Shown: positions 1 through 64,000 of the stretch, one piece after another
Layout of the letters: each line of letters opens with the position of its first letter
Numbering within the stretch: position 1 is the first letter of the stretch
Source: Actinomycetota bacterium
GTDB taxonomy: Bacteria; Actinomycetota; Thermoleophilia; Gaiellales; F1-60-MAGs149
Reading direction: 5' to 3'
Assembly (NCBI GenBank): GCA_009885805.1
Contig: VFJZ01000012.1
Coordinates: forward strand, 1-64,000
DNA: 64,000 nt
Made by a program: the position numbers and the translations under genes
Notes under the pieces: generated by a model
Database searches by the model: none
Told to the model about the DNA's origin: nothing
Seen by the model: the letters and a program-made list of their open reading frames with translations, nothing else

Positions 1-349
1 CGTCGACCGCGTCGACCGCGTCGCGCGGAATCCGCTCCTGGTCGCCGAGGACGCCGCGGACGGTCGCGACGAGCTCGAGGACCCGCGGATCGGCGATGCT
101 ATACCAGACGGCACGGTGCTCACGACGCGTCGTGACGAAGCCGCACCAGCGGAGCGCCGCGAGATGGCTGGAGACCTTGGGCTGTGGCAGCCCGACGGCC
201 TCGACAAGGTCGCTGACCGTCCGCTCGCCATCGCTGGCCAGCGCCTCTAGCAGCCGAAGGCGTGTCGGGTCGCCGAGGCCGCGGAACAGCTTCGCGACGA
301 GATCGTCGGCCTCATGCTCGGCAGGGAGGCGGAAGGGAGTGCGGGCCAC
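1..349 (-). CDS. ArsR/SmtB-family transcriptional repressor (3' end cut by window edge)
   Basis: A winged-helix DNA-binding repressor, probably a dimer that releases its operator on a metal or stress signal. The visible part reads from a GTG start (VARTPFRLPAEHEADD) into the family core: LFRGLGDPTRLRLLEAL, then the recognition helix region VGLPQPKVSSHLAALRWCGF, then the wing TTRREHRAVWYSI. The helix-3 metal motif of classical ArsR (CVCDL) is absent, the equivalent stretch reading TVSDLVEA, so the ligand is unknown. It lies 31 bp downstream of the Rrf2 gene on the same strand, and a palindrome-rich leader covers its start. The C-terminus lies outside the window. Confidence 0.85.
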   Translation of the reverse strand, partial: MARTPFRLPAEHEADDLVAKLFRGLGDPTRLRLLEALASDGERTVSDLVEAVGLPQPKVSSHLAALRWCGFVTTRREHRAVWYSIADPRVLELVATVRGVLGDQERIPRDAVDAVD

Positions 350-365
350 CGGAGCGCAAGCATAT

Positions 366-400
366 CCGATTGATCAGATATCAAAATGTACTGATATCGG
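366..400. promoter_or_regulatory. Palindromic operator-like cluster upstream of the ArsR gene
   Basis: This AT-rich island in a GC-rich background contains CCGATTGATCAG (366-377) facing CTGATATCGG (391-400), two GATATC palindromes (377-382 and 393-398) sixteen bases apart, and TGATCA (371-376). It covers the last codons of the Rrf2 gene and the leader of the ArsR gene, so either regulator could bind there. Operator function is inferred from symmetry and position only. Confidence 0.45.
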
Positions 401-845
401 CAATGAGCGATGGCTGCGGCGACGCCTCGCCTGGACGCGACGCCGTCCCGCCCGCCAGCACGTCCAGCGTGGCTCCCGCCAGCACAGCCGCGAACGCCTC
501 CTGCGCCTCCGTCACCGCACCGTGCAGGGCGCACAGAGGACCATCGGCACAGAGGGCGTCGACCAGGAGACACCGTTGCGAACCGCGCTCGCCGACCGCG
601 GCGACGACATCGGCGACGGAGATCGTGCCCGCCGGTCGCGCGAGGACGTAGCCGCCGGCAGGGCCCGCAGTCGCGGCCGCCAGGCCACCGCGAACGAGGT
701 CGGCGAGGGCCTGGGCGACGACCGTCGCGGGCGCGTCGACGGCGGCGGCGATCGCGTGGCGCTTCACGCGGCGATCGCCCTGCCGGGCGAGCTCGATCGC
801 CGCGCGGATCGCGTAGTCCGTACGGCGCGAGAACGGAAAACGCAC
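381..845 (-). CDS. Rrf2-family transcriptional regulator
   Basis: A 154-residue regulator of the IscR/NsrR/RirA type. The N-terminal winged helix begins FSRRTDYAIRAAIELARQG, followed by the recognition region PATVVAQALADLVRGGL and the wing GPAGGYVLARP. The C-terminal half has three cysteines spaced C-x6-C-x5-C (CLLVDALCADGPLC), close to the C-x5-C-x5-C cluster that holds a [2Fe-2S] centre in IscR. Fe-S, NO or redox sensing is therefore likely but not proven. It is slightly longer than IscR-type proteins at the C-terminus. It is followed on the same strand by an ArsR repressor, and the spacer holds a palindrome that may be its own operator. Confidence 0.88.
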   Translation of the reverse strand: MRFPFSRRTDYAIRAAIELARQGDRRVKRHAIAAAVDAPATVVAQALADLVRGGLAAATAGPAGGYVLARPAGTISVADVVAAVGERGSQRCLLVDALCADGPLCALHGAVTEAQEAFAAVLAGATLDVLAGGTASRPGEASPQPSLIADISTF

Positions 846-867
846 GCCGTCGAGCGTACCCGGGCCG

Positions 868-1938
868 TCAGACGTTGAAACGGACGTTCACGACGTCGCC
901 GTCGGCGACGACGTAATCGCGTCCCTCGACCCGCATCACGCCTCGCCGCTGGGCCTCGGCGTGGGTGCGGCACGCGAGCATGTCCGCGGTCGTGATCACC
1001 TCGGCACGGATGAAGCCGCGCGCGATGTCGGAGTGGATCTTCCCCGCCGCCTCCAGTGCCGTCGAGCCGCGCCCGAGCGGCCAGGCGCGTGCCTCCTTCG
1101 GCCCGACGGTGAAGAACGTGATCAGGTCGAGCAGCTGGAAGGCGGCGCGGGCGACTCGGGGCATGCCCGCCTCGACCTGGCCGATCTCGGCGAGGAAGGC
1201 ACTGCGCTCGTCGGGATCGTCGATCTCCGCGAGTTCCGCCTCGAAGCGCGCGGCGACGGCGACAACCGGCGTGCCGTCGGCGTATCGCTGCAGCGCCGCG
1301 ACCGCCTCGGCGTCGCCGGATTCCGAAGTGTTCGCGATGTACAGGAGCGGCTTGCGTGACAGCAGGTCGAGGTCGTCGGGCAACGGCTCGCCGAACGTCC
1401 GCGCCGGCGCGCCGTCGTCGAGGTGGGCAACGAGCCGGGCCAACTGTTCGAGCGAGGCCGCCGCCGCCTTGAAGCCGGTGCGGCCGGCCCGCGTCGCGCG
1501 CTCGATCCGCCGCTCGACGACCTGCAGATCGGCGAGCACCAACTCGAGATCGACGGCCTCGGCGTCGGCGACCTCATCGACTCGGCCGTCCACGTGGAAC
1601 ACGTCGGCGTCGCCGAACGTGCGGACGACGTGGACGAGGGCGTCGCTCGCACGGAGGTGCCCGAGGTAGGCGCCACCGAGCGAGCCGTTTTTGCCCGCGC
1701 CGCGGGCGAGCCCGGAGACGTCAGCGATCTGCACCGAGGCGTAGATCGTCTCCGTGGACCCCGCGACGACGGCGAGCTGATCGAGCCTCGCGTCGGGAAC
1801 GGCCGCGACGCCAACGTTCGCGGACGACTGGGCGGCGGCGTAGTCGGTGACCTCCGCGCCGGCGTTCGTGAGAGCGTTGAAGAGCGATGTCTTGCCCACG
1901 TTCGGCAGGCCGACGATGCCGATCTCGAGGGATGCCAT
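868..1938 (-). CDS. ychF: Ribosome-associated GTPase/ATPase YchF (OLA1 family)
   Basis: A 356-residue Obg-related P-loop NTPase, normally about 363 residues. Family members bind ribosomes, prefer ATP over GTP and act in translation and stress responses. The G1 loop is GLPNVGKT near residues 10-17, switch II is DVSGLARGAGKNGSLG, and the usual NKxD G4 motif is replaced by NTSE, as expected for the ATP-preferring YchF branch. The central part is helical, and the C-terminal TGS domain reads DLITFFTVGPKEARAWPLGRG and ends near GRDYVVADGDVVNVRFNV. The ATG start is 21 bp downstream of the stop of the upstream PDH-like gene, so the two may be cotranscribed. Confidence 0.95.
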   Translation of the reverse strand: MASLEIGIVGLPNVGKTSLFNALTNAGAEVTDYAAAQSSANVGVAAVPDARLDQLAVVAGSTETIYASVQIADVSGLARGAGKNGSLGGAYLGHLRASDALVHVVRTFGDADVFHVDGRVDEVADAEAVDLELVLADLQVVERRIERATRAGRTGFKAAAASLEQLARLVAHLDDGAPARTFGEPLPDDLDLLSRKPLLYIANTSESGDAEAVAALQRYADGTPVVAVAARFEAELAEIDDPDERSAFLAEIGQVEAGMPRVARAAFQLLDLITFFTVGPKEARAWPLGRGSTALEAAGKIHSDIARGFIRAEVITTADMLACRTHAEAQRRGVMRVEGRDYVVADGDVVNVRFNV

Positions 1939-1959
1939 CCGGGCGGAGCGTACGGCCCG

Positions 1960-4278
1960 TCAGCGGGCGAAGGCGCCGATGGCGGCCTCGGCGATCGACT
2001 CGGCGTCGAGTCCGATCCAACGGTAGACGTCGGGCTGGGAGCCACACTGGCCGAAGCGGTCGACGCCGAGCGGCACGAGTGCCATGGACAGCGCTGCCGC
2101 GAGGAACGCCAGGTGCTGAGGCGCGGCGTCGTGGATCGTCACGAGCGGGCGGCCGACCTCCTCCGGCGTGACGAGACCAAGGCGCTGCCGCGAGCGGAAG
2201 CGGCGGAAGAGCAGGTCCGACGAGGTGACGTTCAGCACGGCGGCGGCGACCCCCTCACCGGCCAGCAACTCGCGGGCGCGGAGGACCTCGGGCACGAGCG
2301 CCCCGGCGGTGGCGAGCACGCACCGCCAGCGGCCACCGTGGATCGCCGGCTCGGCGAGGCGGTAGGCGCCGCCGAGGGCGGCCGCGCGCAGCTCGGCGCG
2401 GCCACCGTCTTCGAGCAACGCATTGAAGGGCCCCTGATCGACGGGCGTCGTCGACAGCCGGAGATAGGCCGACTCGCCCGCCTGCCGATCGCAGAGGTTT
2501 CGCAGCGCGTCGAGCAGGATCCACTCCGTCTCGAGCGCGTAGCAGGGCTCGTAGAACCGCAGTCCCGGAAGCTCGGCGCCGATCGACGGGGTGATCGAGG
2601 ACTGATGGGCACCACCTTCGCGCGACAGGGACACGCCTGAAGGCGTGCCGGCGAAGACGAACCGCGAGCCAGTGTAGGCACCGTAGACGAGCGCGTCGAG
2701 GCCGCGACAGACGAACGGGTCGTACACCGTGCCGACCGGCAGCAGCAGCGTGTCCTGGAGCTCAGCGGACAGCCCGAGCTGACCGAGCAGGAGAAACAGG
2801 TTCATCTCCGAGATGCCGAGCTCGATGTGCTGGCCGTCCGGCGCTGGCGCCCACCGCAGCGGGCTGGCTTCGTGCCCGTCGAACATCTGCTCGATCGACG
2901 GCGCGAAGACGCCGCGCTTGTTGATCCACCCGCCGAGACCGGTGGAGATCGAGACGTCCGGCGACGTCGTGACGATGTGGCGCGCAACCGCCGGATATCC
3001 GTCGAGGTCGACGAGCGTCCGGGCGAAGGCCTCCTGCGAGGACGTGACCCGGCGTGGGGTCGCCCCGAGCTCGACCGGCACCGCCGCGGGCTCGAGGGTG
3101 ACGCGCGGCCGGTCGACGGGCTCGCGCAGCCGGTCGGCGGCGGCGGCGCAGCGAGCGCCGGCGGCGCTCGCGGCGTCGAACGCGGCCCACTCGTCGTCCG
3201 GGTCGGCGAGCGCGAGACGCAGGGCGTCGATCTGCTCACCGCTGAGAACGGCCGAGTGATTGAGCGGGTGGCCCGCGATCGGCAGCCCGTACCCCTTGAT
3301 CGTGAAGGCGAAGATCACGCTCGGCCGTTCCCGCTCGGCGTCGCAGCGGTCGAGCGCACCGAGCACGTCGCCGAGATCGTGGCCGCCCAGGTCACCGATC
3401 AGGTCGCCCAGCGCCTCGTCGGAGTAGTTGCCGAGAACCCGCTCGAGCGCGGACCGATCGCCCGTGGACGCGCCGTCGACGAGCAGCGCCCGGACTGCGG
3501 CCGGCGGCCGTCGGAGGAGGCTCTGGTACTCCGGGTTCGGCATGTCGTCGATCCGTCGCCGCAGCGTCTCGCCGCCGTCGAGCTCGTAGGCTGCGCGCAG
3601 CTTCGGGCCGTACTTGAGGATCTCCACGTGCCAGCCGTGGTCGCGGAAGACGTTCGTGAATTCGCCCGAGCGGACACCGGGAATGACACGGTCCAGCGAC
3701 TGTCGGTTGAAGTCGACGATCCAGGTGACGTTGCCGAGGCCACGGCAGGATGGATCAGCGATCGCCTCCCAGACGTTCCCCTCGTCGAGCTCCGCATCGC
3801 CGATCACCGAGACGAAGCGGCGATCGCTGCGCTCGCCGAAGTGACTACGGATGTAGCGGTCGACGACACCGGCGAACAGCGGTGCGGCCGCGCCCAGCCC
3901 GACGGAGCCGGTGGAGAAGTCGATCGGATCCGGGTCCTTCGTCCGGCTCGGGTAGGCCTGCAGCCCCCCGAAGTCGCGCAGCGTTGTCAGGTAGGAGCGG
4001 TCGAGGCGGCCGAGGAGATAGTTGGCCGCATGCAGGACCGGCGACGCGTGCGGCTTCACCGCGACGCGATCCCCGGCCCGCAGCCAGTGGAAGTAGAGCG
4101 CGGTCATCACCGTCACGAGCGACGCCGACGACGCCTGGTGACCCCCGACCTTGAGCGCATCGCCCGCGGGTCGCTCCCGGTTCGCGTAGTCGATCATCCG
4201 CGTCGCCAGCCACAGCACGCGTCGTTCGATGTCGGCGAGCTCGGCGAGCGGGCCGGAGGCGACGTCGGTCGAACTCAT
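1960..4278 (-). CDS. Pyruvate dehydrogenase E1 / transketolase-like ThDP enzyme
   Basis: A 772-residue thiamine-diphosphate enzyme of the homodimeric AceE/transketolase superfamily. The ThDP motif starts at about residue 160 (GDAELDEG) and ends in WIVDFN about 27 residues later, with the AceE-like continuation RQSLDRVIPG. Residues 1-90 (KVGGHQASSAS, KPHASPVLHAANYLLG) match the E1 substrate-channel region. A transketolase-type pyrimidine-binding domain follows from about residue 420, then a C-terminal domain. E. coli AceE is longer, about 890 residues. No E2 or E3 gene is nearby, so whether it feeds a PDH complex or acts alone is unknown. The ATG start fits the family N-terminus. Confidence 0.82.
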   Translation of the reverse strand: MSSTDVASGPLAELADIERRVLWLATRMIDYANRERPAGDALKVGGHQASSASLVTVMTALYFHWLRAGDRVAVKPHASPVLHAANYLLGRLDRSYLTTLRDFGGLQAYPSRTKDPDPIDFSTGSVGLGAAAPLFAGVVDRYIRSHFGERSDRRFVSVIGDAELDEGNVWEAIADPSCRGLGNVTWIVDFNRQSLDRVIPGVRSGEFTNVFRDHGWHVEILKYGPKLRAAYELDGGETLRRRIDDMPNPEYQSLLRRPPAAVRALLVDGASTGDRSALERVLGNYSDEALGDLIGDLGGHDLGDVLGALDRCDAERERPSVIFAFTIKGYGLPIAGHPLNHSAVLSGEQIDALRLALADPDDEWAAFDAASAAGARCAAAADRLREPVDRPRVTLEPAAVPVELGATPRRVTSSQEAFARTLVDLDGYPAVARHIVTTSPDVSISTGLGGWINKRGVFAPSIEQMFDGHEASPLRWAPAPDGQHIELGISEMNLFLLLGQLGLSAELQDTLLLPVGTVYDPFVCRGLDALVYGAYTGSRFVFAGTPSGVSLSREGGAHQSSITPSIGAELPGLRFYEPCYALETEWILLDALRNLCDRQAGESAYLRLSTTPVDQGPFNALLEDGGRAELRAAALGGAYRLAEPAIHGGRWRCVLATAGALVPEVLRARELLAGEGVAAAVLNVTSSDLLFRRFRSRQRLGLVTPEEVGRPLVTIHDAAPQHLAFLAAALSMALVPLGVDRFGQCGSQPDVYRWIGLDAESIAEAAIGAFAR

Positions 4279-4305
4279 CCCGGCAGCATAGGGCGGGTCG
4301 CGGTG

Positions 4306-5220
4306 CTACCGGGTGAGGAGGACCCCGGTGAGGAGCGCGGCGCCGCCGCCGACCGTCGAGACCACCACGATCAGCCGGATCAGGTCGGGACGGACATCGA
4401 ACACCGTCGCCAACGTAACGACGTGAAAGGCCGCCGGCGCGGCTGCGGCGAGGATGAAGACCGCGGGCACGTCCACACCGGCCGCGGCCCCGACGGCGAC
4501 GATCATCAGCGGCGCGAGGCCGTGCCGCAGCGCCAACGCGACGGCGGCCAGCGACAGATCGCGGCGGCCGTGCGACACCCGCCGCAGCGGCAGCGCGAGG
4601 CCGAGCTGCAGCAGACCGATCGGCCCGGAGGCGACGCGGGCGGCGTCGCCGAGCGGCTCCGCGAGCGCCGTCAGATCGACACCGGCGAGACGGAGTGACA
4701 CGGCGGCGACAGCCGCGACGAGCGGAGGATTGAGGGCGGTGCGGACGACCGCCCGCAGACCGCGGCGGCCGGGGTGCTCGCCGTTCCCGGCGAGCCGGGC
4801 GACGCTCGACGAGACCGCGATGCCAGGCACCCCGAAGTAGAACTGCGCGTAGAGGACCTGCAGTGCGAGACCCTCGGCGCCGTAGGCGAAGCTCGCGAGC
4901 GGGTAGCCGAGTGCGACCGTGTTGCCCCAGCCCGCGCCGAGAACGAGCGCACCGCGCTCGGCGCGATCACGGCAGAGCAGACGCCCGACGACGAGGGCGC
5001 TCCCGAGCACGAGCCACGACGAGACCGCGACGACGCCGAGCGCGGCGACGAGGGGCCGATCGAAGGCGACCGTCGTGTACGTGAAGACAATTGCAGCCGG
5101 CGCGATCGCCCAGAAGAACGACTCCCAGACGACCCGGTTGAACAGCACCGACCGTCGGTGCCGTTGCAGGGCGAGGCCACACGGGAACGCGACGAGGAGC
5201 AGCAGGAGCGGTCCGGACAC
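4306..5220 (-). CDS. AEC-family (auxin efflux carrier-like) permease
   Basis: A hydrophobic protein of about 304 residues with roughly ten predicted membrane helices, matching the AEC/malonate-permease fold: two bundles separated by a loop, with the conserved GWGNTVALGYPL segment near the middle and a C-terminal repeat ending VVVSTVGGGAALLTGVLL. Substrates in the family include malonate and other small organic acids; nothing here identifies one. I chose the GTG at 5220 because it starts directly at the first helix (SGPLLLLLVAFPCG). An in-frame start at 5271 would overlap the divergent DsbA-like gene and add 17 non-hydrophobic residues. Confidence 0.8.
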   Translation of the reverse strand: MSGPLLLLLVAFPCGLALQRHRRSVLFNRVVWESFFWAIAPAAIVFTYTTVAFDRPLVAALGVVAVSSWLVLGSALVVGRLLCRDRAERGALVLGAGWGNTVALGYPLASFAYGAEGLALQVLYAQFYFGVPGIAVSSSVARLAGNGEHPGRRGLRAVVRTALNPPLVAAVAAVSLRLAGVDLTALAEPLGDAARVASGPIGLLQLGLALPLRRVSHGRRDLSLAAVALALRHGLAPLMIVAVGAAAGVDVPAVFILAAAAPAAFHVVTLATVFDVRPDLIRLIVVVSTVGGGAALLTGVLLTR

Positions 5221-5242
5221 CGGGCGGCAGTCTGCCGATACG

Positions 5243-6133
5243 ATGCCGGGCGCGGTGCACGTCGACGTCATCCACTACACCGACCCGGGTTGCCCGTGGG
5301 CGTACTCGGCAGAGCCCGACCTGATCGCGCTGCGCTGGCGCTACGGCGGCGCCCTGCGCTGGCGCCGGGTGCTGATCGGCCTCGCGGAGTCGCACGAGGC
5401 GTACACGAAGAGGGGCTACGCGCCCGATCGCTCGGCGAAGGGCCGGACCATGTTCGCGCGCCGCTTCGGGATGCCGTTCCGCTTCGAGGCCCGCCCGCGC
5501 AACATGGCTACCGGGCTCGCCTGCCGGGCCGTGAAGGCGGCCGAGGAGCAGGGCGATGAGCTCGCCGAGGCCCTTCTGCGAGCGCTCCGGATCGGCTACT
5601 TCGCGACCAATCTCCTGATGGACACCGAGGACGCGATCCGCACGCAGGCGGCGACCGTCAGCGGCCTCGACGTCGATCGCGTGCTGGCCGGGCTCGGCTC
5701 CGCCGCGGTCGAGGCGGCGTACCAGGCCGACCGGGCCGAGTCACGGAGTGCCGCCGAGACGGGGCGGCCGATGGTGCTGCAGGACAAGCACGCCGACACG
5801 GACGGCGCCGTTCGCTACACCGCGCCGAGCGTCGTGTTCGAAGGTGGCGGCGGCCGCCTCGTCGCCGGCGGCTGGCAGTCGTTCGCCGTCTACGACGTCT
5901 GCGTCGCGAACCTCGCGCCGACGATCGCCCGCCGGGATACGCCCGAGCCCGGCGACCTCCTCCCCGAGTTCCCGCACGGCCTCACGACGCAGGAGGTCGC
6001 GGTGACGTGTACGGCGAACCTCGCCGAGACCGACCGGGAAGGAACGCTGCGCAAGCTCGTCGCACTCGCCTTCGAAGGTCGCGCACGACGCGTCGACGTC
6101 GGCGACGACGCGCTCTGGTACCCCGTCAGCTGA
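5243..6133 (+). CDS. DsbA-family thioredoxin-fold protein (FrnE/HCCA isomerase-like)
   Basis: A 296-residue protein of the DsbA-like oxidoreductase superfamily. It begins MPGAVHVDVIHYTDPGCPWAYS, so the active-site position reads CPWA with only one cysteine instead of CxxC. That favours a glutathione- or mycothiol-type transferase/isomerase or chaperone role over disulfide oxidation. A helical insertion follows (KAAEEQGDELAEALLRALRIGYFATN), typical of the 2-hydroxychromene-2-carboxylate isomerase/FrnE group. The C-terminal 100 residues extend beyond the usual fold. It is transcribed divergently from the permease and overlaps the acyltransferase gene tail to tail by 8 bp. Confidence 0.8.
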   Translation: MPGAVHVDVIHYTDPGCPWAYSAEPDLIALRWRYGGALRWRRVLIGLAESHEAYTKRGYAPDRSAKGRTMFARRFGMPFRFEARPRNMATGLACRAVKAAEEQGDELAEALLRALRIGYFATNLLMDTEDAIRTQAATVSGLDVDRVLAGLGSAAVEAAYQADRAESRSAAETGRPMVLQDKHADTDGAVRYTAPSVVFEGGGGRLVAGGWQSFAVYDVCVANLAPTIARRDTPEPGDLLPEFPHGLTTQEVAVTCTANLAETDREGTLRKLVALAFEGRARRVDVGDDALWYPVS

Positions 6134-6767
6134 GCAGTTCGGCCGGCGGGACCTCACGCAGGTAGCGCGCGGGGTTCCCGACCCAGACCTGGCGGGCCGG
6201 CACGTCACGCAGGACGACGGCGCCGGCACCGACGAAGGCCTCGCTGCCGATCTCGATGCCCGGGAGCAGGGTGGCACCGCCACCGACGCGCGCCCCGCGG
6301 CGGATCACACAGCCCCGGACGAGGGCGTGCCGCGCCTCGGTGCGACCCATGAAGTTGTCGTTCGTCGTGACGACGCAGGGCGCCAGGAACACGTCGTCCT
6401 CGAGGACGCAGTAGGCCGTCACGTAGGCGTTCGTCTGGAGCCTGCAGCGCGCCCCGATCACCGTGTCGTTCTCGACGCAGACGCCCCGGCCGACGACCGT
6501 GCCAGCGCCGATCCGCACGCGCTCCCGAATCGAGGCGAGGTCGCCCACCATGCAACCGTCGCCGAGCTCGCTGCCCGCCGAGATGACGGCGCCGGTCGAG
6601 ATCGTGCAGCCGGCGCCGATGACGAGCGGGGCGAGCGGCTGGCGGCTCGCAGTCGAGGACCGACCGAGCGCCGGCGGCCGGCCGAGCACGACGTTGTCGC
6701 CGATCCGGACGTCGTCCCCGATCACGGTTCCCTTGTAGATGACGACGTTTGCACCACGCTCAACCAT
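6126..6767 (-). CDS. Hexapeptide-repeat acyltransferase (WbpD-like N-acetyltransferase)
   Basis: A 213-residue left-handed beta-helix acyltransferase, probably acetyl-CoA dependent and cytoplasmic. Isoleucine/valine hexapeptide repeats run from near residue 10 to 190 (VIGDDVRIGDNVVLG, VRIGAGTVVGRGVCV, ARVGGGATLLPGIEIG), with the NDNFMGRTE loop seen in sugar N-acetyltransferases of the WbpD/PglD type. It is the last gene of a three-gene set after a nucleotide-sugar 6-dehydrogenase and a Gfo/Idh oxidoreductase, overlapping the latter by 8 bp. By analogy with WbpA-WbpB-WbpD it may acetylate a 3-amino group on a UDP-uronic acid; that substrate is inferred from context. Confidence 0.85.
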   Translation of the reverse strand: MVERGANVVIYKGTVIGDDVRIGDNVVLGRPPALGRSSTASRQPLAPLVIGAGCTISTGAVISAGSELGDGCMVGDLASIRERVRIGAGTVVGRGVCVENDTVIGARCRLQTNAYVTAYCVLEDDVFLAPCVVTTNDNFMGRTEARHALVRGCVIRRGARVGGGATLLPGIEIGSEAFVGAGAVVLRDVPARQVWVGNPARYLREVPPAELLS

Positions 6768-7776
6768 CGAGCGTCACCGGCCTCCCGCCGCGGTCCAGTG
6801 AGACCTGCAGTGCCGCGAGCGTCTCCACGACGGCGAGGCCCTCGGCGCCGGACGCCACCGGCGCCGCGCCGGTCCGGACAGCGTCGACGAACGCCCGCAT
6901 CTCGAGCAGCAGCGGCTCGTCCGCCGGGATCCGCGGGATCCGGATGTCACCGGACCTGAGCGCCTGGAACTCGCCCCAGGTCTCGAACCGCCCGGGCAGC
7001 GAGCGCTTGTCGTAGACGGTCACCTTCCGGTCGCTCTCGGTATCGTCGAACACGGCCATCGCCTCCGTGCCGACCACCGTCAGCATCCGTCGCCGATGCG
7101 GGTCGAGCCAGGAGACGTGCAGGTGGCCGCTGCGGCCCGACCCGAAGCGGACATAGCCGAAGACGACGTCCTCGATGCCTGGCTGCAGGTAGCACTCGCC
7201 CCGTGCCGAGACCTCCGTCGGACGTTCGCCAGTGAGCGCGAGCATCAGTGAGAGGTCGTGCGGCGCGAGGCTCCAGAGGGCATTTTCGTCGCTGCGGACC
7301 TTGCCGAAGTTCTGACGGTTGGTGTAGAGGTACAGGATCTCGCCGAGGTCGCCGGCGGTGACGAGTTCCTCCACCTTACGGAAGGCCGGGTGGAAGCGCA
7401 GGAGGTGCCCGACCATGACGACGCGGTCGGCCGCCGCCGCCGTGGTCACGAGGTCACGCGCGTCGGCGACGTTCAGCGCCAGTGGCTTCTCGACGAACAG
7501 GTGCTTGCCCGCAGCGAGCACGAGCCGCCCCAGCCGGTGGTGCGACGACGAGCCGGTCGCGACAACGACCGCGTCGATCGCCGGGTCGCTCAGGACCTCG
7601 TCGAGGCTGTCCGTCAGCCGCGTCGCGGGCAGCAGCGGTGCGACGCGCGCGCGTTGGACCGGATCGAGGTCGCAGCACCAGGCGACCTCGCAATCCTCGA
7701 CGCGGGCGAGAGCGCGCGCCAGGTTCGGGCCCCAGTAGCCGAGGCCGACAACACCCACGCGGACGGCGGCGGCCAT
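6760..7776 (-). CDS. Gfo/Idh/MocA-family oxidoreductase (WbpB-like)
   Basis: A 338-residue NAD(P)-dependent sugar oxidoreductase. The N-terminal Rossmann fold reads VGVVGLGYWGPNLARALARV, the family catalytic EKP motif appears as FVEKPLALNVADARDLV, and the C-terminal domain carries the LAPHDLSLMLALTG histidine motif. The position after a UDP-sugar 6-dehydrogenase suggests it oxidises C3 of a UDP-uronic acid, as WbpB does in making 2,3-diamino uronic acids. Its start overlaps the stop of the upstream gene by one base (TGATG), pointing to translational coupling. No 3-aminotransferase (WbpE) is visible here. Confidence 0.88.
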   Translation of the reverse strand: MAAAVRVGVVGLGYWGPNLARALARVEDCEVAWCCDLDPVQRARVAPLLPATRLTDSLDEVLSDPAIDAVVVATGSSSHHRLGRLVLAAGKHLFVEKPLALNVADARDLVTTAAAADRVVMVGHLLRFHPAFRKVEELVTAGDLGEILYLYTNRQNFGKVRSDENALWSLAPHDLSLMLALTGERPTEVSARGECYLQPGIEDVVFGYVRFGSGRSGHLHVSWLDPHRRRMLTVVGTEAMAVFDDTESDRKVTVYDKRSLPGRFETWGEFQALRSGDIRIPRIPADEPLLLEMRAFVDAVRTGAAPVASGAEGLAVVETLAALQVSLDRGGRPVTLDG

Positions 7777-9038
7777 CAGAGCTTGTGGACGTGGGGTGCA
7801 GACGCCCCTGCGGTGCCGGTGGCGTTGCGCAGATCAACGACCAGCGGCGCGAACTCCTGCACCCTGGCGAAGTCGATCGCTCGGTGCGCGGTGACGATCA
7901 CGGCGCAGTCACAGCGTCGCAGCACCTCGTCGGTCAGGTCGACCGAGGCGAGTTCGCCGTGAGCCGGCACGTGGGGATCGTGGTAGGAGACGACGGCGCC
8001 GTCGGCCTGGAGCAGGGCGATGATCTTCTCGGCCGGCGACTCGCGGACGTCGTCGATATCGGCCTTGTAGGCAATGCCGAGCACCAGGACGCGCGCACCG
8101 CGGACGCTACGCTCGACGTCGTTCAGGGCCCGCGCGATCTTCGTCGAGCAGAAGTACGGCATGTTCTCGTTGACCTTGCCGGCCAGTTCGATGAACTCCG
8201 TGTAGAAATCGAACTCCCGGGCCCGCCACGAGAGGTAGAACGGATCGAGCGGCAGGCAGTGCCCCCCGAGGCCGGGGCCGGGCAGGAAGCGCATGAACCC
8301 GAACGGCTTCGTCGCGGCGGCCTCGACGACCTCCCAGATGTCGATGCCCATACGGTCGCAGAGCATCGCCATCTCGTTGATGAAGGCGATGTTGACCGAC
8401 CGGAAGATGTTCTCCAGCAGCTTCGACAGCTCGGCAGCATCGGGCGACGACACCTCGACGATGGTCTCGCAACAGGCCGCGTAGAGCTCGGCCGCGCGAG
8501 CCGTGCAGGCGGGCGTCACGCCACCGACGACCTTCGGCGTGTTCGCGACCGTCCAGTCCGTCCGACCCGGATCGATCCGCTCGGGCGAGAAGGCGAGGTG
8601 GAAGTCGCTGCCGACGTCGAGGCCCGAGCGTTCGAGGATGCCGCGCAGGAGCCCGTTCGTCGTCCCCGGGTAGGTGGTCGACTCGAGCACGACGAGGTGG
8701 CCGCGCCGGAGGTAGCGGAGCACCGACTCGGCGGCAGCGGCGATGTAGGTCGTGTCGGGCTCCCGGTTCTGCGTCAGTGGCGTCGGCACGCAGATGACGA
8801 TCGCGTTCGTGGCAGCCACAGAGGCGTACGACGTGTCGGCGACGAGGGCGCCGGAGGCGACCAGCGGCGCGAGTTCATCGGAGGTGACGTCGCCGATGTA
8901 CGACTCGCCGGCGTTGAGCGCTGCCACCTTGATCGGATCCGGATCGACGCAGACGACCGACCGGCCGACCTGCGCGAAACGCACGGCCAGGGGCAGGCCG
9001 ACATAGCCCGCACCGATCACAGCAACGTCACGAACCAT
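7776..9038 (-). CDS. UDP-sugar 6-dehydrogenase (WbpA/TviB-like nucleotide sugar dehydrogenase)
   Basis: A protein of about 420 residues that oxidises a UDP-hexose, probably UDP-GlcNAc, to the uronic acid through two NAD-dependent steps. The NAD-binding motif is VAVIGAGYVGLPLAVRFAQ, and the catalytic cysteine lies in GPGLGGHCLPLDPFYL. The central domain carries FSPERIDPG and ENIFRSVNIAFINE, as in WbpA. The downstream Gfo/Idh and acyltransferase genes fit a surface-polysaccharide sugar route. I start at the ATG at 9038 (MVRDVAVIGAG); a GTG nine bases upstream is possible. The ATG shares a CATG with a potential start of the divergent Nudix gene. Confidence 0.9.
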   Translation of the reverse strand: MVRDVAVIGAGYVGLPLAVRFAQVGRSVVCVDPDPIKVAALNAGESYIGDVTSDELAPLVASGALVADTSYASVAATNAIVICVPTPLTQNREPDTTYIAAAAESVLRYLRRGHLVVLESTTYPGTTNGLLRGILERSGLDVGSDFHLAFSPERIDPGRTDWTVANTPKVVGGVTPACTARAAELYAACCETIVEVSSPDAAELSKLLENIFRSVNIAFINEMAMLCDRMGIDIWEVVEAAATKPFGFMRFLPGPGLGGHCLPLDPFYLSWRAREFDFYTEFIELAGKVNENMPYFCSTKIARALNDVERSVRGARVLVLGIAYKADIDDVRESPAEKIIALLQADGAVVSYHDPHVPAHGELASVDLTDEVLRRCDCAVIVTAHRAIDFARVQEFAPLVVDLRNATGTAGASAPHVHKL

Positions 9039-9054
9039 GCGCCACACTGTACCG

Positions 9055-9555
9055 ATGGGCCGTTCGAGCGACGATCAGTCGGAGCGGTTCCAGGTCGTCG
9101 ACGAGCACGACCGCGAGCTACGCACCGCGACCCGCGCCGAGTGCCACGCCGATCCCGGCCTGATCCACCGCTCGGTCTTCGTGATCGTCGAGACCGACGC
9201 CGGCCGGCTGTTTCAGCGGCGCGGGCTCCTGAAGGACACGCACCCGGGCTGGTGGTGCCTGTCCTGCGCGGGCCATGTGGCCGCCGGTGAGAGCTACGCC
9301 GAGTCGGCGCGTCGCGAACTGGCCGAGGAGACGGGCATCGAGGGCGTCGAGCTCGAACGCATCGGGACGCTGCTGATGCGGTTCGCGGACGAGACCGAGA
9401 TGGCTGGCATCTTCGCCGCTACGCACAGCGGCGAGATGATCGTGCGACCGCCGGAGGTGATCGGCCTCGTCGCGTTCCCGGCGGGCTCCGAGCCGGATCC
9501 TCTGACACCGTCGGCCAGGCTCGTCCTCGACTTCCTGCACGCCCAGAAGGGGTAG
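9055..9555 (+). CDS. Nudix hydrolase
   Basis: A Nudix-fold hydrolase of about 166 residues, cleaving a nucleoside diphosphate linked to some other group and needing Mg2+. A complete Nudix box is visible, GHVAAGESYAESAR followed by RELAEETGI, matching Gx5Ex7REUxEExGU in every position. The N-terminal segment (VVDEHDRELRTATRAECHADPGLIHRSVFVIV) resembles the isopentenyl-diphosphate isomerase-like Nudix subgroup, but substrate cannot be assigned. I start at the ATG at 9055, which leaves 16 bp to the divergent dehydrogenase start. The ATG at 9037 is in frame and would overlap it. No clear ribosome-binding site precedes either. Confidence 0.88.
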   Translation: MGRSSDDQSERFQVVDEHDRELRTATRAECHADPGLIHRSVFVIVETDAGRLFQRRGLLKDTHPGWWCLSCAGHVAAGESYAESARRELAEETGIEGVELERIGTLLMRFADETEMAGIFAATHSGEMIVRPPEVIGLVAFPAGSEPDPLTPSARLVLDFLHAQKG

Positions 9556-9602
9556 GCGGTACGGCCCTTCCGACGATTGCGACCGCCGCGTAACCTGGTG
9601 CG

Positions 9603-10658
9603 GTGCGACGAGACGCCCTCATCGAGTGGCTCGCGACCGCTCGCCGGTCGCGCCTGATCGCCGCTGCTCGCCGGGCCGGTGCGGGCGCCGACGCCGAGGA
9701 CGCCGTCCAGGACGTCCTCAGTCGACTGGCCCTCGACACCGCGGCGCTGCCGGCCGAGGCCGGGCGCGCGCTCGCGTACGCGACCGTTGCCGTGCGACGG
9801 CGGGCGATCGACCTGCACCGCCGCGCCCTCGGTGAGCCGCGTGCGACGGAGACGGCCGACGCGCTCGCGGACGAAGCGCTCGACCGTCAGTCGGCCCTGC
9901 GGGCGTTCGCCCAGGCCGTCGCGGGCCTGCCCGAGACGGCCCGCGCTGTGGTGGTCCTCGACGCGGCCGGCTGGAGTCGGGCCGCCGTCGGCGCGCGCCT
10001 GCAGATCACGGAGCGAGCCGTCAAGAGGTCGCTTGACCGCTATCGCGTAGAAGCGGTCACCCGTGCCGCCGCCGCCGTGAGCGGCGAAGACTGCGACCGG
10101 CTGGGGCCGACGCTGCAGGCGTATGCCGCCGGCGCCGGCGAACCGCGCGCGGACGGCCCGGTCGCGCAGCACCTCGAGGTCTGCCTTCCCTGCCGTCTGG
10201 CCCTCGCCCGGGCACGCGCCCAGCGGGCGGCGCTGCGCGCGCTCTACCCCCCGCCGTCGGCGTTCGCCCTCGCACCCGCGCCGGCTGCCGCCGCGCCGCT
10301 CCTCCCGCTGGGGTTCAAGGTCGGGGCGGCGATCGTCGCTGCGATGGCCGCGGTCGGCGGCAGCCAGATCCTGCAGCCCGGACGCGAGGCGCCGGCCCGC
10401 GCCGCTGCACTGCGGGCCCCGGTCGTGGAGCTCCACGTCCGCGCCGCCGCGACGGGGCCCGGGCTCGAGCGCGCCGGACGCCGCTCGGCCCGGGCGGCGC
10501 TCGTCGCCGCCCGCCGGGCGACGCCGCCGCCACCGCCGCCACCCGCACGTCCGCAGAAGGCGCGCGTGACGAGGGCCGAGCCGCGAGCGGCGGCGGCCCC
10601 GGTCAGCGGCGGCTGCGACCTCGGCGGACTCGGACTCTGCGGGCTCGAAGGAGGCTGA
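9603..10658 (+). CDS. ECF-type sigma factor fused to an anti-sigma-like zinc-binding, membrane-spanning tail
   Basis: A 351-residue fusion. Residues 10-75 resemble sigma region 2 (GADAEDAVQDVLSRL, AVRRRAIDLHRR). Residues 95-150 resemble region 4 (LRAFAQAVAGLPETARAVVV, LQITERAVKRSLDRYR). A linker leads to a ZAS-like zinc site (H190, C194, C197 in HLEVCLPC), as in anti-sigma factors. A single membrane helix follows at about 238-257 (FKVGAAIVAAMAAVGGSQIL), then a proline- and arginine-rich outer tail ending in two cysteine-bearing glycine motifs. The simplest reading is a membrane-tethered sigma factor carrying its own inhibitor. Start is GTG. No separate anti-sigma gene is adjacent. Confidence 0.75.
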   Translation: MRRDALIEWLATARRSRLIAAARRAGAGADAEDAVQDVLSRLALDTAALPAEAGRALAYATVAVRRRAIDLHRRALGEPRATETADALADEALDRQSALRAFAQAVAGLPETARAVVVLDAAGWSRAAVGARLQITERAVKRSLDRYRVEAVTRAAAAVSGEDCDRLGPTLQAYAAGAGEPRADGPVAQHLEVCLPCRLALARARAQRAALRALYPPPSAFALAPAPAAAAPLLPLGFKVGAAIVAAMAAVGGSQILQPGREAPARAAALRAPVVELHVRAAATGPGLERAGRRSARAALVAARRATPPPPPPPARPQKARVTRAEPRAAAAPVSGGCDLGGLGLCGLEGG

Positions 10659-10678
10659 CCGCTCGTGGTTCGACGCGG

Positions 10679-11584
10679 CTACGTGCCGCGCCGCACGTCG
10701 GCCAGCCAGCCGCCGAGTTCCGGCCCGCCGAACGCAGCCACGGCGCGGGCATATTTGTCGTCGACGCCCCACGCCCAGAAGTCGAACTCGATGTCCGAGA
10801 CGGCCTTCTGGATGCACGCCCAGAGTGTCCAGCCGTAGTTCGCCATCGCCGCCCACAGGTGCGCGCGGGCGACGCGGTTGCACAGCGGCTCGCCGAAGTA
10901 CAGCTCGATCAAGCGCTCGAGGCGCTCGGGGCCGAGCTTCGACTCGGCGGCCGTGTTGCCCAGCTCGAAACACGGGTCGTTCATGCCGCCGTACTCGTAG
11001 TCGATGATGCGGAACCCGTCCGGGGTGTCGATGTAGTTGGCGGCGAGCAGGTCGTTGTTGCACGGGACGACCGCCGCTCCCTGCACCGCCATTGCCTGCT
11101 CGATCCGCTGGACGACGGCGGTGTGGTCGTCGTAGTCGTCGGGAATCTGGAAGCCGTGCTCGGCGCAGATGTGCCGGTACCGCTCCTGGATCCGGAACAT
11201 GTCGAACGGGTTGCCGAACGCCGGGCCGGCGTGCAGGCGCGTCAGCGACGCGGCGATCTTCTCCACGGCACCCGGGCGGTGCAACGACTCCTCCGACTGC
11301 ACCTCGCCATCGATCCATTCGAGCACCATCACGGGGATGTCGCCGACGGTGTACGGGACGGCCGCGCCGACGCCGGCCGCGGCCGCGGCCAGCGTGTTGC
11401 GGTACTCGGCCTGGCGATCGACCGCGAGCAGCGAGGAATCCCGGCCGGGGATGCGCACGCAGTAGCGACGACCGGCGACCGTGAGGCGGTAGTTCGTGTT
11501 CGTCAGACCGCCGTCGATCGGCTCGACGCCGACGGTCTGACCGGCGAAGGCGGGGACGCCGGCGATGACGTCGTCGATCGTCAC
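10679..11584 (-). CDS. Choline/ethanolamine-kinase-like phosphotransferase (APH superfamily)
   Basis: A 301-residue small-molecule kinase of the aminoglycoside-phosphotransferase fold. The glycine-rich region is DGGLTNTNYRLTVAG, the phosphate-lysine position is replaced within YCVRIPG (arginine), the catalytic loop is CNNDLLAANY, and the metal-binding motif is FRIIDYEYGGMND. The CxNDxxxxN and IDYEYG combination is closer to choline kinase (LicA-like) than to antibiotic kinases. The start overlaps the upstream HAD gene by 4 bp, so kinase and phosphatase-like proteins are made together. The substrate is unknown; choline, ethanolamine or a sugar are all possible. Confidence 0.8.
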   Translation of the reverse strand: MTIDDVIAGVPAFAGQTVGVEPIDGGLTNTNYRLTVAGRRYCVRIPGRDSSLLAVDRQAEYRNTLAAAAAGVGAAVPYTVGDIPVMVLEWIDGEVQSEESLHRPGAVEKIAASLTRLHAGPAFGNPFDMFRIQERYRHICAEHGFQIPDDYDDHTAVVQRIEQAMAVQGAAVVPCNNDLLAANYIDTPDGFRIIDYEYGGMNDPCFELGNTAAESKLGPERLERLIELYFGEPLCNRVARAHLWAAMANYGWTLWACIQKAVSDIEFDFWAWGVDDKYARAVAAFGGPELGGWLADVRRGT

Positions 11585-12282
11585 GCCGCGCCCACGGCCG
11601 CGAGCAGATCGATCGCCAGGTCACGATCGAGGCGGTCGACGACGACATCGGCCGCGCCGAGGGCCTCGCGAGCCCCCGACGTGTGGACGGCGACGCAGCG
11701 CATACCAGCCGCCTTCGCCGCCTCGACGCCAACACGAGTGTCCTCGATCACGAGGCAGTCAGCGGCCTCGAGGCCCCGTCGCTCCTGGCGCAGGGCAGCC
11801 AGACAGCGAACGTACGTCTCGGGATGCGGCTTGCCCGCAGCGACGTCGTCGATGCTGACGATGATGTCGAACAGGTCGCCGAGCCCGTGCTGATGGAGCA
11901 CGAACGCGATCTCCTCGCGCACCGCTCCGGAACCGATCGCGACCGGCACGCGGCCGGCGATCTCGCGCACGAACGCCGTGATCTCCGGCGTCATCGTCGG
12001 CTCGGCGGCGACGACCGCCTTGTAGCGGTCGATCTTCTGCCGCAGGAGCGCATTGCAGAGTGTGGGGTCGGCCGTCCGGCCGTGCAGTTCGAGGGCCCGG
12101 ACGATGATCTCCGGATCCGACAGTCCCGACAGCTCGCGGTAGTAGAACGCGGAGTCGAACTCGATGCCGATCGCCGCGAACGCGTCGCGGAACAACCGGT
12201 CGAGAATCGGCTCATCGAGGGACAGCGTCCCGTTGAAATCGAAGATCACCGCCGCCGGCGGCTCTCCGCCTAGAAGCCCCAA
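11581..12282 (-). CDS. HAD-superfamily hydrolase (beta-phosphoglucomutase-like, DxN variant)
   Basis: A protein of about 233 residues with a C1-cap HAD fold. Motif I reads FDFNGTLS, so the nucleophile Asp is kept but the usual second Asp (DxD) is Asn. Motif II is AIGSGA, and motif III/IV is KPHPETYVRCL with VIEDTRVGVEAAKAAGM. Loss of the second Asp weakens classical phosphatase chemistry, as in phosphonatase-like members, so activity is uncertain. The start is either TTG at 12282, overlapping ccdA by 13 bp, or the GTG at 12249 (VIFDFNG). The downstream choline-kinase-like gene overlaps by 4 bp. Confidence 0.8.
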   Translation of the reverse strand: MGLLGGEPPAAVIFDFNGTLSLDEPILDRLFRDAFAAIGIEFDSAFYYRELSGLSDPEIIVRALELHGRTADPTLCNALLRQKIDRYKAVVAAEPTMTPEITAFVREIAGRVPVAIGSGAVREEIAFVLHQHGLGDLFDIIVSIDDVAAGKPHPETYVRCLAALRQERRGLEAADCLVIEDTRVGVEAAKAAGMRCVAVHTSGAREALGAADVVVDRLDRDLAIDLLAAVGAA

Positions 12283-12983
12283 TCCGCCCCCAGTTCGGCC
12301 GTGATGCGGGTCATCTCACCTGACGCGAGCAGGATACCCGCGACGACCATCACCGCGCCACCGAACCGGTTCACGAGGGCGCCGTGCCGCCGGAAGACCC
12401 CGAGGACGGACAGGGTCGAGGACGTCGCCAGCCCGGCAACCAGGAACGGCAGCCCGAGGCCGAGGGAGTAGGCGACCAACAGGGCGGCACCCTCGGCCGG
12501 ACCGCTCTGGCTTGCGAACGTGAGGATGGCGGACAGCACCGGGCCGATGCAGGGCGTCCAACCGATCGCGAAGGCCGCGCCGGTGCCGAGGGCGCCCAGC
12601 AGCGAGGCGCGCGCCGGCTTCCAGTGCGTCCCGAACTCTCGTCCGAAGACACGAGAGGCGAACCCGACGAGGGCCAAGCCCATCACGACCATCAGAAACC
12701 CGCCGACCAGCTCGAGCGAGCGGCGATGGTCGGCGAGCAGCGAGCCGGCCCAGCCGACGCCGGCGCCGTAGGCCGAAAAAACGATCGTGAAGCCGAGCAC
12801 GAAGAACCCCGTGGTGATCGACACGCGCCGGACGTTCTGTGACAGGTCGCCGTAGGCGACGCCGGAGACGAACGACAGGTAGGCGGGGACGAGCGGCATC
12901 ACGCAGGGTGAGACGAACGAGACGAAGCCGGCCGCGAAGGCCGTTGCGAGGCCGAGCAGGCTCAGCTCGATCACGGCCAGCAT
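12270..12983 (-). CDS. ccdA: CcdA/DsbD-type thiol-disulfide membrane transporter
   Basis: A six-helix membrane protein of 237 residues that passes reducing equivalents from cytoplasmic thioredoxin across the membrane for cytochrome c maturation or other outer thiols. Its two redox cysteines appear in the family contexts FVSFVSPCVMPLVPAYLS and IGWTPCIGPVLSAIL, and the helices alternate through the whole length. The ATG at 12983 overlaps the TGA of the upstream TlpA gene by one base (TGATG), fixing the start and showing that the pair is coupled. TlpA is the expected outer partner that CcdA keeps reduced. Confidence 0.92.
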   Translation of the reverse strand: MLAVIELSLLGLATAFAAGFVSFVSPCVMPLVPAYLSFVSGVAYGDLSQNVRRVSITTGFFVLGFTIVFSAYGAGVGWAGSLLADHRRSLELVGGFLMVVMGLALVGFASRVFGREFGTHWKPARASLLGALGTGAAFAIGWTPCIGPVLSAILTFASQSGPAEGAALLVAYSLGLGLPFLVAGLATSSTLSVLGVFRRHGALVNRFGGAVMVVAGILLASGEMTRITAELGADWGF

Positions 12984-13531
12984 CACGCTGCTCCGGCGAC
13001 CATCGCGTCGAGCTCCTCGCGGGTGGTCGGGCCCAGCTTCCGCGCCCGCAGGCGGCCCTCGGCGTCGACGACGAACGTGGACGGCAGCCCCCCGACCGCC
13101 CACGCATTCTTGACGGCTGCCTGGGGGTCGAAGACGTGAGGCCACGACCAGCCGACCTTGCCGGCGAAGTCCCGGGCCGCCGGGCCGGCGTCCTCGGTGT
13201 TGACGGAGAGCATCTGCACCTCGGGATGCGCCTTCGCGAAGGAGACCAGCTCGGGTGCCTCGTCGCGGCACGGACCGCACCACGACGCCCAGAAGTTGAC
13301 GACGACGACCCGGCCGCGGTAGGTGGCGAGATCGATAGGGCCCGTGCCATCGAGCGCCGGGCCCGCGAGCGGCGGCGCCGGCTCGGCGTTCACCGTCGTC
13401 GGCGGCGACAGAAACGCGGCCGCGGCCGGCGGCGCGGTCACGGCGTCCTGATTCGCGAGCCCGACCACGAGGACCCCCGCGAGGCCGCTGACCGCGGCGA
13501 TGGCGGCGAGCGCGATCAGGGCACGACGCAT
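12983..13531 (-). CDS. TlpA/ResA-like membrane-anchored thioredoxin
   Basis: A 182-residue outward-facing thioredoxin. Residues 5-27 form an uncleaved anchor or signal (ALIALAAIAAVSGLAGVLVV). A spacer leads to the thioredoxin fold with VVVNFWASWCGPCRDEAPEL (CGPC active site) and the cis-proline loop GGLPSTFVVDAEG. ResA/TlpA proteins reduce apocytochrome c or other exported thiols and receive electrons from CcdA, encoded immediately downstream with a one-base overlap. The promoter region upstream carries a short tandem repeat at 13550-13581. Confidence 0.92.
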   Translation of the reverse strand: MRRALIALAAIAAVSGLAGVLVVGLANQDAVTAPPAAAAFLSPPTTVNAEPAPPLAGPALDGTGPIDLATYRGRVVVVNFWASWCGPCRDEAPELVSFAKAHPEVQMLSVNTEDAGPAARDFAGKVGWSWPHVFDPQAAVKNAWAVGGLPSTFVVDAEGRLRARKLGPTTREELDAMVAGAA

Positions 13532-13549
13532 GGTGTCAGTCTACCGACC

Positions 13550-13581
13550 CGAATCGAAACGCCCGCGAATCGAAACGCCGG
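13550..13581. repeat. Two-copy 16-bp tandem repeat upstream of the TlpA gene
   Basis: CGAATCGAAACGCCCG at 13550-13565 is followed directly by CGAATCGAAACGCCGG at 13566-13581 (15 of 16 identical), and a decayed third copy (CGATCGAAC) follows. It occupies the 66-bp spacer between the TlpA start and the BKACE stop, so a regulator site on the TlpA promoter is possible. No known operator was recognised. Confidence 0.6.
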
Positions 13582-13597
13582 CGATCGAACCCGACCG

Positions 13598-14425
13598 TCA
13601 GCGCAGGAGCGCGCGCACGTCGTCGGGCTCCATCGGATGCCGACCGACTGCGTGTGCGAGCCGCGCAGCGATCTCGACGAGCTCGGCGTTCGACGCCGCC
13701 TCGCCACCGTCGGGGAGCGTCGAGGAGTCCTGGAACCCGCAGCGGACGTGGTGACCGGCTGCCGCCGCGACCGCCTGTGCAATCGGGCTCGCCTCGTCCT
13801 CGCCGCTCATCACGACGTCGAAGCGCGGGAAGGTGGCGTTGCAGGCGTCCGCGAGTCGCAGGACATTGTGCGGCGTGCCCGCCATGCGACCGGAGCCGTG
13901 GCCGTCGGAGGGGCCCAGCTCGGCGACGATGTACGGCGCCTTCGAGAGGAGCGAGTCGTTGTACAGCGTCTCGAAGTCGCCGAGCGAGTCGACGCCGATC
14001 ACGACCGGCTGCGGCCGGACGCCGGCCCGCTCACACGCCTCGAGGATCTGGCGCGCCTCCTCGCGATGAGCCGGCTGGTCGGGCTCGGGCGGCCGGACGC
14101 CGACGGTGGCGAGGTCCGGCGGTGCGCGCAGGACGTCGAACAGGGCCGTGACCGTCCCGAGCGACGTCGCCCGCGTGCGCTGCGTCGAGATCGAGATCGG
14201 CACGTCGACCTTGCCGCGGATCGCCGCGACGACGTCGTCGATGACGAGATCGAACGCGGGGAGCCCGTCCTTCCGGCGCACGTGGACGTGGATCACGCCG
14301 GCGCCAGCGTCCACCGCCCGCTTCGCCTCCGTCGCCAGCTCGTCGGCGCTGATCGGCAGCTTCGGGCACTCCAGTCGCGAGCGCATGCCGTTCAGCGCCG
14401 CCACGATCAGCATCGCGTCGCTCAT
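13598..14425 (-). CDS. BKACE-family enzyme (DUF849, beta-keto acid cleavage / Kce-like)
   Basis: A 275-residue TIM-barrel protein of the beta-keto acid cleavage enzyme family, which uses a divalent metal to condense a beta-keto acid with acetyl-CoA and release acetoacetate plus a CoA ester. The metal/histidine motif reads AGVIHVHVRRKDG, and later barrel strands show VDVPISISTQRT, PQPVVIGVDS and HHVRCGFQDS. The family acts on varied substrates (3-keto-5-aminohexanoate, beta-ketoadipate, dehydrocarnitine), so the true one is unknown. The ATG overlaps the otsA stop by 4 bp (ATGA), an odd pairing with trehalose synthesis. Confidence 0.85.
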   Translation of the reverse strand: MSDAMLIVAALNGMRSRLECPKLPISADELATEAKRAVDAGAGVIHVHVRRKDGLPAFDLVIDDVVAAIRGKVDVPISISTQRTRATSLGTVTALFDVLRAPPDLATVGVRPPEPDQPAHREEARQILEACERAGVRPQPVVIGVDSLGDFETLYNDSLLSKAPYIVAELGPSDGHGSGRMAGTPHNVLRLADACNATFPRFDVVMSGEDEASPIAQAVAAAAGHHVRCGFQDSSTLPDGGEAASNAELVEIAARLAHAVGRHPMEPDDVRALLR

Positions 14426-15891
14426 CGTCCACCTGCCCCGACGATCGAGTCGAGATCGGCGAGCTGAGCGGCGATCCAGGCGCGAACGTCGTGCGCTCTG
14501 ACGTGGGTCCGGATCCCCTCGGCACGCCGCCGGCGCTCGTCGTCGGGCATGGCGAGCGCGGCGGCGATCGCATCCGCCGTCCCCTCGAGGTCGAACGGGT
14601 TGATGGAGAGCGCGTGCCCGCCGATCTCCTCGTGGGCGCCGGCGTTCTCGGACAGGACGAGCACACCGTCCCGCTCGTTGACGAGGGGTGCTTCCTTCGC
14701 GATCAGGTTCATTCCGTCGACGATGGCGTTCACAAGGAGGACGTCGTAGTGTTTGTAGGCAGCGAGGGCGAGGGCAAAGTCATCTGACACCCGCAGGTCG
14801 ATCGGCGTCCACCCCGGGTCGGCGAACTGGTCGTTCACCTCGCGAGCGGCACGCTGGATGGCGCCTACGTACTCGGCATACTCGGGGATCTTGAGCCGGG
14901 AGGGGTCCAGTAGCGCCAGCAACCGGACGCGGCCATGCCACTCGGGGTGTCGGGCGAGGAAACGGGCGAACGCCCGGAAGCCGCGGACGACGTTCTTCGA
15001 AGGATCGGTGCGGTCGACGCGCAAGACGAGTCGCTCGGGGAGGTCGGCTGTCAGGCGCTCGGCGGCGGCCGCCACGGCCGGGTGCGCGGCGAGCAGCTCG
15101 AACGCCGCCGGATCGATCGAGATCGGGTACGAACGGACGCTCGCCGCACCGTCGCGCAGCGTCACGCGCGGCCGGACGTGGTCGACGAATGCCTCGGGCA
15201 GATACTCCTCAGCGGTAGCCAGGAAGGCCCGCACGGAACGGGCTGTCTGGAACCCGACGACGTCGGCGCCGAGCAGGCCGCGCAGGAGGCCGAGCCGCAT
15301 ATCTGCCGTCAGAACGCGCCAGGCGTCGGGGCCCGGCCAGGGGATGTGCGTGAAGTGGGAGAGCGGGGTGCGCAGACCGAGGTCGCGGAGCATGCGCGGC
15401 ACGAGGTAGAGCTGGTAGTCGTGGACGAGCACGGCATCGCTGTCCGCGCTCTCGGCAGCAACCGCGGCCGCGATCACCTCGTTGACGCGCCGGTACGACT
15501 CCCACGCCGCGCGCGTCGCGGCGGTCATCTCCGGCGTGTACGGGCGATTCCACAGTCCGTGCTGGATGAACCACAGCAACGGGTTGGCGAAGACGTTGTA
15601 GTAGCGGTCGTAGTCGGCCGCCTCGACCTCGACGAGCCGGAGTCGGAACCGATGGCCCGCGCCGTCCGTCTCCTCGGCGGCGACGGTACCGGCGTGTTCC
15701 TGCGCGACGACGACGTCCTCGTCCGAGAGCGCGGCGGCGACCCAGGTGACGTCGTGGCTCGCGATCAGTCCCGACAGTGCCGTGACGAGCCCACCGCCGC
15801 CCCTACGGGCCGTGCGACGCCCGTCGACGCGGTCATATTCGATCGGGCCGCGGTTGGAGACGACGACGAGCCGACGACGCGATGCGGGCAT
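14422..15891 (-). CDS. otsA: Trehalose-6-phosphate synthase
   Basis: A 489-residue GT20 glycosyltransferase joining UDP- or ADP-glucose to glucose-6-phosphate. It starts MPASRRRLVVVSNRGPIEY, with the following GGGGLVTALSGL glucose-phosphate loop. Later motifs include YYNVFANPLLWFIQH, VHDYQLYLVPRML, RVDRTDPSKNVVRGF and the nucleotide-sugar region VDGMNLIAKEAPLVNERDG and LSENAGAHEEIGG. I chose the ATG at 15891; a longer frame back to 15987 would be read through the 117-bp repeat element and has no family match. No otsB phosphatase lies beside it. The promoter, if separate from the htrA operon, would sit in or next to the repeat. Confidence 0.93.
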   Translation of the reverse strand: MPASRRRLVVVSNRGPIEYDRVDGRRTARRGGGGLVTALSGLIASHDVTWVAAALSDEDVVVAQEHAGTVAAEETDGAGHRFRLRLVEVEAADYDRYYNVFANPLLWFIQHGLWNRPYTPEMTAATRAAWESYRRVNEVIAAAVAAESADSDAVLVHDYQLYLVPRMLRDLGLRTPLSHFTHIPWPGPDAWRVLTADMRLGLLRGLLGADVVGFQTARSVRAFLATAEEYLPEAFVDHVRPRVTLRDGAASVRSYPISIDPAAFELLAAHPAVAAAAERLTADLPERLVLRVDRTDPSKNVVRGFRAFARFLARHPEWHGRVRLLALLDPSRLKIPEYAEYVGAIQRAAREVNDQFADPGWTPIDLRVSDDFALALAAYKHYDVLLVNAIVDGMNLIAKEAPLVNERDGVLVLSENAGAHEEIGGHALSINPFDLEGTADAIAAALAMPDDERRRRAEGIRTHVRAHDVRAWIAAQLADLDSIVGAGGR

Positions 15892-15903
15892 GGCATCGGA
15901 GCG

Positions 15904-16020
15904 TACTACGCCGGCGGGGAAAGAGAATGTGAATCGACGCCGCGCGTCGGCTTTGCCGGCGAGGTTCCAGCCGACGCGGATCGCCACACCCGACCACCCT
16001 ATTCCCCGCCGGCGTAGGTA
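15904..16020 (-). repeat. 117-bp terminal-inverted-repeat element, copy A
   Basis: The ends are inverted copies of each other: TACTACGCCGGCGGGGAA at 15904 onward, and TTCCCCGCCGGCGTAGGTA at its right end, giving a 16-bp perfect stem. Read on the minus strand it carries the core GTGGCGATCCGCGTCGGC and GGAACCTCGCCGGCAAAGCC, which is repeated in copy B at 35711-35827. The inner CGCGTCGGCT and AGCCGACGCG form a second 10-bp stem. It fills the spacer between htrA and otsA. There is no coding capacity; it looks like a small non-autonomous (MITE/REP-like) element. Confidence 0.85.
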
Positions 16021-16023
16021 CCG

Positions 16024-17232
16024 TCAACGGCCGATGTTGCGCGGCCGCGTGCCCAGCCGGACCTCGACGAGGCGTCGTCGTCCGTCACGCATGATCTCGA
16101 TCGGGACGACGTCGCCCGGCTCGGCCAGGGCAACGGCTGCAGACAGGTCGGAGGGTTGACGAACCGTCGCCCCGTCGAACGAGACGATGATGTCGCCGTC
16201 CGGGTGGATGAGCCCGTCATCCTGGAAATCGCTCGTCCGTCGCCCGGCGGTCAGCCCGGCCCGTTCGGACGGGCCGCCGGCGGTAATGGCATTCACGAGC
16301 AGGCCGCCGTCGACGGGCAGGTCGAACTGTCGCGCCAGCTCACGCGAGACCGGATACGTCGCGACGCCGAGCCAGGCGTACGGGACGGTGCCCCGCGCGA
16401 CGAGCTCTCGCAGCGCCCGCTCGGCCGCCTCGGCGGGCACGGCGAAGCCGACGCCCGAGCCGGCGTCCGAGGAGCCGTCGACGGCGATCTGCGCGGCGAC
16501 GCCGACGACGCGGCCGCTCGCGTCGAGCACGGGGCCGCCAGAGTTGCCGTGGTTGATCGGCGCGTCCGTCTGGATCACCCCCGGCGTCGCGAAGTCGACC
16601 GCCGGCGGCTCGATCTCCCTCCCCAGCGCCGAGACGACGCCGACGGACAGCGACTGCTCCTGCTCGCGGCCGAACGGCGAGCCGATCACCGCCAGCGGGT
16701 CACCAACATGCAGGGTCGTCGAGCGGCCGAACGTCAGTGGCGAGAGCGGTTCCCGAGAGGGGTCGACCTTCAGCACGGCGATGTCGGAGAACAGGTCGAA
16801 CCCGACCAGCGTTGCCGGCAGCGAGTTGCCGTCCTGGAAGTGGACGTAGAAGTCCCGTCCGGCGCGTACGTCATCGCCGCGGATGCCGGGCTCGGGCGAG
16901 TTCGTGACGACGTGGGCGTTCGTGATGACGTGCCCGTCGGCGGATGCCACGAAGCCGGACCCGTCGACCGGGCTGCCGGCGACGACCGCGCTGATCGTGA
17001 CGACACCGACCGCGCGCTCGCGATAGATGCGCCGCGCGTCGAACACTCCCGACGGCAGGTCGGCGACGACGGTCGCCGTCGGCGACTCGTCGACCGCGGC
17101 GCCGGGCACGACGGCAGTCACGGTCCGGCCGGGTCCGTCATCGATCGCGCGCTCGCCGAGGAGGGCGACGCCACCGCCGATACCGCCGGCGACGACGACC
17201 GCCGCAATCAGTCCGAACCTGCCGCCGCTCAC
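16024..17232 (-). CDS. HtrA/DegP-family serine protease with PDZ domain
   Basis: A 402-residue membrane-anchored protease acting outside the membrane on misfolded envelope proteins. An N-terminal helix at about 7-27 anchors it. The trypsin-like domain has the triad H107 (VITNAHVV), D150 (LFSDIAVLKV) and S231 (HGNSGGPV). A C-terminal PDZ domain begins near residue 300 (GGLLVNAITAGGPSERAGL). It is encoded right after a regulator-kinase pair, overlapping the kinase gene by 4 bp, in the same order as MprA-MprB-PepD in mycobacteria. This suggests the system senses envelope stress and controls this protease. Confidence 0.93.
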   Translation of the reverse strand: MSGGRFGLIAAVVVAGGIGGGVALLGERAIDDGPGRTVTAVVPGAAVDESPTATVVADLPSGVFDARRIYRERAVGVVTISAVVAGSPVDGSGFVASADGHVITNAHVVTNSPEPGIRGDDVRAGRDFYVHFQDGNSLPATLVGFDLFSDIAVLKVDPSREPLSPLTFGRSTTLHVGDPLAVIGSPFGREQEQSLSVGVVSALGREIEPPAVDFATPGVIQTDAPINHGNSGGPVLDASGRVVGVAAQIAVDGSSDAGSGVGFAVPAEAAERALRELVARGTVPYAWLGVATYPVSRELARQFDLPVDGGLLVNAITAGGPSERAGLTAGRRTSDFQDDGLIHPDGDIIVSFDGATVRQPSDLSAAVALAEPGDVVPIEIMRDGRRRLVEVRLGTRPRNIGR

Positions 17233-18647
17233 TCTCGGAGGATAGTCACCGCCGGCTGTTCCGACGACGGCAGGACGAGCCGGAACCGCTTGCCCGCCTC
17301 CTCGTCCGGCTGCTCCACCGTCAGCGTGCCGCCCATCCGCTGGGCCAGTTCGGATGCGATCGCGAGGCCGAGTCCCGACCCCTCGCCACCACCCGGACCA
17401 CGGAAGAACCGATCGAAGAGCCGTTCCAGCAGCGCGGGCTCGATCTTCGGGCCGTCGTCGCTGACCGTGAGGCTGACGCCGCCCTCGGCCGCGCCGGCGA
17501 CGGCCAGGCTGATGGAGACGCCGGGCGGGTTGTGGCGCAGCGCGTTGTCAACGAGCGCGCGGACGATCTGGGCGACACGCCCCTCATCGGCGAGGGCGAA
17601 CGGCACCTCCTCGGACTCCGTGGCGTCGACGACCGCCACGCGCTGCTCGACCCTGCCGGCGAAGTCGGCGGCGACCGTGGCGGCGATCATCGCCACGTCC
17701 ACCGCCTCACGATCGACCTCAACCCCACCGGCATCGAGCCGCGAGAGGTCGAGGAGGTCGGTCGCGAGCCGTGTCAGCCGCTCGACCTGACCGCGCATCG
17801 TCGCGACGAACTCGCGCTGCGCCACCGGGTCGTCCTCATCCTCCAGGAGCTCGAGGAAGCCGCCGAGGGCGAAGAGCGGGGTGCGCAGCTCGTGGCTGGC
17901 GTGAGCGATGAAGTCGCGCCGTGCCCGATCGGTCCGTTCGAGGCGGCGCCGCATGTCGTCGAAGGCGCCGGCGAGCTCGTGGATCTCGTCGCGCCCCTCG
18001 TCGGTGACCGGGACGGCCAGGTTGCCGTGAGCAATCCGACGCGTCGCCCGCTCGAGACGCCGGATGCGGGCAGCGAGTGCGTAGGCGGCGAGCAGACCGA
18101 CGATCCACGTGACGGGTAGCGCGATCGCCGCCGCGAGCAGGACGCCACGCTGGACGGTCGCCACAGTGCGATCGACGTCATTCAAGGGCGACGCGAACAG
18201 CACCACGTACCGATCGCCGTCCGCATCCCGGATCGGGACAACGGACTCCGCCGCGTACCGCTCCTCCGTTCGGACGACGCGGGACAGGGGACCGCTGGCG
18301 ATCGCCTCCCGCGCGAGCGGATCGGCGGTAGCGCCGGAAAATGAACCCGCAACCTGCAGTAGATCGCCGCGATCGTTCAGGACCTGGAGCACGACCGCGC
18401 GATGACCGGTCAGGCGCTCGTAGATCGAGACTGCCCGGGCCGGCTCGGCGTCGAAGAAGATCTGGACGTTGGCGCGAGCACTGCGGTCGATCTCGACGAG
18501 GCGCTCGCCGACGAGGTCGTCGCGCAGGGACGGCAACACCAGCAGGGCCGTGATCGCGACCGCGAGTGCGGCGACACCGCAGACGAGCACCGACAGCCAG
18601 ATCGCGAGACGGCGAAACGGGAAGACGATGGCGGCGAGCGCGGGCAC
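17229..18647 (-). CDS. Sensor histidine kinase (HAMP, HisKA, HATPase)
   Basis: A 472-residue membrane sensor. TM1 spans about 12-38, then an outer sensor domain of about 125 residues, then TM2 at about 168-192, a HAMP linker, and a dimerisation domain with the phospho-accepting H252 (FIAHASHELRTPLFALGG). The ATP-binding domain shows the N box VRALVDNALRHNPPG, the G1 box VSDDGPKI (the usual DxGxG is altered to DDGPK), and GSGLGLAIASELAQRMGG. It is cotranscribed with the response regulator upstream and HtrA downstream. Start is GTG at 18647, two bases after the stop of a possible 50-codon frame. Confidence 0.92.
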   Translation of the reverse strand: MPALAAIVFPFRRLAIWLSVLVCGVAALAVAITALLVLPSLRDDLVGERLVEIDRSARANVQIFFDAEPARAVSIYERLTGHRAVVLQVLNDRGDLLQVAGSFSGATADPLAREAIASGPLSRVVRTEERYAAESVVPIRDADGDRYVVLFASPLNDVDRTVATVQRGVLLAAAIALPVTWIVGLLAAYALAARIRRLERATRRIAHGNLAVPVTDEGRDEIHELAGAFDDMRRRLERTDRARRDFIAHASHELRTPLFALGGFLELLEDEDDPVAQREFVATMRGQVERLTRLATDLLDLSRLDAGGVEVDREAVDVAMIAATVAADFAGRVEQRVAVVDATESEEVPFALADEGRVAQIVRALVDNALRHNPPGVSISLAVAGAAEGGVSLTVSDDGPKIEPALLERLFDRFFRGPGGGEGSGLGLAIASELAQRMGGTLTVEQPDEEAGKRFRLVLPSSEQPAVTILRE

Positions 18648-18649
18648 GC

Positions 18650-18802
18650 CTAGTGGTTCGACACGGCCATGGCGTTGTGGTCGAGGTTCCTGACGGTCGC
18701 CGGAACGTGGTGGTGATCCGGTCCGCTCTTCGACCGCATCACCACCACGTGCAGGACGATCCAGGGGCCTCCGAACACCGCGTCATGGCCGTGGCGCACC
18801 AC
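18650..18802 (-). CDS. Possible 50-residue His-rich small protein between response regulator and kinase
   Basis: An open frame starting at a GTG that overlaps the response-regulator stop by one base (TAGTG) and ending in TAG two bases before the kinase GTG. It therefore fits exactly into the operon spacing used by its neighbours. The product would start VVRHGHDAVFGGPWIVLHVV, continue through SGPDHHHVPA, and end LDHNAMAVSNH, with eight histidines. No family is recognised. The whole frame lies within a 156-bp palindrome, whose other strand encodes a similar peptide (VVRHGHG, RPHHHHV, MAVAHH), so it could equally be a structural element with a chance frame. No ribosome-binding site is clear beyond coupling. 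Confidence 0.45.
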   Translation of the reverse strand: MVRHGHDAVFGGPWIVLHVVVMRSKSGPDHHHVPATVRNLDHNAMAVSNH

Positions 18803-18805
18803 TAG
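18650..18805. repeat. 156-bp near-symmetric palindrome in a two-component operon
   Basis: The left half and the reverse complement of the right half match at 52 of 78 positions with no indel. The strongest arms are the outer 20 bp (CTAGTGGT and ACACGGCCA against GTGGC and ACCACTAG, 18 of 20 paired) and an inner perfect 13-bp arm, ACGTGGTGGTGAT (18705-18717), facing ATCACCACCACGT (18738-18750). As RNA it would fold into a long imperfect hairpin between the regulator and kinase coding regions. It begins and ends with CTAG, and the right CTAG contains the regulator stop codon. Confidence 0.85.
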
Positions 18806-19500
18806 CCCGCGAACCGGTACCCGACGCCCCGCACGGTCTGGATGTACACGGGCTCGGCCGGCACCGCCTCGATCTTCTCGCGCAGGTGGCGCACGTGGAC
18901 GTCGACCGTTCTCGGCTCGCGGAACTCGGACGAGCCCCAGACGCCATCCAGGAGCTGGGTTCGCGAGAAGACGCGCCCCGGGCTCGACATCAGCATCTGC
19001 AGGAGCTCGAACTCGACGTACGTCAGATCGACCGGTCGGCCGTCCGCCACGACGTCACGGCGGCCGGGATCGAGCGAAACCTCGCCGACCTCGAGGCGGG
19101 CCCCGTCGTCGCCGGGCGACGCCGGCCGCAGCTGCGCCCGTCGGAGTGCGGCCCGGACGCGCGAACGCAGCTCGCGCATGCCGAACGGCTTGGCGATGTA
19201 ATCGTCGGCGCCGAGTTCGAGGCCGACGACCTTGTCCACCTCCTCGTCGAGAGCGGACAGCATGATGATCGGCACCGTCGAGGCGGCGCGGATGCGTCGG
19301 CACACCTCGCGGCCGGACAGGTCCGGCAGCATGACGTCGAGCAGGACGAGATCGGGCCGGTCCCGCTCGAAGGCGAGCAGGCCAGCTGTCGCGTCGCGCG
19401 CGCCGACCACGCGGTAGCCCTCTCGCTCGAGCGCGGCCGCGAGGAGTTTCTGAATCGACTCCTCGTCGTCGATGACGAGGACGACGGCCTGGTCGCTCAC
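18802..19500 (-). CDS. OmpR/PhoB-family response regulator
   Basis: A 232-residue two-component regulator. The receiver domain has acidic residues D11/D12, the phospho-acceptor D55 (LVLLDVMLPDLSG), the switch Ser (IIMLSALDEE) and the conserved Lys (YIAKPFGMREL). The C-terminal winged helix (VEFELLQMLMSSPGRVFSR, EPRTVDVHVRHLREKIE, IQTVRGVGYRFAG) binds tandem DNA sites. It is the first gene of an operon continuing through a possible small protein, a kinase and HtrA. It starts with GTG 26 bp from the divergent membrane-protein gene, so both promoters overlap in a very short region. Confidence 0.95.
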   Translation of the reverse strand: MSDQAVVLVIDDEESIQKLLAAALEREGYRVVGARDATAGLLAFERDRPDLVLLDVMLPDLSGREVCRRIRAASTVPIIMLSALDEEVDKVVGLELGADDYIAKPFGMRELRSRVRAALRRAQLRPASPGDDGARLEVGEVSLDPGRRDVVADGRPVDLTYVEFELLQMLMSSPGRVFSRTQLLDGVWGSSEFREPRTVDVHVRHLREKIEAVPAEPVYIQTVRGVGYRFAG

Positions 19501-19526
19501 GCTCGAATGCTACCGTCCGCCGTTCG

Positions 19527-21245
19527 GTGAACCGGGCCGCACGCGAAGGAACCGCGGCGCGGGGAGCGCCGCGCCGCCAACGGGCGACTCGCGGGCGGTC
19601 CTCCCTTGCCCGCTCGTACGTGTCCGCGCTCGCCGTCTCCACCCTCGGCTTGCTCGTCGCTCTGGTCGGCTTCCACGCGCCGGAACCGATGGATCTCACC
19701 GTCGCTGCGCCACCCACGTTCGACGTCGGCCGCGCGCTGGCACTCGCCGAGCGGATCGCCGGCACGCCCGACCGGACGCCGGGCAGCCCGACCGCCGAGG
19801 TCGCGGCCGCGACCGTCGTCGAGGCGTTCCGGGCGCTCGGCCTCGAGCCCGTGATCGACCGCTTCACGGCCGTCGGTCGCGACGGCCACAGGACGCCGAT
19901 GACCAACATCACGGTCCTCATGCCCGGCGCATCGTCCGAGGCGATCGTGATCTTCGCCCACCGCGACAACGTCCCGCCAGGTGCGGATCTCGCCGGCACC
20001 GCTCTCGGCACCGCGAGTGTCGTGGAGCTGGCCGCGGCCTTTCTCGATGTCGAGCACGGACGATCGCTCATCGTCAGCTCGGTCGATGGCGGCACCGCCG
20101 GCGATGCCGGTGCGCGGCGGCTCGCGGTGACGCTCCCGGCGGGCTCGAGAGCGGTCGCGGCGATCGCCGTGCAGGGCATCGCGGGCAGCGGGCCAATCGT
20201 GATCGCCGATCGCAGCGACAGCCGGGCGCGGACCAGCGCGGCCTTCGTCGAGGCGGTCCGGCGGCGGCTCGCCGGCGGCGAGGACGCACCGGTCGGTGAG
20301 CCGGGGTTCTTCCGCGAGTTCGCGGCGATGGTGGTGCCGCCTCGCGCGCCCGGCGGCCAGGCGCCGTTCCTCCAGCGCGGCGTGCCGGCGCTGACGATCG
20401 GGGACGACACGCGCGCGCCATCCGACGTGGCGCCGGACGCGGCCCGTCTCACTGCTTCGGGCCAGGCGATCAACGACCTCGTCGGGTCACTGGACGCCGG
20501 TGCGGAGCCCGGTGGGACGGCCAGCTACGTCCGCGCCGGCAACCGGCTCGTCTCGGGCTTCCTGATCGTACTCCTGGCAGCTTCGCTCCTGGTGCCACCA
20601 ACGGTCGTCGCGATCGGACTGGTCGCACGAACGGCCCGCGCGCGGCTATCCCTGCGCGCATCGCTGCAGAGCATCCTCCGACTCGCCCTGGTCCCGATCG
20701 GAGCCGCGATCGGTGCGGCCGCCGGCGGCGTACTGGGCCTGGTGCCGACTGCAGCGTACGAGTACCCGTTCCCCGGGTCGCCAGGCGGCGGCGGGACGGC
20801 TGCAGTCACGGTGATGGCGGCCGGGGCACTGGTGGGCCTGCTTGCAGTCCGCTTCATCCCGCGCAGCGCGAGCAGCGCCGACCCGGCCGAGCGCGCGGTG
20901 GTGGTCCTGACAGCGGCTCTCGCTGCGGGCTGCTGCGGCGCCGGACTCGCGCTGGTGATGCAGCCAGCCGTCGGCGTCCTCCTCGTACCGGCCCTCCACG
21001 CCTGGATCCTGGTGCCGCGGGCCGCACGGTGGGCGGCGGTCGCGCTCGCCCTCGTACCACTCTGCGCGCCGGCGCTCGCGATCGTGTGGGCGGCGGGGAC
21101 GGGGCCGGCCGAGCTGGCACGTCTGATCGCCGACGGCGGCCTGCCGATCGGCGCCGCGATCGGCGGCGCGATCTGCCTGGGCGCCGCCGTGTTGCTCGCG
21201 CAGACCTTTGCCGGCCGGGCCGTCGGAGGCCGGCCGGCGCGGTAA
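19527..21245 (+). CDS. Degenerate M28-peptidase-like domain fused to a multi-helix membrane region
   Basis: A 572-residue membrane protein. A signal-like helix at about 28-48 is followed by an outer domain with the aminopeptidase M28 outline: ALAERIAGTPDRTPGSP, then AIVIFAHRDNVPPGADLAGTALGTASVVELAAAF. The HxD zinc motif is kept as HRD, but the second metal Asp of GADDNASG is lost (GTALGT) and the catalytic EE pair reads VDGGTAG, so hydrolysis is doubtful. About seven membrane helices fill residues 330-565. It is followed after 10 bp by a sortase, suggesting a joint role at the cell surface. GTG start. Function unknown. Confidence 0.7.
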   Translation: MNRAAREGTAARGAPRRQRATRGRSSLARSYVSALAVSTLGLLVALVGFHAPEPMDLTVAAPPTFDVGRALALAERIAGTPDRTPGSPTAEVAAATVVEAFRALGLEPVIDRFTAVGRDGHRTPMTNITVLMPGASSEAIVIFAHRDNVPPGADLAGTALGTASVVELAAAFLDVEHGRSLIVSSVDGGTAGDAGARRLAVTLPAGSRAVAAIAVQGIAGSGPIVIADRSDSRARTSAAFVEAVRRRLAGGEDAPVGEPGFFREFAAMVVPPRAPGGQAPFLQRGVPALTIGDDTRAPSDVAPDAARLTASGQAINDLVGSLDAGAEPGGTASYVRAGNRLVSGFLIVLLAASLLVPPTVVAIGLVARTARARLSLRASLQSILRLALVPIGAAIGAAAGGVLGLVPTAAYEYPFPGSPGGGGTAAVTVMAAGALVGLLAVRFIPRSASSADPAERAVVVLTAALAAGCCGAGLALVMQPAVGVLLVPALHAWILVPRAARWAAVALALVPLCAPALAIVWAAGTGPAELARLIADGGLPIGAAIGGAICLGAAVLLAQTFAGRAVGGRPAR

Positions 21246-21255
21246 CGTGAGAGAG

Positions 21256-22017
21256 ATGCGGGCGTTCCGGCGACATCTCGGCACGGTCTTGATGGTGGTC
21301 GGCGTCCTGCTGATCGCCTACGCCGGCGCCGTCGTCTTCTGGCGCGATCCGGTCACGGACCTCTACGCGATCTACCAGCAGCGGGACCTCGGCGGTCAAC
21401 TCGGGCAGGCCGAACGCACCTACGAGCAGCTCGCCGCCGCCGAGGCAGCCGAGGTGACCCGCGTGATCGTTCCTGTGGCCGACCCGGGGACGCCGCCGCC
21501 CGACCCGGCCGAGGTCGAAGCGGAGCGGGCGGTCGAGACCGCCTTCAGGTTGCAGCGAACCTTCGCGAAGAAGTACACGCGGGACCTCGGCGCGGCGATC
21601 GGGCGTCTGACCATCCCACGCCTGGACGTGTCCACCATCCTCGTCGAGGGCACGGACTACTGGTCGTCGCTCGCAAAGGGTCCAGGCCGGTACGGCAACA
21701 CGGCGTTCCCCGGTGCCGGCGCGACGGTCGGTGTTGCCGGCCACCGGACGACGTTCTCCGCGCCCTTCCGTCACATCGACCGGCTCGAGAAGGGCGACCA
21801 GCTCGTCCTGAAGATGCCGTACGCCACCTTCACGTACCGCGTCCGCGGCCATCGCATCGTCGACAAGGGCGACTGGTCGATCATCGAGGACGTCGGGCAC
21901 GAGCAGCTCGTGCTGTCCGCCTGCCACCCGCTGTATTCGGCCAGCCAGCGCTGGGTCGTCTTCGGCGACCTCGTGGCAATCACGCTGCCGGGGGAGCGGC
22001 AGCCGACGCCTGTCTGA
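21256..22017 (+). CDS. Sortase (class E-like transpeptidase)
   Basis: A 253-residue membrane-anchored cysteine transpeptidase that would link surface proteins to the wall. TM at about 8-26, then a coiled linker (QQRDLGGQLGQAERTYEQLA) and the sortase barrel: IGRLTIPRLDVSTILVEGTD, the catalytic His in VGVAGHRTTFSAPFRHID, the catalytic Cys in LVLSACHPLYSASQRWVVFG, with the trailing Arg. I chose the ATG at 21256, preceded by GAGAGAG, over a longer start that would overlap the upstream gene. Its 3' end overlaps the moeA 3' end by 38 bp. No LPXTG-like substrate gene was seen in the window. Confidence 0.9.
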   Translation: MRAFRRHLGTVLMVVGVLLIAYAGAVVFWRDPVTDLYAIYQQRDLGGQLGQAERTYEQLAAAEAAEVTRVIVPVADPGTPPPDPAEVEAERAVETAFRLQRTFAKKYTRDLGAAIGRLTIPRLDVSTILVEGTDYWSSLAKGPGRYGNTAFPGAGATVGVAGHRTTFSAPFRHIDRLEKGDQLVLKMPYATFTYRVRGHRIVDKGDWSIIEDVGHEQLVLSACHPLYSASQRWVVFGDLVAITLPGERQPTPV

Positions 22018-23197
22018 ACGGAACGAACGGCGCCTCCTCGCCGGCGCGATGGTCGCCCTTGCCCGGCGCGATCAGCACCAGGCCGTCGGCGGTAGCCGCA
22101 CGCACGATCTGGTGCGACGCGCGGGCGAGCGGCTCGGCGCCGCCCTCGGTGAGCCGCGCCGGCAGCGCCCGTAGGCGACCCCGGAGCCGCGGCACCGCAA
22201 CCGTCACAGCGTGCCCGGGAAACTGCTCTTCAGGAAGTCCAAGCATCCGCGCCACCAGGGGCGCGACGAGGAGGTGCAGTCCCACCAGCGCCGACAGTGG
22301 ATTCCCCGGCAGGCCGATGACAATGGCGCCCGACGGGGCGCGGCCGACCCACACCGGCTTGCCCGGCTGGATCGCGACCCGCCAGAGGATCTCCTCGACC
22401 CCGAGCGCTCGTAGCGCCGGTTTCACGTGGTCGCGCGGCCCGACCGAGACGCCACCCGAGGAGACAACCAGGTCGGCCCCGAGCGCGGCAGCGAAGAGCC
22501 GCTCGGTCTCGTCGCGGGTGTCGGGCACCCGGCCGCCGGCGCGGACGTCGCACCCGAAGGAGCGGAGCGTGCCCGCGATCAGCAGCCCGTTGGAGTCGTG
22601 GATGAGACCACGCCGCAGCGGTGAGCCCGGCGGTACGAGCTCATCGCCGGTCGCGAGAACCACCGCACGTGGCCTCGTGAGACAGGCGATCTCGGCGTGG
22701 CCCGCGGCCACGAGCGCCGCCGCCGCCAGCGGTGAGAGCGGCAGCGCGCCGCCGAGGATCACGTCGCCGGCGCGCACGTCGGCGCCGCGACGTCTGATGC
22801 CGTTGCCGGGGTCCGGTGCGGTCGTGACGAGGACGCGCCCGTCGGCGACGACGGCGTCCTCGACGGCGACGACCGCGTCGGCACCGTCGGGGATCACGCC
22901 GCCGGTCGCGATCCCGGCGCACATCCCCTCGGGGAGCGCAGCCGGATCGTCTCCAGCCGCGATCGCGAAGGCGATCGCCAGCGGAGCCGTCGCCTCGGCG
23001 GCGCGGAGGGCGAAACCGTCGAGGGCGCTGTTGTCATCCGCGGGCAGGTCGGCGAGCGCGCGCAGCGGGCCGGCGGGCACTCGACCGACGGCAGCAGCGA
23101 CCGCGACGAGTTCCGCCGGACGGACAATGACGGCCGCGACGATCAGGTCACGGGCGGCAGCGAGCGGCAGCAGCGTCTGGTGGGCGTCGAGATCCAT
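21980..23197 (-). CDS. moeA: Molybdopterin molybdenumtransferase MoeA
   Basis: A 405-residue enzyme that inserts molybdate into adenylylated molybdopterin. The N-terminal region carries DDNSALDGFALR, the conserved MoeA segment, and then GVIPDGADAVVAVED. The central MoCF domain has VVLATGDELVPPGSPLRRG, VVSSGGVSVGPRDHVKPAL, QPGKPVWVG and GLPGNPLSALVGLHLL. A C-terminal beta domain completes the normal length. No other cofactor biosynthesis gene lies in the window, so it is an isolated gene. The 3' end overlaps the convergent sortase gene. Confidence 0.93.
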   Translation of the reverse strand: MDLDAHQTLLPLAAARDLIVAAVIVRPAELVAVAAAVGRVPAGPLRALADLPADDNSALDGFALRAAEATAPLAIAFAIAAGDDPAALPEGMCAGIATGGVIPDGADAVVAVEDAVVADGRVLVTTAPDPGNGIRRRGADVRAGDVILGGALPLSPLAAAALVAAGHAEIACLTRPRAVVLATGDELVPPGSPLRRGLIHDSNGLLIAGTLRSFGCDVRAGGRVPDTRDETERLFAAALGADLVVSSGGVSVGPRDHVKPALRALGVEEILWRVAIQPGKPVWVGRAPSGAIVIGLPGNPLSALVGLHLLVAPLVARMLGLPEEQFPGHAVTVAVPRLRGRLRALPARLTEGGAEPLARASHQIVRAATADGLVLIAPGKGDHRAGEEAPFVPFRQASAAAPPAA

Positions 23198-23213
23198 CGC
23201 GAGCGGAGGACCA

Positions 23214-23222
23214 TGCTATAAG
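23214..23222 (+). promoter_or_regulatory. Extended -10 promoter candidate for the pseudokinase gene
   Basis: TGCTATAAG is an extended -10 (TGn then TATAAG) in the 69-bp divergent spacer between moeA and the pseudokinase, 45 bp before the GTG. No good -35 is seen at 17 bp, as expected for an extended -10 site. The same AT-rich patch could also serve the moeA promoter on the other strand. Confidence 0.4.
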
Positions 23223-23266
23223 GCGGTGAAGGGTGGCGACGTGAGCCTGCATCTGGACCGAGCCGC

Positions 23267-24445
23267 GTGACCGGTCACGACGGCGTGCTCGCGGGCCGCT
23301 ACCGGCTGGTCGGACCGATCGCTCCGGTTGGCGGCGTTCCGCGCGACCTGGCCGTCGACACCATGCACGACGTGCAGGTCGAGGTTGCCCGCTTCGCCCG
23401 CTCCGGCGCAGTTCCGCGTGGCTTCGCCGAACAGGCCGCCCGCTACATGGCGGTCCGGCATCCGTGCCTCGCGCCGGTGATCGCCTACACCGAGCCGGGC
23501 GCCGATCTCGAACCGGATCCGCTCGTCGTCGAGCAGCACATCGAGGGCGCGCGGGTCGGGCCCGGCGTGGCCCTGCCTCGCCGGCAGGCGCTCCTCGTCG
23601 TCGCCGACGTGGCCGACGCGATCGCCGCGCTGCACGCGGCGCGACTGGTGCACGCCGCGCTCGGTCCCGAGGCGGTCACACTCGATCGCGCCGGGCGTGC
23701 GATCGTCTGCGGGGCCGGCTCGACCATCCTGCAGGCGGCCGCACTCGGCGGGGTCGTCACCGACGTCACGCCCGCGGACGACCTGCGCGCGGTCGGACGG
23801 CTGCTCTACACGCTGCTCTGCGGCCGCGAGCCCGCAACGCCCGCACGGCCACCCGCCGAACTCGTCCCCGACCTCGAACCGGCCCTGAACGGTCTCGTCC
23901 TGTCGCTGCTGTCCGACGAGCCGCTCCGCCAGCCGCCGCCGGCGGCGGCTGCGGCCCTCCGTCTGCGCGACATCGCCGGTGAGCCCGCACCGGCCAGCGC
24001 CGGTGGCGGCATGATCGTGGCCCGCGCACCGGCGCCGATGCGCACCACCCCGAGTCGGAGCGGTGGGGACTTCACGCTGCTCGCCGGCGTCGCCGCCCTG
24101 GCCCTGCTCGGCGTCGCGGCGGCCTTCGCGGTCAGCCGCAGCGAGGAGACGTCACCCGCCCCGGTCACCGCGACGACGACCCAGGCGACGTCGACACTGT
24201 CGCTGGACACGACGTCGCTGCCGGGTTCAGTCTCGGTTCCGCCGACCGTCCCGGTCGTCGTACCGTCCGTGTTGACGGAGACGGCGACGTCCATCGTCAC
24301 CGAGACCGCGACGGGGCCGTCGGTCACGGAGCCGTTCCCCGGCACGGTGGTGACGACCACGGCGACGACGACGTTCACCGCGGCGTCGGCGACGACCACG
24401 ACGTTGACGGTGCCGGTCACGGTCACCGTCCCGCCCTCGCGCTAG
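23267..24445 (+). CDS. Membrane pseudokinase (Ser/Thr kinase-like) with a threonine-rich outer tail
   Basis: A 392-residue protein. Residues 10-250 follow a Hanks-type kinase outline (LAGRYRLVGPIAP, then helices ALLVVADVADAIAALHAARLVHA). The key residues are missing: the VAxK lysine position reads VQVEV, the HRDLKPEN loop reads HAALGPEAV, and DFG reads CGAG. It therefore cannot act as a normal kinase. One membrane helix lies at about 268-288 (LLAGVAALALLGVAAAFAV), followed by a Ser/Thr/Val-rich outer tail of about 95 residues, probably wall-spanning or glycosylated. Start GTG. It converges on a PBP gene with a 4-bp tail overlap. Confidence 0.75.
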   Translation: MTGHDGVLAGRYRLVGPIAPVGGVPRDLAVDTMHDVQVEVARFARSGAVPRGFAEQAARYMAVRHPCLAPVIAYTEPGADLEPDPLVVEQHIEGARVGPGVALPRRQALLVVADVADAIAALHAARLVHAALGPEAVTLDRAGRAIVCGAGSTILQAAALGGVVTDVTPADDLRAVGRLLYTLLCGREPATPARPPAELVPDLEPALNGLVLSLLSDEPLRQPPPAAAAALRLRDIAGEPAPASAGGGMIVARAPAPMRTTPSRSGGDFTLLAGVAALALLGVAAAFAVSRSEETSPAPVTATTTQATSTLSLDTTSLPGSVSVPPTVPVVVPSVLTETATSIVTETATGPSVTEPFPGTVVTTTATTTFTAASATTTTLTVPVTVTVPPSR

Positions 24446-26541
24446 GGACCTGGCGCGCCGCCGCCGCCGGCGGCCCCGCCGTCGCGGCCCTTGGCGTTCT
24501 CGATCTCCTTCTTGATCGCCGGCGGGATGACCTCCACGGCGCGCTCGGTGAACTCGGAGCGGAAGTTCGCGATGTACTTCGGTGGCGACTTCGGCTCGGG
24601 GAAGTCCGAGGCCGGGACGTTGCGCAGGGCGCCGTCCATGAAGATCTGCCAGATGTCAGACGGCAGCGTGCCGCCGAAGACCGTCGACACGCCCTCGATG
24701 TTGCGGAGCGGGAACTGCTCCGAGACGGGGTAGCCGATCCACACGCACGTCGCCAGGTCCGGGGTGTAGCCACAGAACCAGGCGTCCGCCGCGTCGTCCG
24801 TGGTGCCGGTCTTGCCCGCCTGCGGACGCTGGTCGGTGGTCCGCGCGTTGCGGCCGGTGCCACCGACCATGTTCAGACCGAGGATCCGCGTGACCTCGGC
24901 GGCAACGCCATCCGAGATGACTCGTTTGCCGCGGGAGCTGTACTTGATCAGACGGTCACGGTCGGCAGCGAAGCCGACCTGCGTGATCGCGCGCGGCTTG
25001 CGGTAGACACCGCCGGCCGCGAGCGTGGCATAGGCCGAGGTCATCTCGAGCGGTGTGACGCCCTTCGACCCGAGCGTCAGTGACGGCACCGCCTCCAGCT
25101 CGGAGTCGACGATGCCGAGACGTTCCGCGACGTCCTTGACCTGCTCCGGCCCGACGTCGAGGATCAGCTGCGCGAAGACGGTATTGTCCGAGGCGACGGT
25201 GGCCCGCTCGATGGAGATCCGGCCGGCGTAGTTGCCCGTCCGCACCTTCCATTCGCCGTAGATGCGACCCCACTGGTCGTTCTTCGTGATCTGGAAGGGC
25301 GCCGACTGGTAGTAGACGCGGGCCGGCTCGATGCCGGCCTCGATCGCGGCTGCGAGCGTGAACGGCTTGAACGTCGAGCCCGGCTGCCGCTGCCCCTGGG
25401 CGAAGTTGAACTGCGTGCTGCGGAAGGTCGAAGTCGACGCCATCGCGACGATCTCGCCCGTGGCAGGCCGGATCGACACCAGCGCGGCCGCCGGGCCGCA
25501 GGCGGGCTTCGGGTCAAACAGGCACGGCGGCTTGCTCAGCACCTGACGCATCGCGGAGTAGGCGAGTGCCTGCTTGCCGCGGTCGATCGTCGTGGTCACG
25601 CGCAGACCGCCGCTGAGAACCGCCTCCGCGCCGAACTGTTCGTCGTTCTCGAGGGTGGTGCGGACGTACTGCACGAAATAGGCCTCGGCGGCGCGGCCGA
25701 ACAGCTCGCCGCGCTCCAGATCCACGACCGCGGCGACGGCCGCGGCGTACTCGGCCGCGGTGATCATCCCCTCCGCGCGCATCGCCTGGAGGACCTCGTC
25801 GCGCCGCGCCCGCGCTGCACTGCGGTTCGTGAACGGGTTGAAGCGGCTCGGCGCCTGCGGCAGCCCGGCCAGCATCGCGGCCTCGGCGATCGTCAGATCG
25901 CGTGTCCGCTTGTTGAAGTAGGTCTCGGCCGCGGCCTCGGCGCCATACGAATTCTGGCCGTAGGGGACGGTGTTGAGGTACTGCTCGAGGATCCACTCCT
26001 TCGAGTAGCGCTTCTCCAACTCGAGCGCCACCACCGCCTCGTTCACCTTGCGCTTCAACGACACCTCGGCGGTGATCTGCGGGAAGATGTTGCGCACCAA
26101 CTGCTGCGTCAGGGTCGAGCCGCCCTCGGCGAGCCGGCCCGCCTCGAGGTTCTTGACGGCGGCCCGGCCGACGGCCTTCCAGTCGACGCCATCGTGCTCG
26201 TAGAAGCGCCGATCCTCGATTGCTACGGTCGCGGCGGGCAGCCAGGTCCCCATGTTGCGAAGTGGGATCAGGCGCCGGTTCTCGGCGCTCGCAATCACCG
26301 ACAGCCGCGACCCGTCGCGGGCGTAGATATTGGTGTTGACCGGCAGCCGCGGCTGCTCCAACTCGTCGAGCTTCTGCAGGCCGTCGTAATAGCTCGACGC
26401 CGTCACGACGCCGGCGACGGCGACGGCGCCGATGAACGCGGCGCCGACGGCGAGCGCGGCCGCGATCAACGTGCGGCCGCGCAGGCTCCGTCCCCGCCGC
26501 GAGCGGCGCCGGCGCCGGGCTGCGCCGCGCCTACCCTCCAT
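24442..26541 (-). CDS. Class A penicillin-binding protein (PBP1A family)
   Basis: A 699-residue bifunctional peptidoglycan synthase. A basic N-terminus leads into one membrane helix (LIAAALAVGAAFIGAVAVAG). The GT51 domain has the catalytic Glu in AIEDRRFYEHDGVDW, then GGSTLTQQLVRNIF and LELEKRYSKEWILEQYLN. The transpeptidase domain has the Ser nucleophile in QPGSTFKPFTLAAAIE, the SxN motif as SDN (VASDNTVFAQL) and the KTG triad as AGKTGTTDDAADAWF. The tail is glycine-rich and short, without a PASTA domain. Its start overlaps the mscS 3' end by 11 bp, so the two are coupled. Confidence 0.95.
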   Translation of the reverse strand: MEGRRGAARRRRRSRRGRSLRGRTLIAAALAVGAAFIGAVAVAGVVTASSYYDGLQKLDELEQPRLPVNTNIYARDGSRLSVIASAENRRLIPLRNMGTWLPAATVAIEDRRFYEHDGVDWKAVGRAAVKNLEAGRLAEGGSTLTQQLVRNIFPQITAEVSLKRKVNEAVVALELEKRYSKEWILEQYLNTVPYGQNSYGAEAAAETYFNKRTRDLTIAEAAMLAGLPQAPSRFNPFTNRSAARARRDEVLQAMRAEGMITAAEYAAAVAAVVDLERGELFGRAAEAYFVQYVRTTLENDEQFGAEAVLSGGLRVTTTIDRGKQALAYSAMRQVLSKPPCLFDPKPACGPAAALVSIRPATGEIVAMASTSTFRSTQFNFAQGQRQPGSTFKPFTLAAAIEAGIEPARVYYQSAPFQITKNDQWGRIYGEWKVRTGNYAGRISIERATVASDNTVFAQLILDVGPEQVKDVAERLGIVDSELEAVPSLTLGSKGVTPLEMTSAYATLAAGGVYRKPRAITQVGFAADRDRLIKYSSRGKRVISDGVAAEVTRILGLNMVGGTGRNARTTDQRPQAGKTGTTDDAADAWFCGYTPDLATCVWIGYPVSEQFPLRNIEGVSTVFGGTLPSDIWQIFMDGALRNVPASDFPEPKSPPKYIANFRSEFTERAVEVIPPAIKKEIENAKGRDGGAAGGGGAPGP

Positions 26542-27319
26542 CGACCGGCCTCGCCAGCATGCCGGCCGCGTGTAGCCGGCCTGCGCCCTCGGCCCGCAGG
26601 GACGAACCGGCCTCGGCGGCCGCCGTGCCGTCGGCCACCCAGACGGTGACCGCCATCAGCACCGCCTGGGGCGTGACCTCCGCGACCCGAACCGTGGGCG
26701 CCGGCTCGGCGACGCGTGACGGCACGGCGTGGGCGATGGCGAGGAGCAGAGCGGCGGCAGCGGCGAGGTCCGCGTCCGGCGCGACCGGTAGCGTCGCGGT
26801 CTCGGCTCGGGTGGGATCCTCGATGGTGGCGTTCACGATGGGCGTCGTGATCAGTTGCTCGTTCGGCAGGTACGCGCGCCGGCCGTCGTCCGTACGCAGC
26901 ACGGTATAGGAGAGCTTGATCTCCTCCACCACCCCCGCCAACCCGTGCGCCGCAATGCGGTCGCCGAGCCGGAACGGTTGCGTGAAGGCCAGTTGGATGC
27001 CAGCTGCGACGTTGCCGAGCGGCGTCCGCAGGGCAAACCCGGCGATGACGGCTGCGACGGCACTCGACGCCAGCAAGGCGCTCGCGATGTCGCCCGTGGC
27101 CGGTATCGTTGTCAGAGCCGACAACGTTCCGAACAGGATCACGACAACGACGACGACGCGTCGGACGACGCGAAAGCGGGTCTTCGCAGCCGCGAAGTCG
27201 CCGCGATAGCGTGCCTCGAGGCGCCGTTCCTGCGACCGGAACCAGCGCTCGGAGAGCGCGGCGAGGGCGACGACGGCGGCGATGATCGCGCCGATCGTGA
27301 TCAGGCGGTCGGTCTGCAT
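26531..27319 (-). CDS. MscS-family mechanosensitive channel
   Basis: A 262-residue small MscS-type channel that releases solutes on hypo-osmotic shock. Helices at about 5-22, 52-75 and 82-105 precede the pore-lining TM3 region with its Ala/Gly pattern (SALLASSAVAAVIAGFALRTPLGNVAAGIQLAF). The beta domain follows (FRLGDRIAAHGLAGVVEEIKLSYTVLRTDDGRRAYLPNEQL), then a shortened C-terminal alpha/beta domain. It is slightly shorter than E. coli MscS (286). The downstream PBP gene overlaps it, a plausible envelope-stress pairing. Confidence 0.92.
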   Translation of the reverse strand: MQTDRLITIGAIIAAVVALAALSERWFRSQERRLEARYRGDFAAAKTRFRVVRRVVVVVVILFGTLSALTTIPATGDIASALLASSAVAAVIAGFALRTPLGNVAAGIQLAFTQPFRLGDRIAAHGLAGVVEEIKLSYTVLRTDDGRRAYLPNEQLITTPIVNATIEDPTRAETATLPVAPDADLAAAAALLLAIAHAVPSRVAEPAPTVRVAEVTPQAVLMAVTVWVADGTAAAEAGSSLRAEGAGRLHAAGMLARPVDGG

Positions 27320-27367
27320 GCAGCTGGACCCCCTTCGCCTCGGGGCAGGCGAGCCCTGCCGCCTATC

Positions 27368-28150
27368 ATGCGTGTCGTGCCACGGCGCGTCATCACGGTC
27401 GTCGCCGTCGTCGGAGTAGCGGTCGCAACGATCGCCTGTGGCAGCCGTGTCGAACGCGTCACCGGCGGATCAGGCATCGCCGTTGCCGACGGGGAGGGCG
27501 GCCTCGTACGGGCCGCACCCTCCGGCCCGGTGCTGACGACCGAGGCCGGCGCGGTCGAGGCACTCGCGATGCTCGGAGTCGGTCCGGTCGAGTTGATCGA
27601 CGCCCCCGCGATCGCCGAGCGGCTCAGGAAGGCGCCAGCGCCGCGGCTCGCCGTGCTCGGGCCGGGTGTCGAGCGGCCCGACGGCGTGCCGGTGCTGCGG
27701 TGGGCGACGCGCGAGCCGGCGGCGACCGGGAGTCTGATCGCGCGACTGGGGCTTGCGCTCGGTCGCGGTGCCGAGGGCGTACGCGTCGGGCGCGCCACGG
27801 ACGCCGCGATCGCCGATGTGCTCCGCCGGGCCGCGGCCGAGCCACCCGTGCGCGTGCTCGTCGAGGGGCCGGCCGTCGGCGAGTTGGCCGTGCTCGTCCA
27901 GGTACTCGGCGGACGACCGGTGGTGTACGCGGGGATCGCCGCCACGATCCGGGACGACCCCGAGGTCTGGCTCGTGACGCCGGGTGCGACGACCACACTG
28001 GCGCGGTTGCGCGCGACGGTCGAGTTCCGCCGTGTCACGGCGGTGAACCGCCGCCGGTTCGCCGTCATCGACCCGACCCTGTATGGACCGTCGCCGCGAC
28101 TGGCCGACCGGCTCACGGACCTCGACGACATCCTCCACCCGACGTCGTGA
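27368..28150 (+). CDS. BtuF-like periplasmic-binding-fold lipoprotein
   Basis: A 260-residue putative lipoprotein. Its signal peptide (RRVITVVAVVGVAVATIACGS) ends in a lipobox with Cys, so it is anchored to the outer face of the membrane. The rest looks like a helical-backbone (TroA/BtuF) binding fold: TEAGAVEALAMLGVGPVELID, a central helix, then VYAGIAATIRDDPEVWLVTPGA and RVTAVNRRRFAVIDPTLYGPSPRLADRLTDL, which is the end of iron-siderophore/B12 binding proteins. No ABC permease or ATPase gene lies beside it, so the ligand and partner transporter are unknown. The next gene starts inside its stop codon (GTGA). Confidence 0.72.
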   Translation: MRVVPRRVITVVAVVGVAVATIACGSRVERVTGGSGIAVADGEGGLVRAAPSGPVLTTEAGAVEALAMLGVGPVELIDAPAIAERLRKAPAPRLAVLGPGVERPDGVPVLRWATREPAATGSLIARLGLALGRGAEGVRVGRATDAAIADVLRRAAAEPPVRVLVEGPAVGELAVLVQVLGGRPVVYAGIAATIRDDPEVWLVTPGATTTLARLRATVEFRRVTAVNRRRFAVIDPTLYGPSPRLADRLTDLDDILHPTS

Positions 28151-28845
28151 CCGCGCCCCGCGCCGCCGATCTGGACGCGATCACGTTCGATGCGATGGGG
28201 ACGATCGTCCGGCTCGACGACCCGGTCCGGCGCCTCCAGGCGGCGCTCCACCGACATCTCGGGTTGACGGTGTCTGGAGACCGCGCGTCGCTTGCGATGC
28301 GGGCGGAGATGACGCACTACCGGGCCATCTGTCATCGGGCGATCGACGCTGCCTCGCTGGCCGCAGTCCGCCTCGAGTGCGCAGGTGTGATCGCGGCCCG
28401 ATTGTCCGGTGTCGACGCCGGCGGGGTGCTGCCGTGCCTGACGGACGCCATCGTCTACCGCGCCTACGAGGACGCCGCGCCGACGCTCGACGCCCTGCGG
28501 GCGGCCGGGCTGCGCATCGCCGTGATCTCGAACTGGGATATCTCGCTCGGTGACGCCCTCCGCACGTCGGGACTGGCTGCGCACATCGACGCGGTGGTGA
28601 CGTCGGCGCAGAGCGGGGCAGCCAAGCCGGACGCCCGCATCTTCGAGCGGGCGCTCGCCGAACTCGACGCGCGTCCGCACCGGGTCCTGCACGTCGGCGA
28701 CGACCCGGTCGCGGACGTCGACGGCGCGCGTGGCGCACACCTGCACGCCGTCCTCTTGGCGCGTAACGGACGCGGCGCCGCCCGGAAGCCGCGGGTAGCG
28801 ACCCTGCTCGAGCTGCCGGCCCTGCTCGACCTTGACCATGGCTGA
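28147..28845 (+). CDS. HAD-superfamily hydrolase (HDHD3-like, DxM variant)
   Basis: A 232-residue HAD fold with a C1 helical cap. Motif I is ITFDAMGTI, where the second Asp is Met as in HDHD3-type members; motif II is IAVISNWD; the motif III Lys is in GAAKPDARIFERAL; motif IV is VLHVGDDPVADVDGARGA. It probably acts on a phosphorylated metabolite, but the DxM motif leaves activity open. The GTG start overlaps the upstream lipoprotein stop (GTGA), and the CPBP protease start overlaps its end by 8 bp, making a four-gene coupled run that ends with chorismate mutase. Confidence 0.82.
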   Translation: MTAPRAADLDAITFDAMGTIVRLDDPVRRLQAALHRHLGLTVSGDRASLAMRAEMTHYRAICHRAIDAASLAAVRLECAGVIAARLSGVDAGGVLPCLTDAIVYRAYEDAAPTLDALRAAGLRIAVISNWDISLGDALRTSGLAAHIDAVVTSAQSGAAKPDARIFERALAELDARPHRVLHVGDDPVADVDGARGAHLHAVLLARNGRGAARKPRVATLLELPALLDLDHG

Positions 28846-29515
28846 GCGCCCCGTGCCACTGATCGCGCTCGGCCTGCCCTACCTGGCGCAACTCGTCGTC
28901 ACGGTCGGCGCGGCCGCCATTCTGCAACCGCCCGAGGACCTCGGCGAGGCGCTCTACGACGTCCGCTTCGGTGTCGTCGTGCTCGCCGGCTATGTCGCGC
29001 TGGTCGCCGCCGTCCTCGCCATCGTCAGGAGCGCGGGCGGCGCTCCGGGCACAACCCTCGCACTCCGCCGCACACCACCGGGCCGCACGGCCGCTCAGGT
29101 GACGGTCGTCGTCCTCGCCGCCGCGGCGGCGAGCGTGGCGCTCGAACCCGTCTTCCACGGCGTCGAGGAACAGGGTGTCGACCCTGGCGCGTTCCCCGGC
29201 GGAGCGGCCGCGGCGCTTGCGCTCGCACTCACCATCTGCGGGTTCGTCCTGGTCGGTCCAGTCGCCGAGGAGCTGTACTTCCGCGGCCTGCTGCAGGGGC
29301 ACCTTCTGCGGTTCGGCGGCGCGGCCGCCCTGCTCGTCCCCGCCGCGCTGTTCGCCGTGGTCCACTTCCAGCTGGCTGCGATCCCCGTCCTCGCGGTGTA
29401 CGGGCTGCTGCTGGGTGCGCTGCGCGCGCGGACGGCGTCGATCGTGCCCTGCTGCATCGTCCACGTGCTCAACAACGGCGCAGCACTCGGGTTCGCCCTA
29501 CACTCCGCCGGATGA
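28838..29515 (+). CDS. CPBP-family intramembrane metalloprotease
   Basis: A 225-residue membrane protein of the Rce1/CPBP (ABI) family with about six to seven helices. The signature motifs are complete: EExxxR as AEELYFRGLL, FxxxH as FAVVHF, and HxxxN as HVLNNGA. Bacterial CPBP proteins act in bacteriocin immunity, protein processing or stress signalling; no specific substrate is suggested here. The ATG at 28838 begins 8 bp inside the HAD gene, and its stop overlaps the chorismate mutase start (ATGA). Confidence 0.9.
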   Translation: MAERPVPLIALGLPYLAQLVVTVGAAAILQPPEDLGEALYDVRFGVVVLAGYVALVAAVLAIVRSAGGAPGTTLALRRTPPGRTAAQVTVVVLAAAAASVALEPVFHGVEEQGVDPGAFPGGAAAALALALTICGFVLVGPVAEELYFRGLLQGHLLRFGGAAALLVPAALFAVVHFQLAAIPVLAVYGLLLGALRARTASIVPCCIVHVLNNGAALGFALHSAG

Positions 29516-29808
29516 AACGCCCCGCGGATGACCCCGAAGCGCGCGCCCTCCGGGCCGCGATCGACGCGGCGGATCGGGCGATCCTGGCTGCGCTGAACGA
29601 CCGCATCGAGGTTGTGCGCCGTCTTCACGACCTCAAGCGGAGTCGCGGCTACAGCCTGTCTGACCCCGCGCGTGAGGAGGGGATCATCGCCGGCCTGCGC
29701 GATGCGAACGCGGGGCCCCTCGGCGACGACGCGGTGCCCGCCCTCGTCGACGCGATCCTGCGTCTGACGCGTGACGAGGTCGCGCGGCTGCGCGGCGAGG
29801 GCTGGTAG
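29512..29808 (+). CDS. Chorismate mutase, AroQ (type II) class
   Basis: A 98-residue all-helical monofunctional chorismate mutase converting chorismate to prephenate. The three-helix pattern is clear: ALRAAIDAADRAILAALNDRI, EVVRRLHDLKRSRGYSLSDPAREEGII, then ALVDAILRLTRDEVARL. Active-site residues are present as the helix-1 Arg, the Lys in HDLKR and the Arg-Glu pair in AREEGI. No signal peptide is present, so it acts in the cytoplasm for Phe/Tyr synthesis. It is coupled by a 4-bp overlap to the CPBP protease gene; no other aromatic pathway gene is nearby. Confidence 0.9.
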   Translation: MKRPADDPEARALRAAIDAADRAILAALNDRIEVVRRLHDLKRSRGYSLSDPAREEGIIAGLRDANAGPLGDDAVPALVDAILRLTRDEVARLRGEGW

Positions 29809-29849
29809 GCGCGGCTGTCGCATTCGTGCCGCGCACCCTTGCGACACGC

Positions 29850-30326
29850 TCAGGAGAAGTCGTCGGGCCGCACGTCGTCCAGGAAGCGCTTGAACTCGGC
29901 GATCTGCTGCTCGGGGTCGAGCGAGTGCTCTCCATCCGCCATCTCGATCGCACTGGCGTCGATGACGCCGTCGGCCGCGAAGATCGGCGCATCGCACCGC
30001 ACGGCGAGCGCGATCGCGTCGCTCGGACGCGAATCGATCTCGACGGTCGTGCCGTTGCGCCGGAGGGTGATGCGGGCGTGGAACGTGCTCTCGCGCAGCT
30101 CCGTGACTGCGATCTGAACGACCTCGCTGCCGAGCTCGCCGACGACGGTCGCGATCAGATCGTGCGTCATCGGTCGCGGCGGCTCGTCACCCTGGAGGCG
30201 ACTGAGGATCGCGGCGGCCTCCGGATGTCCGATCCAGATCGGGAGGAAGCGGTTGCCGTCCGCCGTCTTCAGCAGCACGATCGGCTGCTTGCCGACGAGG
30301 TCGAACGACACGCCGTAGATCGTCAT
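29850..30326 (-). CDS. Bifunctional nuclease-like protein (BFN, DUF151)
   Basis: A 158-residue protein of the bifunctional nuclease family, named for plant proteins with RNase and DNase activity; bacterial roles are unclear. The family core is seen as QPIVLLKTADGNRFLPIWIG, HPEAAAILSRLQG, then TFHARITLRRNGTTVEIDSR followed by PSDAIALAVRCDAPIF. An acidic C-terminal helix (DPEQQIAEFKRFLDDVRPDDF) ends it, as in actinobacterial members. The ATG at 30326 fits the family start (MTIYGVSFDLVG). It lies 19 bp after the HisD-like stop on the same strand and may be cotranscribed. Confidence 0.87.
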   Translation of the reverse strand: MTIYGVSFDLVGKQPIVLLKTADGNRFLPIWIGHPEAAAILSRLQGDEPPRPMTHDLIATVVGELGSEVVQIAVTELRESTFHARITLRRNGTTVEIDSRPSDAIALAVRCDAPIFAADGVIDASAIEMADGEHSLDPEQQIAEFKRFLDDVRPDDFS

Positions 30327-30345
30327 CCGCTGCACGGCGGCCTCA

Positions 30346-31656
30346 TCATACCGGTCGAAAGCGGGCGTCAACGGCCGCGAGGTGCCCGGGGAGACCCTCG
30401 TAGTCGGCGTAGGCCGCGATCGATGGTCGCAGGCGAGCCAGCCCGTCCCGGCTGATGCGCTCGAACGACTGACGGCGCCTGAAGTGCGTGACCGAGAGGC
30501 CGGCCGCGTGGCGAGCCGCACCGCCGGTGGGGAGCACGTGGTTCGTGCCGGCGACGTACGAGCCCGCCGGCGAGGGCGAGTGGGCGCCGATGCAGACGGT
30601 GCCGGCGCAGCGCAGGCGCCCGGCAACGGCATCGGCGTTCGACGCGTGCACGACGACGTGCTCGGACGCGACCTCCTCGCAGAAGGCAATCGCCTCGGTT
30701 TCGTCGCGCACCACGACGACCGCACTCCGTCCCTCACTCGCCTGCGCCAGCACGGCATCGCGACGGTCGCGCGGTAGATCGGCGAGGCGCCGATCGATCG
30801 CCGCGGCGGTTGCACGGGCGAGATCGTGACGCGTCACGACCGCCAGCCCGCACGAGTGCACCCCGTGCTCCGCCTCCGAGATGAGGTCGGCCGCGATCAG
30901 TTCGGCGTCCGCGTCGTCGAGCGCGAGGACCAGCACCTCGCTCGGACCGGCCTCGAAATCGACGCCGACCCGATGCCGCACGACATCCTTCGCGGCGGCG
31001 ACGTACGGCCCGCCCGGCCCGGCGATCACGTCGACGCGGCCGAGCCGCTCGGTGCCGTACGCGAAGGCGGCCACGGCCGCCGTCCCCGATACGCGCCACA
31101 CCTCCGTCGCCCCGCCAAGACGCGCCGCCGCGACGACCGCCGCCGGGATGTCGCCCGTCGCCGGGTCGACGCCGCTCGCGAGCACGATCCGCTCGACACC
31201 GGCGATCCGGGCCGGCGTGGTGATCATGAGCGCGCTCGACGGGTAGATCGCGGTGCCGAATGGGACGTAGCAGCCCGCCGCCCGGAGCGGGGGAAATCGC
31301 TCGCCGATGACAACGCCCGGCTCGACCTCCAACTCGAAGTCGTCCTGGAGTTGCGCGCGGTGGTACCGCTCGAGGTTCCGGACCGTGTGCGCCATCGCCT
31401 CGCGCAGGTCCGCCGGCACGCTCAGCGCCGCGGCCTCGACATCGGCCGGCGACATCACGAGCCGGTCGAGCGGGACCCTGACGCCATCGACCTCACGCAT
31501 GAACTCGACCACTGCCTCGTCCCCGCGGTCGCGGATCCGTTCGATCACGGGCCGGACGGCGGCCCCGTAGTCGGTCGCGGGCTGGTCTGCCCGGTTGCCG
31601 AGAGCGGCCCGCCGGTCGGCATCGAGCGCCGCCAGTTCGACGATCGGGAACGTCAC
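30346..31656 (-). CDS. Histidinol dehydrogenase family protein, zinc ligands altered
   Basis: A 436-residue HisD-fold enzyme. Family motifs are visible: GCYVPFGTAIYPSSALMITT, AGPGGPYVAAAKDVV, the catalytic Glu-His pair in VASEHVVVHAS, and NHVLPTGGAARHAAGLSV. Two metal-binding positions differ from normal HisD: the SQAEHG motif reads SEAEHG (Gln to Glu) and the GDYxxGxNHVLPT motif reads GSYVAGTNHVLPT (Asp to Ser). It sits behind a KAS gene with a 4-bp overlap (GTGA) rather than with his genes, so a different alcohol substrate, or use of another HisD for histidine, should be considered. Confidence 0.8.
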   Translation of the reverse strand: MTFPIVELAALDADRRAALGNRADQPATDYGAAVRPVIERIRDRGDEAVVEFMREVDGVRVPLDRLVMSPADVEAAALSVPADLREAMAHTVRNLERYHRAQLQDDFELEVEPGVVIGERFPPLRAAGCYVPFGTAIYPSSALMITTPARIAGVERIVLASGVDPATGDIPAAVVAAARLGGATEVWRVSGTAAVAAFAYGTERLGRVDVIAGPGGPYVAAAKDVVRHRVGVDFEAGPSEVLVLALDDADAELIAADLISEAEHGVHSCGLAVVTRHDLARATAAAIDRRLADLPRDRRDAVLAQASEGRSAVVVVRDETEAIAFCEEVASEHVVVHASNADAVAGRLRCAGTVCIGAHSPSPAGSYVAGTNHVLPTGGAARHAAGLSVTHFRRRQSFERISRDGLARLRPSIAAYADYEGLPGHLAAVDARFRPV

Positions 31657-32891
31657 AGAACGGACCGGAGGACGACGACCGCGTTCTGCCCTCCGAAGCC
31701 GAACGCATTCACGATCGCGGACGGGACGGACCCGGGCCGCGCTGCGCCGTGGACGATCGCGAGCGGGCACTCGGGGTCCGGGGTGTCGTAGTTGAGGCTC
31801 GGAGGAATCGTCGAGTACCGCACCGCGAGCGCGCCGACGGCGACGCCGAAGGCACCGGCGGCGCCGAGCGTATGTCCCACCGCAGACTTGGGCGCGGTCA
31901 CGGGGACGTCCGCCAGGCTCGACCCGAGCACGCGTGCGATCGCAGCTGACTCGGCCGAGTCGTTCAGCCTCGTCCCCGTGCCGTGCGCGACGATCAGGCC
32001 CGTAGCGGCGGGCTGGAGGCCAGCCGCCGCCAGGGCACGGCGCATGACGGCCTCGGCGCCGGCGCCGGTCGGCTCGGGCGAGGTGATGTGAAACGCGTCG
32101 CAGCCGATCGCGGTCCCGGCGATCTCGCAGTAGACGGTCGCGCCCCGCGCGATCGCGCTGTCGAGGGGCTCGAGCACGAACATCGCAGCGCCCTCACTGG
32201 GCACGAAACCCGTCCGCGCGAGATCGAACGGCCTCGAGATCGTCGTCGGCTCGCCGGTCGCGGTGCTGAGCGCGCCCGCGTTCGAGAGCGAGGCGACGAG
32301 AGGCGCGGTCAGCGCCGCGTCGCTGGCGCCGGCGAGGACAACGTCGGCCTCGCCGCGCCGCAGCAGGTGGAACCCCTCGCTGACGCCGATCGCACCGGCG
32401 GCGCAGGCCCCGACGCCTGCCGTCACGGGTCCGGTCACGCCGAGGTGGATTGCGACATTGGCCGCCGCCATGTTCGCCGACAGGTGGGGGATGTACAGGG
32501 GGCCGGTGCGAGAGACATCGGCGGCCCTGCCGAGGACCTCCCGATCACCCTCGAGAACACCGCCGGCGCCGGTGTGGACGGTGATGCCGGTGCGCTCGGG
32601 CACGAGGTCGGCGAGGCCCGCGTCGCGGAGCGCGAGGTCGGTCGCGGCAACGGCGAGTTGCGAGAAGCGGCCCATGCGGCGCGCGACCTTCCGATCCATG
32701 AACGCCGTCGGGTCGAAGTCGTCGATCTCGCCACCGGCCGTGGCTGCGAGGCCCTGCAGCGCCTCCGCCCGGAGCCGTCGGATACCGGATCGACCGGCCA
32801 CCAGAGCATCCCAGAAGCGGTCCGTCCCGACACCGTGGGGGCCGATGACGCCGATACCGGTGATGGCGACGCGCACGGACGGAAGTGTCAC
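31653..32891 (-). CDS. Beta-ketoacyl-ACP synthase (KAS II / FabF-like)
   Basis: A 412-residue thiolase-fold condensing enzyme elongating an acyl chain with malonyl-ACP. Catalytic residues are present: Cys in VGACAAGAIGVSEG, His in IVAHGTGTRLND and His in KSAVGHTLGAAGAFG. The HGTGT motif resembles polyketide KS domains as much as FabF (usually HGTST). It belongs to the GntR-SDR-acyl-CoA dehydrogenase operon and is separate from the fab operon at 61-64 kb, so it may serve a special acyl product. The GTG start overlaps the GntR stop (GTGA). Confidence 0.88.
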   Translation of the reverse strand: MTLPSVRVAITGIGVIGPHGVGTDRFWDALVAGRSGIRRLRAEALQGLAATAGGEIDDFDPTAFMDRKVARRMGRFSQLAVAATDLALRDAGLADLVPERTGITVHTGAGGVLEGDREVLGRAADVSRTGPLYIPHLSANMAAANVAIHLGVTGPVTAGVGACAAGAIGVSEGFHLLRRGEADVVLAGASDAALTAPLVASLSNAGALSTATGEPTTISRPFDLARTGFVPSEGAAMFVLEPLDSAIARGATVYCEIAGTAIGCDAFHITSPEPTGAGAEAVMRRALAAAGLQPAATGLIVAHGTGTRLNDSAESAAIARVLGSSLADVPVTAPKSAVGHTLGAAGAFGVAVGALAVRYSTIPPSLNYDTPDPECPLAIVHGAARPGSVPSAIVNAFGFGGQNAVVVLRSVL

Positions 32892-33652
32892 CGATCGCCC
32901 GGATCGGTCACGCCGGAGACTTCGACGACGAAGCTCGCCCGGTCGCCCCGGAACACGCCGACCGCGTGCTCGACCGCGCGGCCGCCGGCGTCGTAGGCCG
33001 TGCGCTGCACCAGCATCAGCGGCGCGCCGATCACGACCCTGAGCAAACGAGCCTCCTGCGCCCCCGCGACGACCGGTTCGAGACGCTCGACCGCACGCAC
33101 GACTGCCTGCCCGGCCGTCGCGAGCAGCTCCCACAGCGACGAGGCGACCGTCTGCTGCGACAGTTCCGGCAGACGAGCGACCTCGACCCAGGCGCTCTCG
33201 AGGACCAGCGGCTCACCGCCGGCCCGCCGGAGACGTTCGATCTGGTGAACGAGGACGCCACGTTCGATGTCGAGCGCGGTCGCTACGTGGGCCGGTGCGG
33301 GAACCTGATCGAGCCGGAGGATCCGCGTCTGCCCGTCCACACCCTGACCGCGCAGCTCCTCCGGGTACGAGCGCAGGACCCGCAGATCCTGCTCCACCTT
33401 CCGTGCCGCGACGAAGGTGCCGCGCCCGCCGTGACGGACGAGCAGTCCGCGCCGGACGAGACCGTCGAGGGCCTGGCGGAGCGTCATCCGGGAGACGCCG
33501 AGGCGGGCGGCGAGGTCGCGTTCCGGCGGCATCCGGTCACCGGGCACGAGACTGCCGGTGTCGATCAGGTCGAGCAGGCCCTGTTCGATCTGACGGTAGG
33601 CCGGGCGACCGGCACGCGGCGCTGCGAGCGCGCGCAGCGGATCGGTCGTCAC
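32888..33652 (-). CDS. GntR/HutC-family transcriptional regulator with UTRA domain
   Basis: A 254-residue regulator. Residues 18-85 form a GntR winged helix (YRQIEQGLLDLIDTGSLVPG, PPERDLAARLGVSRMTLRQA, RGLLVRHGGRGTFVA). The UTRA effector domain fills the C-terminal two-thirds (RILRLDQVPAPAHVATAL, GEPLVLESAWV, MLVQRTAYDAGGRAVEHAVG), as in HutC/YvoA proteins that bind small metabolites. It is embedded in the operon between an SDR and a KAS gene, overlapping both by 4 bp, and so probably controls that operon in response to a related metabolite. Confidence 0.93.
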   Translation of the reverse strand: MTTDPLRALAAPRAGRPAYRQIEQGLLDLIDTGSLVPGDRMPPERDLAARLGVSRMTLRQALDGLVRRGLLVRHGGRGTFVAARKVEQDLRVLRSYPEELRGQGVDGQTRILRLDQVPAPAHVATALDIERGVLVHQIERLRRAGGEPLVLESAWVEVARLPELSQQTVASSLWELLATAGQAVVRAVERLEPVVAGAQEARLLRVVIGAPLMLVQRTAYDAGGRAVEHAVGVFRGDRASFVVEVSGVTDPGDR

Positions 33653-34365
33653 CGCGGGCCCATGCGCAGCGCGGCGTCGAGGCGGATCGTGTCACCGTTC
33701 AGCATCGGGTTGGCGACGATCGCGGCGACGAGCGCGGCGAACTCCTCCGGCCGACCGAGTCGCGGCGGGTTCGGAACGGTCGCGGCGAGCGCCGCTCGCG
33801 CGGGCTCGGGGAGACCCGCCAGCAGCGGCGTATCGAAGATGCCGGGGGCGATGCCGACGACCCTGATCCCGGCGCGCGCCAGGTCACGGGCAGCCGGCAG
33901 CACGAGGGCGGCGACCGCCCCCTTGGAGGCGCTGTACGCAACCTGCCCGATCTGACCGTCGTAGGCGGCGATCGAAGACGCGAGGATGATCACGCCACGC
34001 TGACCGTCGAGATCGGGCTCCTGTCGCGCCATCGTCTCGGCTGCCGCCTGCAGTGTCGTGAACGTCCCGAAGACGTTGACCTCGATCGTCCGGCGGAGGA
34101 GGTCGAGATCGTGGCCGACGAGGCGACTGACACCGGCGATTCCGGCGCACGCCACCGCGACGCGCAGCGGCCCCGCCGCGGCCGCCGTCTCGATTGCTGC
34201 GCGAACCTCGTCGGGACGCGTCACGTCACCGGCGACGATGCCGACACCGGCGACGCGATCGAGGCGGACGACGGTGAACCCGTCACGCTCGAGCCGGGTG
34301 GCGGTGGCAGCGCCGAGTCCCGACGCCGCACCCGTCACCAGAGCACTCGCCTCCACGGCGTCCAT
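33649..34365 (-). CDS. Short-chain dehydrogenase/reductase (3-hydroxyacyl-CoA dehydrogenase type)
   Basis: A 238-residue Rossmann-fold SDR. The cofactor motif is TGAASGLGAAT, the structural NAG motif reads CAGIAG, and the catalytic Ser and Tyr-Lys appear in ILASSIAAYDGQIGQVAYSASKG. The Asp at the end of strand 2 (VVRLDRVAG) favours NAD(H). The sequence style (ETMARQEPDLDGQRGVIILASS, NPMLNGDTIRLDAALRM) matches the HSD17B10 branch acting on 3-hydroxyacyl-CoA. Together with the upstream acyl-CoA dehydrogenase and downstream KAS it suggests acyl-chain metabolism. It overlaps the GntR gene by 4 bp. Confidence 0.88.
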   Translation of the reverse strand: MDAVEASALVTGAASGLGAATATRLERDGFTVVRLDRVAGVGIVAGDVTRPDEVRAAIETAAAAGPLRVAVACAGIAGVSRLVGHDLDLLRRTIEVNVFGTFTTLQAAAETMARQEPDLDGQRGVIILASSIAAYDGQIGQVAYSASKGAVAALVLPAARDLARAGIRVVGIAPGIFDTPLLAGLPEPARAALAATVPNPPRLGRPEEFAALVAAIVANPMLNGDTIRLDAALRMGPR

Positions 34366-34398
34366 GGTAGTGGCCGCGCACCCCGACCAACCCGCGGG

Positions 34399-35538
34399 TC
34401 AGAACAGGGGCCGACCCGTCAGCGCGCTACCGAGCAGATCACGCAGCACGTCCGTCGTCGGCGCCATCACCGCTGCGGCGCGGGCGTCGCGGAAGTGACG
34501 CTCGACCGGTAGGTGTCGCGAGAAGGCCGCGCCACCGCAGACGCGCATCGCCTCGTCCGTCACGACGATCGCCATCTCGGCGGCGGCCGTCTTGAGGGCG
34601 AGGACGCCGATCTGCGCGTCGCGGTCGCCGGCCGCGATCTGGCCCGCGACCTGGTACAGGAGCGCCCGCGCCTGCAACAGTCGCACCTGGGCCTCGCCCA
34701 GGCGGCTCCGCACCACCTGGACGTCGGCGAGCGTCTCGCCGAGGTGCTCCAGGCGCGACGTCGCGACATGGCCGACCGCGAGGCGCAGCGCCTCACCCGC
34801 GATGCCCGAGCAGCAGGCGGCACAGCCGAGGACGAACCACGGCAGCGTTGCGGCCATCATCGTCCCGAAGCCCCCGGCCGCGCCGCCGATCCGTCGGTCG
34901 TCGCCGACGACGATGTCCCGCAGGGCAACGGGGGCAGACGCATTGCCGCACATACCGAGTCCGTCGAAGACGCCCTGGACCTGCACGCCGGGGTCGCGGG
35001 CGTCGAGCAGGTAGAGCTCCGTCATCAGCGGGTCGGTGTGGCCGGCCGCGCCGACGGCCGCGACGATCGAGTCGCAGTGGCCGGCAGCCGTGACCCACGA
35101 CTTGTCAGCGTTGATCCGGACACCGCCAGCCGCCATCTCGGCGCGAGAGACCTGCGCCCAGAAATGCGACCGGCTGCCGCGTTCCGAGTACGCGAGGGTC
35201 GTCAGATGGTGTCCGGCGGCGATGTCGCGGAGCGCTTGCCCGCGCGGTCCGTCGTCGTCGCGAGCGGTGCCGGCGGCGAGGGTCGCCGTCGCGACGACGT
35301 GCATGGTGAAGACCATCGACGTCGACGCGCACGCGGCCGAGATCTGCTCGATCGTCTCCGCGATCTCGATCGGCCCGGCACCGGCACCGCCGTACGCCGC
35401 GGGCACGGCGAGGCCCAGGAGTCCCGCGGCGCGCAACGCCTCGACCGACTCGGCCGGGAACCGGGCGCTGCGATCAACCGCGTCCGCGTGGGCGCGGATC
35501 ACGTCGAGCGGGAGGGTCGAGCGGGCACTGGTGGACAC
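34399..35538 (-). CDS. Acyl-CoA dehydrogenase family flavoprotein
   Basis: A 379-residue flavoenzyme. The N-terminal helices (FPAESVEALRAAGLLGLAVP followed by AAYGGAG), the middle beta domain (LTTLAYSERGSRSHFWAQV, INADKSWVTAAGHCDSIVAA) and the C-terminal helical bundle (LGETLADVQVVRSRLGEAQVRLLQARALL, AMRVCGGAAFSRHLPVERHFRDARAAAVM) match the family. The catalytic Glu position of standard ACADs is not obvious, so it may be a flavin monooxygenase or desulfurisation-type relative. The GTG at 35538 follows an AGGAGG site and heads the operon with SDR, GntR, KAS and HisD-like genes. Confidence 0.85.
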   Translation of the reverse strand: MSTSARSTLPLDVIRAHADAVDRSARFPAESVEALRAAGLLGLAVPAAYGGAGAGPIEIAETIEQISAACASTSMVFTMHVVATATLAAGTARDDDGPRGQALRDIAAGHHLTTLAYSERGSRSHFWAQVSRAEMAAGGVRINADKSWVTAAGHCDSIVAAVGAAGHTDPLMTELYLLDARDPGVQVQGVFDGLGMCGNASAPVALRDIVVGDDRRIGGAAGGFGTMMAATLPWFVLGCAACCSGIAGEALRLAVGHVATSRLEHLGETLADVQVVRSRLGEAQVRLLQARALLYQVAGQIAAGDRDAQIGVLALKTAAAEMAIVVTDEAMRVCGGAAFSRHLPVERHFRDARAAAVMAPTTDVLRDLLGSALTGRPLF

Positions 35539-35621
35539 GTGGCCTCCTCTACGAGTCGGCCCGATCGTAGCGGCCCGTACGCCAATGCGCATGACCGCGT
35601 GCGAAACGGCCGTCCGGACAA

Positions 35622-35695
<74 letters not shown>

Positions 35696-35710
35696 GACGA
35701 GGGCTCATCG

Positions 35711-35827
35711 TACTACGCCGGCGGGTAGATACGGTTGCCCGGGCGTGGCGATCCGCGTCGGCTGGAACCTCGCCGGCAAAGCCGTCTCACCGCCGCCGAT
35801 CTACATTCTTTCCCCGCCGACGTAGTA
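35711..35827 (+). repeat. 117-bp terminal-inverted-repeat element, copy B
   Basis: Same length as copy A (15904-16020) and in opposite orientation. It starts TACTACGCCGGCGGGTA and ends TTTCCCCGCCGACGTAGTA, giving a terminal inverted repeat of 15 bp with one mismatch. The core GTGGCGATCCGCGTCGGC and GGAACCTCGCCGGCAAAGCC is identical to copy A for about 40 bp, while the flanks differ more. It lies between tRNA-Ile and the LAGLIDADG gene and has no coding frame of note. Confidence 0.85.
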
Positions 35828-35847
35828 TCAGCGGCTCCCGCCCTGCC

Positions 35848-35876
35848 GTTTCACGTGTTACCTTACGGTGAAACAC
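35848..35876. promoter_or_regulatory. Inverted repeat made of parS-like half-sites
   Basis: GTTTCACGTG at 35848-35857 matches the left part of the bacterial parS consensus (TGTTTCACGTGAAACA), and GTGAAACA at 35868-35875 matches its right part, but 10 bp separate them. The arms GTTTCAC and GTGAAAC are perfect inverted repeats with a 13-bp centre. It ends at the start codon of the LAGLIDADG gene and is 1 kb from parAB. It may be a decayed parS, a ParB-related site or the operator of the LAGLIDADG gene. Confidence 0.45.
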
Positions 35877-36221
35877 ATGGCCAACGTCCCCGAAGACGGC
35901 TCGTTCGAAGCCGGCGTCCTCGTCGGACTCCTCGTCGGCGAGGGTCACTTCGGGGGCGACGGCCGGCGCGCGCAGGTCACGTTGCGGATGCACACGCGCC
36001 ACCGGGCCATCTTCGAGTGGCTGGTCGAACAGGTGCCCGGAGGACGACTCTACGGCCCCTACGACCACTCCGGACGCTCCTACTACCAGTGGATGGTGCG
36101 CGGCACCGCGCTCCGTGAGGAGCTCGTACCGTTCCTGGCTCGCCACCTCGATCCAGCCCTCGACGCTCACGTCTACGGACGGTTCCGGGACATGTGCGAA
36201 CGCTACGGACTCGACGCGTGA
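35877..36221 (+). CDS. Single-motif LAGLIDADG-type protein coupled to rsmG
   Basis: A 114-residue protein with one LAGLIDADG-like motif at about residues 13-24 (GVLVGLLVGEGHFGGDG; the acidic residue is Glu in GEG), followed by a beta-rich segment (RAQVTLRMHTRHRAIFEWLV, GGRLYGPYDHSGRSYYQWMV) typical of the homing-endonuclease half-domain. Such single-motif proteins act as dimers. It is not inside an intron or intein. Its TGA overlaps the rsmG GTG (GTGA), so it is translated with a housekeeping operon, which suggests domestication as a DNA-binding or regulatory protein. A GTG at 35868 is an alternative start. Confidence 0.78.
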   Translation: MANVPEDGSFEAGVLVGLLVGEGHFGGDGRRAQVTLRMHTRHRAIFEWLVEQVPGGRLYGPYDHSGRSYYQWMVRGTALREELVPFLARHLDPALDAHVYGRFRDMCERYGLDA

Positions 36222-36841
36222 CCGACATCTTCGACACCTTCTGCGACCTCGTCTGCGGCTCGGCTACCCGCCTCACCGCGGTGCCACGCGCGGACGCCCG
36301 CTCGCGCCACGTCGACGACGCCCTCGCCGCCCTGGAATGGGTGGACGAGAGCGACGGCGACATCGTCGACGTCGGCTCGGGAACCGGTGTCCCCGGCCTG
36401 GTCCTGGCGCTGGCCCGGCCGGCCCGCCACGTCGACCTATTGGAGGCGTCGCTCCGGAAAGCGACGGCGCTCGCCGACATCGCGGCCACCCTCGGAGCCG
36501 CGAACGTCGCGGTGATCCGCGCCCGCGCCGAGGACCACGCGCGCGGCGACGGCCGCGACCGCTACGGGCTCGCCGTCTGCCGCGCCCTCGCGCCCCCACC
36601 CGTCGCGACCGAACTCTGCCTGCCGCTTCTACGACCCGGCGGGAGGCTGCTGATCTGGGCGGGCAGCGTCGAGGAGAGCCGCGTCCGGGCCGTTGCCGAG
36701 GCGGTCGGCGGTGCCCTCGAACGCGTCGTCGCGGTCGCGGGCGCGGAGCGACGGACACTCGTCGCGGTCAGCAAGCTCGCCGCCACGCCAGCGCGGTTCC
36801 CGCGCCGCACCGGGATGGCCGCGAAGCGTCCGCTGGCCTGA
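36218..36841 (+). CDS. rsmG: 16S rRNA (guanine-N7) methyltransferase RsmG (GidB)
   Basis: A 207-residue SAM-dependent methyltransferase that modifies G527 of 16S rRNA. The SAM-binding motif I reads IVDVGSGTGVPGLVLALARP, followed by VDLLEASLRKATALADIA and the DRYGLAVCRAL region. It is a little shorter than E. coli RsmG. It lies upstream of parA and parB as in most bacterial origin regions. The GTG start is fixed by a GTGA overlap with the LAGLIDADG gene. Loss of RsmG gives low-level streptomycin resistance in other bacteria. Confidence 0.92.
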   Translation: MTDIFDTFCDLVCGSATRLTAVPRADARSRHVDDALAALEWVDESDGDIVDVGSGTGVPGLVLALARPARHVDLLEASLRKATALADIAATLGAANVAVIRARAEDHARGDGRDRYGLAVCRALAPPPVATELCLPLLRPGGRLLIWAGSVEESRVRAVAEAVGGALERVVAVAGAERRTLVAVSKLAATPARFPRRTGMAAKRPLA

Positions 36842-36881
36842 TCGGTTCGGGGCGTCCGGCCGCAGCGGTAGCCTTGGGTCG

Positions 36882-37637
36882 ATGTCGCGCATCTACGCAC
36901 TCGCGAACCAGAAGGGCGGCGTCGGCAAGACGACAACTGCCATCAACGTCGCCGCCTGCCTCGCCGAGGCCGGCGTCGGCGTGCTGCTGGTCGACTTCGA
37001 TCCGCAGGCCAACGCGACGACCGGCCTGGGCTTCCGACCGCCCCGCGGCCGCTCGACCTACGACCTGCTGCACGGTTCGACGATGCGGGACATCATCGTC
37101 GAGACGTCGATTCCCGGCCTCCACCTCGCGCCGGCTCATCCGGATCTGGCCGCGGCGGCGGTCGAGCTGCCCGACCGCGATGACCGCGAGCGACTCCTCG
37201 GTGCGGCGCTCGCGACGGTCGGCGACGAGTACCCGTACGTGCTCGTCGACTGCCCGCCGTCGCTCGGCATGCTGACGCTGAACGCGCTCGCGGCGGCCAA
37301 CCGTCTGATCGTCCCCGTGCAGTGCGAGTACTTCGCCCTCGAGGGACTCGCCCAGCTCCTCGAGACCGTCGAACTGATCCGCGCCCGGGTGAACCCCCAA
37401 CTCGCGCTGACTGGCCTGCTGCTGACGATGCACGACGGCCGCACGCGCCTGTCGGCCGACGTCGCGCGCGAGGTCCGCAGCCACTTCGGCCCCAAGGTCT
37501 TCTCGAGCGTGATCCCCCGGAGCATCCGCCTCGCCGAGGCGCCCTCCCACGGTCAGCCGATCTCCCGCTACGACCCTCGCTCGAGCGGCGCCGACGCCTA
37601 CGTGCGCGTCGCCCTGGAAGTCGTCGAGCGTGGCTAG
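36882..37637 (+). CDS. parA: Chromosome partitioning ATPase ParA (Soj)
   Basis: A 251-residue deviant-Walker ATPase that moves ParB-parS complexes over the nucleoid. The Walker A motif is QKGGVGKTTTAINVAACL with the signature lysine, Walker A' is LLVDFDPQANATTGLG, and Walker B is VLVDCPPSLGMLTLNAL. The C-terminal IPRSIRLAEAPSHGQPI is typical of chromosomal Soj proteins. The ATG at 36882 is chosen because it begins directly at MSRIYALANQKGG. parB overlaps it by 8 bp, so they are translated together. Confidence 0.96.
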   Translation: MSRIYALANQKGGVGKTTTAINVAACLAEAGVGVLLVDFDPQANATTGLGFRPPRGRSTYDLLHGSTMRDIIVETSIPGLHLAPAHPDLAAAAVELPDRDDRERLLGAALATVGDEYPYVLVDCPPSLGMLTLNALAAANRLIVPVQCEYFALEGLAQLLETVELIRARVNPQLALTGLLLTMHDGRTRLSADVAREVRSHFGPKVFSSVIPRSIRLAEAPSHGQPISRYDPRSSGADAYVRVALEVVERG

Positions 37638-38511
37638 CAGCGGCGCGAGAGGACTCGGTCGCGGCCTCGTCGCGATGCTCGATCCCTCGTCGGCCGCTCA
37701 ACCGTACATCCAGCTCCCGGTGGACAGGGTCGAACCGAACCCGCGGCAGCCACGCGGCCTGATCGATCCCGAGGGACTCGCGGCGCTGACGCGGTCGATC
37801 GCCGCCGACGGCGTTGTGCAACCGGTGGTCGTTCGCGAACTGCCGGACGGTCGCTACGAACTGATCGCCGGCGAGCGACGCTGGCGCGCGGCGATGGCCG
37901 CCGGGCTGATGACGATCCCGGCCGTGGTGCGTACGTCGGCCGATCGCGATGCGCTGCTCCTGGCGATCGTCGAGAACGTCGTGCGCGAGGATCTCAACGC
38001 CGTCGAGGTCGCACGCGGGTACGCCGCCCTGGCCGATGCCTACGGGCTGACGGTGCTTGAGATCGCCGAACGGCTCGGACGATCGCGCTCCGCGATCTCG
38101 AACACACTGCGTCTCCTGGAGCTACCGGACGACGTCCTGCAGCTGATCGCCGACGGCGCCCTGACCGAGGGGCACGGGCGGGCGATCCTGCAGATGGACG
38201 GCCAGGAGGGGCGCCGCCGGCTCGCCCGCCGCGCCGTCGACCTGTCGCTGTCGGTCCGCAAGACCGAGGCGCTCGCCCGTCGCGGGGCGACGGCGCGACC
38301 GTCGTCCTCGGCGGTCGCGTGGGCGGACGACGACGCCGTCGGCGAGGTGATCGACGCCGCCTACCGCGCGTTCGGCGTTCCGACCCAGGTCACGCAGGTT
38401 CGCGGTGGCTGCCGGATCGAACTGGTCGTGCGCTCCGAGGCCGAACTGCGCTCACTCGCCGGGCGGCTCGGCGAGGTCGCCGGGCTCGTCGAGACGCACA
38501 TCCTCCGCTGA
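37630..38511 (+). CDS. parB: Chromosome partitioning protein ParB (Spo0J)
   Basis: A 293-residue CTP-dependent DNA clamp that loads at parS and spreads. The N-terminal ParA-interaction peptide (GARGLGRGLVAML) is present, then the CTPase/ParB domain (IEPNPRQPRG-like VEPNPRQPRGLID, LIAGERRWRAAMAAG, VENVVREDLNAVEVARGY), the helix-turn-helix (LTVLEIAERLGRSRSAISNTLRLLELPD) and a C-terminal dimerisation domain. The GTG start overlaps parA by 8 bp. The 3' 60 bp overlap the convergent jag gene. The nearest parS-like sequence is the split site at 35848. Confidence 0.96.
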   Translation: MASSGARGLGRGLVAMLDPSSAAQPYIQLPVDRVEPNPRQPRGLIDPEGLAALTRSIAADGVVQPVVVRELPDGRYELIAGERRWRAAMAAGLMTIPAVVRTSADRDALLLAIVENVVREDLNAVEVARGYAALADAYGLTVLEIAERLGRSRSAISNTLRLLELPDDVLQLIADGALTEGHGRAILQMDGQEGRRRLARRAVDLSLSVRKTEALARRGATARPSSSAVAWADDDAVGEVIDAAYRAFGVPTQVTQVRGGCRIELVVRSEAELRSLAGRLGEVAGLVETHILR

Positions 38512-39240
38512 GCGGGGCGCGACGACGATGTGCCGTAGCGGCTCGCGGCCGTCCGACGCCGTCTCGACGTCGGGTCGCTCCTTGAGGTACAGGTGGACGA
38601 TCTTCCGCTCCACGCTCGTCATCGGCTCGAGCGGCACCGGCCGACCGTCGCGGACGGCGTCGCGCGCGGCGCGGTCGGCCGTCTCGTGCAACGCCTGCTC
38701 ACGGCGGTGCCGGTAGTTCTGCGCGTCGACGACGACTGGAGTGGCGCCCTCGTTGCGCGCCCGGATCGCATTGACGAGGTACTGGATCGCGTCGATCGTC
38801 CGACCGTGCCGCCCGATCACGACGCCGAGGTCGGCGCCGGTGATCGTCGCCGTGATCGCCTCGGCCGTCTCGACCACGTGGACGCGCGCGTCGAGGCCCA
38901 TGCCAGAAGCGACGGCGGTGACGATCTCGCGGACATCGACGGCGTCCTCCCCCGTCGCCTCGGCACCGAGCGGCGGTGAGGGTCGCGACGGCCGCCCCTC
39001 GGGACGGCCGGCCGACACCGGCGCCACGGCCCCCGGCAGGGGCACCTCACCGAGCGTGGCCAGGACACGGGCCGGTTCGCGGCCGATTCCCATCAGACCC
39101 CGCTCGCCCTCGGCCAGCACCTGGAACGACACGGCGTGGCGATCGAGCCCCGGGAAGCGGCGTTCGAGTTCACGAAGCGCGGCCCACTTGGCCTCCCCGA
39201 TCGTTTCGCCCTTGCCCTCGACGGTCACAGGATCTGTCAC
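38452..39240 (-). CDS. jag: Jag/KhpB RNA-binding protein (Jag-N, KH, R3H)
   Basis: A 262-residue RNA-binding protein linked to cell envelope growth and YidC. The Jag-N domain begins VEGKGETIGEAKWAALRELE, a disordered Pro/Arg linker follows, then a KH domain (GVVIGRHGRTIDAIQYLVNAI) and the R3H domain (RPVPLEPMTSVERKIVHLYLKE). An acidic C-terminal tail extends past R3H and is encoded in the 60-bp overlap with parB. The gene lies just after yidC (4 bp gap), the usual arrangement. Confidence 0.93.
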   Translation of the reverse strand: MTDPVTVEGKGETIGEAKWAALRELERRFPGLDRHAVSFQVLAEGERGLMGIGREPARVLATLGEVPLPGAVAPVSAGRPEGRPSRPSPPLGAEATGEDAVDVREIVTAVASGMGLDARVHVVETAEAITATITGADLGVVIGRHGRTIDAIQYLVNAIRARNEGATPVVVDAQNYRHRREQALHETADRAARDAVRDGRPVPLEPMTSVERKIVHLYLKERPDVETASDGREPLRHIVVAPRSAEDVRLDEPGDLAEPPGE

Positions 39241-39243
39241 TGC

Positions 39244-40095
39244 TCAGCTCCCACGTTTGCGCTGCTGTCCGCGCCGCCCGCCGCCCTGGGGACGCGGCGG
39301 CGGCAGCGGCCGTTTCGGCGTCGGTCGGGGCGCAACGGGCTTCGGCTTCACCGGCTTCGCGGGGGCCGCCGGCGGGTCGTCGCCCTTACCGCGCTTGGCG
39401 TCGCGCATCTCGACGAAGGCCGGCGGCGGGAAGAATTGCCTGATCACCGCCGCCTGCGCGACTGTCCACAGGTTCGTCGTGATCCAGTAGATCATCAGGC
39501 CGGCCGGGAAGGCCTGGTTGACGATGAACACCGCGAACAGGATCGGCATGCCGGCGAACAGGTACTTCATGCGCGGATCGGCGGTCGAAGGCATCAGCAG
39601 CATCGAGCCAACCTGCGAGCCGACGTAGATGATCATCAGGATCGCCAGCGTGACGGTGTCGAGATCCTTCAGGTGGGTCGTGATGTCCGCGATGAACCCG
39701 GCCATGAACGACAGGTCGTCGCCGGACTCGATGAACCGCTCCGGGCTGCTCAGCAGGTAGAACAGCCCGAGGAAGATCGGGATCTGCACGAGGATCGGCA
39801 GGCACGACCCGAAGGGGTTCGTGTTGTTCTGCCGGTAGAACTCCATCACCTTCTCGTTGAGCAGTTGGCGATCGTGTTTGTACTTCGCCTGCAGCTTCTT
39901 CAACTCGGGTTGGAGGGCCGTCATCCGACGCATCGACTGCTGCTGCTTCACGGTCAGCGGCACGAGCGCGATGCGCACGACGAACGTGAGCGCGACGATC
40001 GCCCAGGCCCAGGTCGCGCCCAGCGAGTGGATCGTCTCCAGCATCCACAGCAGCGGCTGGGTCGCGTCGGTGATGATCGAACCGAGCGGCGTCAA
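39244..40095 (-). CDS. yidC: Membrane protein insertase YidC/OxaI
   Basis: A 283-residue Gram-positive-type insertase without the large periplasmic domain. Five helices are visible: the first near the N-terminus ([20 protein letters not shown], containing the conserved hydrophilic-groove Arg), the cytoplasmic hairpin ([25 protein letters not shown]), then [58 protein letters not shown] and [15 protein letters not shown]. The C-terminus is a Lys/Pro/Arg-rich tail that could bind ribosomes. It overlaps yidD by 4 bp. Confidence 0.95.
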
Positions 40096-40319
40096 CGCGG
40101 GGCCACCGGGTCATGTCCACCGGGATTCCACGGGTGGCACCTGAGCAGGCGCCGCGCCGCCATCAGGCCGCCGCGCAGAGACCCGTGACGCCGAACGGCT
40201 TCGACGGCGTAGGTCGAACAGGTCGGCTCGAAGCGGCAGTGGCGTACGCCGGCCGGCGCGCCACCGGGCCAGACCGGGCGCAGAACGTAGCGATAGATGC
40301 CGGCAGCCAGCCTGATCAT
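40092..40319 (-). CDS. yidD: Membrane protein insertion factor YidD
   Basis: A 75-residue protein that assists YidC-dependent insertion. The family signature is plain: [19 protein letters not shown] followed by [26 protein letters not shown], with its three cysteines. An N-terminal amphipathic stretch ([16 protein letters not shown]) binds the membrane. It overlaps rnpA upstream and yidC downstream by 4 bp each, so rnpA-yidD-yidC is translationally coupled. Confidence 0.96.
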
Positions 40320-40684
40320 CCCTCGCCTCCCTCAATCGTGAGCAGTGGCCGCAACTCGTCGATCAGCCAGTCGAAACCGTGCTGTTCCGCGGCCTCACCG
40401 AGTCCCGGTCGCGCGACGACCACCACGTCATGACGACCGGACCCGGCACCGATCGCGGTCACCGCCTCGCGCAACTGGCGCTTCAGGCGGCTGCGCACGA
40501 CGGCGGAACCGACCCGGCGCGACACCGTGACCCCGACGCGCGGCGAACCATCGCCCCCGACTCCATCACGCTCGAACACGTAAACGACGAGATGGCGGCT
40601 GGACCGCGAACGACCGCGCCGGTAGACGGCATCGAAGTCGGCTGAGCGAGTCAGGCGACGGCGCTGCGCGGACGGCGCGGACAA
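40316..40684 (-). CDS. rnpA: Ribonuclease P protein component
   Basis: A 122-residue basic protein that binds the RNase P RNA for tRNA 5' maturation. The start of the fold is [22 protein letters not shown], then [11 protein letters not shown], the RNR motif region reads [26 protein letters not shown] (the canonical NRxKR is SRLKRQLRE), and VVVVARPGL ends the sheet. I start at the TTG at 40684, 4 bp after the rpmH stop; longer versions run into rpmH in another frame. No Shine-Dalgarno is obvious for TTG, so coupling to rpmH translation is likely. Confidence 0.88.
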
Positions 40685-40688
40685 TCGC

Positions 40689-40823
40689 CTACGCCGAGAG
40701 GTGCTTGCGGCCGCGGGCGCGCCGGCGCTTGAGCACCGCGCGACCGGCACGCGTCGCCATGCGCTTGCGGAAGCCGTGCGTCTTCGCGCGCTTACGGGTG
40801 TTTGGCTGGAACGTGCGTTTCAT
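40689..40823 (-). CDS. rpmH: 50S ribosomal protein L34
   Basis: A 44-residue ribosomal protein, complete from [20 protein letters not shown] to GRKHLSA, matching L34 along its full length. It is the first gene of the rpmH-rnpA-yidD-yidC-jag operon and is read away from dnaA. A TATACT -10 lies about 50 bp upstream. A frame that continues further upstream is not part of the protein. Confidence 0.98.
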
Positions 40824-40872
40824 GGTTCCCAGGCTGCAGGTGGAAATGGCCGCAGCGCGCGGCCGGACGGCC

Positions 40873-40878
40873 AGTATA
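40873..40878 (-). promoter_or_regulatory. -10 element of the rpmH operon promoter
   Basis: TATACT on the minus strand, 50 bp upstream of the rpmH ATG, in a GC-rich setting. It differs from the TATAAT consensus at one base. No clear -35 was found at 16-18 bp, so the call rests on the -10 and position. Confidence 0.5.
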
Positions 40879-41074
40879 CGCGGCCAGCTCGGCCGGCGCT
40901 GCGCCAGGCCGCCAGGCACCGTTGGACAACTTCCGGCGATCCGACCGAGAACTAGGTGAGGACCAGGGAAGTCTCACTTGTCCCAGGCTGTTGACAGATC
41001 GTTGGATAACGCATTTTTCCTGCAAATTGCATGATTTCTCCAGAACGCCAGTCTGGCTCAGAACGGCCCCGCGG

Positions 41075-41083
41075 TGCTATGGT
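41075..41083 (+). promoter_or_regulatory. Extended -10 promoter candidate for dnaA
   Basis: TGCTATGGT combines a TGn extension with TATGGT, 61 bp upstream of the dnaA start. It lies downstream of the AT-rich patch and DnaA-box-like sites, which would allow autoregulation by DnaA. A consensus TTGACA at 40991 is too far upstream to pair with it. Confidence 0.4.
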
Positions 41084-41143
41084 CAGAGCGGCTGGGGCAG
41101 TGGGTCCCCGCAGACATCGCGTGGGGCTTTGGAGGCGCAGGCG

Positions 41144-42541
41144 TTGGACGTGCGCTCGGAAAACAGTGCTGTCCTCGTCTGGGATGAGATTGCGACGCGG
41201 CTGCGTGGCACGCTCAACGACGCGACCTGGTCGACGTGGTTCTCGGGCGTCACGGCCGAGGGCATCGACGGCTCCGCACTGGACGTCACGGTGCCGACCG
41301 CCTTCGCGCGAGACTGGATCGAGGGCCACTTCGCGGCGCTCGTCGCGGCGACGGCCCGAGACGTCGTCGGCAATCCGCTCGCGGTGCGGTTTCGCGTCGC
41401 CGCGGCTGGCGCCGTTGTGCCGCCTCCGGATTACGGCGAAGCGACAGCAGCGGACGTGTCGCAGCACGCACCGGGCAAGCCCGCGATCAGCGCTCCCGAC
41501 GCCGGCGACGCCGCCGGTCACTCGCTGACCGGGAAGTACACGTTCGACCACTTCGTGATCGGAGCGTCGAACCGTTTCGCGCACGCCGCAGCCCTGGCTG
41601 TGGCCGAGGCGCCGGCACAGGCCTACAACCCGCTTTTCATCTACGGCGCGACCGGCCTTGGGAAAACTCACCTCCTGCATTCGATCGCCCACTACGTCAG
41701 CAACGAGACACCCGCACTCCGTGCCCGGTACGTGACGAGCGAGGCGTTCGTTAACGATTTCATCGAGCATTTGCGGGCAAAACGCATTGCGGACTTCCCC
41801 GCGCAGTATCGCTCGTACGACGTTCTCCTCGTCGACGACATCCAGTTTTTGGCCGGAAAAGAGCGGATCCAGGAAGAGTTTTTCCACACCTTCAACAGCG
41901 TGACCGAGGCCGGCGGGCAGATCATTCTGTCGTCCGATCGGCCCCCGAAGGAGATCCAGGCACTCGAGGACCGCCTGCGATCTCGGTTCGAGTGGGGCCT
42001 CATCACGGACGTCCAGCCGCCCGACCTGGAGACGCGCATCGCGATCCTGCGGAAGAAGGCCGAACGCGATCGGATCCGGCTGCCCGACCCGACGATTCTC
42101 GCGGCGATCGCCCAGCGCATCCAGACGAACATCCGCGAACTCGAGGGCGCGTTCACTCGCGTCGTCGCGTACGCGTCGCTGAACGGCGTCGCGATCTCGG
42201 CCGCGCTCGTTCGCGACGTCCTCCACGACCAGTTCCCCGAGGGCGCGCGGCCGGTCACGGTCGACGAGATCCAGAAGATCGTCGCCGACGCGTTCAACGT
42301 GACCGTCGCCGACCTCCGCGGCGAGCGCCGGACCCAACAGGTCGTGTATCCACGCCAGCTCGCCATGTTCCTCTGCCGGGAACTGACCGATCTGTCGCTG
42401 CCGAAGATCGGTCAGCGGTTCGGCGGCCGCGACCACACGACGGTCCACTATGCCGAAGGGAAGATCGCGCGCCTGATCCGCGAGGATCGCCGCGCCTACA
42501 ACCTCGTGCAGGACCTGACCGCGAAGATACGCCGGGTCTGA
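41144..42541 (+). CDS. dnaA: Chromosomal replication initiator DnaA
   Basis: A 465-residue AAA+ initiator that binds oriC and opens the duplex. Domain I begins VWDEIATRLRGTLNDATWSTWF; a short linker domain II follows. Domain III has Walker A GATGLGKTHLLHSI, Walker B VLLVDDIQFLAGKERIQEEF and sensor II near QTNIRELEGAFTRV. Domain IV ends with the box-binding signature GGRDHTTVHYAEGKI. The TTG at 41144 was chosen because GGAGG lies eight bases before it at 41131-41135; a GTG two codons on has worse spacing. It stands alone between a candidate origin and a long spacer before dnaN. Confidence 0.96.
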   Translation: MDVRSENSAVLVWDEIATRLRGTLNDATWSTWFSGVTAEGIDGSALDVTVPTAFARDWIEGHFAALVAATARDVVGNPLAVRFRVAAAGAVVPPPDYGEATAADVSQHAPGKPAISAPDAGDAAGHSLTGKYTFDHFVIGASNRFAHAAALAVAEAPAQAYNPLFIYGATGLGKTHLLHSIAHYVSNETPALRARYVTSEAFVNDFIEHLRAKRIADFPAQYRSYDVLLVDDIQFLAGKERIQEEFFHTFNSVTEAGGQIILSSDRPPKEIQALEDRLRSRFEWGLITDVQPPDLETRIAILRKKAERDRIRLPDPTILAAIAQRIQTNIRELEGAFTRVVAYASLNGVAISAALVRDVLHDQFPEGARPVTVDEIQKIVADAFNVTVADLRGERRTQQVVYPRQLAMFLCRELTDLSLPKIGQRFGGRDHTTVHYAEGKIARLIREDRRAYNLVQDLTAKIRRV

Positions 42542-42609
42542 GCGGCGGCGGCCACGCCGCTGGCATGGGACAGACGCGGTCGAACCGGGGACGACACCGC
42601 GGCGAGACG

Positions 42610-42640
42610 TGGGAGAACTGCCCGCTTTCTCCCAACGGGC
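42610..42640 (+). terminator. Stem-loop after dnaA with possible H-type pseudoknot
   Basis: TGGGAGAA (42610-42617) pairs perfectly with TTCTCCCA (42627-42634) around a 9-nt loop. Inside the loop GCCCG (42620-42624) can pair with CGGGC (42636-42640), which would give an H-type pseudoknot. There is no U-run, so it may be a transcript-end or stability structure for dnaA mRNA instead of a standard terminator. Confidence 0.35.
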
Positions 42641-42797
42641 GCAGGGGCTCGCCTCCGTCCGCTGCGGGTACGCCGGAGATTGCGGTCCCCGTCCCACGGC
42701 GCCGCGGGCGGCCCAGGCCCCCGGAGGCCGCACGGCTACGAGGGTTCCGCAATCCCTCCCATGGACCCCAACCCCCTACTACGAGGACGAGGATACG

Positions 42798-42803
42798 TAC
42801 ACT
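42798..42803 (+). promoter_or_regulatory. -10 element candidate for dnaN
   Basis: TACACT, 30 bp before the dnaN GTG, within a near-palindrome ACGAGGATA (N7) TATTCCTCGT. The arms could be a regulator or DnaA-independent control site. The -35 is weak. Confidence 0.4.
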
Positions 42804-42833
42804 ATTCCTCGTTCAACTTCGGGAAACGAATCC

Positions 42834-43940
42834 GTGAAGATCCACTGTTCCACCGAACACCTCGCCGAACGTCTCGCCACGGCTGCCCGGGCGACGTCGA
42901 CGCGTGCGTCGATCCAGGTCGCGGCCGGCGTGCGCATCACCGCGACATCGAGCGAGGAGCCGGGCGAGCTCGCCGCGACCGACCTCGAGCTCTCGCTCCG
43001 GGTGCCGATCGAGTTCGAGGTGGAGCAGCCGGGGTCAGCCGTCGTCCCCGCGCGTCTCGCCCAGGAGGTCGTCCGATCGCTTCGCTCGGACCGCGTGACG
43101 CTCGAAGCCGACCCTGCCGGCGGGCGGGTGCAGATCACGGCTGGAACCGGTGTCTACGGCATTCACACGCACCCGGTCGACGACTTCCCGAAGCTCCCCG
43201 AGATCGATCCTGAGCGAGTGTTCGAGGTCGACCGCGCGGCATTCACCGCCACCGTCGAGCGCGTGATCAGGGCCACCTCGAAGGATGAATCGCGGCCGGT
43301 CCTGACCGGCGCGCTGCTGCAGATCGAGCCCGGGCGTCTGACGATGGCGGCAACTGACTCGTACCGGCTCGCGGTCAAGGAGACGGTGCTGACCGACGAG
43401 GTCCCCGAGCCGATCGAGGCGATCATCCCCGCTCGTGCCCTCGCCGAGGTAACGAGACTCGCGACCGGTAGCGGGCCGATCTCCGTCTCCGCCGACCGCA
43501 ACCAGATTGCGTTCGGGGTCGATGGTGTGTGGCTGACTGCGCGGAGGATCGAGGGGCAGTTCCCGAACTTCCGCTCGCTCCGACCGGAGGGTTTCGAGCA
43601 CGAGGTGCGGCTGCCGAGGGGGGAACTCGCCGACGTCGTTCGCCGTGTCGGTGTCTTCGCTCGCCACAACGCGCCGCTGCGGCTCGGATTCTCGAACGGC
43701 GAGGTCTCGATCTCGGCGCAGACGCCCGACGTCGGCGAGGCGCGCGAGACGATCCCGGCCCCCTTCGGCGGCGAACCGTTCGAGATCGGGTTCAACGTCG
43801 ACTTCCTGCGGGATGGCATCGATACTGCCAGCGGCGACGAGATCGTGTTCCAACTGATCTCGCCGCTGCGACCTGCGGTCGTGACAGGCACCGAGGATGA
43901 CTTCTGGTACCTGATCATGCCGATCCGCCTCTCGACCTGA
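42834..43940 (+). CDS. dnaN: DNA polymerase III sliding clamp (beta subunit)
   Basis: A 368-residue three-domain clamp that tethers polymerase III to DNA. Domain 1 begins VKIHCSTEHLAERLATAA, domain 2 carries RVIRATSKDESRPVLTGALLQIE and MAATDSYRLAVKE, and domain 3 ends with the standard LISPLRPAVV and the peptide-binding end YLIMPIRL. The GTG at 42834 matches the family start. recF follows after only 4 bp, so the two are cotranscribed. Confidence 0.97.
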   Translation: MKIHCSTEHLAERLATAARATSTRASIQVAAGVRITATSSEEPGELAATDLELSLRVPIEFEVEQPGSAVVPARLAQEVVRSLRSDRVTLEADPAGGRVQITAGTGVYGIHTHPVDDFPKLPEIDPERVFEVDRAAFTATVERVIRATSKDESRPVLTGALLQIEPGRLTMAATDSYRLAVKETVLTDEVPEPIEAIIPARALAEVTRLATGSGPISVSADRNQIAFGVDGVWLTARRIEGQFPNFRSLRPEGFEHEVRLPRGELADVVRRVGVFARHNAPLRLGFSNGEVSISAQTPDVGEARETIPAPFGGEPFEIGFNVDFLRDGIDTASGDEIVFQLISPLRPAVVTGTEDDFWYLIMPIRLST

Positions 43941-43944
43941 CGCG

Positions 43945-45021
43945 ATGCGGATCGAGCATCTGCGGTTGCGTGGCTTCCGCTGCTACGCCGCCGCCGAGGC
44001 GACGTTCGCACCTGGCCTGACCGCCGTCGTCGGTGCCAACGGGGCGGGCAAGACGAGCCTGCTCGAGGCAGTCCACTTCACGCTCGCGGGCTACTCGCCG
44101 CGCACGTCGTCGGAGACGCGGTGCATCCGTCAGGGCGACGCCTTCTTCCGCCTCGAGGCGCGCGCGGTCAGTGGCGGCCAGGAGCGATCGACAACGGCAG
44201 CGCTGCAGGCGGGTGAGCCGCGACGACTCACGCTCGACGCGAAGCCCATTCGCTCGGTCGCCGCGTTCGCGGTGGCGTTCGAGTGCCTCGTCTTCCTGCC
44301 GGAGCGCCTCGCCGTCGTCCAGCGCGCACCGGCCATCCGACGCGCGTATCTCGACCGCGCGGTCGTTCGAGCCGACCCGGCGCACGCTCGCGAGACAGCG
44401 GCGTACGGCCGTGCTCTGGCGCAGCGCAACGCGGCCTTACGACGGGTCCGTGCAGGAGCGGCGACGGCAGCGAGCCTCGATCCGTGGGACGAGCGTCTTG
44501 CAACCCACGGGTCGGCGATCATCGAGGGTCGGGCGCGCCTGTGCGCCGCGCTGGCGGCGCCGTTCGCGGAGGTTCTGCGCGACCTCGGCGGCGGGCCTGG
44601 CGCCGCGCTGAGGTATGCCCCGCGGGTCGGCGCAGCGGAACTCGCAGGCGCCCTCGCCGAGCGGCGCAGCCGCGACATCGAGCGCGCAGTGACGGGCACG
44701 GGACCGCATCTCGACGACATCGCCCTGGCGGAGGGGGGCCGCGAGTTGCGGGCCTTCGGGTCGCAGGGCGAACAGCGGACGGCGGTACTGGCGTTGCTCC
44801 TGGCCGAGGCACGACTCGTCACCGAGCGGCTCGGCGAGGCCCCGGTACTTCTCCTCGACGACGTGTTCTCAGAACTGGACGCCGATCGTCGGCGACGGCT
44901 GATCATGGTCGTCCGCGAACTGGGGCAGGCGATCGTGACGACGACCGAACGCGAGCACCTGCCGGCACCCCCAGACACGCTCCTGACTGTTCGGGCGGGC
45001 ACCGTTACCATGTCGGTGTGA
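43945..45021 (+). CDS. recF: DNA replication and repair protein RecF
   Basis: A 358-residue SMC/ABC-type ATPase that helps load RecA at gaps. Walker A is VVGANGAGKTSLLEAVHF, the ABC signature region is GSQGEQRTAVLALLLAEA, and Walker B with the D-loop is VLLLDDVFSELDADRRRRL. The middle has RecF arm segments (AIRRAYLDRAVV, YGRALAQRNAALR). The ATG start follows dnaN by 4 bp. The stop overlaps the DciA start (GTGA), making a three-gene coupled unit. Confidence 0.96.
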   Translation: MRIEHLRLRGFRCYAAAEATFAPGLTAVVGANGAGKTSLLEAVHFTLAGYSPRTSSETRCIRQGDAFFRLEARAVSGGQERSTTAALQAGEPRRLTLDAKPIRSVAAFAVAFECLVFLPERLAVVQRAPAIRRAYLDRAVVRADPAHARETAAYGRALAQRNAALRRVRAGAATAASLDPWDERLATHGSAIIEGRARLCAALAAPFAEVLRDLGGGPGAALRYAPRVGAAELAGALAERRSRDIERAVTGTGPHLDDIALAEGGRELRAFGSQGEQRTAVLALLLAEARLVTERLGEAPVLLLDDVFSELDADRRRRLIMVVRELGQAIVTTTEREHLPAPPDTLLTVRAGTVTMSV

Positions 45022-45479
45022 GCCGGGCCCAGGGACTGCGCCGCATCGGTGAACTGCTGGCGCCGGCGTTACCGGCTCCCGCGCGCGCCGATGTTCTGCT
45101 GCCCTTGCTGCGCGTCTGGCCGGCCGCGGTCGGCGAGGCGATCGCCCGCGAGACGCGTCCCGCACGCGTCGCCGGCGACGGCACGGTGGTCGTACACGTC
45201 ACGTCCTCGATCTGGGCGTCGGAGTTGACCCTGATGGCGGCGTCGGTTGCCGAGCGCGTCGGCAGCGCCCTCGACGCACCGCCGCCGACGCTGCGCTTCC
45301 AGGTCGGGCCGGTCCCGCAGGCCGTCACGGTGGCGCCCGTGAGGCCGGTTCCGCCCGAGGCGATGGAGCGTGCCAGGGCGGTGGCTGCAGGCGTCGCGGA
45401 CGCGGAACTCAGGGAGGCGATCGAGCGCGCGCTGGCGAGGGCGCTCGTGCGGTCCGCCGAGTCCATGGATTCCGCGTAA
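45018..45479 (+). CDS. dciA: DciA-family helicase-loader-like protein (DUF721)
   Basis: A 153-residue DUF721 protein; DciA is the ancestral bacterial protein that loads the replicative helicase DnaB. The N-terminal KH-like domain reads RIGELLAPALPAPARADVLL, VWPAAVGEAIARETRPARV, GTVVVHVTSSIWASELTLM. A C-terminal Pro/Arg-rich arm with helix ERARAVAAGVADAELREAIE completes it. Position between recF and gyrB is standard for Actinomycetota. The GTG overlaps the recF stop. Confidence 0.9.
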   Translation: MSRAQGLRRIGELLAPALPAPARADVLLPLLRVWPAAVGEAIARETRPARVAGDGTVVVHVTSSIWASELTLMAASVAERVGSALDAPPPTLRFQVGPVPQAVTVAPVRPVPPEAMERARAVAAGVADAELREAIERALARALVRSAESMDSA

Positions 45480-45514
45480 CGATGCGGGTTGGCGGCGATC
45501 GCGGCCGCGCACTT

Positions 45515-45523
45515 TGCTACACT
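45515..45523 (+). promoter_or_regulatory. Extended -10 promoter candidate for gyrBA
   Basis: TGCTACACT contains TACACT with an upstream TG, in the 95-bp spacer between dciA and gyrB, about 52 bp before the first possible start. A TTGGCG at 45489 is 23 bp upstream, too far for a usual -35. Gyrase promoters are often supercoiling-sensitive, and poor spacing would fit. Confidence 0.45.
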
Positions 45524-45550
45524 GCATGCCGTCACGTGCGGCCGGCCTGA

Positions 45551-50515
<4,965 letters not shown>

Positions 50516-50516
<1 letters not shown>

Positions 50517-50557
50517 GCGGCCGTTACAGGACCCCGCTCCGCCCGGTCGCGGCCGCC
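50516..50557 (+). terminator. Inverted repeat after gyrA
   Basis: GGCGGCCG at 50516-50523 and CGGCCGCC at 50550-50557 are perfect inverted arms with a 26-nt loop. It begins at the last base of the gyrA stop codon. There is no U-tract, so it is only a possible transcript-end structure. The next gene starts 22 bp further on. Confidence 0.35.
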
Positions 50558-50579
50558 AGTCGTCTGTAGCGTTGAACCG

Positions 50580-51770
50580 GTGCCCGGTCGGTCCGTTCTC
50601 GCGGCGAGCCTCGCGTTCGCGGCGCTCCTGATCGGCGCCGGGCCGGGCCCGGTCGGGCCGACGACTGACGGCTCCGTCGCCCAGCGCACCCACTGGTCGA
50701 CCGCCGATCGCGCGCCCTACAGCGCGCCGGACTGGTGGTACGAGGGCAACTTCCTGCTCGACGGCCATGACAACGCCACGTTCGCGGATGGAACGTTCAG
50801 CCTGCAGATGTACGGCGGCGGGAGGCTCCGCTGGCTCTTCGGCGACGGCGCGAATCCTGGACCTGGCGGGGTGTGGTCCGTCGGTGCCCATCTGGCCAGC
50901 GGCACGCCGTCGCTGCTTGATGGCGGCTGGCATCAGGTCACACTCGTGCGCCGCTTCGCAGTCAGCCCGGGCGCACAGCTTGAACTGTGGATCGACGGTG
51001 CCCTCGTCGACACCGAGACGACCCTGACCCGGCCCGACCTGCGGGTCTGGTGGAACGCCTGGAGTGGCTTCCCAGCGGGTCAGTCCGGGTGGTTCTGGGG
51101 CGCGGAGAAGCAGGCCGCGATCGGGGTGCTCGCCCAGTACGAGGACTACAAGGGCCTCCTCGATGAGCTCCGCTTCTGGGCTCGCGCGAAGCTGCCGCTG
51201 GAGATCAGCTCGGGCTTCGCCGCTCAGGGCAGCGGTGACGAGAGCGGGTTGATCGCGAGCTACACGTTCAGCGAGGCGGCCGGGAGCCTGACCTGCGGCA
51301 CCGCCGTCGCGCTGGAGTGCATGACGCTCGTCGGCTGGTCAGACGCGCACTGGGCGGCCGAGGATGCGCCCGTCACCGCTTCGCCACCGCCGCCGGTGCT
51401 ACCGCCGCTGGTCGGGCCGCTGGCGCTGTCGAAGCCCCGCATCCGCCAGGGAACGGCGACGACGCTCAGCTTCTCCCTCTCAAAGGCGGCGCGGGTGACC
51501 GTGACGATCGACCGGCTTGTCCCCGCTCGCGTCCGCGGTACGCGCTGCGATCCGTCGGCGGCGACGGGGCGGCGGTGCACTCGGGCGATGCGGAGGGGCA
51601 CGATCGTTCGAGCGCGCGGGCCCGGTACGTCCGCCCGGATCACCCTGCCCGGCCGCCTCGGCGGGCGCGTGCTCCGGGTCGGCCGCTACCGGGTGACGGT
51701 CGTCGCGCGCGACGCCGGCGGGCGTCTGTCGCCGCCCCGCCGGACCGTTCTCACCGTCCGCTCGAACTAG
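50580..51770 (+). CDS. Secreted LamG/concanavalin-like protein
   Basis: A 396-residue exported protein. Residues 1-20 look like a signal peptide (SVLAASLAFAALLIGAG). Residues 40-260 follow a LamG jelly-roll pattern: NATFADGTFSLQMYGGGRLRW, LLDGGWHQVTLVRRF, GAQLELWIDGALVDTETTL, YKGLLDELRFWARA, and a pair of Cys near TCGTAVALECMTL. A Pro-rich linker leads to a C-terminal Ig-like domain (IRQGTATTLSFSLSKAARVTVTIDR, GRYRVTVVARDAGG). Such proteins bind glycans or other surface ligands; no substrate is known. The same C-terminal module style appears in the amidase at 54233. Confidence 0.75.
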   Translation: MPGRSVLAASLAFAALLIGAGPGPVGPTTDGSVAQRTHWSTADRAPYSAPDWWYEGNFLLDGHDNATFADGTFSLQMYGGGRLRWLFGDGANPGPGGVWSVGAHLASGTPSLLDGGWHQVTLVRRFAVSPGAQLELWIDGALVDTETTLTRPDLRVWWNAWSGFPAGQSGWFWGAEKQAAIGVLAQYEDYKGLLDELRFWARAKLPLEISSGFAAQGSGDESGLIASYTFSEAAGSLTCGTAVALECMTLVGWSDAHWAAEDAPVTASPPPPVLPPLVGPLALSKPRIRQGTATTLSFSLSKAARVTVTIDRLVPARVRGTRCDPSAATGRRCTRAMRRGTIVRARGPGTSARITLPGRLGGRVLRVGRYRVTVVARDAGGRLSPPRRTVLTVRSN

Positions 51771-51776
51771 GGTCAG

Positions 51777-52082
51777 CTAGCCCTCAGCGCGCGCCGCGCC
51801 GTCGGCACGGCGATGCTGGAACTCGTCCACCGCCGTGATCGCCGCCGACAGCGACAGCCCGCGATCCTTCGCCTGCTTGATCAGGAGGACGGTCTCGACG
51901 GCCGTCATGTCGTACGTCCGCTGCTTGCGGCCGTGAGTGACGATGGCCGCCTTCTGCGTCCAGTAGTCGAGCTGCATCTTCGAGATGCCGGCGACCTGGC
52001 AGACCTGGCCGAGGGTCAGCTCCAGTCCCGCCAGGTGCTCGCGGACGTCGACAGGCTCGAGCAGGTCGGCGTTTGTCACCAT
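51777..52082 (-). CDS. MerR-family DNA-binding protein
   Basis: A 101-residue protein with a MerR-like winged helix: LTLGQVCQVAGISKMQLDYWTQKAAI, then the wing GRKQRTYDMTAVETVLLIKQAKDRGLSLSAAITAVDEF. It lacks the long C-terminal effector domain of classical MerR, so it probably acts as a simple DNA-binding dimer or in a complex. It lies 39 bp upstream of neither gene on its own strand but directly downstream of the SPFH gene, and it ends 6 bp from the convergent LamG gene. Confidence 0.85.
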   Translation of the reverse strand: MVTNADLLEPVDVREHLAGLELTLGQVCQVAGISKMQLDYWTQKAAIVTHGRKQRTYDMTAVETVLLIKQAKDRGLSLSAAITAVDEFQHRRADGAARAEG

Positions 52083-52121
52083 CGACGCGACGCTAGCACG
52101 TCCGCGGTGGGATGAGAAGCG

Positions 52122-52877
52122 TCACCCGCCCGATCGCAGATGTGAGATCAGGTCGATCGGGATCGGCAAGATCACCATCGTGCTCCGCTCCGACGACATC
52201 TCGATCATCGACTGGAGGTAGCGCAGCTGCACGGAGATGGGCTGCTCCGCCAGTACCGCCGCCGCGTCGGAGAGCTTCTGCGCCGCCTGGAACTCGCCCT
52301 CGGCCGCGATCACCTTCGCCCGCCGTTCCCGCTCAGCCTCGGCCTGGCGTGCCATCGCACGCTGCATCGAGGTGGGGATCTCGACGTCCTTGACCTCGAC
52401 GTTCGACACCTTGACGCCCCACGGCGCAGTCTGCTCGTCGATGATCCGCTGGAGGATCGCGTTGATTTTGTCCCGTTCGGAGAGCAGTTCGTCGAGCACG
52501 TGCTGCCCGAGCGTCGAACGCAGCGTGGTCTGGGCGATCTGGCTCGTTGCGACGAGGAACTTCTCCACCTCGACGACCGCCGCGATCGGATCGACGACGC
52601 GGAAGTAGGCGACGGCGTTGACGCGTACCGGCACGTTGTCCTTCGTGATCACCTCCTGGGGCGGTACGGTCAGGGTGACCGTGCGCAGGTCGACGCGGAC
52701 CATCCGGTCGATGACGGGAATCAGGAAGATCAGCCCCGGGCCGCGCGGTGTCCGGATCAGGCGTCCGAGCCGGAAGACGACGGCGCGCTCGTACTCGCGC
52801 AGCACCTTCAGAGATGCGGCGAGCACTGCGACGATCAGGACGACGACGACGGCGGTGGTGACGAGCGCAGTGGTCAT
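52122..52877 (-). CDS. SPFH/Band 7 (stomatin/slipin) membrane protein
   Basis: A 251-residue membrane-microdomain scaffold. One N-terminal helix ([20 protein letters not shown]) is followed by the Band 7 domain ([58 protein letters not shown]) and a helical oligomerisation region ([47 protein letters not shown]). The ATG overlaps the nfeD stop by 4 bp; NfeD-stomatin pairs are widespread, NfeD cutting or anchoring its partner. The longer upstream frame lies inside nfeD and was rejected. Confidence 0.93.
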
Positions 52878-54175
52878 GCGGGGACCTCCTCGGGTGCGGC
52901 GGGATGCACGTGCAGGGTCAGACCCTCGATGCGGTCGACGATGACGTCGCTGCCGGCGGGAATCGCGGCGGCGTCCGTGACCGCGCTCCACAGCTCGCCG
53001 CGGAGAAAGACCAGCCCGTCGGGGTCGAGCGACTCGCGCGCCTCCCCACGAAGTCCGATCAGGGTCGTAGTACCGGTCGCGGCGGGCAGGTGCCGGACCT
53101 GCGCGGTGCGTCTGATTGCGAACAGCAGTCCACCGCCGAGCAGGAGCGCCGCCGCGATCACGCCGGGCTTCCAGACAGCGTACGTCTCGTCGTCGAACAG
53201 GAGGATCGCACCGATCGCCAGGGCAGCTACGCCGGCCGCTCCGAGCGCGCCGTGGCCGACGAAGGCCTCGCCGACGACGAGTGCCATCCCCGCGGCGAGG
53301 AGGAGGATGCCGGCCCAGGTGAACGGCAGCACCGAGATGCCGAACAGCGCCACGATCACCATGCCGGCGCCGGCCGCGCCGGGCACGACGCCCCCGGGGT
53401 GCACGATCTCGAACGCGATCAGCGCTAGGCCGCCAATCAGCAGGAGGGCGATCAGATTGGGATCGATCAGGACGGCGAGGATCGCGAGGTGAACCGGTAG
53501 CTCGTGGGTGTCGACGGTCGCGCCCGTCACCTCGATCAGCTGACCCTTCGGGATCGTCCGGCGCCCGTCGACCTGGCGGAGCAGATCGCCGAGGTCGGTC
53601 GCCACGATCTCGATCACGCCGAGCGTGAGCGCTTCACGCGCGGTCGCGTTCGCGGCTTCGCGGACGGCCCGCTCCGCCCAGTCCGCGTTGCGGCCGTGTT
53701 CGGCGGCCATCGTCCGGATACGCGCGGCGGCGTCGTTGACGATCTTCCGCTTGAGGTCGCCCTCCCCGATGTCGCCACCGCCCGCAACCGGCGTCGAGGA
53801 GCCCACGTTGGTCTGCGGCGCCATCGCCGCGACGTCGCTCGCCATCAGCACGAACACGCCTGCGGAGGCGGCCCGCGCGCCGTCCGGCGACACGAACGCA
53901 ATCACGGGGATGTCGACGGCGAGTTGCGCGGCGTTGATCTCGCGCAGCGACCGGTCCGAGCCGCCGGGCGTGTCGATGCGCAGCACGACGGCAGCGTCAT
54001 CGCGTCGCGCGGCGGCCTCGATCTGACCGACCACGAATCGCGCCGACACCGGGTCGATGGCGCGGTCGAGGACGACCACCCGCACGACCGGCGCCGCGGC
54101 GGCGGGTGGCGTGGCGGCGCCGGCGAGGGTCATCGCCGCAAGAAGGATCAGGCCGATCCAGGAGCCGCGGTGCAT
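52874..54175 (-). CDS. NfeD-family protein with ClpP-class serine protease domain
   Basis: A 433-residue protein of the long NfeD (1b) type. A signal peptide ([21 protein letters not shown]) precedes a ClpP/SppA-like protease domain with Ser in [15 protein letters not shown] and Lys in [18 protein letters not shown] four- to five-helix membrane region follows ([21 protein letters not shown] to IRRTAQ), then the C-terminal OB-fold NfeD domain ([25 protein letters not shown]). It is coupled to the SPFH gene by a 4-bp overlap and likely cleaves or organises it. Confidence 0.92.
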
Positions 54176-54232
54176 GGCGTGCAGACCAGTCTACGAGATC
54201 GGGAGGGCTCATGTCCGTGGCAGAATGCACCG

Positions 54233-56437
54233 ATGGTGGAGTCCGTGGCCCGCCCGCTCTACCGCCTCGCCCTCGTTGTCGGTCTCGCGCTCCTGGCCGT
54301 TCCCGCCCCGGCAGCGGCCGGCGGCTCGGTCCGCCGCGTCGCCGTGCCGCTCACCGTCACCGGTCAGGCAGGCGGGTGGACGGTGCTGCGGAGCGCCGCC
54401 GTCCCCGGCGGTTTCTCGCTCGTCGGCCTACACTGGCGCGGTGCGAAGAGTGCGCGCCTCGCCGTGCGGACGGCGACGGCTGCGGGCCGGTTCGGGCCGT
54501 GGCGGGAACTCGACCGTCTCGCCGGCGAGACCGTCGTCGGCGCGCCCTACGTGACCGATCCGCTCTGGGCCGGCCGCGCCGCGCGGATCCAGGTGCGCCT
54601 CCGGGGCCGCGTCCAGCGCATCACCGCCATCACCGTGCTCCCGGGTCCGGATCCGACCCTGCAGGCGGTGAAGGCACTGGCCGCCGCACCGGACCAGCCC
54701 GAGATCCTGCCGCGCACGGCCTGGGGCGCGGACGAATCGTTGCGCACCGCCGAGCCGGTGATCGCCGGCCGTCTCCAGGCCGCGGTGATCCATCACACGG
54801 CAACGCCGAACGGCTATGACGCGGCGCAGGCACCGAGGATCGTGCGCTCGATCTACCTCTACCACGTCCGCGGGAACGGCTGGTCTGATATCGGTTACAA
54901 CTTTCTGGTCGACGCGCAGGGGCGTGTCTACGAGGGGCGTTTCGGCGGTGTCGGCCAGAACGTCGTCGGCGCCCACACCGAGGGATTCAATCGCGGGACG
55001 GTCGGGGTCGCCCTGATCGGCGACTTCGATCGCGTCGCGCCGTCAGCGGCTCAGCGGTCGGCGCTCGAGCGCCTGCTCGCGTGGCGCCTCGACGTCGGGC
55101 ATGTCGATCCGGCGGGCCAGGTGACGCTGGTGTCAGAGGGCGGCGGGAAGTTCGCCAAGGGGCGGTCGGTCGAGTTCCCGACGATCCTCGGTCACCGCGA
55201 CGCCTACAAGACGACCTGCCCGGGGCAGGCGGCGTACGGCCTGCTCGCCGACATCCGCACAAACGCCGCGAAGGGCGGTCCGCGCATCCTCGAACCATCC
55301 GTCGAGCCGCCGCAGATCGCCGCGCCGTTCCAGGCGATCCGGTTCCGCGCCCGGCTCTCGAAGGCGGCGCCGTGGAAGGTGACGGTCGCGACGACCGCCG
55401 GTGCCGCCGTCGCCGCGATCACCGGTTCGGGGGCCGCGGTCGACGCAGTCTGGACCGGTACGGTGGCCGGCGGCGGTCCGCTGCCGAAGCCGTCGCTGCT
55501 GGTCTGGCGGATCACGACTGCTGGTGCGAGAACTGCCGAGGGCTCGTTCGACGGCTCCGTTGGAGGTCAGACGCCGACGCCGTCGCCGTCGCCACCGTCG
55601 ACTGCCGTCGCCGCCGTCGTCTCGGCTCCGGCGGCCCTGGTCGCCGATTCGCCAGGGAAGTTGACGTGGCAGCAGGTGACGCGCGGGCTCGTCCGCGTCA
55701 CGGTAACGACGGCAGCCGGCGCCGAGATCGCGGTTCTCCGCGAGACGGCACCCGCGGCGGTCGGGACCCATGAGGTGACCTGGCCGGGCCTCGTCGCGAG
55801 CGGGCATTACCGATATCTGATCCGCGTGCAGCCGGACGGTTCGAGCACCGTCGACTCGGTTACCGCCGACGTCGATGTCCGCCGTCAGGCGAGCGGCCTG
55901 CGCGCGCCCGCAGGCGTCTCGCCGAACGGCGACGGTCTGGCGGACGCGGCGACGATCGAGTTCGTGCGCGCGGAGGCCGGCGACGCCCAGGTGCGCCTGC
56001 TGCGAGCGGGGAAGCTCGTCAAGAACGTCGCGCTGCTGTACGACCAGGCACCGGGTCCGTTCACGTACCAGTGGGCGCCACGCGGCCTCCGCGACGGCCG
56101 CTATGAACTCCAGCTGCTCGTTCCCGGCGGCGGCGGTCCCGTCGAGTTCCGGGCGCCGATCCGGCTGGACACCGTCGGCCCGGCGGTCCGGCTGCGAAAG
56201 GTCCGGGCAGTGAGCCCGCGGAAAGGCCTGGTTGTCTTCGTCCGCGTGACCGAGGCCGGCACCGTCGAGATCCGGCGGGGAGCGACCGTGCTGCGGACCG
56301 TGACCGCGAAGAAGGGCGTCGTGCGGATCACCCTGGAACGCGCCCTGGTGGGCACCGCGCGGACGCTGACCGCGGTCGCGCGCGACGGGCTCGGCAACGC
56401 CTCCAGGCGCCCAGCGACGATTCGCGTGCCCGGCTGA
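54233..56437 (+). CDS. Secreted N-acetylmuramoyl-L-alanine amidase (PGRP/Amidase_2) with C-terminal repeats
   Basis: A 734-residue exported peptidoglycan hydrolase. A signal peptide (RLALVVGLALLAVPAPAAAGG) leads to an N-terminal beta region, then an Amidase_2/PGRP domain at about 155-340 with zinc ligands in AAVIHHTATPNGYD, VVGAHTEGFNRGTVGVALIGD and the Cys/His near ILGHRDAYKTTCPG. Three Ig/FlgD-like C-terminal segments follow (e.g. VSPNGDGLADAATIEF, FLgD-like EFVRAEAGDAQVRLLRAGK), probably for wall binding. It is divergent from nfeD with a 57-bp spacer. The long frame upstream is antisense to nfeD and not real. Confidence 0.9.
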   Translation: MVESVARPLYRLALVVGLALLAVPAPAAAGGSVRRVAVPLTVTGQAGGWTVLRSAAVPGGFSLVGLHWRGAKSARLAVRTATAAGRFGPWRELDRLAGETVVGAPYVTDPLWAGRAARIQVRLRGRVQRITAITVLPGPDPTLQAVKALAAAPDQPEILPRTAWGADESLRTAEPVIAGRLQAAVIHHTATPNGYDAAQAPRIVRSIYLYHVRGNGWSDIGYNFLVDAQGRVYEGRFGGVGQNVVGAHTEGFNRGTVGVALIGDFDRVAPSAAQRSALERLLAWRLDVGHVDPAGQVTLVSEGGGKFAKGRSVEFPTILGHRDAYKTTCPGQAAYGLLADIRTNAAKGGPRILEPSVEPPQIAAPFQAIRFRARLSKAAPWKVTVATTAGAAVAAITGSGAAVDAVWTGTVAGGGPLPKPSLLVWRITTAGARTAEGSFDGSVGGQTPTPSPSPPSTAVAAVVSAPAALVADSPGKLTWQQVTRGLVRVTVTTAAGAEIAVLRETAPAAVGTHEVTWPGLVASGHYRYLIRVQPDGSSTVDSVTADVDVRRQASGLRAPAGVSPNGDGLADAATIEFVRAEAGDAQVRLLRAGKLVKNVALLYDQAPGPFTYQWAPRGLRDGRYELQLLVPGGGGPVEFRAPIRLDTVGPAVRLRKVRAVSPRKGLVVFVRVTEAGTVEIRRGATVLRTVTAKKGVVRITLERALVGTARTLTAVARDGLGNASRRPATIRVPG

Positions 56438-56439
56438 CG

Positions 56440-57858
56440 TCAGGTCCCCGGCTGGCGCGGCGGCGCGATTCGCGCGTCCTCCGGGACGCTTCCGTCGATT
56501 GCCTGCCGTAGCTCGTCCCCACCGCGGAACTCGTCGCAGCGCAGTTCGATCCGGGTGCCGTCGTCGGCCAGCAGCAGGCGCGAGTCGCCCGACTGCACGA
56601 CGATTGCACGAGCCAGGGCGACGCGCGTACGACTGGAGCCGCCGAGCAGATAGACGGCGTCGTCGGTGACGACGACCCGTTCGCGTGCCGGCCGGCCGCG
56701 TCGTCGCCACGTTCGGCCGCCGACCGGGTCGCGGAAGGTCGGTGCGGCTGGGGTCCAGAATCCTTCCGGAGGGTCGAGTACCGGGTCCGAGCTGACGATC
56801 ATCGTCGGGCAGGCGTGGGCGAGAGCCGCGACGATGTCGCGCCCGCTCCGGGCGCGGAGATCCTCCAGCCGCTGGGCGGCGAGCCGCGGCTCGAGACCGT
56901 CGAGCTCCATCTCCGCGACGGTGCGGAGCCGCTCGCCCGGGTCAACCGCGTGGATGACCCGTTCCCGCTCGATCCGGTCGCGTTCGAGCTCGGCCGCGCT
57001 CGGGCCATCGCCCGCCATCTGCTCGACCATTTCGATCAGGGCCGCGCGGACGACCGCCGACGCGTGTTGGCCACACCCCGCGGCGATCAACGCGTGCGCC
57101 TGCGCGGCGAGCTCGAGACAATCGGCGCCGGCTTCGACGACGCCGTGGCCCCCGAACAGCAGCTGGGTGGCCCGCCCATCGAGTATCCGCACGGCGGCGC
57201 GGAAGTCCGCCGAGCGCGGGCCGAGGAACGTGACCGTGGCGCCGTTGCCGCCGAGGCCGAGGCTGGTCCGGTCGTGCTGGTGGCTGAGCGGCGGGTCGCG
57301 GCGCGGGTGACGCGCTCCGGCGGCCAGCGGCAGGGTCATGTCGTCGGGTGTCCCGTGGGTGATCAGGACGGCGTTGGCGCGCGTGAAGCACCGGTTGGCC
57401 CAGTCGCGCACGTCGGCGCCGCCGAGTCGGCGGAGGCCGAACTCCTCGAGCCCGAGACCGCCCGGTCCGCGGAGGCCGAAGCGGTAGGTGAGGATCTCCT
57501 CGGCCGCCGAGACCGCCGATCCGGCTGTCAGCTCCTGGAGCTCGTCGCGGGCCTGCTCGAGGCGGTCGAGCGGAAGCTCGCGCAATGCGTGGCAGACACG
57601 GGCCACGAACCCCGTCACGGCAGCCCGCTCACCGGCAGCGGCGAACACCGTGTGGTACTGCTCTACTCGCCCTTCGGCGTCCAGTCCCGCCTGACGTGCC
57701 GCGCTGGTCACGAGGTGCTCGACGAGGTGCGTGATCCCCCTTATCGCCGGTGTCTCGTCGGCCACGCCGACGCGAAAGACGAGGCCGGCGGCGAAGTCTC
57801 CCGACCACTCCTCCCACCAGACGGGGACGTCGTCGATGACGCCGCGGCGTTCGCTCAT
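56440..57858 (-). CDS. M16-like zinc peptidase (pitrilysin family)
   Basis: A 472-residue protein with the inverted zinc motif HLVEH at residues 44-48 (GITHLVEHLV) and a candidate third ligand E120/E121 (AVSAAEEILTYRFG), about 73 residues later, as in M16 peptidases. Two half-domains follow with the usual alpha/beta pattern; the C-terminal 80 residues (RVVVTDDAVYLLGG, RLLLADDGTRIELRCDEF) look like a PH-type or other beta domain. It is the last gene of an operon after a CbbX-like AAA+ ATPase and a J-like protein, overlapping the latter by 4 bp. Confidence 0.8.
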   Translation of the reverse strand: MSERRGVIDDVPVWWEEWSGDFAAGLVFRVGVADETPAIRGITHLVEHLVTSAARQAGLDAEGRVEQYHTVFAAAGERAAVTGFVARVCHALRELPLDRLEQARDELQELTAGSAVSAAEEILTYRFGLRGPGGLGLEEFGLRRLGGADVRDWANRCFTRANAVLITHGTPDDMTLPLAAGARHPRRDPPLSHQHDRTSLGLGGNGATVTFLGPRSADFRAAVRILDGRATQLLFGGHGVVEAGADCLELAAQAHALIAAGCGQHASAVVRAALIEMVEQMAGDGPSAAELERDRIERERVIHAVDPGERLRTVAEMELDGLEPRLAAQRLEDLRARSGRDIVAALAHACPTMIVSSDPVLDPPEGFWTPAAPTFRDPVGGRTWRRRGRPARERVVVTDDAVYLLGGSSRTRVALARAIVVQSGDSRLLLADDGTRIELRCDEFRGGDELRQAIDGSVPEDARIAPPRQPGT

Positions 57859-58052
57859 CGGGCGGGTGTCAGGGCGCGCCAGGCTTCGACCAGCTCGGCC
57901 CAGCTGGCCAGGTCGTCCGACCGGTCGTCGGCATGCGCGCCGATCAGGCGCGGCGACACCTCCTCCAGACGCCGGCGGAACGCCGCCGCGCAGTCGGCAA
58001 TCGTCGCTCCTTCGGGGAGGCCGAGCACCGCGTACGGCGAGCGGGCGCTCAC
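57855..58052 (-). CDS. Small J-domain-like protein lacking HPD
   Basis: A 65-residue protein. It starts like a DnaJ domain (SPYAVLGLPEGATIADCAAAFRRR) and ends with the helix-3-like SWAELVEAWRALT, but the middle lacks the HPD tripeptide needed to stimulate DnaK. It may be a degenerate J-like adaptor. The gene overlaps the AAA+ ATPase gene and the M16 gene by 4 bp each, so the three are made in equal amounts and are likely partners. Confidence 0.65.
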   Translation of the reverse strand: MSARSPYAVLGLPEGATIADCAAAFRRRLEEVSPRLIGAHADDRSDDLASWAELVEAWRALTPAR

Positions 58053-59503
58053 CGCGCCGCCTCCGAGCGGAGGGCAGCCTCGGCAGCTCGATCGATGTCG
58101 ACCGGCGAGATCAGTTCGAGGTCGCGATCACTCGGCGACCGCTTGCCGGCGACCCGATCGGCGTGCGCGAGGACCGCGTCCTCGAAGAGATTGCGCACGG
58201 CGCGGGCGTTGCCGAACGAGCGGTCGCGCGCGTCGTGGAGGGCGACGAGGACCTCGCGCGCCCGCCGTCGCGCAGCCGCCGACAGGTCGTACCCGCCCTT
58301 CCGCACGATCAGCTGCATGATCTCGACCAGCTCGTCGGGCGTGTAGTGCGGGAAGTCGAGGGTCTCGTTGAAGCGGCTCGCGAGACCGGGATTGGAGCCG
58401 AGCAGACGCGCCATCTCGTCGGGGTAGCCGGCGACGATGACCACGAGGCGACCACGGTCGTCCTCCATCCGCTTGAGAAGCGCCTCCAGCGCCTCGCGGC
58501 CGAAGTCGTTACCGGCGTTCTCCGGCGCCAGCGTGTAGGCCTCGTCGATGAACAGGACGCCGCCGATCGCGCGGTCGATCGCGGCGGCGGTCTTCGGAGC
58601 AGTCTGCCCCACGTACTCGGCGACGAGGTCCTGGCGAGCGACTTCGACAAGATGGCCGCTGGCCAGCAGCCCGAGGGAGCCGAAAATCTCGGCCACGAGG
58701 CGGGCGACGGTTGTCTTGCCGGTGCCCGGCGGGCCCGTGAAGACCATGTGGTGCGACAGCGGCGGGTTCGACATCCCGCGCTCCTCGCGCTTCCGCCGCA
58801 CGGCGAGGAGGTTCGTCAGCGATCGAACGTATGCCTTCGCAGACGTCAGGCCGACGAGTTCGTCGAGCTCGGTCAGGATCTCGTCGATCGGCCGCAGTGC
58901 CGGCGGTGGCGGAGCAGTCGCGGCCGGACGCCGGCCGTCATTCGCGACGGGCGCGCGGACCGGCGCCGCCGGATCGGCGACCTGATCGCGCAACGCACCA
59001 CGCTCGACCACCTCCGCGATGACCGTCTCGCGAAGCAACGCGATGCCGGGGTAGGTGCGAGCGAGGTTACGGGCCTCGAGGTGCTCGTAGCCGTCGTCGA
59101 CCCGTTCGAGCATCGCCAGGTACTCGGCGGCCTTGCCGCCCGGGTCGCGCGCGAGCTCCGCGTCAACGGCGTCGCGGAGGGTGCGGGCGAGTCCGGGCAC
59201 CCTATCGGCGGCACCCTGGCGCAGCAGTCCGGCGAGCTCGTAAAGGCCGATCATCACCCCGACCGCGGTGCCGAGGGACTCGTCGAGCGCAGCTGGCCGT
59301 CCCCCCGGCGTCGTCGCCGCGATCCGTGCGACGCGGTCCGCAGCCTTGTCGAGGTCGCTCGCCCGTTCGGCACCGGCGCCGCCGACCGTGCAGATCACAC
59401 CGAGCACATCGCGGGCGGGCCGCCAGGCCTCGTCCGCGAGCCGCTCGCGGACGAGGGCGATCGCGAGCGTCTGCGAGTGGTCGTCGGCGGCGAAGCGGTA
59501 CAC
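58049..59503 (-). CDS. AAA+ ATPase of the CbbX/SpoVK/EccA type
   Basis: A 484-residue ATPase. Residues 1-200 are helical with no recognised family, and 180-205 form a Pro-rich linker. The AAA+ domain has Walker A TGPPGTGKTT (about 256-265), Walker B GVLFIDEAYTL (about 315-325), the pore-like loop AEYVGQTAPKT and sensor region RSFGNARAVRNLFEDAV. CbbX proteins remodel Rubisco, while EccA acts in type VII secretion; neither partner is seen here. It is followed by a J-like protein and an M16 peptidase, and preceded by BioD-like and biotin ligase genes. Confidence 0.85.
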   Translation of the reverse strand: MYRFAADDHSQTLAIALVRERLADEAWRPARDVLGVICTVGGAGAERASDLDKAADRVARIAATTPGGRPAALDESLGTAVGVMIGLYELAGLLRQGAADRVPGLARTLRDAVDAELARDPGGKAAEYLAMLERVDDGYEHLEARNLARTYPGIALLRETVIAEVVERGALRDQVADPAAPVRAPVANDGRRPAATAPPPPALRPIDEILTELDELVGLTSAKAYVRSLTNLLAVRRKREERGMSNPPLSHHMVFTGPPGTGKTTVARLVAEIFGSLGLLASGHLVEVARQDLVAEYVGQTAPKTAAAIDRAIGGVLFIDEAYTLAPENAGNDFGREALEALLKRMEDDRGRLVVIVAGYPDEMARLLGSNPGLASRFNETLDFPHYTPDELVEIMQLIVRKGGYDLSAAARRRAREVLVALHDARDRSFGNARAVRNLFEDAVLAHADRVAGKRSPSDRDLELISPVDIDRAAEAALRSEAAR

Positions 59504-59509
59504 GGGCGG

Positions 59510-60109
59510 TCAGACGACGGTGACGGCCTCGCCGGCGACCGATTCGACGACGATCGCCAGCGCGGCAAGTTCGGCACGGGTCGTTCGCTCGGCGAGATCC
59601 GGCCGGTGTGCGCAGCCCGTGACCGCGATCCCGGCGACGGCCAGACCGCGCGTCCGCGCGACCTCTACCGTCAGCGCCACGACCCCGAGCGAGGTCGTGT
59701 CGGGGCGGGTGACGATCACGATCGGCAGGCCGACCGCATGGGCGAGGTCGGCGTAGGTCGTGCCGTCACCCAGCGGCTCGAGCAGCGAGCCGGCTTCGAT
59801 CACGATGCCGTCCGTGGCAGCACGGAGCTCCTCGGTGGCGTCGATCAGGTGCTGCACGTCAGGAGGACCCGCGTGCTGGAGGCGCGCGGCGACTGCCGGC
59901 GCGAGCGGCGCAACGAACCGGTACGCGGTCGCACAGACGGTCCCGGGCGCGCCGGCCGCAACCGCGCGGGCGTCGTCCGTCGAGCCGGTCTGAACCGCCT
60001 TCAGGTACCCGGGTGTCCGACCCTTCGCCAGCGCCCGCGACGCGTAGAGGATAGCCAGACGAGTCTTGCCGACGCCGACGCCGGTGCCGATCAGCAGCAC
60101 GTCGATCAC
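59510..60109 (-). CDS. bioD: Dethiobiotin synthetase-like protein (BioD)
   Basis: A 199-residue P-loop enzyme that closes the ureido ring of dethiobiotin from 7,8-diaminopelargonate. Walker A reads LIGTGVGVGKTRLAILYA and the substrate loop KAVQTGSTDDARA. The GAGG-type loop reads IEAGSLLEPLGDG, where canonical BioD has EGAGGLLVP, so there is some divergence. The C-terminal nucleotide region has VTGCAHRPDLAE. It is encoded 33 bp after the biotin ligase gene, supporting a biotin role, though bioA, bioB and bioF are not in the window. Confidence 0.8.
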   Translation of the reverse strand: MIDVLLIGTGVGVGKTRLAILYASRALAKGRTPGYLKAVQTGSTDDARAVAAGAPGTVCATAYRFVAPLAPAVAARLQHAGPPDVQHLIDATEELRAATDGIVIEAGSLLEPLGDGTTYADLAHAVGLPIVIVTRPDTTSLGVVALTVEVARTRGLAVAGIAVTGCAHRPDLAERTTRAELAALAIVVESVAGEAVTVV

Positions 60110-60142
60110 GCGGCGCTCCGACCACGCCGGGCGGTCCGGCGA

Positions 60143-60883
60143 TCAGACAACGCGCACGACCTCGCCGGCGTCGACACGCCGGTCCTCGTCGCCCACCGCG
60201 ACGACGAGCCGCCCGCTTTCGTCGACGCCAGCGGCCAGCCCGACGAGCAGCTCGTCGCCGAGTTGCACCTCGACCTCGCGGCCGGCGAGATCGTCGAGGG
60301 CGCGGAAACGATCGAACAGCGCGCTGAAGCCGAGCTCCTCCCACTCGCGGTAGGCGGCCTGGAGCCGTGTCGTGACAGCGAGGAGGAGCGTCAGTCGGTC
60401 GTGTCGCTCGCCCGTCTCGACGAGCAGCGACGTCGCAGGCAGACGATCGGTGGCCGGCAGTTTCGCGGCGGCGATGTTCACGTTGATGCCAATGCCGAGC
60501 ACGACGTACGGATCGCCGCGGGCTGGCGTCTCGAGCTCGGCGAGGATTCCCGCCACCTTCGCGCCGCCGATCACCACGTCGTTCGGCCAGCGCAGGCGCG
60601 CCGCAATCGGCAGCGCCTCGGCGACGGCGATGCCCGCGACCAGCGCCAGGGGCGCCAGCGAGTCGACCGGGACGTCCGGTCGCAGCAGCAGCGACAGCAT
60701 CAGGGACTCGCCCGGCTCGTCGGCCCAGGTGCGTCCGCGGCGACCGCGGCCGGCGGTCTGGTGGTCGGCGACGGCGATGAATCCCTCGGGCCCGAGCGTC
60801 CCGGCGACGGCTCTGACGATGTCCTGCGTCGAGGTGCAATCCGGCAACACGGAGGCCAGCTGGCCGAAGCGCGCGCTGGTCAT
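60143..60883 (-). CDS. birA: Biotin-[acetyl-CoA-carboxylase] ligase (BirA catalytic type)
   Basis: A 246-residue enzyme that joins biotin to the lysine of biotin carboxyl carrier proteins. It has no N-terminal repressor domain. The biotinyl-AMP loop reads AGRGRRGRTWADEPGESL, and other conserved parts are CTSTQDIVRAV, RLRWPNDVVIGGAKVAGIL and VLGIGINVNIA. The C-terminal SH3-like domain ends AGEVVRVV. It is divergent from the fabZ operon (129-bp spacer), a natural partner since biotin enables acetyl-CoA carboxylase for fatty-acid synthesis. Confidence 0.93.
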   Translation of the reverse strand: MTSARFGQLASVLPDCTSTQDIVRAVAGTLGPEGFIAVADHQTAGRGRRGRTWADEPGESLMLSLLLRPDVPVDSLAPLALVAGIAVAEALPIAARLRWPNDVVIGGAKVAGILAELETPARGDPYVVLGIGINVNIAAAKLPATDRLPATSLLVETGERHDRLTLLLAVTTRLQAAYREWEELGFSALFDRFRALDDLAGREVEVQLGDELLVGLAAGVDESGRLVVAVGDEDRRVDAGEVVRVV

Positions 60884-60887
60884 GGGG

Positions 60888-60916
60888 TTCGGAGGGCGCA
60901 CCACGTCGCCTACAAT
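60888..60916 (+). promoter_or_regulatory. Promoter candidate for the fab operon
   Basis: TTCGGA (60888-60893) and TACAAT (60911-60916) are separated by 17 bp in the birA-fabZ spacer; the leader to fabZ would be about 90 nt. No FapR-type operator was seen. The birA promoter must overlap the same region on the other strand. Confidence 0.5.
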
Positions 60917-61012
60917 AGCGGCCCGAATGCGCCGCACCCGATCCGTCAGCGCCGCCGCCCGGGCCGACGCCCACGTCCCGCTGCCCGCCGTGCGAGGAGA
61001 CGGGCCGGCGTG

Positions 61013-61443
61013 ATGGACGGCACTGCCATCGAGGCGGTCATCCCACACCGGGCGCCATTCCGCTTCGTCGACGAGATCGTCGAGCTCGAGCCGGGCATAC
61101 GGGCCGTCGGCCGCTACGCGGTCAGCGGCAGTGAGTGGTACCTCGAGGGGCATTTCCCCGGGAATCCGATCGTGCCGGGCGTCATCATGGTCGAGGCAGC
61201 GGCACAGGTCGCGGCTGTCTGCGCGCTGACCCACCCCGACTACGCCGGCCGGTTCGGAGTCTTCGCCGCCATCGACGAGACGCGCTTCTCGCGCATCGTC
61301 CGGCCGGGCGACGAGTTGACGATCCGGGTCGAGATGTTGCGGCTCCGGTTGCGCCTCGGGCGCTGCAGCGCCGAGATCGCTGTCGCCGACGAGATCGCCG
61401 TCCGGGCCACCCTGACGTTCGGTCTCCTCGAGGAACCGCCGGC

Positions 61444-61447
<4 letters not shown>
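61013..61447 (+). CDS. fabZ: 3-hydroxyacyl-ACP dehydratase FabZ
   Basis: A 144-residue hot-dog-fold dehydratase making trans-2-enoyl-ACP. Conserved features: IPHRAPFRFVDEIVELEPG at the start, the catalytic His in YLEGHFPGNPIVPGVIMVEA, and IDETRFSRIVRPGDEL. The ATG at 61013 is used; a GTG one codon earlier has better spacing to GAGGAGA. It is coupled to fabH by a 4-bp overlap, the head of fabZ-fabH-fabD-fabG. Confidence 0.93.
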
Positions 61448-62426
<979 letters not shown>

Positions 62427-62430
<4 letters not shown>

Positions 62431-63353
62431 CGGGCAAGGTGGCGTTCCTCTTCCCCGGCCAGGGGTCGCAGGAGGTGGGTATGGGCTCCGCCTTTGCGGC
62501 CGTTTCAGCGGCGACGCGAGCCGTCTACGACCGCGCGTCGGCGGCGCTCGGGTTCGATGTCGCGAGCGTCTGCTTCGAGGGCCCCCTCGAGCGCCTCTCC
62601 TCCACCGAGATGACCCAGCCGGCGCTGACGGCGACGTCGATCGCCTGCCTCGCGGCGGTGCGGGAGACGGGCATCGAGGCGGACTACGTCGTCGGTCACT
62701 CCGTCGGTGAGTACGCGGCGCTCGTCGCCGCCGGCTCGCTGACGGTGGAGGACGCGATGGTCCTCGTGCGGGAGCGCGGTGTCGCGATGGCCGAGGCGGC
62801 ACTCGAGGCTCCCGGCGCGATGGCAGCTGTGATCGGTCTCGAGGACCGGCTCGTCGAGGGTCTGTGTGCAGAGATCGAGGGGGTCTGGCCTGCCAACTAC
62901 AACTGCCCCGGGCAGCTCGTCGTCTCCGGCACCGAGATCGGCGTGATGGCACTGATCGAGGCTGCCACCGCGGCCGGCGCCCGCCGGGCGGTGCGGTTGA
63001 ACGTGTCGGGCGGGTTCCACTCGCCGCTGACCGCCTCCGCGGAGCGACGCCTGCGGCCCGTCCTCGAGGCCGCGACCTTCACGGAGCCGTCGGTGCCGTT
63101 CCTGTCGACCGTCACCTGCCAACTCGAGGGGGCACGCGAGATGGTCGCGGTCCTCGTCCGCCAACTGACGGCGCCGGTTCGCTTCACCCAGTCGGTGGAG
63201 GAACTCGTCCGCCTCGGGGTGACCCGGTTCGTCGAGATTGGCGCCGGGAGCGTGCTGGGCGGTCTCGTCCGGCGCATTGATCGATCGGCGACGGCGGTGT
63301 CCGTCTCGGGCCCCGAGGGACTGCTGAAGTTGGAGGCAATCGCCAATGCGTGA
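62427..63353 (+). CDS. fabD: Malonyl-CoA:ACP transacylase (FabD)
   Basis: A 308-residue transacylase that loads malonate onto acyl carrier protein. It begins KVAFLFPGQGSQEVGMGS, with the Ser-His pair in YVVGHSVGEYAALVAAGSL and the later His in VSGGFHSPLT; the binding Arg is in VLVRERGVAMAEA. The GTG overlaps the fabH stop, and fabG begins 8 bp inside its end. Confidence 0.96.
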
Positions 63354-64000
63354 ACTGGACGGGAGGGTGACGCTCGTCACCGGTGGCTCGCGCGGGATCG
63401 GCCGTTCGATCTCGCTCGACCTTGCCAGGGCAGGCGCCCGTGTCGCGGTGAACTACGCCGCGCGCCGCGACGCCGCCGACGCCGTGGTCGCGGAGATTCG
63501 TGCCGCCGGGGGCGACGCTGTCGCGCTGGCGGGAGATGTCTCCGACCCCGATCAGGCCGCCGGGCTCGTCGAGGCGACGGAGCGCGAGTTCGGCGATGAC
63601 CTCTGGAACGTCGTCTGCAACGCCGGCATCACCCGTGACAACCTGATGTCGCGCATCTCCGATGACGACTGGCGAGCGGTGATCGATACGAATCTTGGCG
63701 GCACGTTTCACGTCTGCAAGGCGGCGAGTCGACGGCTGCTGCGCAAGCGGCGCGGCGTGATCGTGACGATGTCCAGCGTCGTCGGTGTCCACGGCAACGC
63801 CGGGCAGACGAACTACGCGGCGTCGAAGGGCGGCGTCATCGCGCTCACCAAGGCGCTCGCGAAGGAGGTCGGTTCCCGCGGCATCCGCGTCAACTGCATC
63901 GCGCCCGGCTACATCGCGACGGAGCTCACCGACGTGCTCGGCGACGCGCCGCGCGCTGCGATTCTCGGGCAGACCCCGCTCGGTCGGCTCGGCGCGCCCG
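63346..64000 (+). CDS. fabG: 3-oxoacyl-ACP reductase FabG (3' end cut by window edge)
   Basis: An SDR-family NADPH reductase of the fatty-acid cycle, with 218 codons visible. The cofactor motif is LVTGGSRGIGRSISLDLA, NAG appears in VCNAGITRDNLMSRI, and the catalytic Ser-Tyr-Lys in MSSVVGVHGNAGQTNYAASKG. The motif VNCIAPGYIATELTDVL is standard. It overlaps fabD by 8 bp; an acpP gene would be expected just beyond the edge. Confidence 0.95.
   Translation, partial: MRELDGRVTLVTGGSRGIGRSISLDLARAGARVAVNYAARRDAADAVVAEIRAAGGDAVALAGDVSDPDQAAGLVEATEREFGDDLWNVVCNAGITRDNLMSRISDDDWRAVIDTNLGGTFHVCKAASRRLLRKRRGVIVTMSSVVGVHGNAGQTNYAASKGGVIALTKALAKEVGSRGIRVNCIAPGYIATELTDVLGDAPRAAILGQTPLGRLGAP

Follow-up and report, generated by a model that had tools for sequence, protein, structure and literature searches.

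In the usual view, bacterial MITEs are passive hairpins, in which the ends are conserved and the middles are disposable. Transposons of the IS630 family are characterized by TA on both sides of their insertions. The known elements nearest in kind to those described here are ERIC/IRU, Correia (NEMIS) and RUP, i.e. MITEs of the IS630/mariner type from enterobacteria, Neisseria and pneumococcus. The ends of RUP match IS630-Spn1 (PMC3049150), while RNase E or RNase III cleaves the transcripts of ERIC and Correia, in the case of ERIC in an orientation-dependent manner (PMC10969869, PMC3049150). In Streptococcus pneumoniae, the BOX repeat encodes a gene's stop codon in 36 cases (PMC3049150).

Copies A and B and their relatives in the same genome

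The window, i.e. the whole stretch of DNA analyzed here, comprises 64,000 nucleotides of contig VFJZ01000012.1 from an Actinomycetota bacterium of Thermoleophilia, a class of soil bacteria (assembly GCA_009885805.1). It contains two elements, A and B, for which R denotes the conserved strand, whose fold has G-U pairs in the relatives (plus for A, minus for B), and F its complement. The features are listed below; a TA at each end lies inside the coordinates of either copy, hence the narrower limits of the element proper.

15904..16020, plus strand: copy A, including the TA on either side (element proper 15906-16018)
15906..15921, plus strand: left terminal inverted repeat of A, CTACGCCGGCGGGGAA, which matches the ends of IS630 transposons of the same genome
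16002..16018, minus strand: right terminal inverted repeat of A, complementing the left arm perfectly over 16 nt, with one extra G before the TA
15948..15987, minus strand: 40-bp core, the same in A, B and a further copy, C; its minus-strand reading is GTGGCGATCC...AAAGCCG
35711..35827, minus strand: copy B, including the TA on either side (element proper 35713-35825)
35745..35784, plus strand: 40-bp core of B
16024..17232, minus strand: htrA-like protease (trypsin-like/PDZ), upstream neighbor of A; stop codon 16024-16026, 3 bp past the right TA
14422..15891, minus strand: otsA-like glycosyltransferase 20, downstream neighbor of A; start at 15891, 12 bp from the left TA
35622..35695, minus strand: tRNA-Ile(GAT) adjoining copy B
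35877..36221, plus strand: small ORF without a Pfam match, situated downstream of B and running in the direction of its F strand

The preliminary description of this DNA had claimed that A and B are of equal length and opposite orientation, with similar inverted ends and an invariant 40-bp core. All this was borne out: both measure 117 bp and have in common an identical run of 40 bp, GTGGCGATCCGCGTCGGCTGGAACCTCGCCGGCAAAGCCG. The stems of A are perfect, as had been stated, over 16 bp in the outer one (15906-15921 with 16002-16017) and over 10 bp in the inner one (15943-15952 with 15969-15978). The two copies match each other with an E-value of 2.5e-27 in a search of the whole genome; their likeness is not due to chance. 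Copy A has a folding energy of -71.7 kcal/mol (z about -6 against shuffles), and B folds less stably (-52.4, z about -2.4). The genes that A was said to separate, htrA and otsA, do encode a protease with PF13365 and PDZ domains and a PF00982 protein. The htrA-like stop codon, the element and the otsA-like start codon follow one another, all on the minus strand, in a layout that is looser here than at the copies of the relatives, and A may fold into a hairpin if htrA and otsA share a transcript. The small ORF downstream of B (115 codons including the stop) has a start that appears LAGLIDADG-like by eye (VGLLVGEGHFGGDG).

The 117-bp sequence, used as a query against the entire genome as had been proposed, matches A, B and two further places, termed here C (contig C30) and D (contig C24). 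These copies are about 185 bp each and possess the ends of A and B around a longer middle; their folds have z-scores of -6.5 (C) and -4.2 (D), and C lies beside a tRNA gene other than the one adjoining B. All four copies are flanked by TA. Thus, the length of the 117-bp unit was given correctly, but it is not the intact form. The parts of the C and D middle that are missing from A are not those missing from B, which indicates separate internal deletions and makes the equal length of A and B coincidental; in all likelihood, both are shortened copies that play a passive role. A fifth, diverged relative (E, contig C17) retains the core between other ends, TAGTGCACCGCAGCGG...CCGCTGCGGCACACTA. Altogether the genome holds five dispersed copies of this short (117-185 bp) element devoid of a transposase gene, a count that comes from sequence searches, in which decayed copies may be missed.

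A search for the IS630 catalytic domain revealed three copies in this genome, two of which have ends like those of A-D (G000:C10 and C13). One of them, L327, is a complete element of about 1.1 kb that contains a 362-aa ORF and matches at both ends (TACTACGGCGGCTTGTAAATAGG / ACGTCGGCTTGTAAACAGG), and the other, L323, has a 340-aa ORF and a matching right end, TACTATGGCGGCGGGCAAACAG, while its left end is not recognizable. With E-values of 1.8e-60 (L323) and 1.8e-57 (L327), both ORFs score far above the NCBIfam cut-off for IS630 family transposase. Against a 22-nt consensus of the A-D ends, 19-22 identical positions are reached only by the eight ends of the MITEs, the right end of L323 and the ends of L327, with a runner-up of 17/22 among about 265,000 positions of own-genome loci. 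The same-ended transposase that the preliminary description regarded as the means to name the helper is therefore present, and in the window's genome the MITE and IS630 have terminal inverted repeats in common. The ends of these transposons, TACTAYGGCGGCGGG(C/T)AAACAG and TACTACGGCGGCTTGTAAATAG, match A-D; unlike A-D, L323 and L327 encode a transposase, and their visible likeness to A-D is limited to the ends.

Among relatives with high copy numbers, the IS630 DDE_3 domain is absent from most at E 1e-5, and it was detected in 3 of the 17 tested members of the class outside the window's family. The helper can therefore be named for the window's genome only; in other hosts it either has been lost, has diverged too far or is another one. 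An inspection of 26 + 5 loci, found with a terminal-repeat pattern in five genomes, yielded no ORF-bearing autonomous element with GTGCCCC ends; each end of this kind that was read out had its partner no more than about 250 bp away.

The class-wide family and its fold

C and D, aligned with one copy from a different genus, display 12 double-sided changes among 39 predicted pairs. The covariance model built from these three sequences led to more relatives, whose core is related and reads AGCnAGCnnGGCAAGGACGCAGGGAGC[hairpin]GCGACTGAGGACGC. From such relatives only, with no copy from the window's family, we built a second model, R2 (type II), which has matches in 102 of the 129 genomes from the order and in 215 of the 399 from the class Thermoleophilia, with up to 43 copies per genome (18-43 in one genus). 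When R2 was run over ten loci, C and the copies from G002 and G001 came at the top, at 24-26 bits and with E-values from 2e-4 to 7e-4; D ranked fifth (17.9 bits, E 0.02). These matches constitute a modest independent link between the window's family and the class-wide relatives.

By the exact core pattern, the hosts are Thermoleophilia and other Actinomycetota MAGs; the same pattern has no match in IMG/VR, nor has copy A in the plasmid and phage collections. Scans of the window and 32 loci against Rfam 15 identified no family at the gathering score except tRNA, and permissive scans gave sub-threshold matches. We found no description of such elements in Thermoleophilia in the literature, our coverage of which was incomplete, and the class-wide family is so far without a name. 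Matches to the 26-40 bp core from a first-pass BLAST (L007-L010 and L042-L070 except L044) were discarded, as most are chance matches in coding sequence (e.g. for HIT-family proteins).

Among 78 distinct sequences, 94.5% of the pair cells are occupied by standard pairs (at most 47% in controls with slid partners), in an alignment that was fitted to the covariance model and so favors the structure, and in which most of the outer stem lies outside the model and was placed by Watson-Crick score only. Double-sided changes occur in 484 cells, compared to 134 in shuffled alignments and at most 91 with slid partners. On the R strand, columns 1-20 of the outer stem contain 182 G-U against 6 A-C for the class as a whole, while the numbers within one genus are 132 and 6; for columns 14-20 the counts are 134 against 2 and 94 against 2, respectively, and the excess of G-U occurs in both directions of the pair. 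The sequences are related, and neither the covariation nor the wobble counts represent independent events. The predominance of G-U over A-C on one strand points to a constraint on a single strand, an asymmetry that would be unexpected for a double-stranded binding site. The conclusion that the core fold has been selected, and kept by compensatory change, across Thermoleophilia is strongly supported.

The family also includes a number of variants. Several very short derivatives, L178 (G052:C83) of about 41 bp and L174/L184 of about 95-120 bp, have kept the terminal repeats and lost the entire core, which suggests that the ends can persist by themselves. In L165, L170, L171, L181, L187 and L073, another core (AAGnCAGAGGCCGCACTCG...GTCGAGGGTGGACTCTG) lies within the same terminal repeats, sometimes in the same genomes, and cores thus seem to be exchangeable between ends. 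Conversely, in the g11 genomes (L239-L247, L252 and others) the same core is combined with two more families of terminal repeats, CTAGGAGGGTTTGGCGGAA and CTAAGAGCCCCTTTCATAATGG, the former often situated between convergent genes. Four copies from G110 (L168, L182, L185, L192) carry an extra hairpin in the core (AGCCGGCGTAGGCTCGACGGAGCCGGCC...) and are thereby longer, a form seen in that genome only, and in G043 (C101:62702-62988) two core matches on the same strand, about 42 bp apart, may represent a tandem copy.

Insertion sites and placement between genes

The joined flanks of 16 occupied junctions from one genome were searched against three congeners, and most of these junctions are uninterrupted in at least one of them. 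For instance at dnaX-ybaB (L251; genes named by eye), the empty site GAGGAGTAGCCGTGG corresponds to the occupied GAGGAGTA[162 bp]TGACTATGG, and a CTAG site, CTAGATCGG, has become CTA[element]TACTTTGG. The empty sites of L251 and L252 are consistent with duplication of TA followed by later change, and that of L249 with one indel; those of L234, L236 and L244 do not give a clean TA reading. Target duplication of TA is thus indicated by the flanks of A-D and by the empty sites of L251, L252 and L249 in relatives. Several copies in the genome, TA flanks, empty sites for the same family in relatives and IS630-family elements with the same ends all agree with the earlier suggestion of a non-autonomous element.

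Some copies appear old enough to be shared between congeners: two pairs at orthologous sites are 97.5% and 93% identical, compared to 89-91% for their flanks, and a third pair, with 79%, has diverged more than its flanks. Certain junctions are occupied in more than one genus, namely rpsL-rpsG in three (L163 in G110, L105 in G041 and L106 in G112; genes assigned by eye), rplW-rplB in two (L118 in G076 and L144 in G065; genes assigned by eye from translations) and PDH E1-E2 in two. A location shared by relatives, which had been proposed as a mark of a functional site, is seen at these three junctions and may stem from inheritance or from repeated insertion; most of the tested junctions are empty in congeners.

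The position of the elements relative to genes, according to our own codon-based gene calls, exhibits a pronounced bias. Of the 62 copies with clear limits, 45 have on both sides a gene directed opposite to R, and 4 have on both sides a gene directed with R (binomial p = 8e-10); within one genus the corresponding numbers are 31 and 7. In the commonest arrangement a gap of exactly 2 nt separates the downstream start codon from one end, and the upstream stop codon abuts the other. Of 41 ends on the start side, 33 contain an SD-like 4-mer, compared to 15.7 expected from shuffles and to 5 in windows 40 nt further in. Many copies are flanked on the left by CA instead of TA.

Origin of the elements and comparison with known systems

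Judging from the shared ends and target sites, A and B are very probably internally deleted MITEs, which the host's IS630-family transposases mobilize into TA. Such transposases would carry the element by its ends to TA sites, and where the TA belongs to a stop codon (TAG, TAA), little would be lost, as the first base of the element would restore TAG. The outward SD-like end would replace the SD displaced from the next gene. The R fold is rare in mRNA, most simply because it would harm expression. We infer that the persisting copies would be those in which the stop codon is restored, a ribosome-binding-like end is supplied and the strong fold is antisense to the operon. The fold itself would work as RNA or single-stranded DNA, either for the propagation of the element or for a tolerable insertion; if it has a positive role, a step in propagation is favored, or else RNA processing. 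The variation of terminal repeats between subfamilies within one genome would be unusual for a single transposase and weighs against this reading, as do the scarcity of IS630 in high-copy relatives, the CA flanks, the empty sites without a clean TA duplication and the missing left end of L323. For the class as a whole, we tentatively envisage a mobile family that relies on a conserved single-stranded fold (operon-antisense RNA or single-stranded DNA), has repeatedly exchanged or re-evolved its terminal repeats, borrows different transposases and inserts between stop and start codons in essential operons, a scenario that we regard as possible rather than probable.

The preliminary description had also considered a conserved structured site, and there is something to this idea, as the fold covaries class-wide and the same ribosomal-operon junctions are used in different genera. 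Its strongest version would be an element used by the host, e.g. an intercistronic RNA or a device for translational coupling, spread by mobility and kept by selection at many sites. It would account for the exact fit between stop and start codons, the SD-like ends, the reuse of the rpsL-rpsG, rplW-rplB and PDH E1-E2 junctions, and the two ortholog pairs that are more alike than their flanks. We nevertheless consider it unlikely, since the third ortholog pair shows the opposite, most of the tested junctions are empty in congeners, and the G-U asymmetry indicates the operon-antisense strand and not the mRNA. Moreover, much of the fold is gone in A and B, and the three copies at rpsL-rpsG are by eye not mutually closest and do not all lie at the same distance from the start codon, one of them being spaced differently, as would fit repeated insertion.

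A fold constrained on one strand could alternatively be explained by a REP/BIME-like system, in which a Y1 transposase (RAYT, IS200/IS605) acts on single-stranded DNA, and Y1 domains do occur in 82 of 129 genomes. Their co-occurrence with the repeats is inconsistent, and this helper was rejected on account of many-copy genomes that are at least 90% complete: G064 (at least 16 copies) and G040 (at least 12), both 91% complete, are without a Y1 match. Long, TA-flanked terminal inverted repeats and ends matching IS630 are not Y1 features either, and we judge such a system very improbable. A chance duplication, or a recombination or nucleoid signal fixed at two places, fits the window itself, which has just two copies, but has a negligible probability in view of the five copies present in the genome, the hundreds of relatives across the class and the polymorphism of presence and absence; the further copies and the class-wide family refute a two-copy chance duplication.

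With A and B thus best regarded as shortened MITEs of a larger family, the usual relation between ends and middle is reversed: the middle is conserved with one-strand covariation across the class, the ends are variable, and copies reside in ribosomal and respiratory operons. This raises the questions of a selected RNA-like function on a MITE and of how essential operons come to tolerate such elements. The covariance model can be used to annotate hundreds of unexplained intergenic repeats in Thermoleophilia.

Like ERIC, Correia and RUP, the elements are imperfect palindromes of 100-200 bp, intergenic and often located within operons, with a high copy number and no ORF; the likeness to ERIC is one of described features, as Rfam scans, by which homology was judged, gave no match. 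Unlike them, the present family is GC-rich, belongs to Thermoleophilia and has a core more conserved than its ends. It further differs in the strong covariation, the G-U pairs on one strand, the nearly exact placement from stop to start codon, and the class-wide spread with several unrelated terminal repeats. With the BOX elements of Streptococcus pneumoniae it shares the supply of stop codons, folded transcripts and a modular interior, while the sequence, size and modules are different, and the ends of BOX are similar only to ISSpn2.

Follow-up and report, generated by a model that had tools for sequence, protein, structure and literature searches.

On the minus strand of the window (the whole stretch of 64,000 nucleotides that was analysed, with a GC content of ~71%), five genes follow one another head to tail in the order birA, bioD, ATPase, J-like, M16-like, the last three of which form the trio considered here:

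60143..60892 (−), birA, biotin-protein ligase, start approximate; context, outside the trio
59510..60109 (−), bioD (BioD model 77 bits, AAA_26 79 bits); context, outside the trio
58049..59503 (−), ATPase gene, SpoVK/CbbX/EccA group, 484 aa, GTG start (open reading frame, translation and profile matches)
57855..58052 (−), J-like gene, 65 aa, GTG start (weak DnaJ match, predicted J fold)
56440..57858 (−), M16-like gene, 472 aa, ATG start (weak Pfam M16 match, probably a pseudo-peptidase)

The initial annotation described the trio as a tight unit with 4-bp overlaps, and both the open reading frames and the overlaps were confirmed: the two junctions read GTGA and ATGA, such that the J-like gene overlaps its neighbours by 4 bp at either end. 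In all three reading frames, the GC content is coding-like, at 0.86-0.87 in the third codon position and 0.50-0.61 in the second. Because 4-bp overlaps are also present between other genes of the window (some of these gene calls being rough), they say little about whether the trio is a functional set.

The biotin genes reported upstream are likewise in place, and their link to the trio is purely positional: 6 bp separate the bioD stop from the ATPase start, and a gap of 33 bp separates birA from bioD. The birA_ligase match (166.5 bits) corresponds to the C-terminal part of an open reading frame at 60143-61762. Judging by the spacing, birA, bioD and the trio may form five genes on one transcript; a promoter and terminator scan of positions 56000-61400 found none. 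Divergent to this unit is a fatty-acid/acetyl-CoA carboxylase cluster consisting of fabH, fabD, a fabG-like gene (assigned by our own inspection of the sequence), a ketoacyl synthase gene, accD and accA. The convergent neighbour of the trio (window positions 53504-56437, +) encodes an N-acetylmuramoyl-L-alanine amidase that carries an Ig-like domain of FlgD type, and 2 bp lie between the end of its open reading frame and the M16-like stop.

The ATPase

Two parts of the ATPase were distinguished:

58904..59503 (−), residues 1-200, the N-terminal region, assigned to no known family
58094..58888 (−), residues 206-470, the AAA module with its lid, containing Walker A, Walker B and the pore-loop motif

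The protein matches the Pfam families AAA (residues 253-364, 67 bits) and AAA_lid_6 (residues 410-470, 57 bits). Among the named models, it scores 274.7 bits with SpoVK, 252.7 bits with EccA (cut-off 466.7 bits) and 246 bits with CbbX (cut-off 459 bits), under the cut-off in all three cases, and the nearest solved structures are those of EccA1 and CbbX. The Walker A and Walker B motifs, the pore loop (LVAEYVGQTAPKT) and AGY at residues 358-360 are intact, and Asn371, within NPGLASR, corresponds to the conserved Asn that precedes the Arg fingers. A Tyr in the GY signature at sensor 1 and this Asn are the hallmarks of the SpoVK/CbbX/EccA group (PMC10659427). By its AAA and AAA_lid_6 domains, GY signature and conserved Asn, all read from the sequence, the ATPase is a member of this AAA+ group; profile matches, named models and nearest structures agree in this respect with the CbbX/EccA-type assignment made initially.

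The ATPases of this group are described as dedicated chaperones that recruit through N-terminal domains of varied kinds (PMC10659427). The window ATPase resembles them in the AAA module and lid, Walker A, Walker B, AGY, the pore loop and a variable N-terminal region, but differs in staying under all three model cut-offs, in an N-terminal region without relatives and in the first Arg finger, where NPGLASR has Ala in place of the Arg of most relatives; the same replacement is seen in the G055 protein and in one Streptomyces protein. The G055 protein is also the nearest row in a tree of AAA modules (51% identity), in which many forks are open and the placement of the ATPase is not firm. CbbX proper, the RuBisCO activase, was rejected given the low score; moreover, the genome has no RuBisCO large subunit, so the window ATPase is not a RuBisCO activase. 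EccA proper, of type VII secretion, was rejected on its score as well, and no type VII secretion genes lie next to the trio.

The N-terminal region of ~200 residues, called unrecognised in the initial annotation, retains that description: residues 1-200 match no Pfam family, and a search for relatives in 299 genomes of the class returned marginal matches only. The structural model of this region is helical, with pLDDT under 50 and no nameable fold. Plasmid relatives of the ATPase cover the AAA part only.

The J-like protein

The 65-aa protein scores 17.6 bits against Pfam DnaJ (cut-off 27.8). Its single-sequence model (mean pLDDT 84.8) has helices at residues 6-10, 18-38 and 41-61; the top of the Foldseek list consists almost entirely of J domains (E-values 0.03 and up, probability near 1), and structural realignment with VIA-align again puts J domains on top (Z 9.1, rmsd 2.2, 62 residues aligned). 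Helical folds easily reach middling Z values, and these structural matches are to be taken as support rather than proof. The protein is predicted to adopt a J fold over its whole length, and the original family assignment is upheld by this prediction together with the weak DnaJ score.

J domains carry an HPD motif between helices II and III, and without it the usual stimulation of Hsp70 is unexpected. Here, SPR occupies the HPD position, so the motif is absent as first described, and the J-like protein is not expected to stimulate Hsp70 in the usual manner. The protein shares the three-helix J fold, predicted for all 65 residues, with HPD-less J-fold proteins; it differs from them in being the bare fold alone, with SPR for HPD, encoded between an AAA+ gene and an M16-like gene.

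The M16-like protein and its active site

The M16-like protein scores 19.7 bits against Pfam M16 (cut-off 22.3). Residue counts were taken from an alignment with 35 M16-like relatives, 33 of which cover the C-lobe region, and three sites stand out:

57715..57729 (−), HLVEH, residues 44-48, first part of the zinc site; HxxEH kept, invariant in 35/35 relatives
57529..57531 (−), Leu110 at the position of the distal zinc-ligand Glu; Glu in 35/35 relatives
57133..57156 (−), C-lobe stretch 235-242, with Phe235 and Glu242 in place of the Arg and Tyr of the relatives

In all relatives, the motif (R/K)xILRTE has a Glu as its last residue, and the window protein has Leu110 in this column, which lies in a gap-free stretch of the alignment; in a profile alignment with a solved M16 processing protease (the family profile included one ordinary M16 sequence), the Leu110 column is that of the conserved Glu of the enzyme. 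Another Glu, also invariant in 35/35 relatives, is replaced by Ala103, and the Arg and Tyr of LRQxGGYSY, found in all 33 relatives that cover the region, are replaced by Phe235 and Glu242. A frameshift or sequencing slip was rejected as the source of these losses: the other frames do not restore the residues, and the codon-position GC stays high. Thus, the protein resembles the M16 peptidases (insulinase family) in the overall family profile and in HxxEH, but departs from them at the distal zinc ligand and in the C-lobe pair, and the peptidase that had been described as having an intact motif does not survive comparison with its relatives. Given the loss of the distal Glu and of the C-lobe Arg and Tyr, the protein probably retains the M16 shell without the activity, i.e. 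it is a pseudo-peptidase. Glu109 adjoins the lost ligand position and might still serve as a ligand, which leaves some doubt about inactivity.

Relatives of the M16-like protein were found in 60 genomes in all. They are present in 55 of the 395 genomes of a large-genome family that we infer, from genome size and gene content, to be Streptomycetaceae; within the same class, full-length relatives are encoded in G074 and G232, and G197 and G022 contribute fragments located where a contig ends; one further relative is in G424. No relatives were found on plasmids or in viral contigs. The relatives of the class at L061:9083-11122 and L060:6843-8774 have extra C-terminal domains, and that of one class relative gives a weak bacterial PH match (bPH_3, 20.5 bits). 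A J-like end on the G232 protein (ILSNPPQRDLYDA) was considered and rejected, the preceding stretch matching a bacterial PH domain instead. Two of the relatives checked from the large-genome family terminate in a hydrophobic helix.

Co-occurrence of the three genes

In the order, 52 of the 129 genomes sampled have a match to the ATPase (E up to 1e-20). Except for the window gene itself, these matches start at about residue 168, and none of the ATPases of the order (129 genomes) has the N-terminal region of the window ATPase. The neighbours of the ATPase genes vary between loci; no M16-like, M41-like or J-like neighbour was detected by motif at 20 loci with extended flanking sequence or at further loci for which less flanking sequence was read. 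Conversely, neither an AAA Walker A motif nor a J-like signature was detected in the flanks of 39 M16-like loci, which were read over 1.5 to 8 kb and in some cases truncated by the end of the contig; the J-like search pattern recovers the J-like gene of the window. G197 encodes both an M16-like protein and a SpoVK/CbbX/EccA-group ATPase, the two genes lying on different contigs.

Co-occurrence across genomes had been proposed as the test of the association, and the trio is not adjacent at any locus read outside this genome, with one genome representing the genus. The trio is known from one genome, the sole one of its genus sampled, which excludes a widespread conserved system and leaves room for a young one. 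A literature search found no paper joining these three families.

Possible roles of the gene set

We tentatively favour, at somewhat less than even chances, a lineage-specific gene set that is probably co-transcribed with birA-bioD and that, if its products cooperate, would combine a dedicated chaperone, a J-fold recruiter and a non-cutting M16 shell. The reading frames and their overlaps, the group membership of the ATPase, the lost M16 residues and the missing HPD are the observations behind this proposal, to which the predicted J fold is added. The three proteins would form a complex in which the N-terminal region of the ATPase and the HPD-less J-fold protein recruit a client; the ATPase hexamer would thread part of the client through its pore and thereby reshape it, and the M16-like protein would act as a non-cutting shell, either holding the client or being the client itself. 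Like co-transcription, complex formation, each of these roles and the absence of proteolysis are suppositions. If the trio cooperates, non-proteolytic remodelling is the more plausible activity, since the M16 partner probably has no catalytic function; the restriction of the set to a single genome counts against a joint function. That the locus represents a new chaperone make-up, in which the ATPase works with an HPD-less J-fold adaptor and an M16 pseudo-peptidase holding the client, the J fold being used without Hsp70, appears unlikely.

An accidental neighbourhood, in which functionally unrelated genes ended up downstream of bioD in a single lineage and have a transcript, but no task, in common, is nearly as likely as the cooperating chaperone set. 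The restriction to one genome, the other and varying neighbours of the ATPase and M16-like genes elsewhere, and the short overlaps elsewhere in the window are all consistent with accident; however, two successive 4-bp overlaps surround the small J-like gene, the coding signals are intact in all three genes, and no scatter is visible within the genus, represented by its one genome. The unfolding-plus-proteolysis machine of the initial annotation, with the ATPase unfolding, the J-like protein adapting and the M16-like protein cutting, is improbable. It could draw on the retained HxxEH and on the other ATPase of the group in the same genome, which is fused to an M41 zinc peptidase with HEAGH (see below), but the M16-like protein has lost the distal Glu and the C-lobe Arg and Tyr that are invariant among its relatives, which themselves occur without an adjoining ATPase. 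Furthermore, the ATPases of this group are described as chaperones for which no peptidase association is reported and no evidence of peptidase fusions or interactions was found (PMC10659427). No relative examined carries the three genes together, and the trio is therefore probably not a protein-shredding machine. Finally, the place of the trio between birA-bioD, directly upstream, and the divergent fatty-acid set (fabH, fabD, ketoacyl synthase, accD, accA) could indicate a chaperone unit for biotin-dependent or fatty-acid enzymes, and the link between EccA1 and mycolic-acid enzymes (PMC10659427) is compatible with such a function; with position as the sole connection, and with other neighbours beside the group's ATPases in the rest of the order, we regard this role, too, as improbable.

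Were the proteins of the favoured chaperone set to form a complex, they would extend a chaperone group for which descriptions to date mention no partner from a peptidase family, and would provide a case of a J fold being recruited by an ATPase that is not Hsp70. If they form none, the locus serves as a warning, because the protease machine hinted at by the overlaps and the visible HxxEH is contradicted by the remainder of the active site.

A second ATPase of the group fused to an M41 peptidase

A second ATPase of the group is encoded in the same genome (L047:5905-7929, equivalent to G000:C14:17904-19928). In this 674-aa protein, an N-terminal region of ~215 residues is combined with an AAA module of SpoVK/CbbX type and an M41 domain of FtsH type (100.5 bits), the latter containing the HEAGH motif. 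The fusion shows that a zinc peptidase can be linked to an AAA domain of the SpoVK/CbbX/EccA group, in contrast to the published description of the group, where no peptidase fusions are reported (PMC10659427). By hydropathy, the protein has no membrane span, and none of the plasmid records covers 80% of it. A gene that begins 27 bp after the fusion gene (L047:7957-8343) encodes a 128-aa protein that, while matching no Pfam family, resembles bacterial PH domains by eye.
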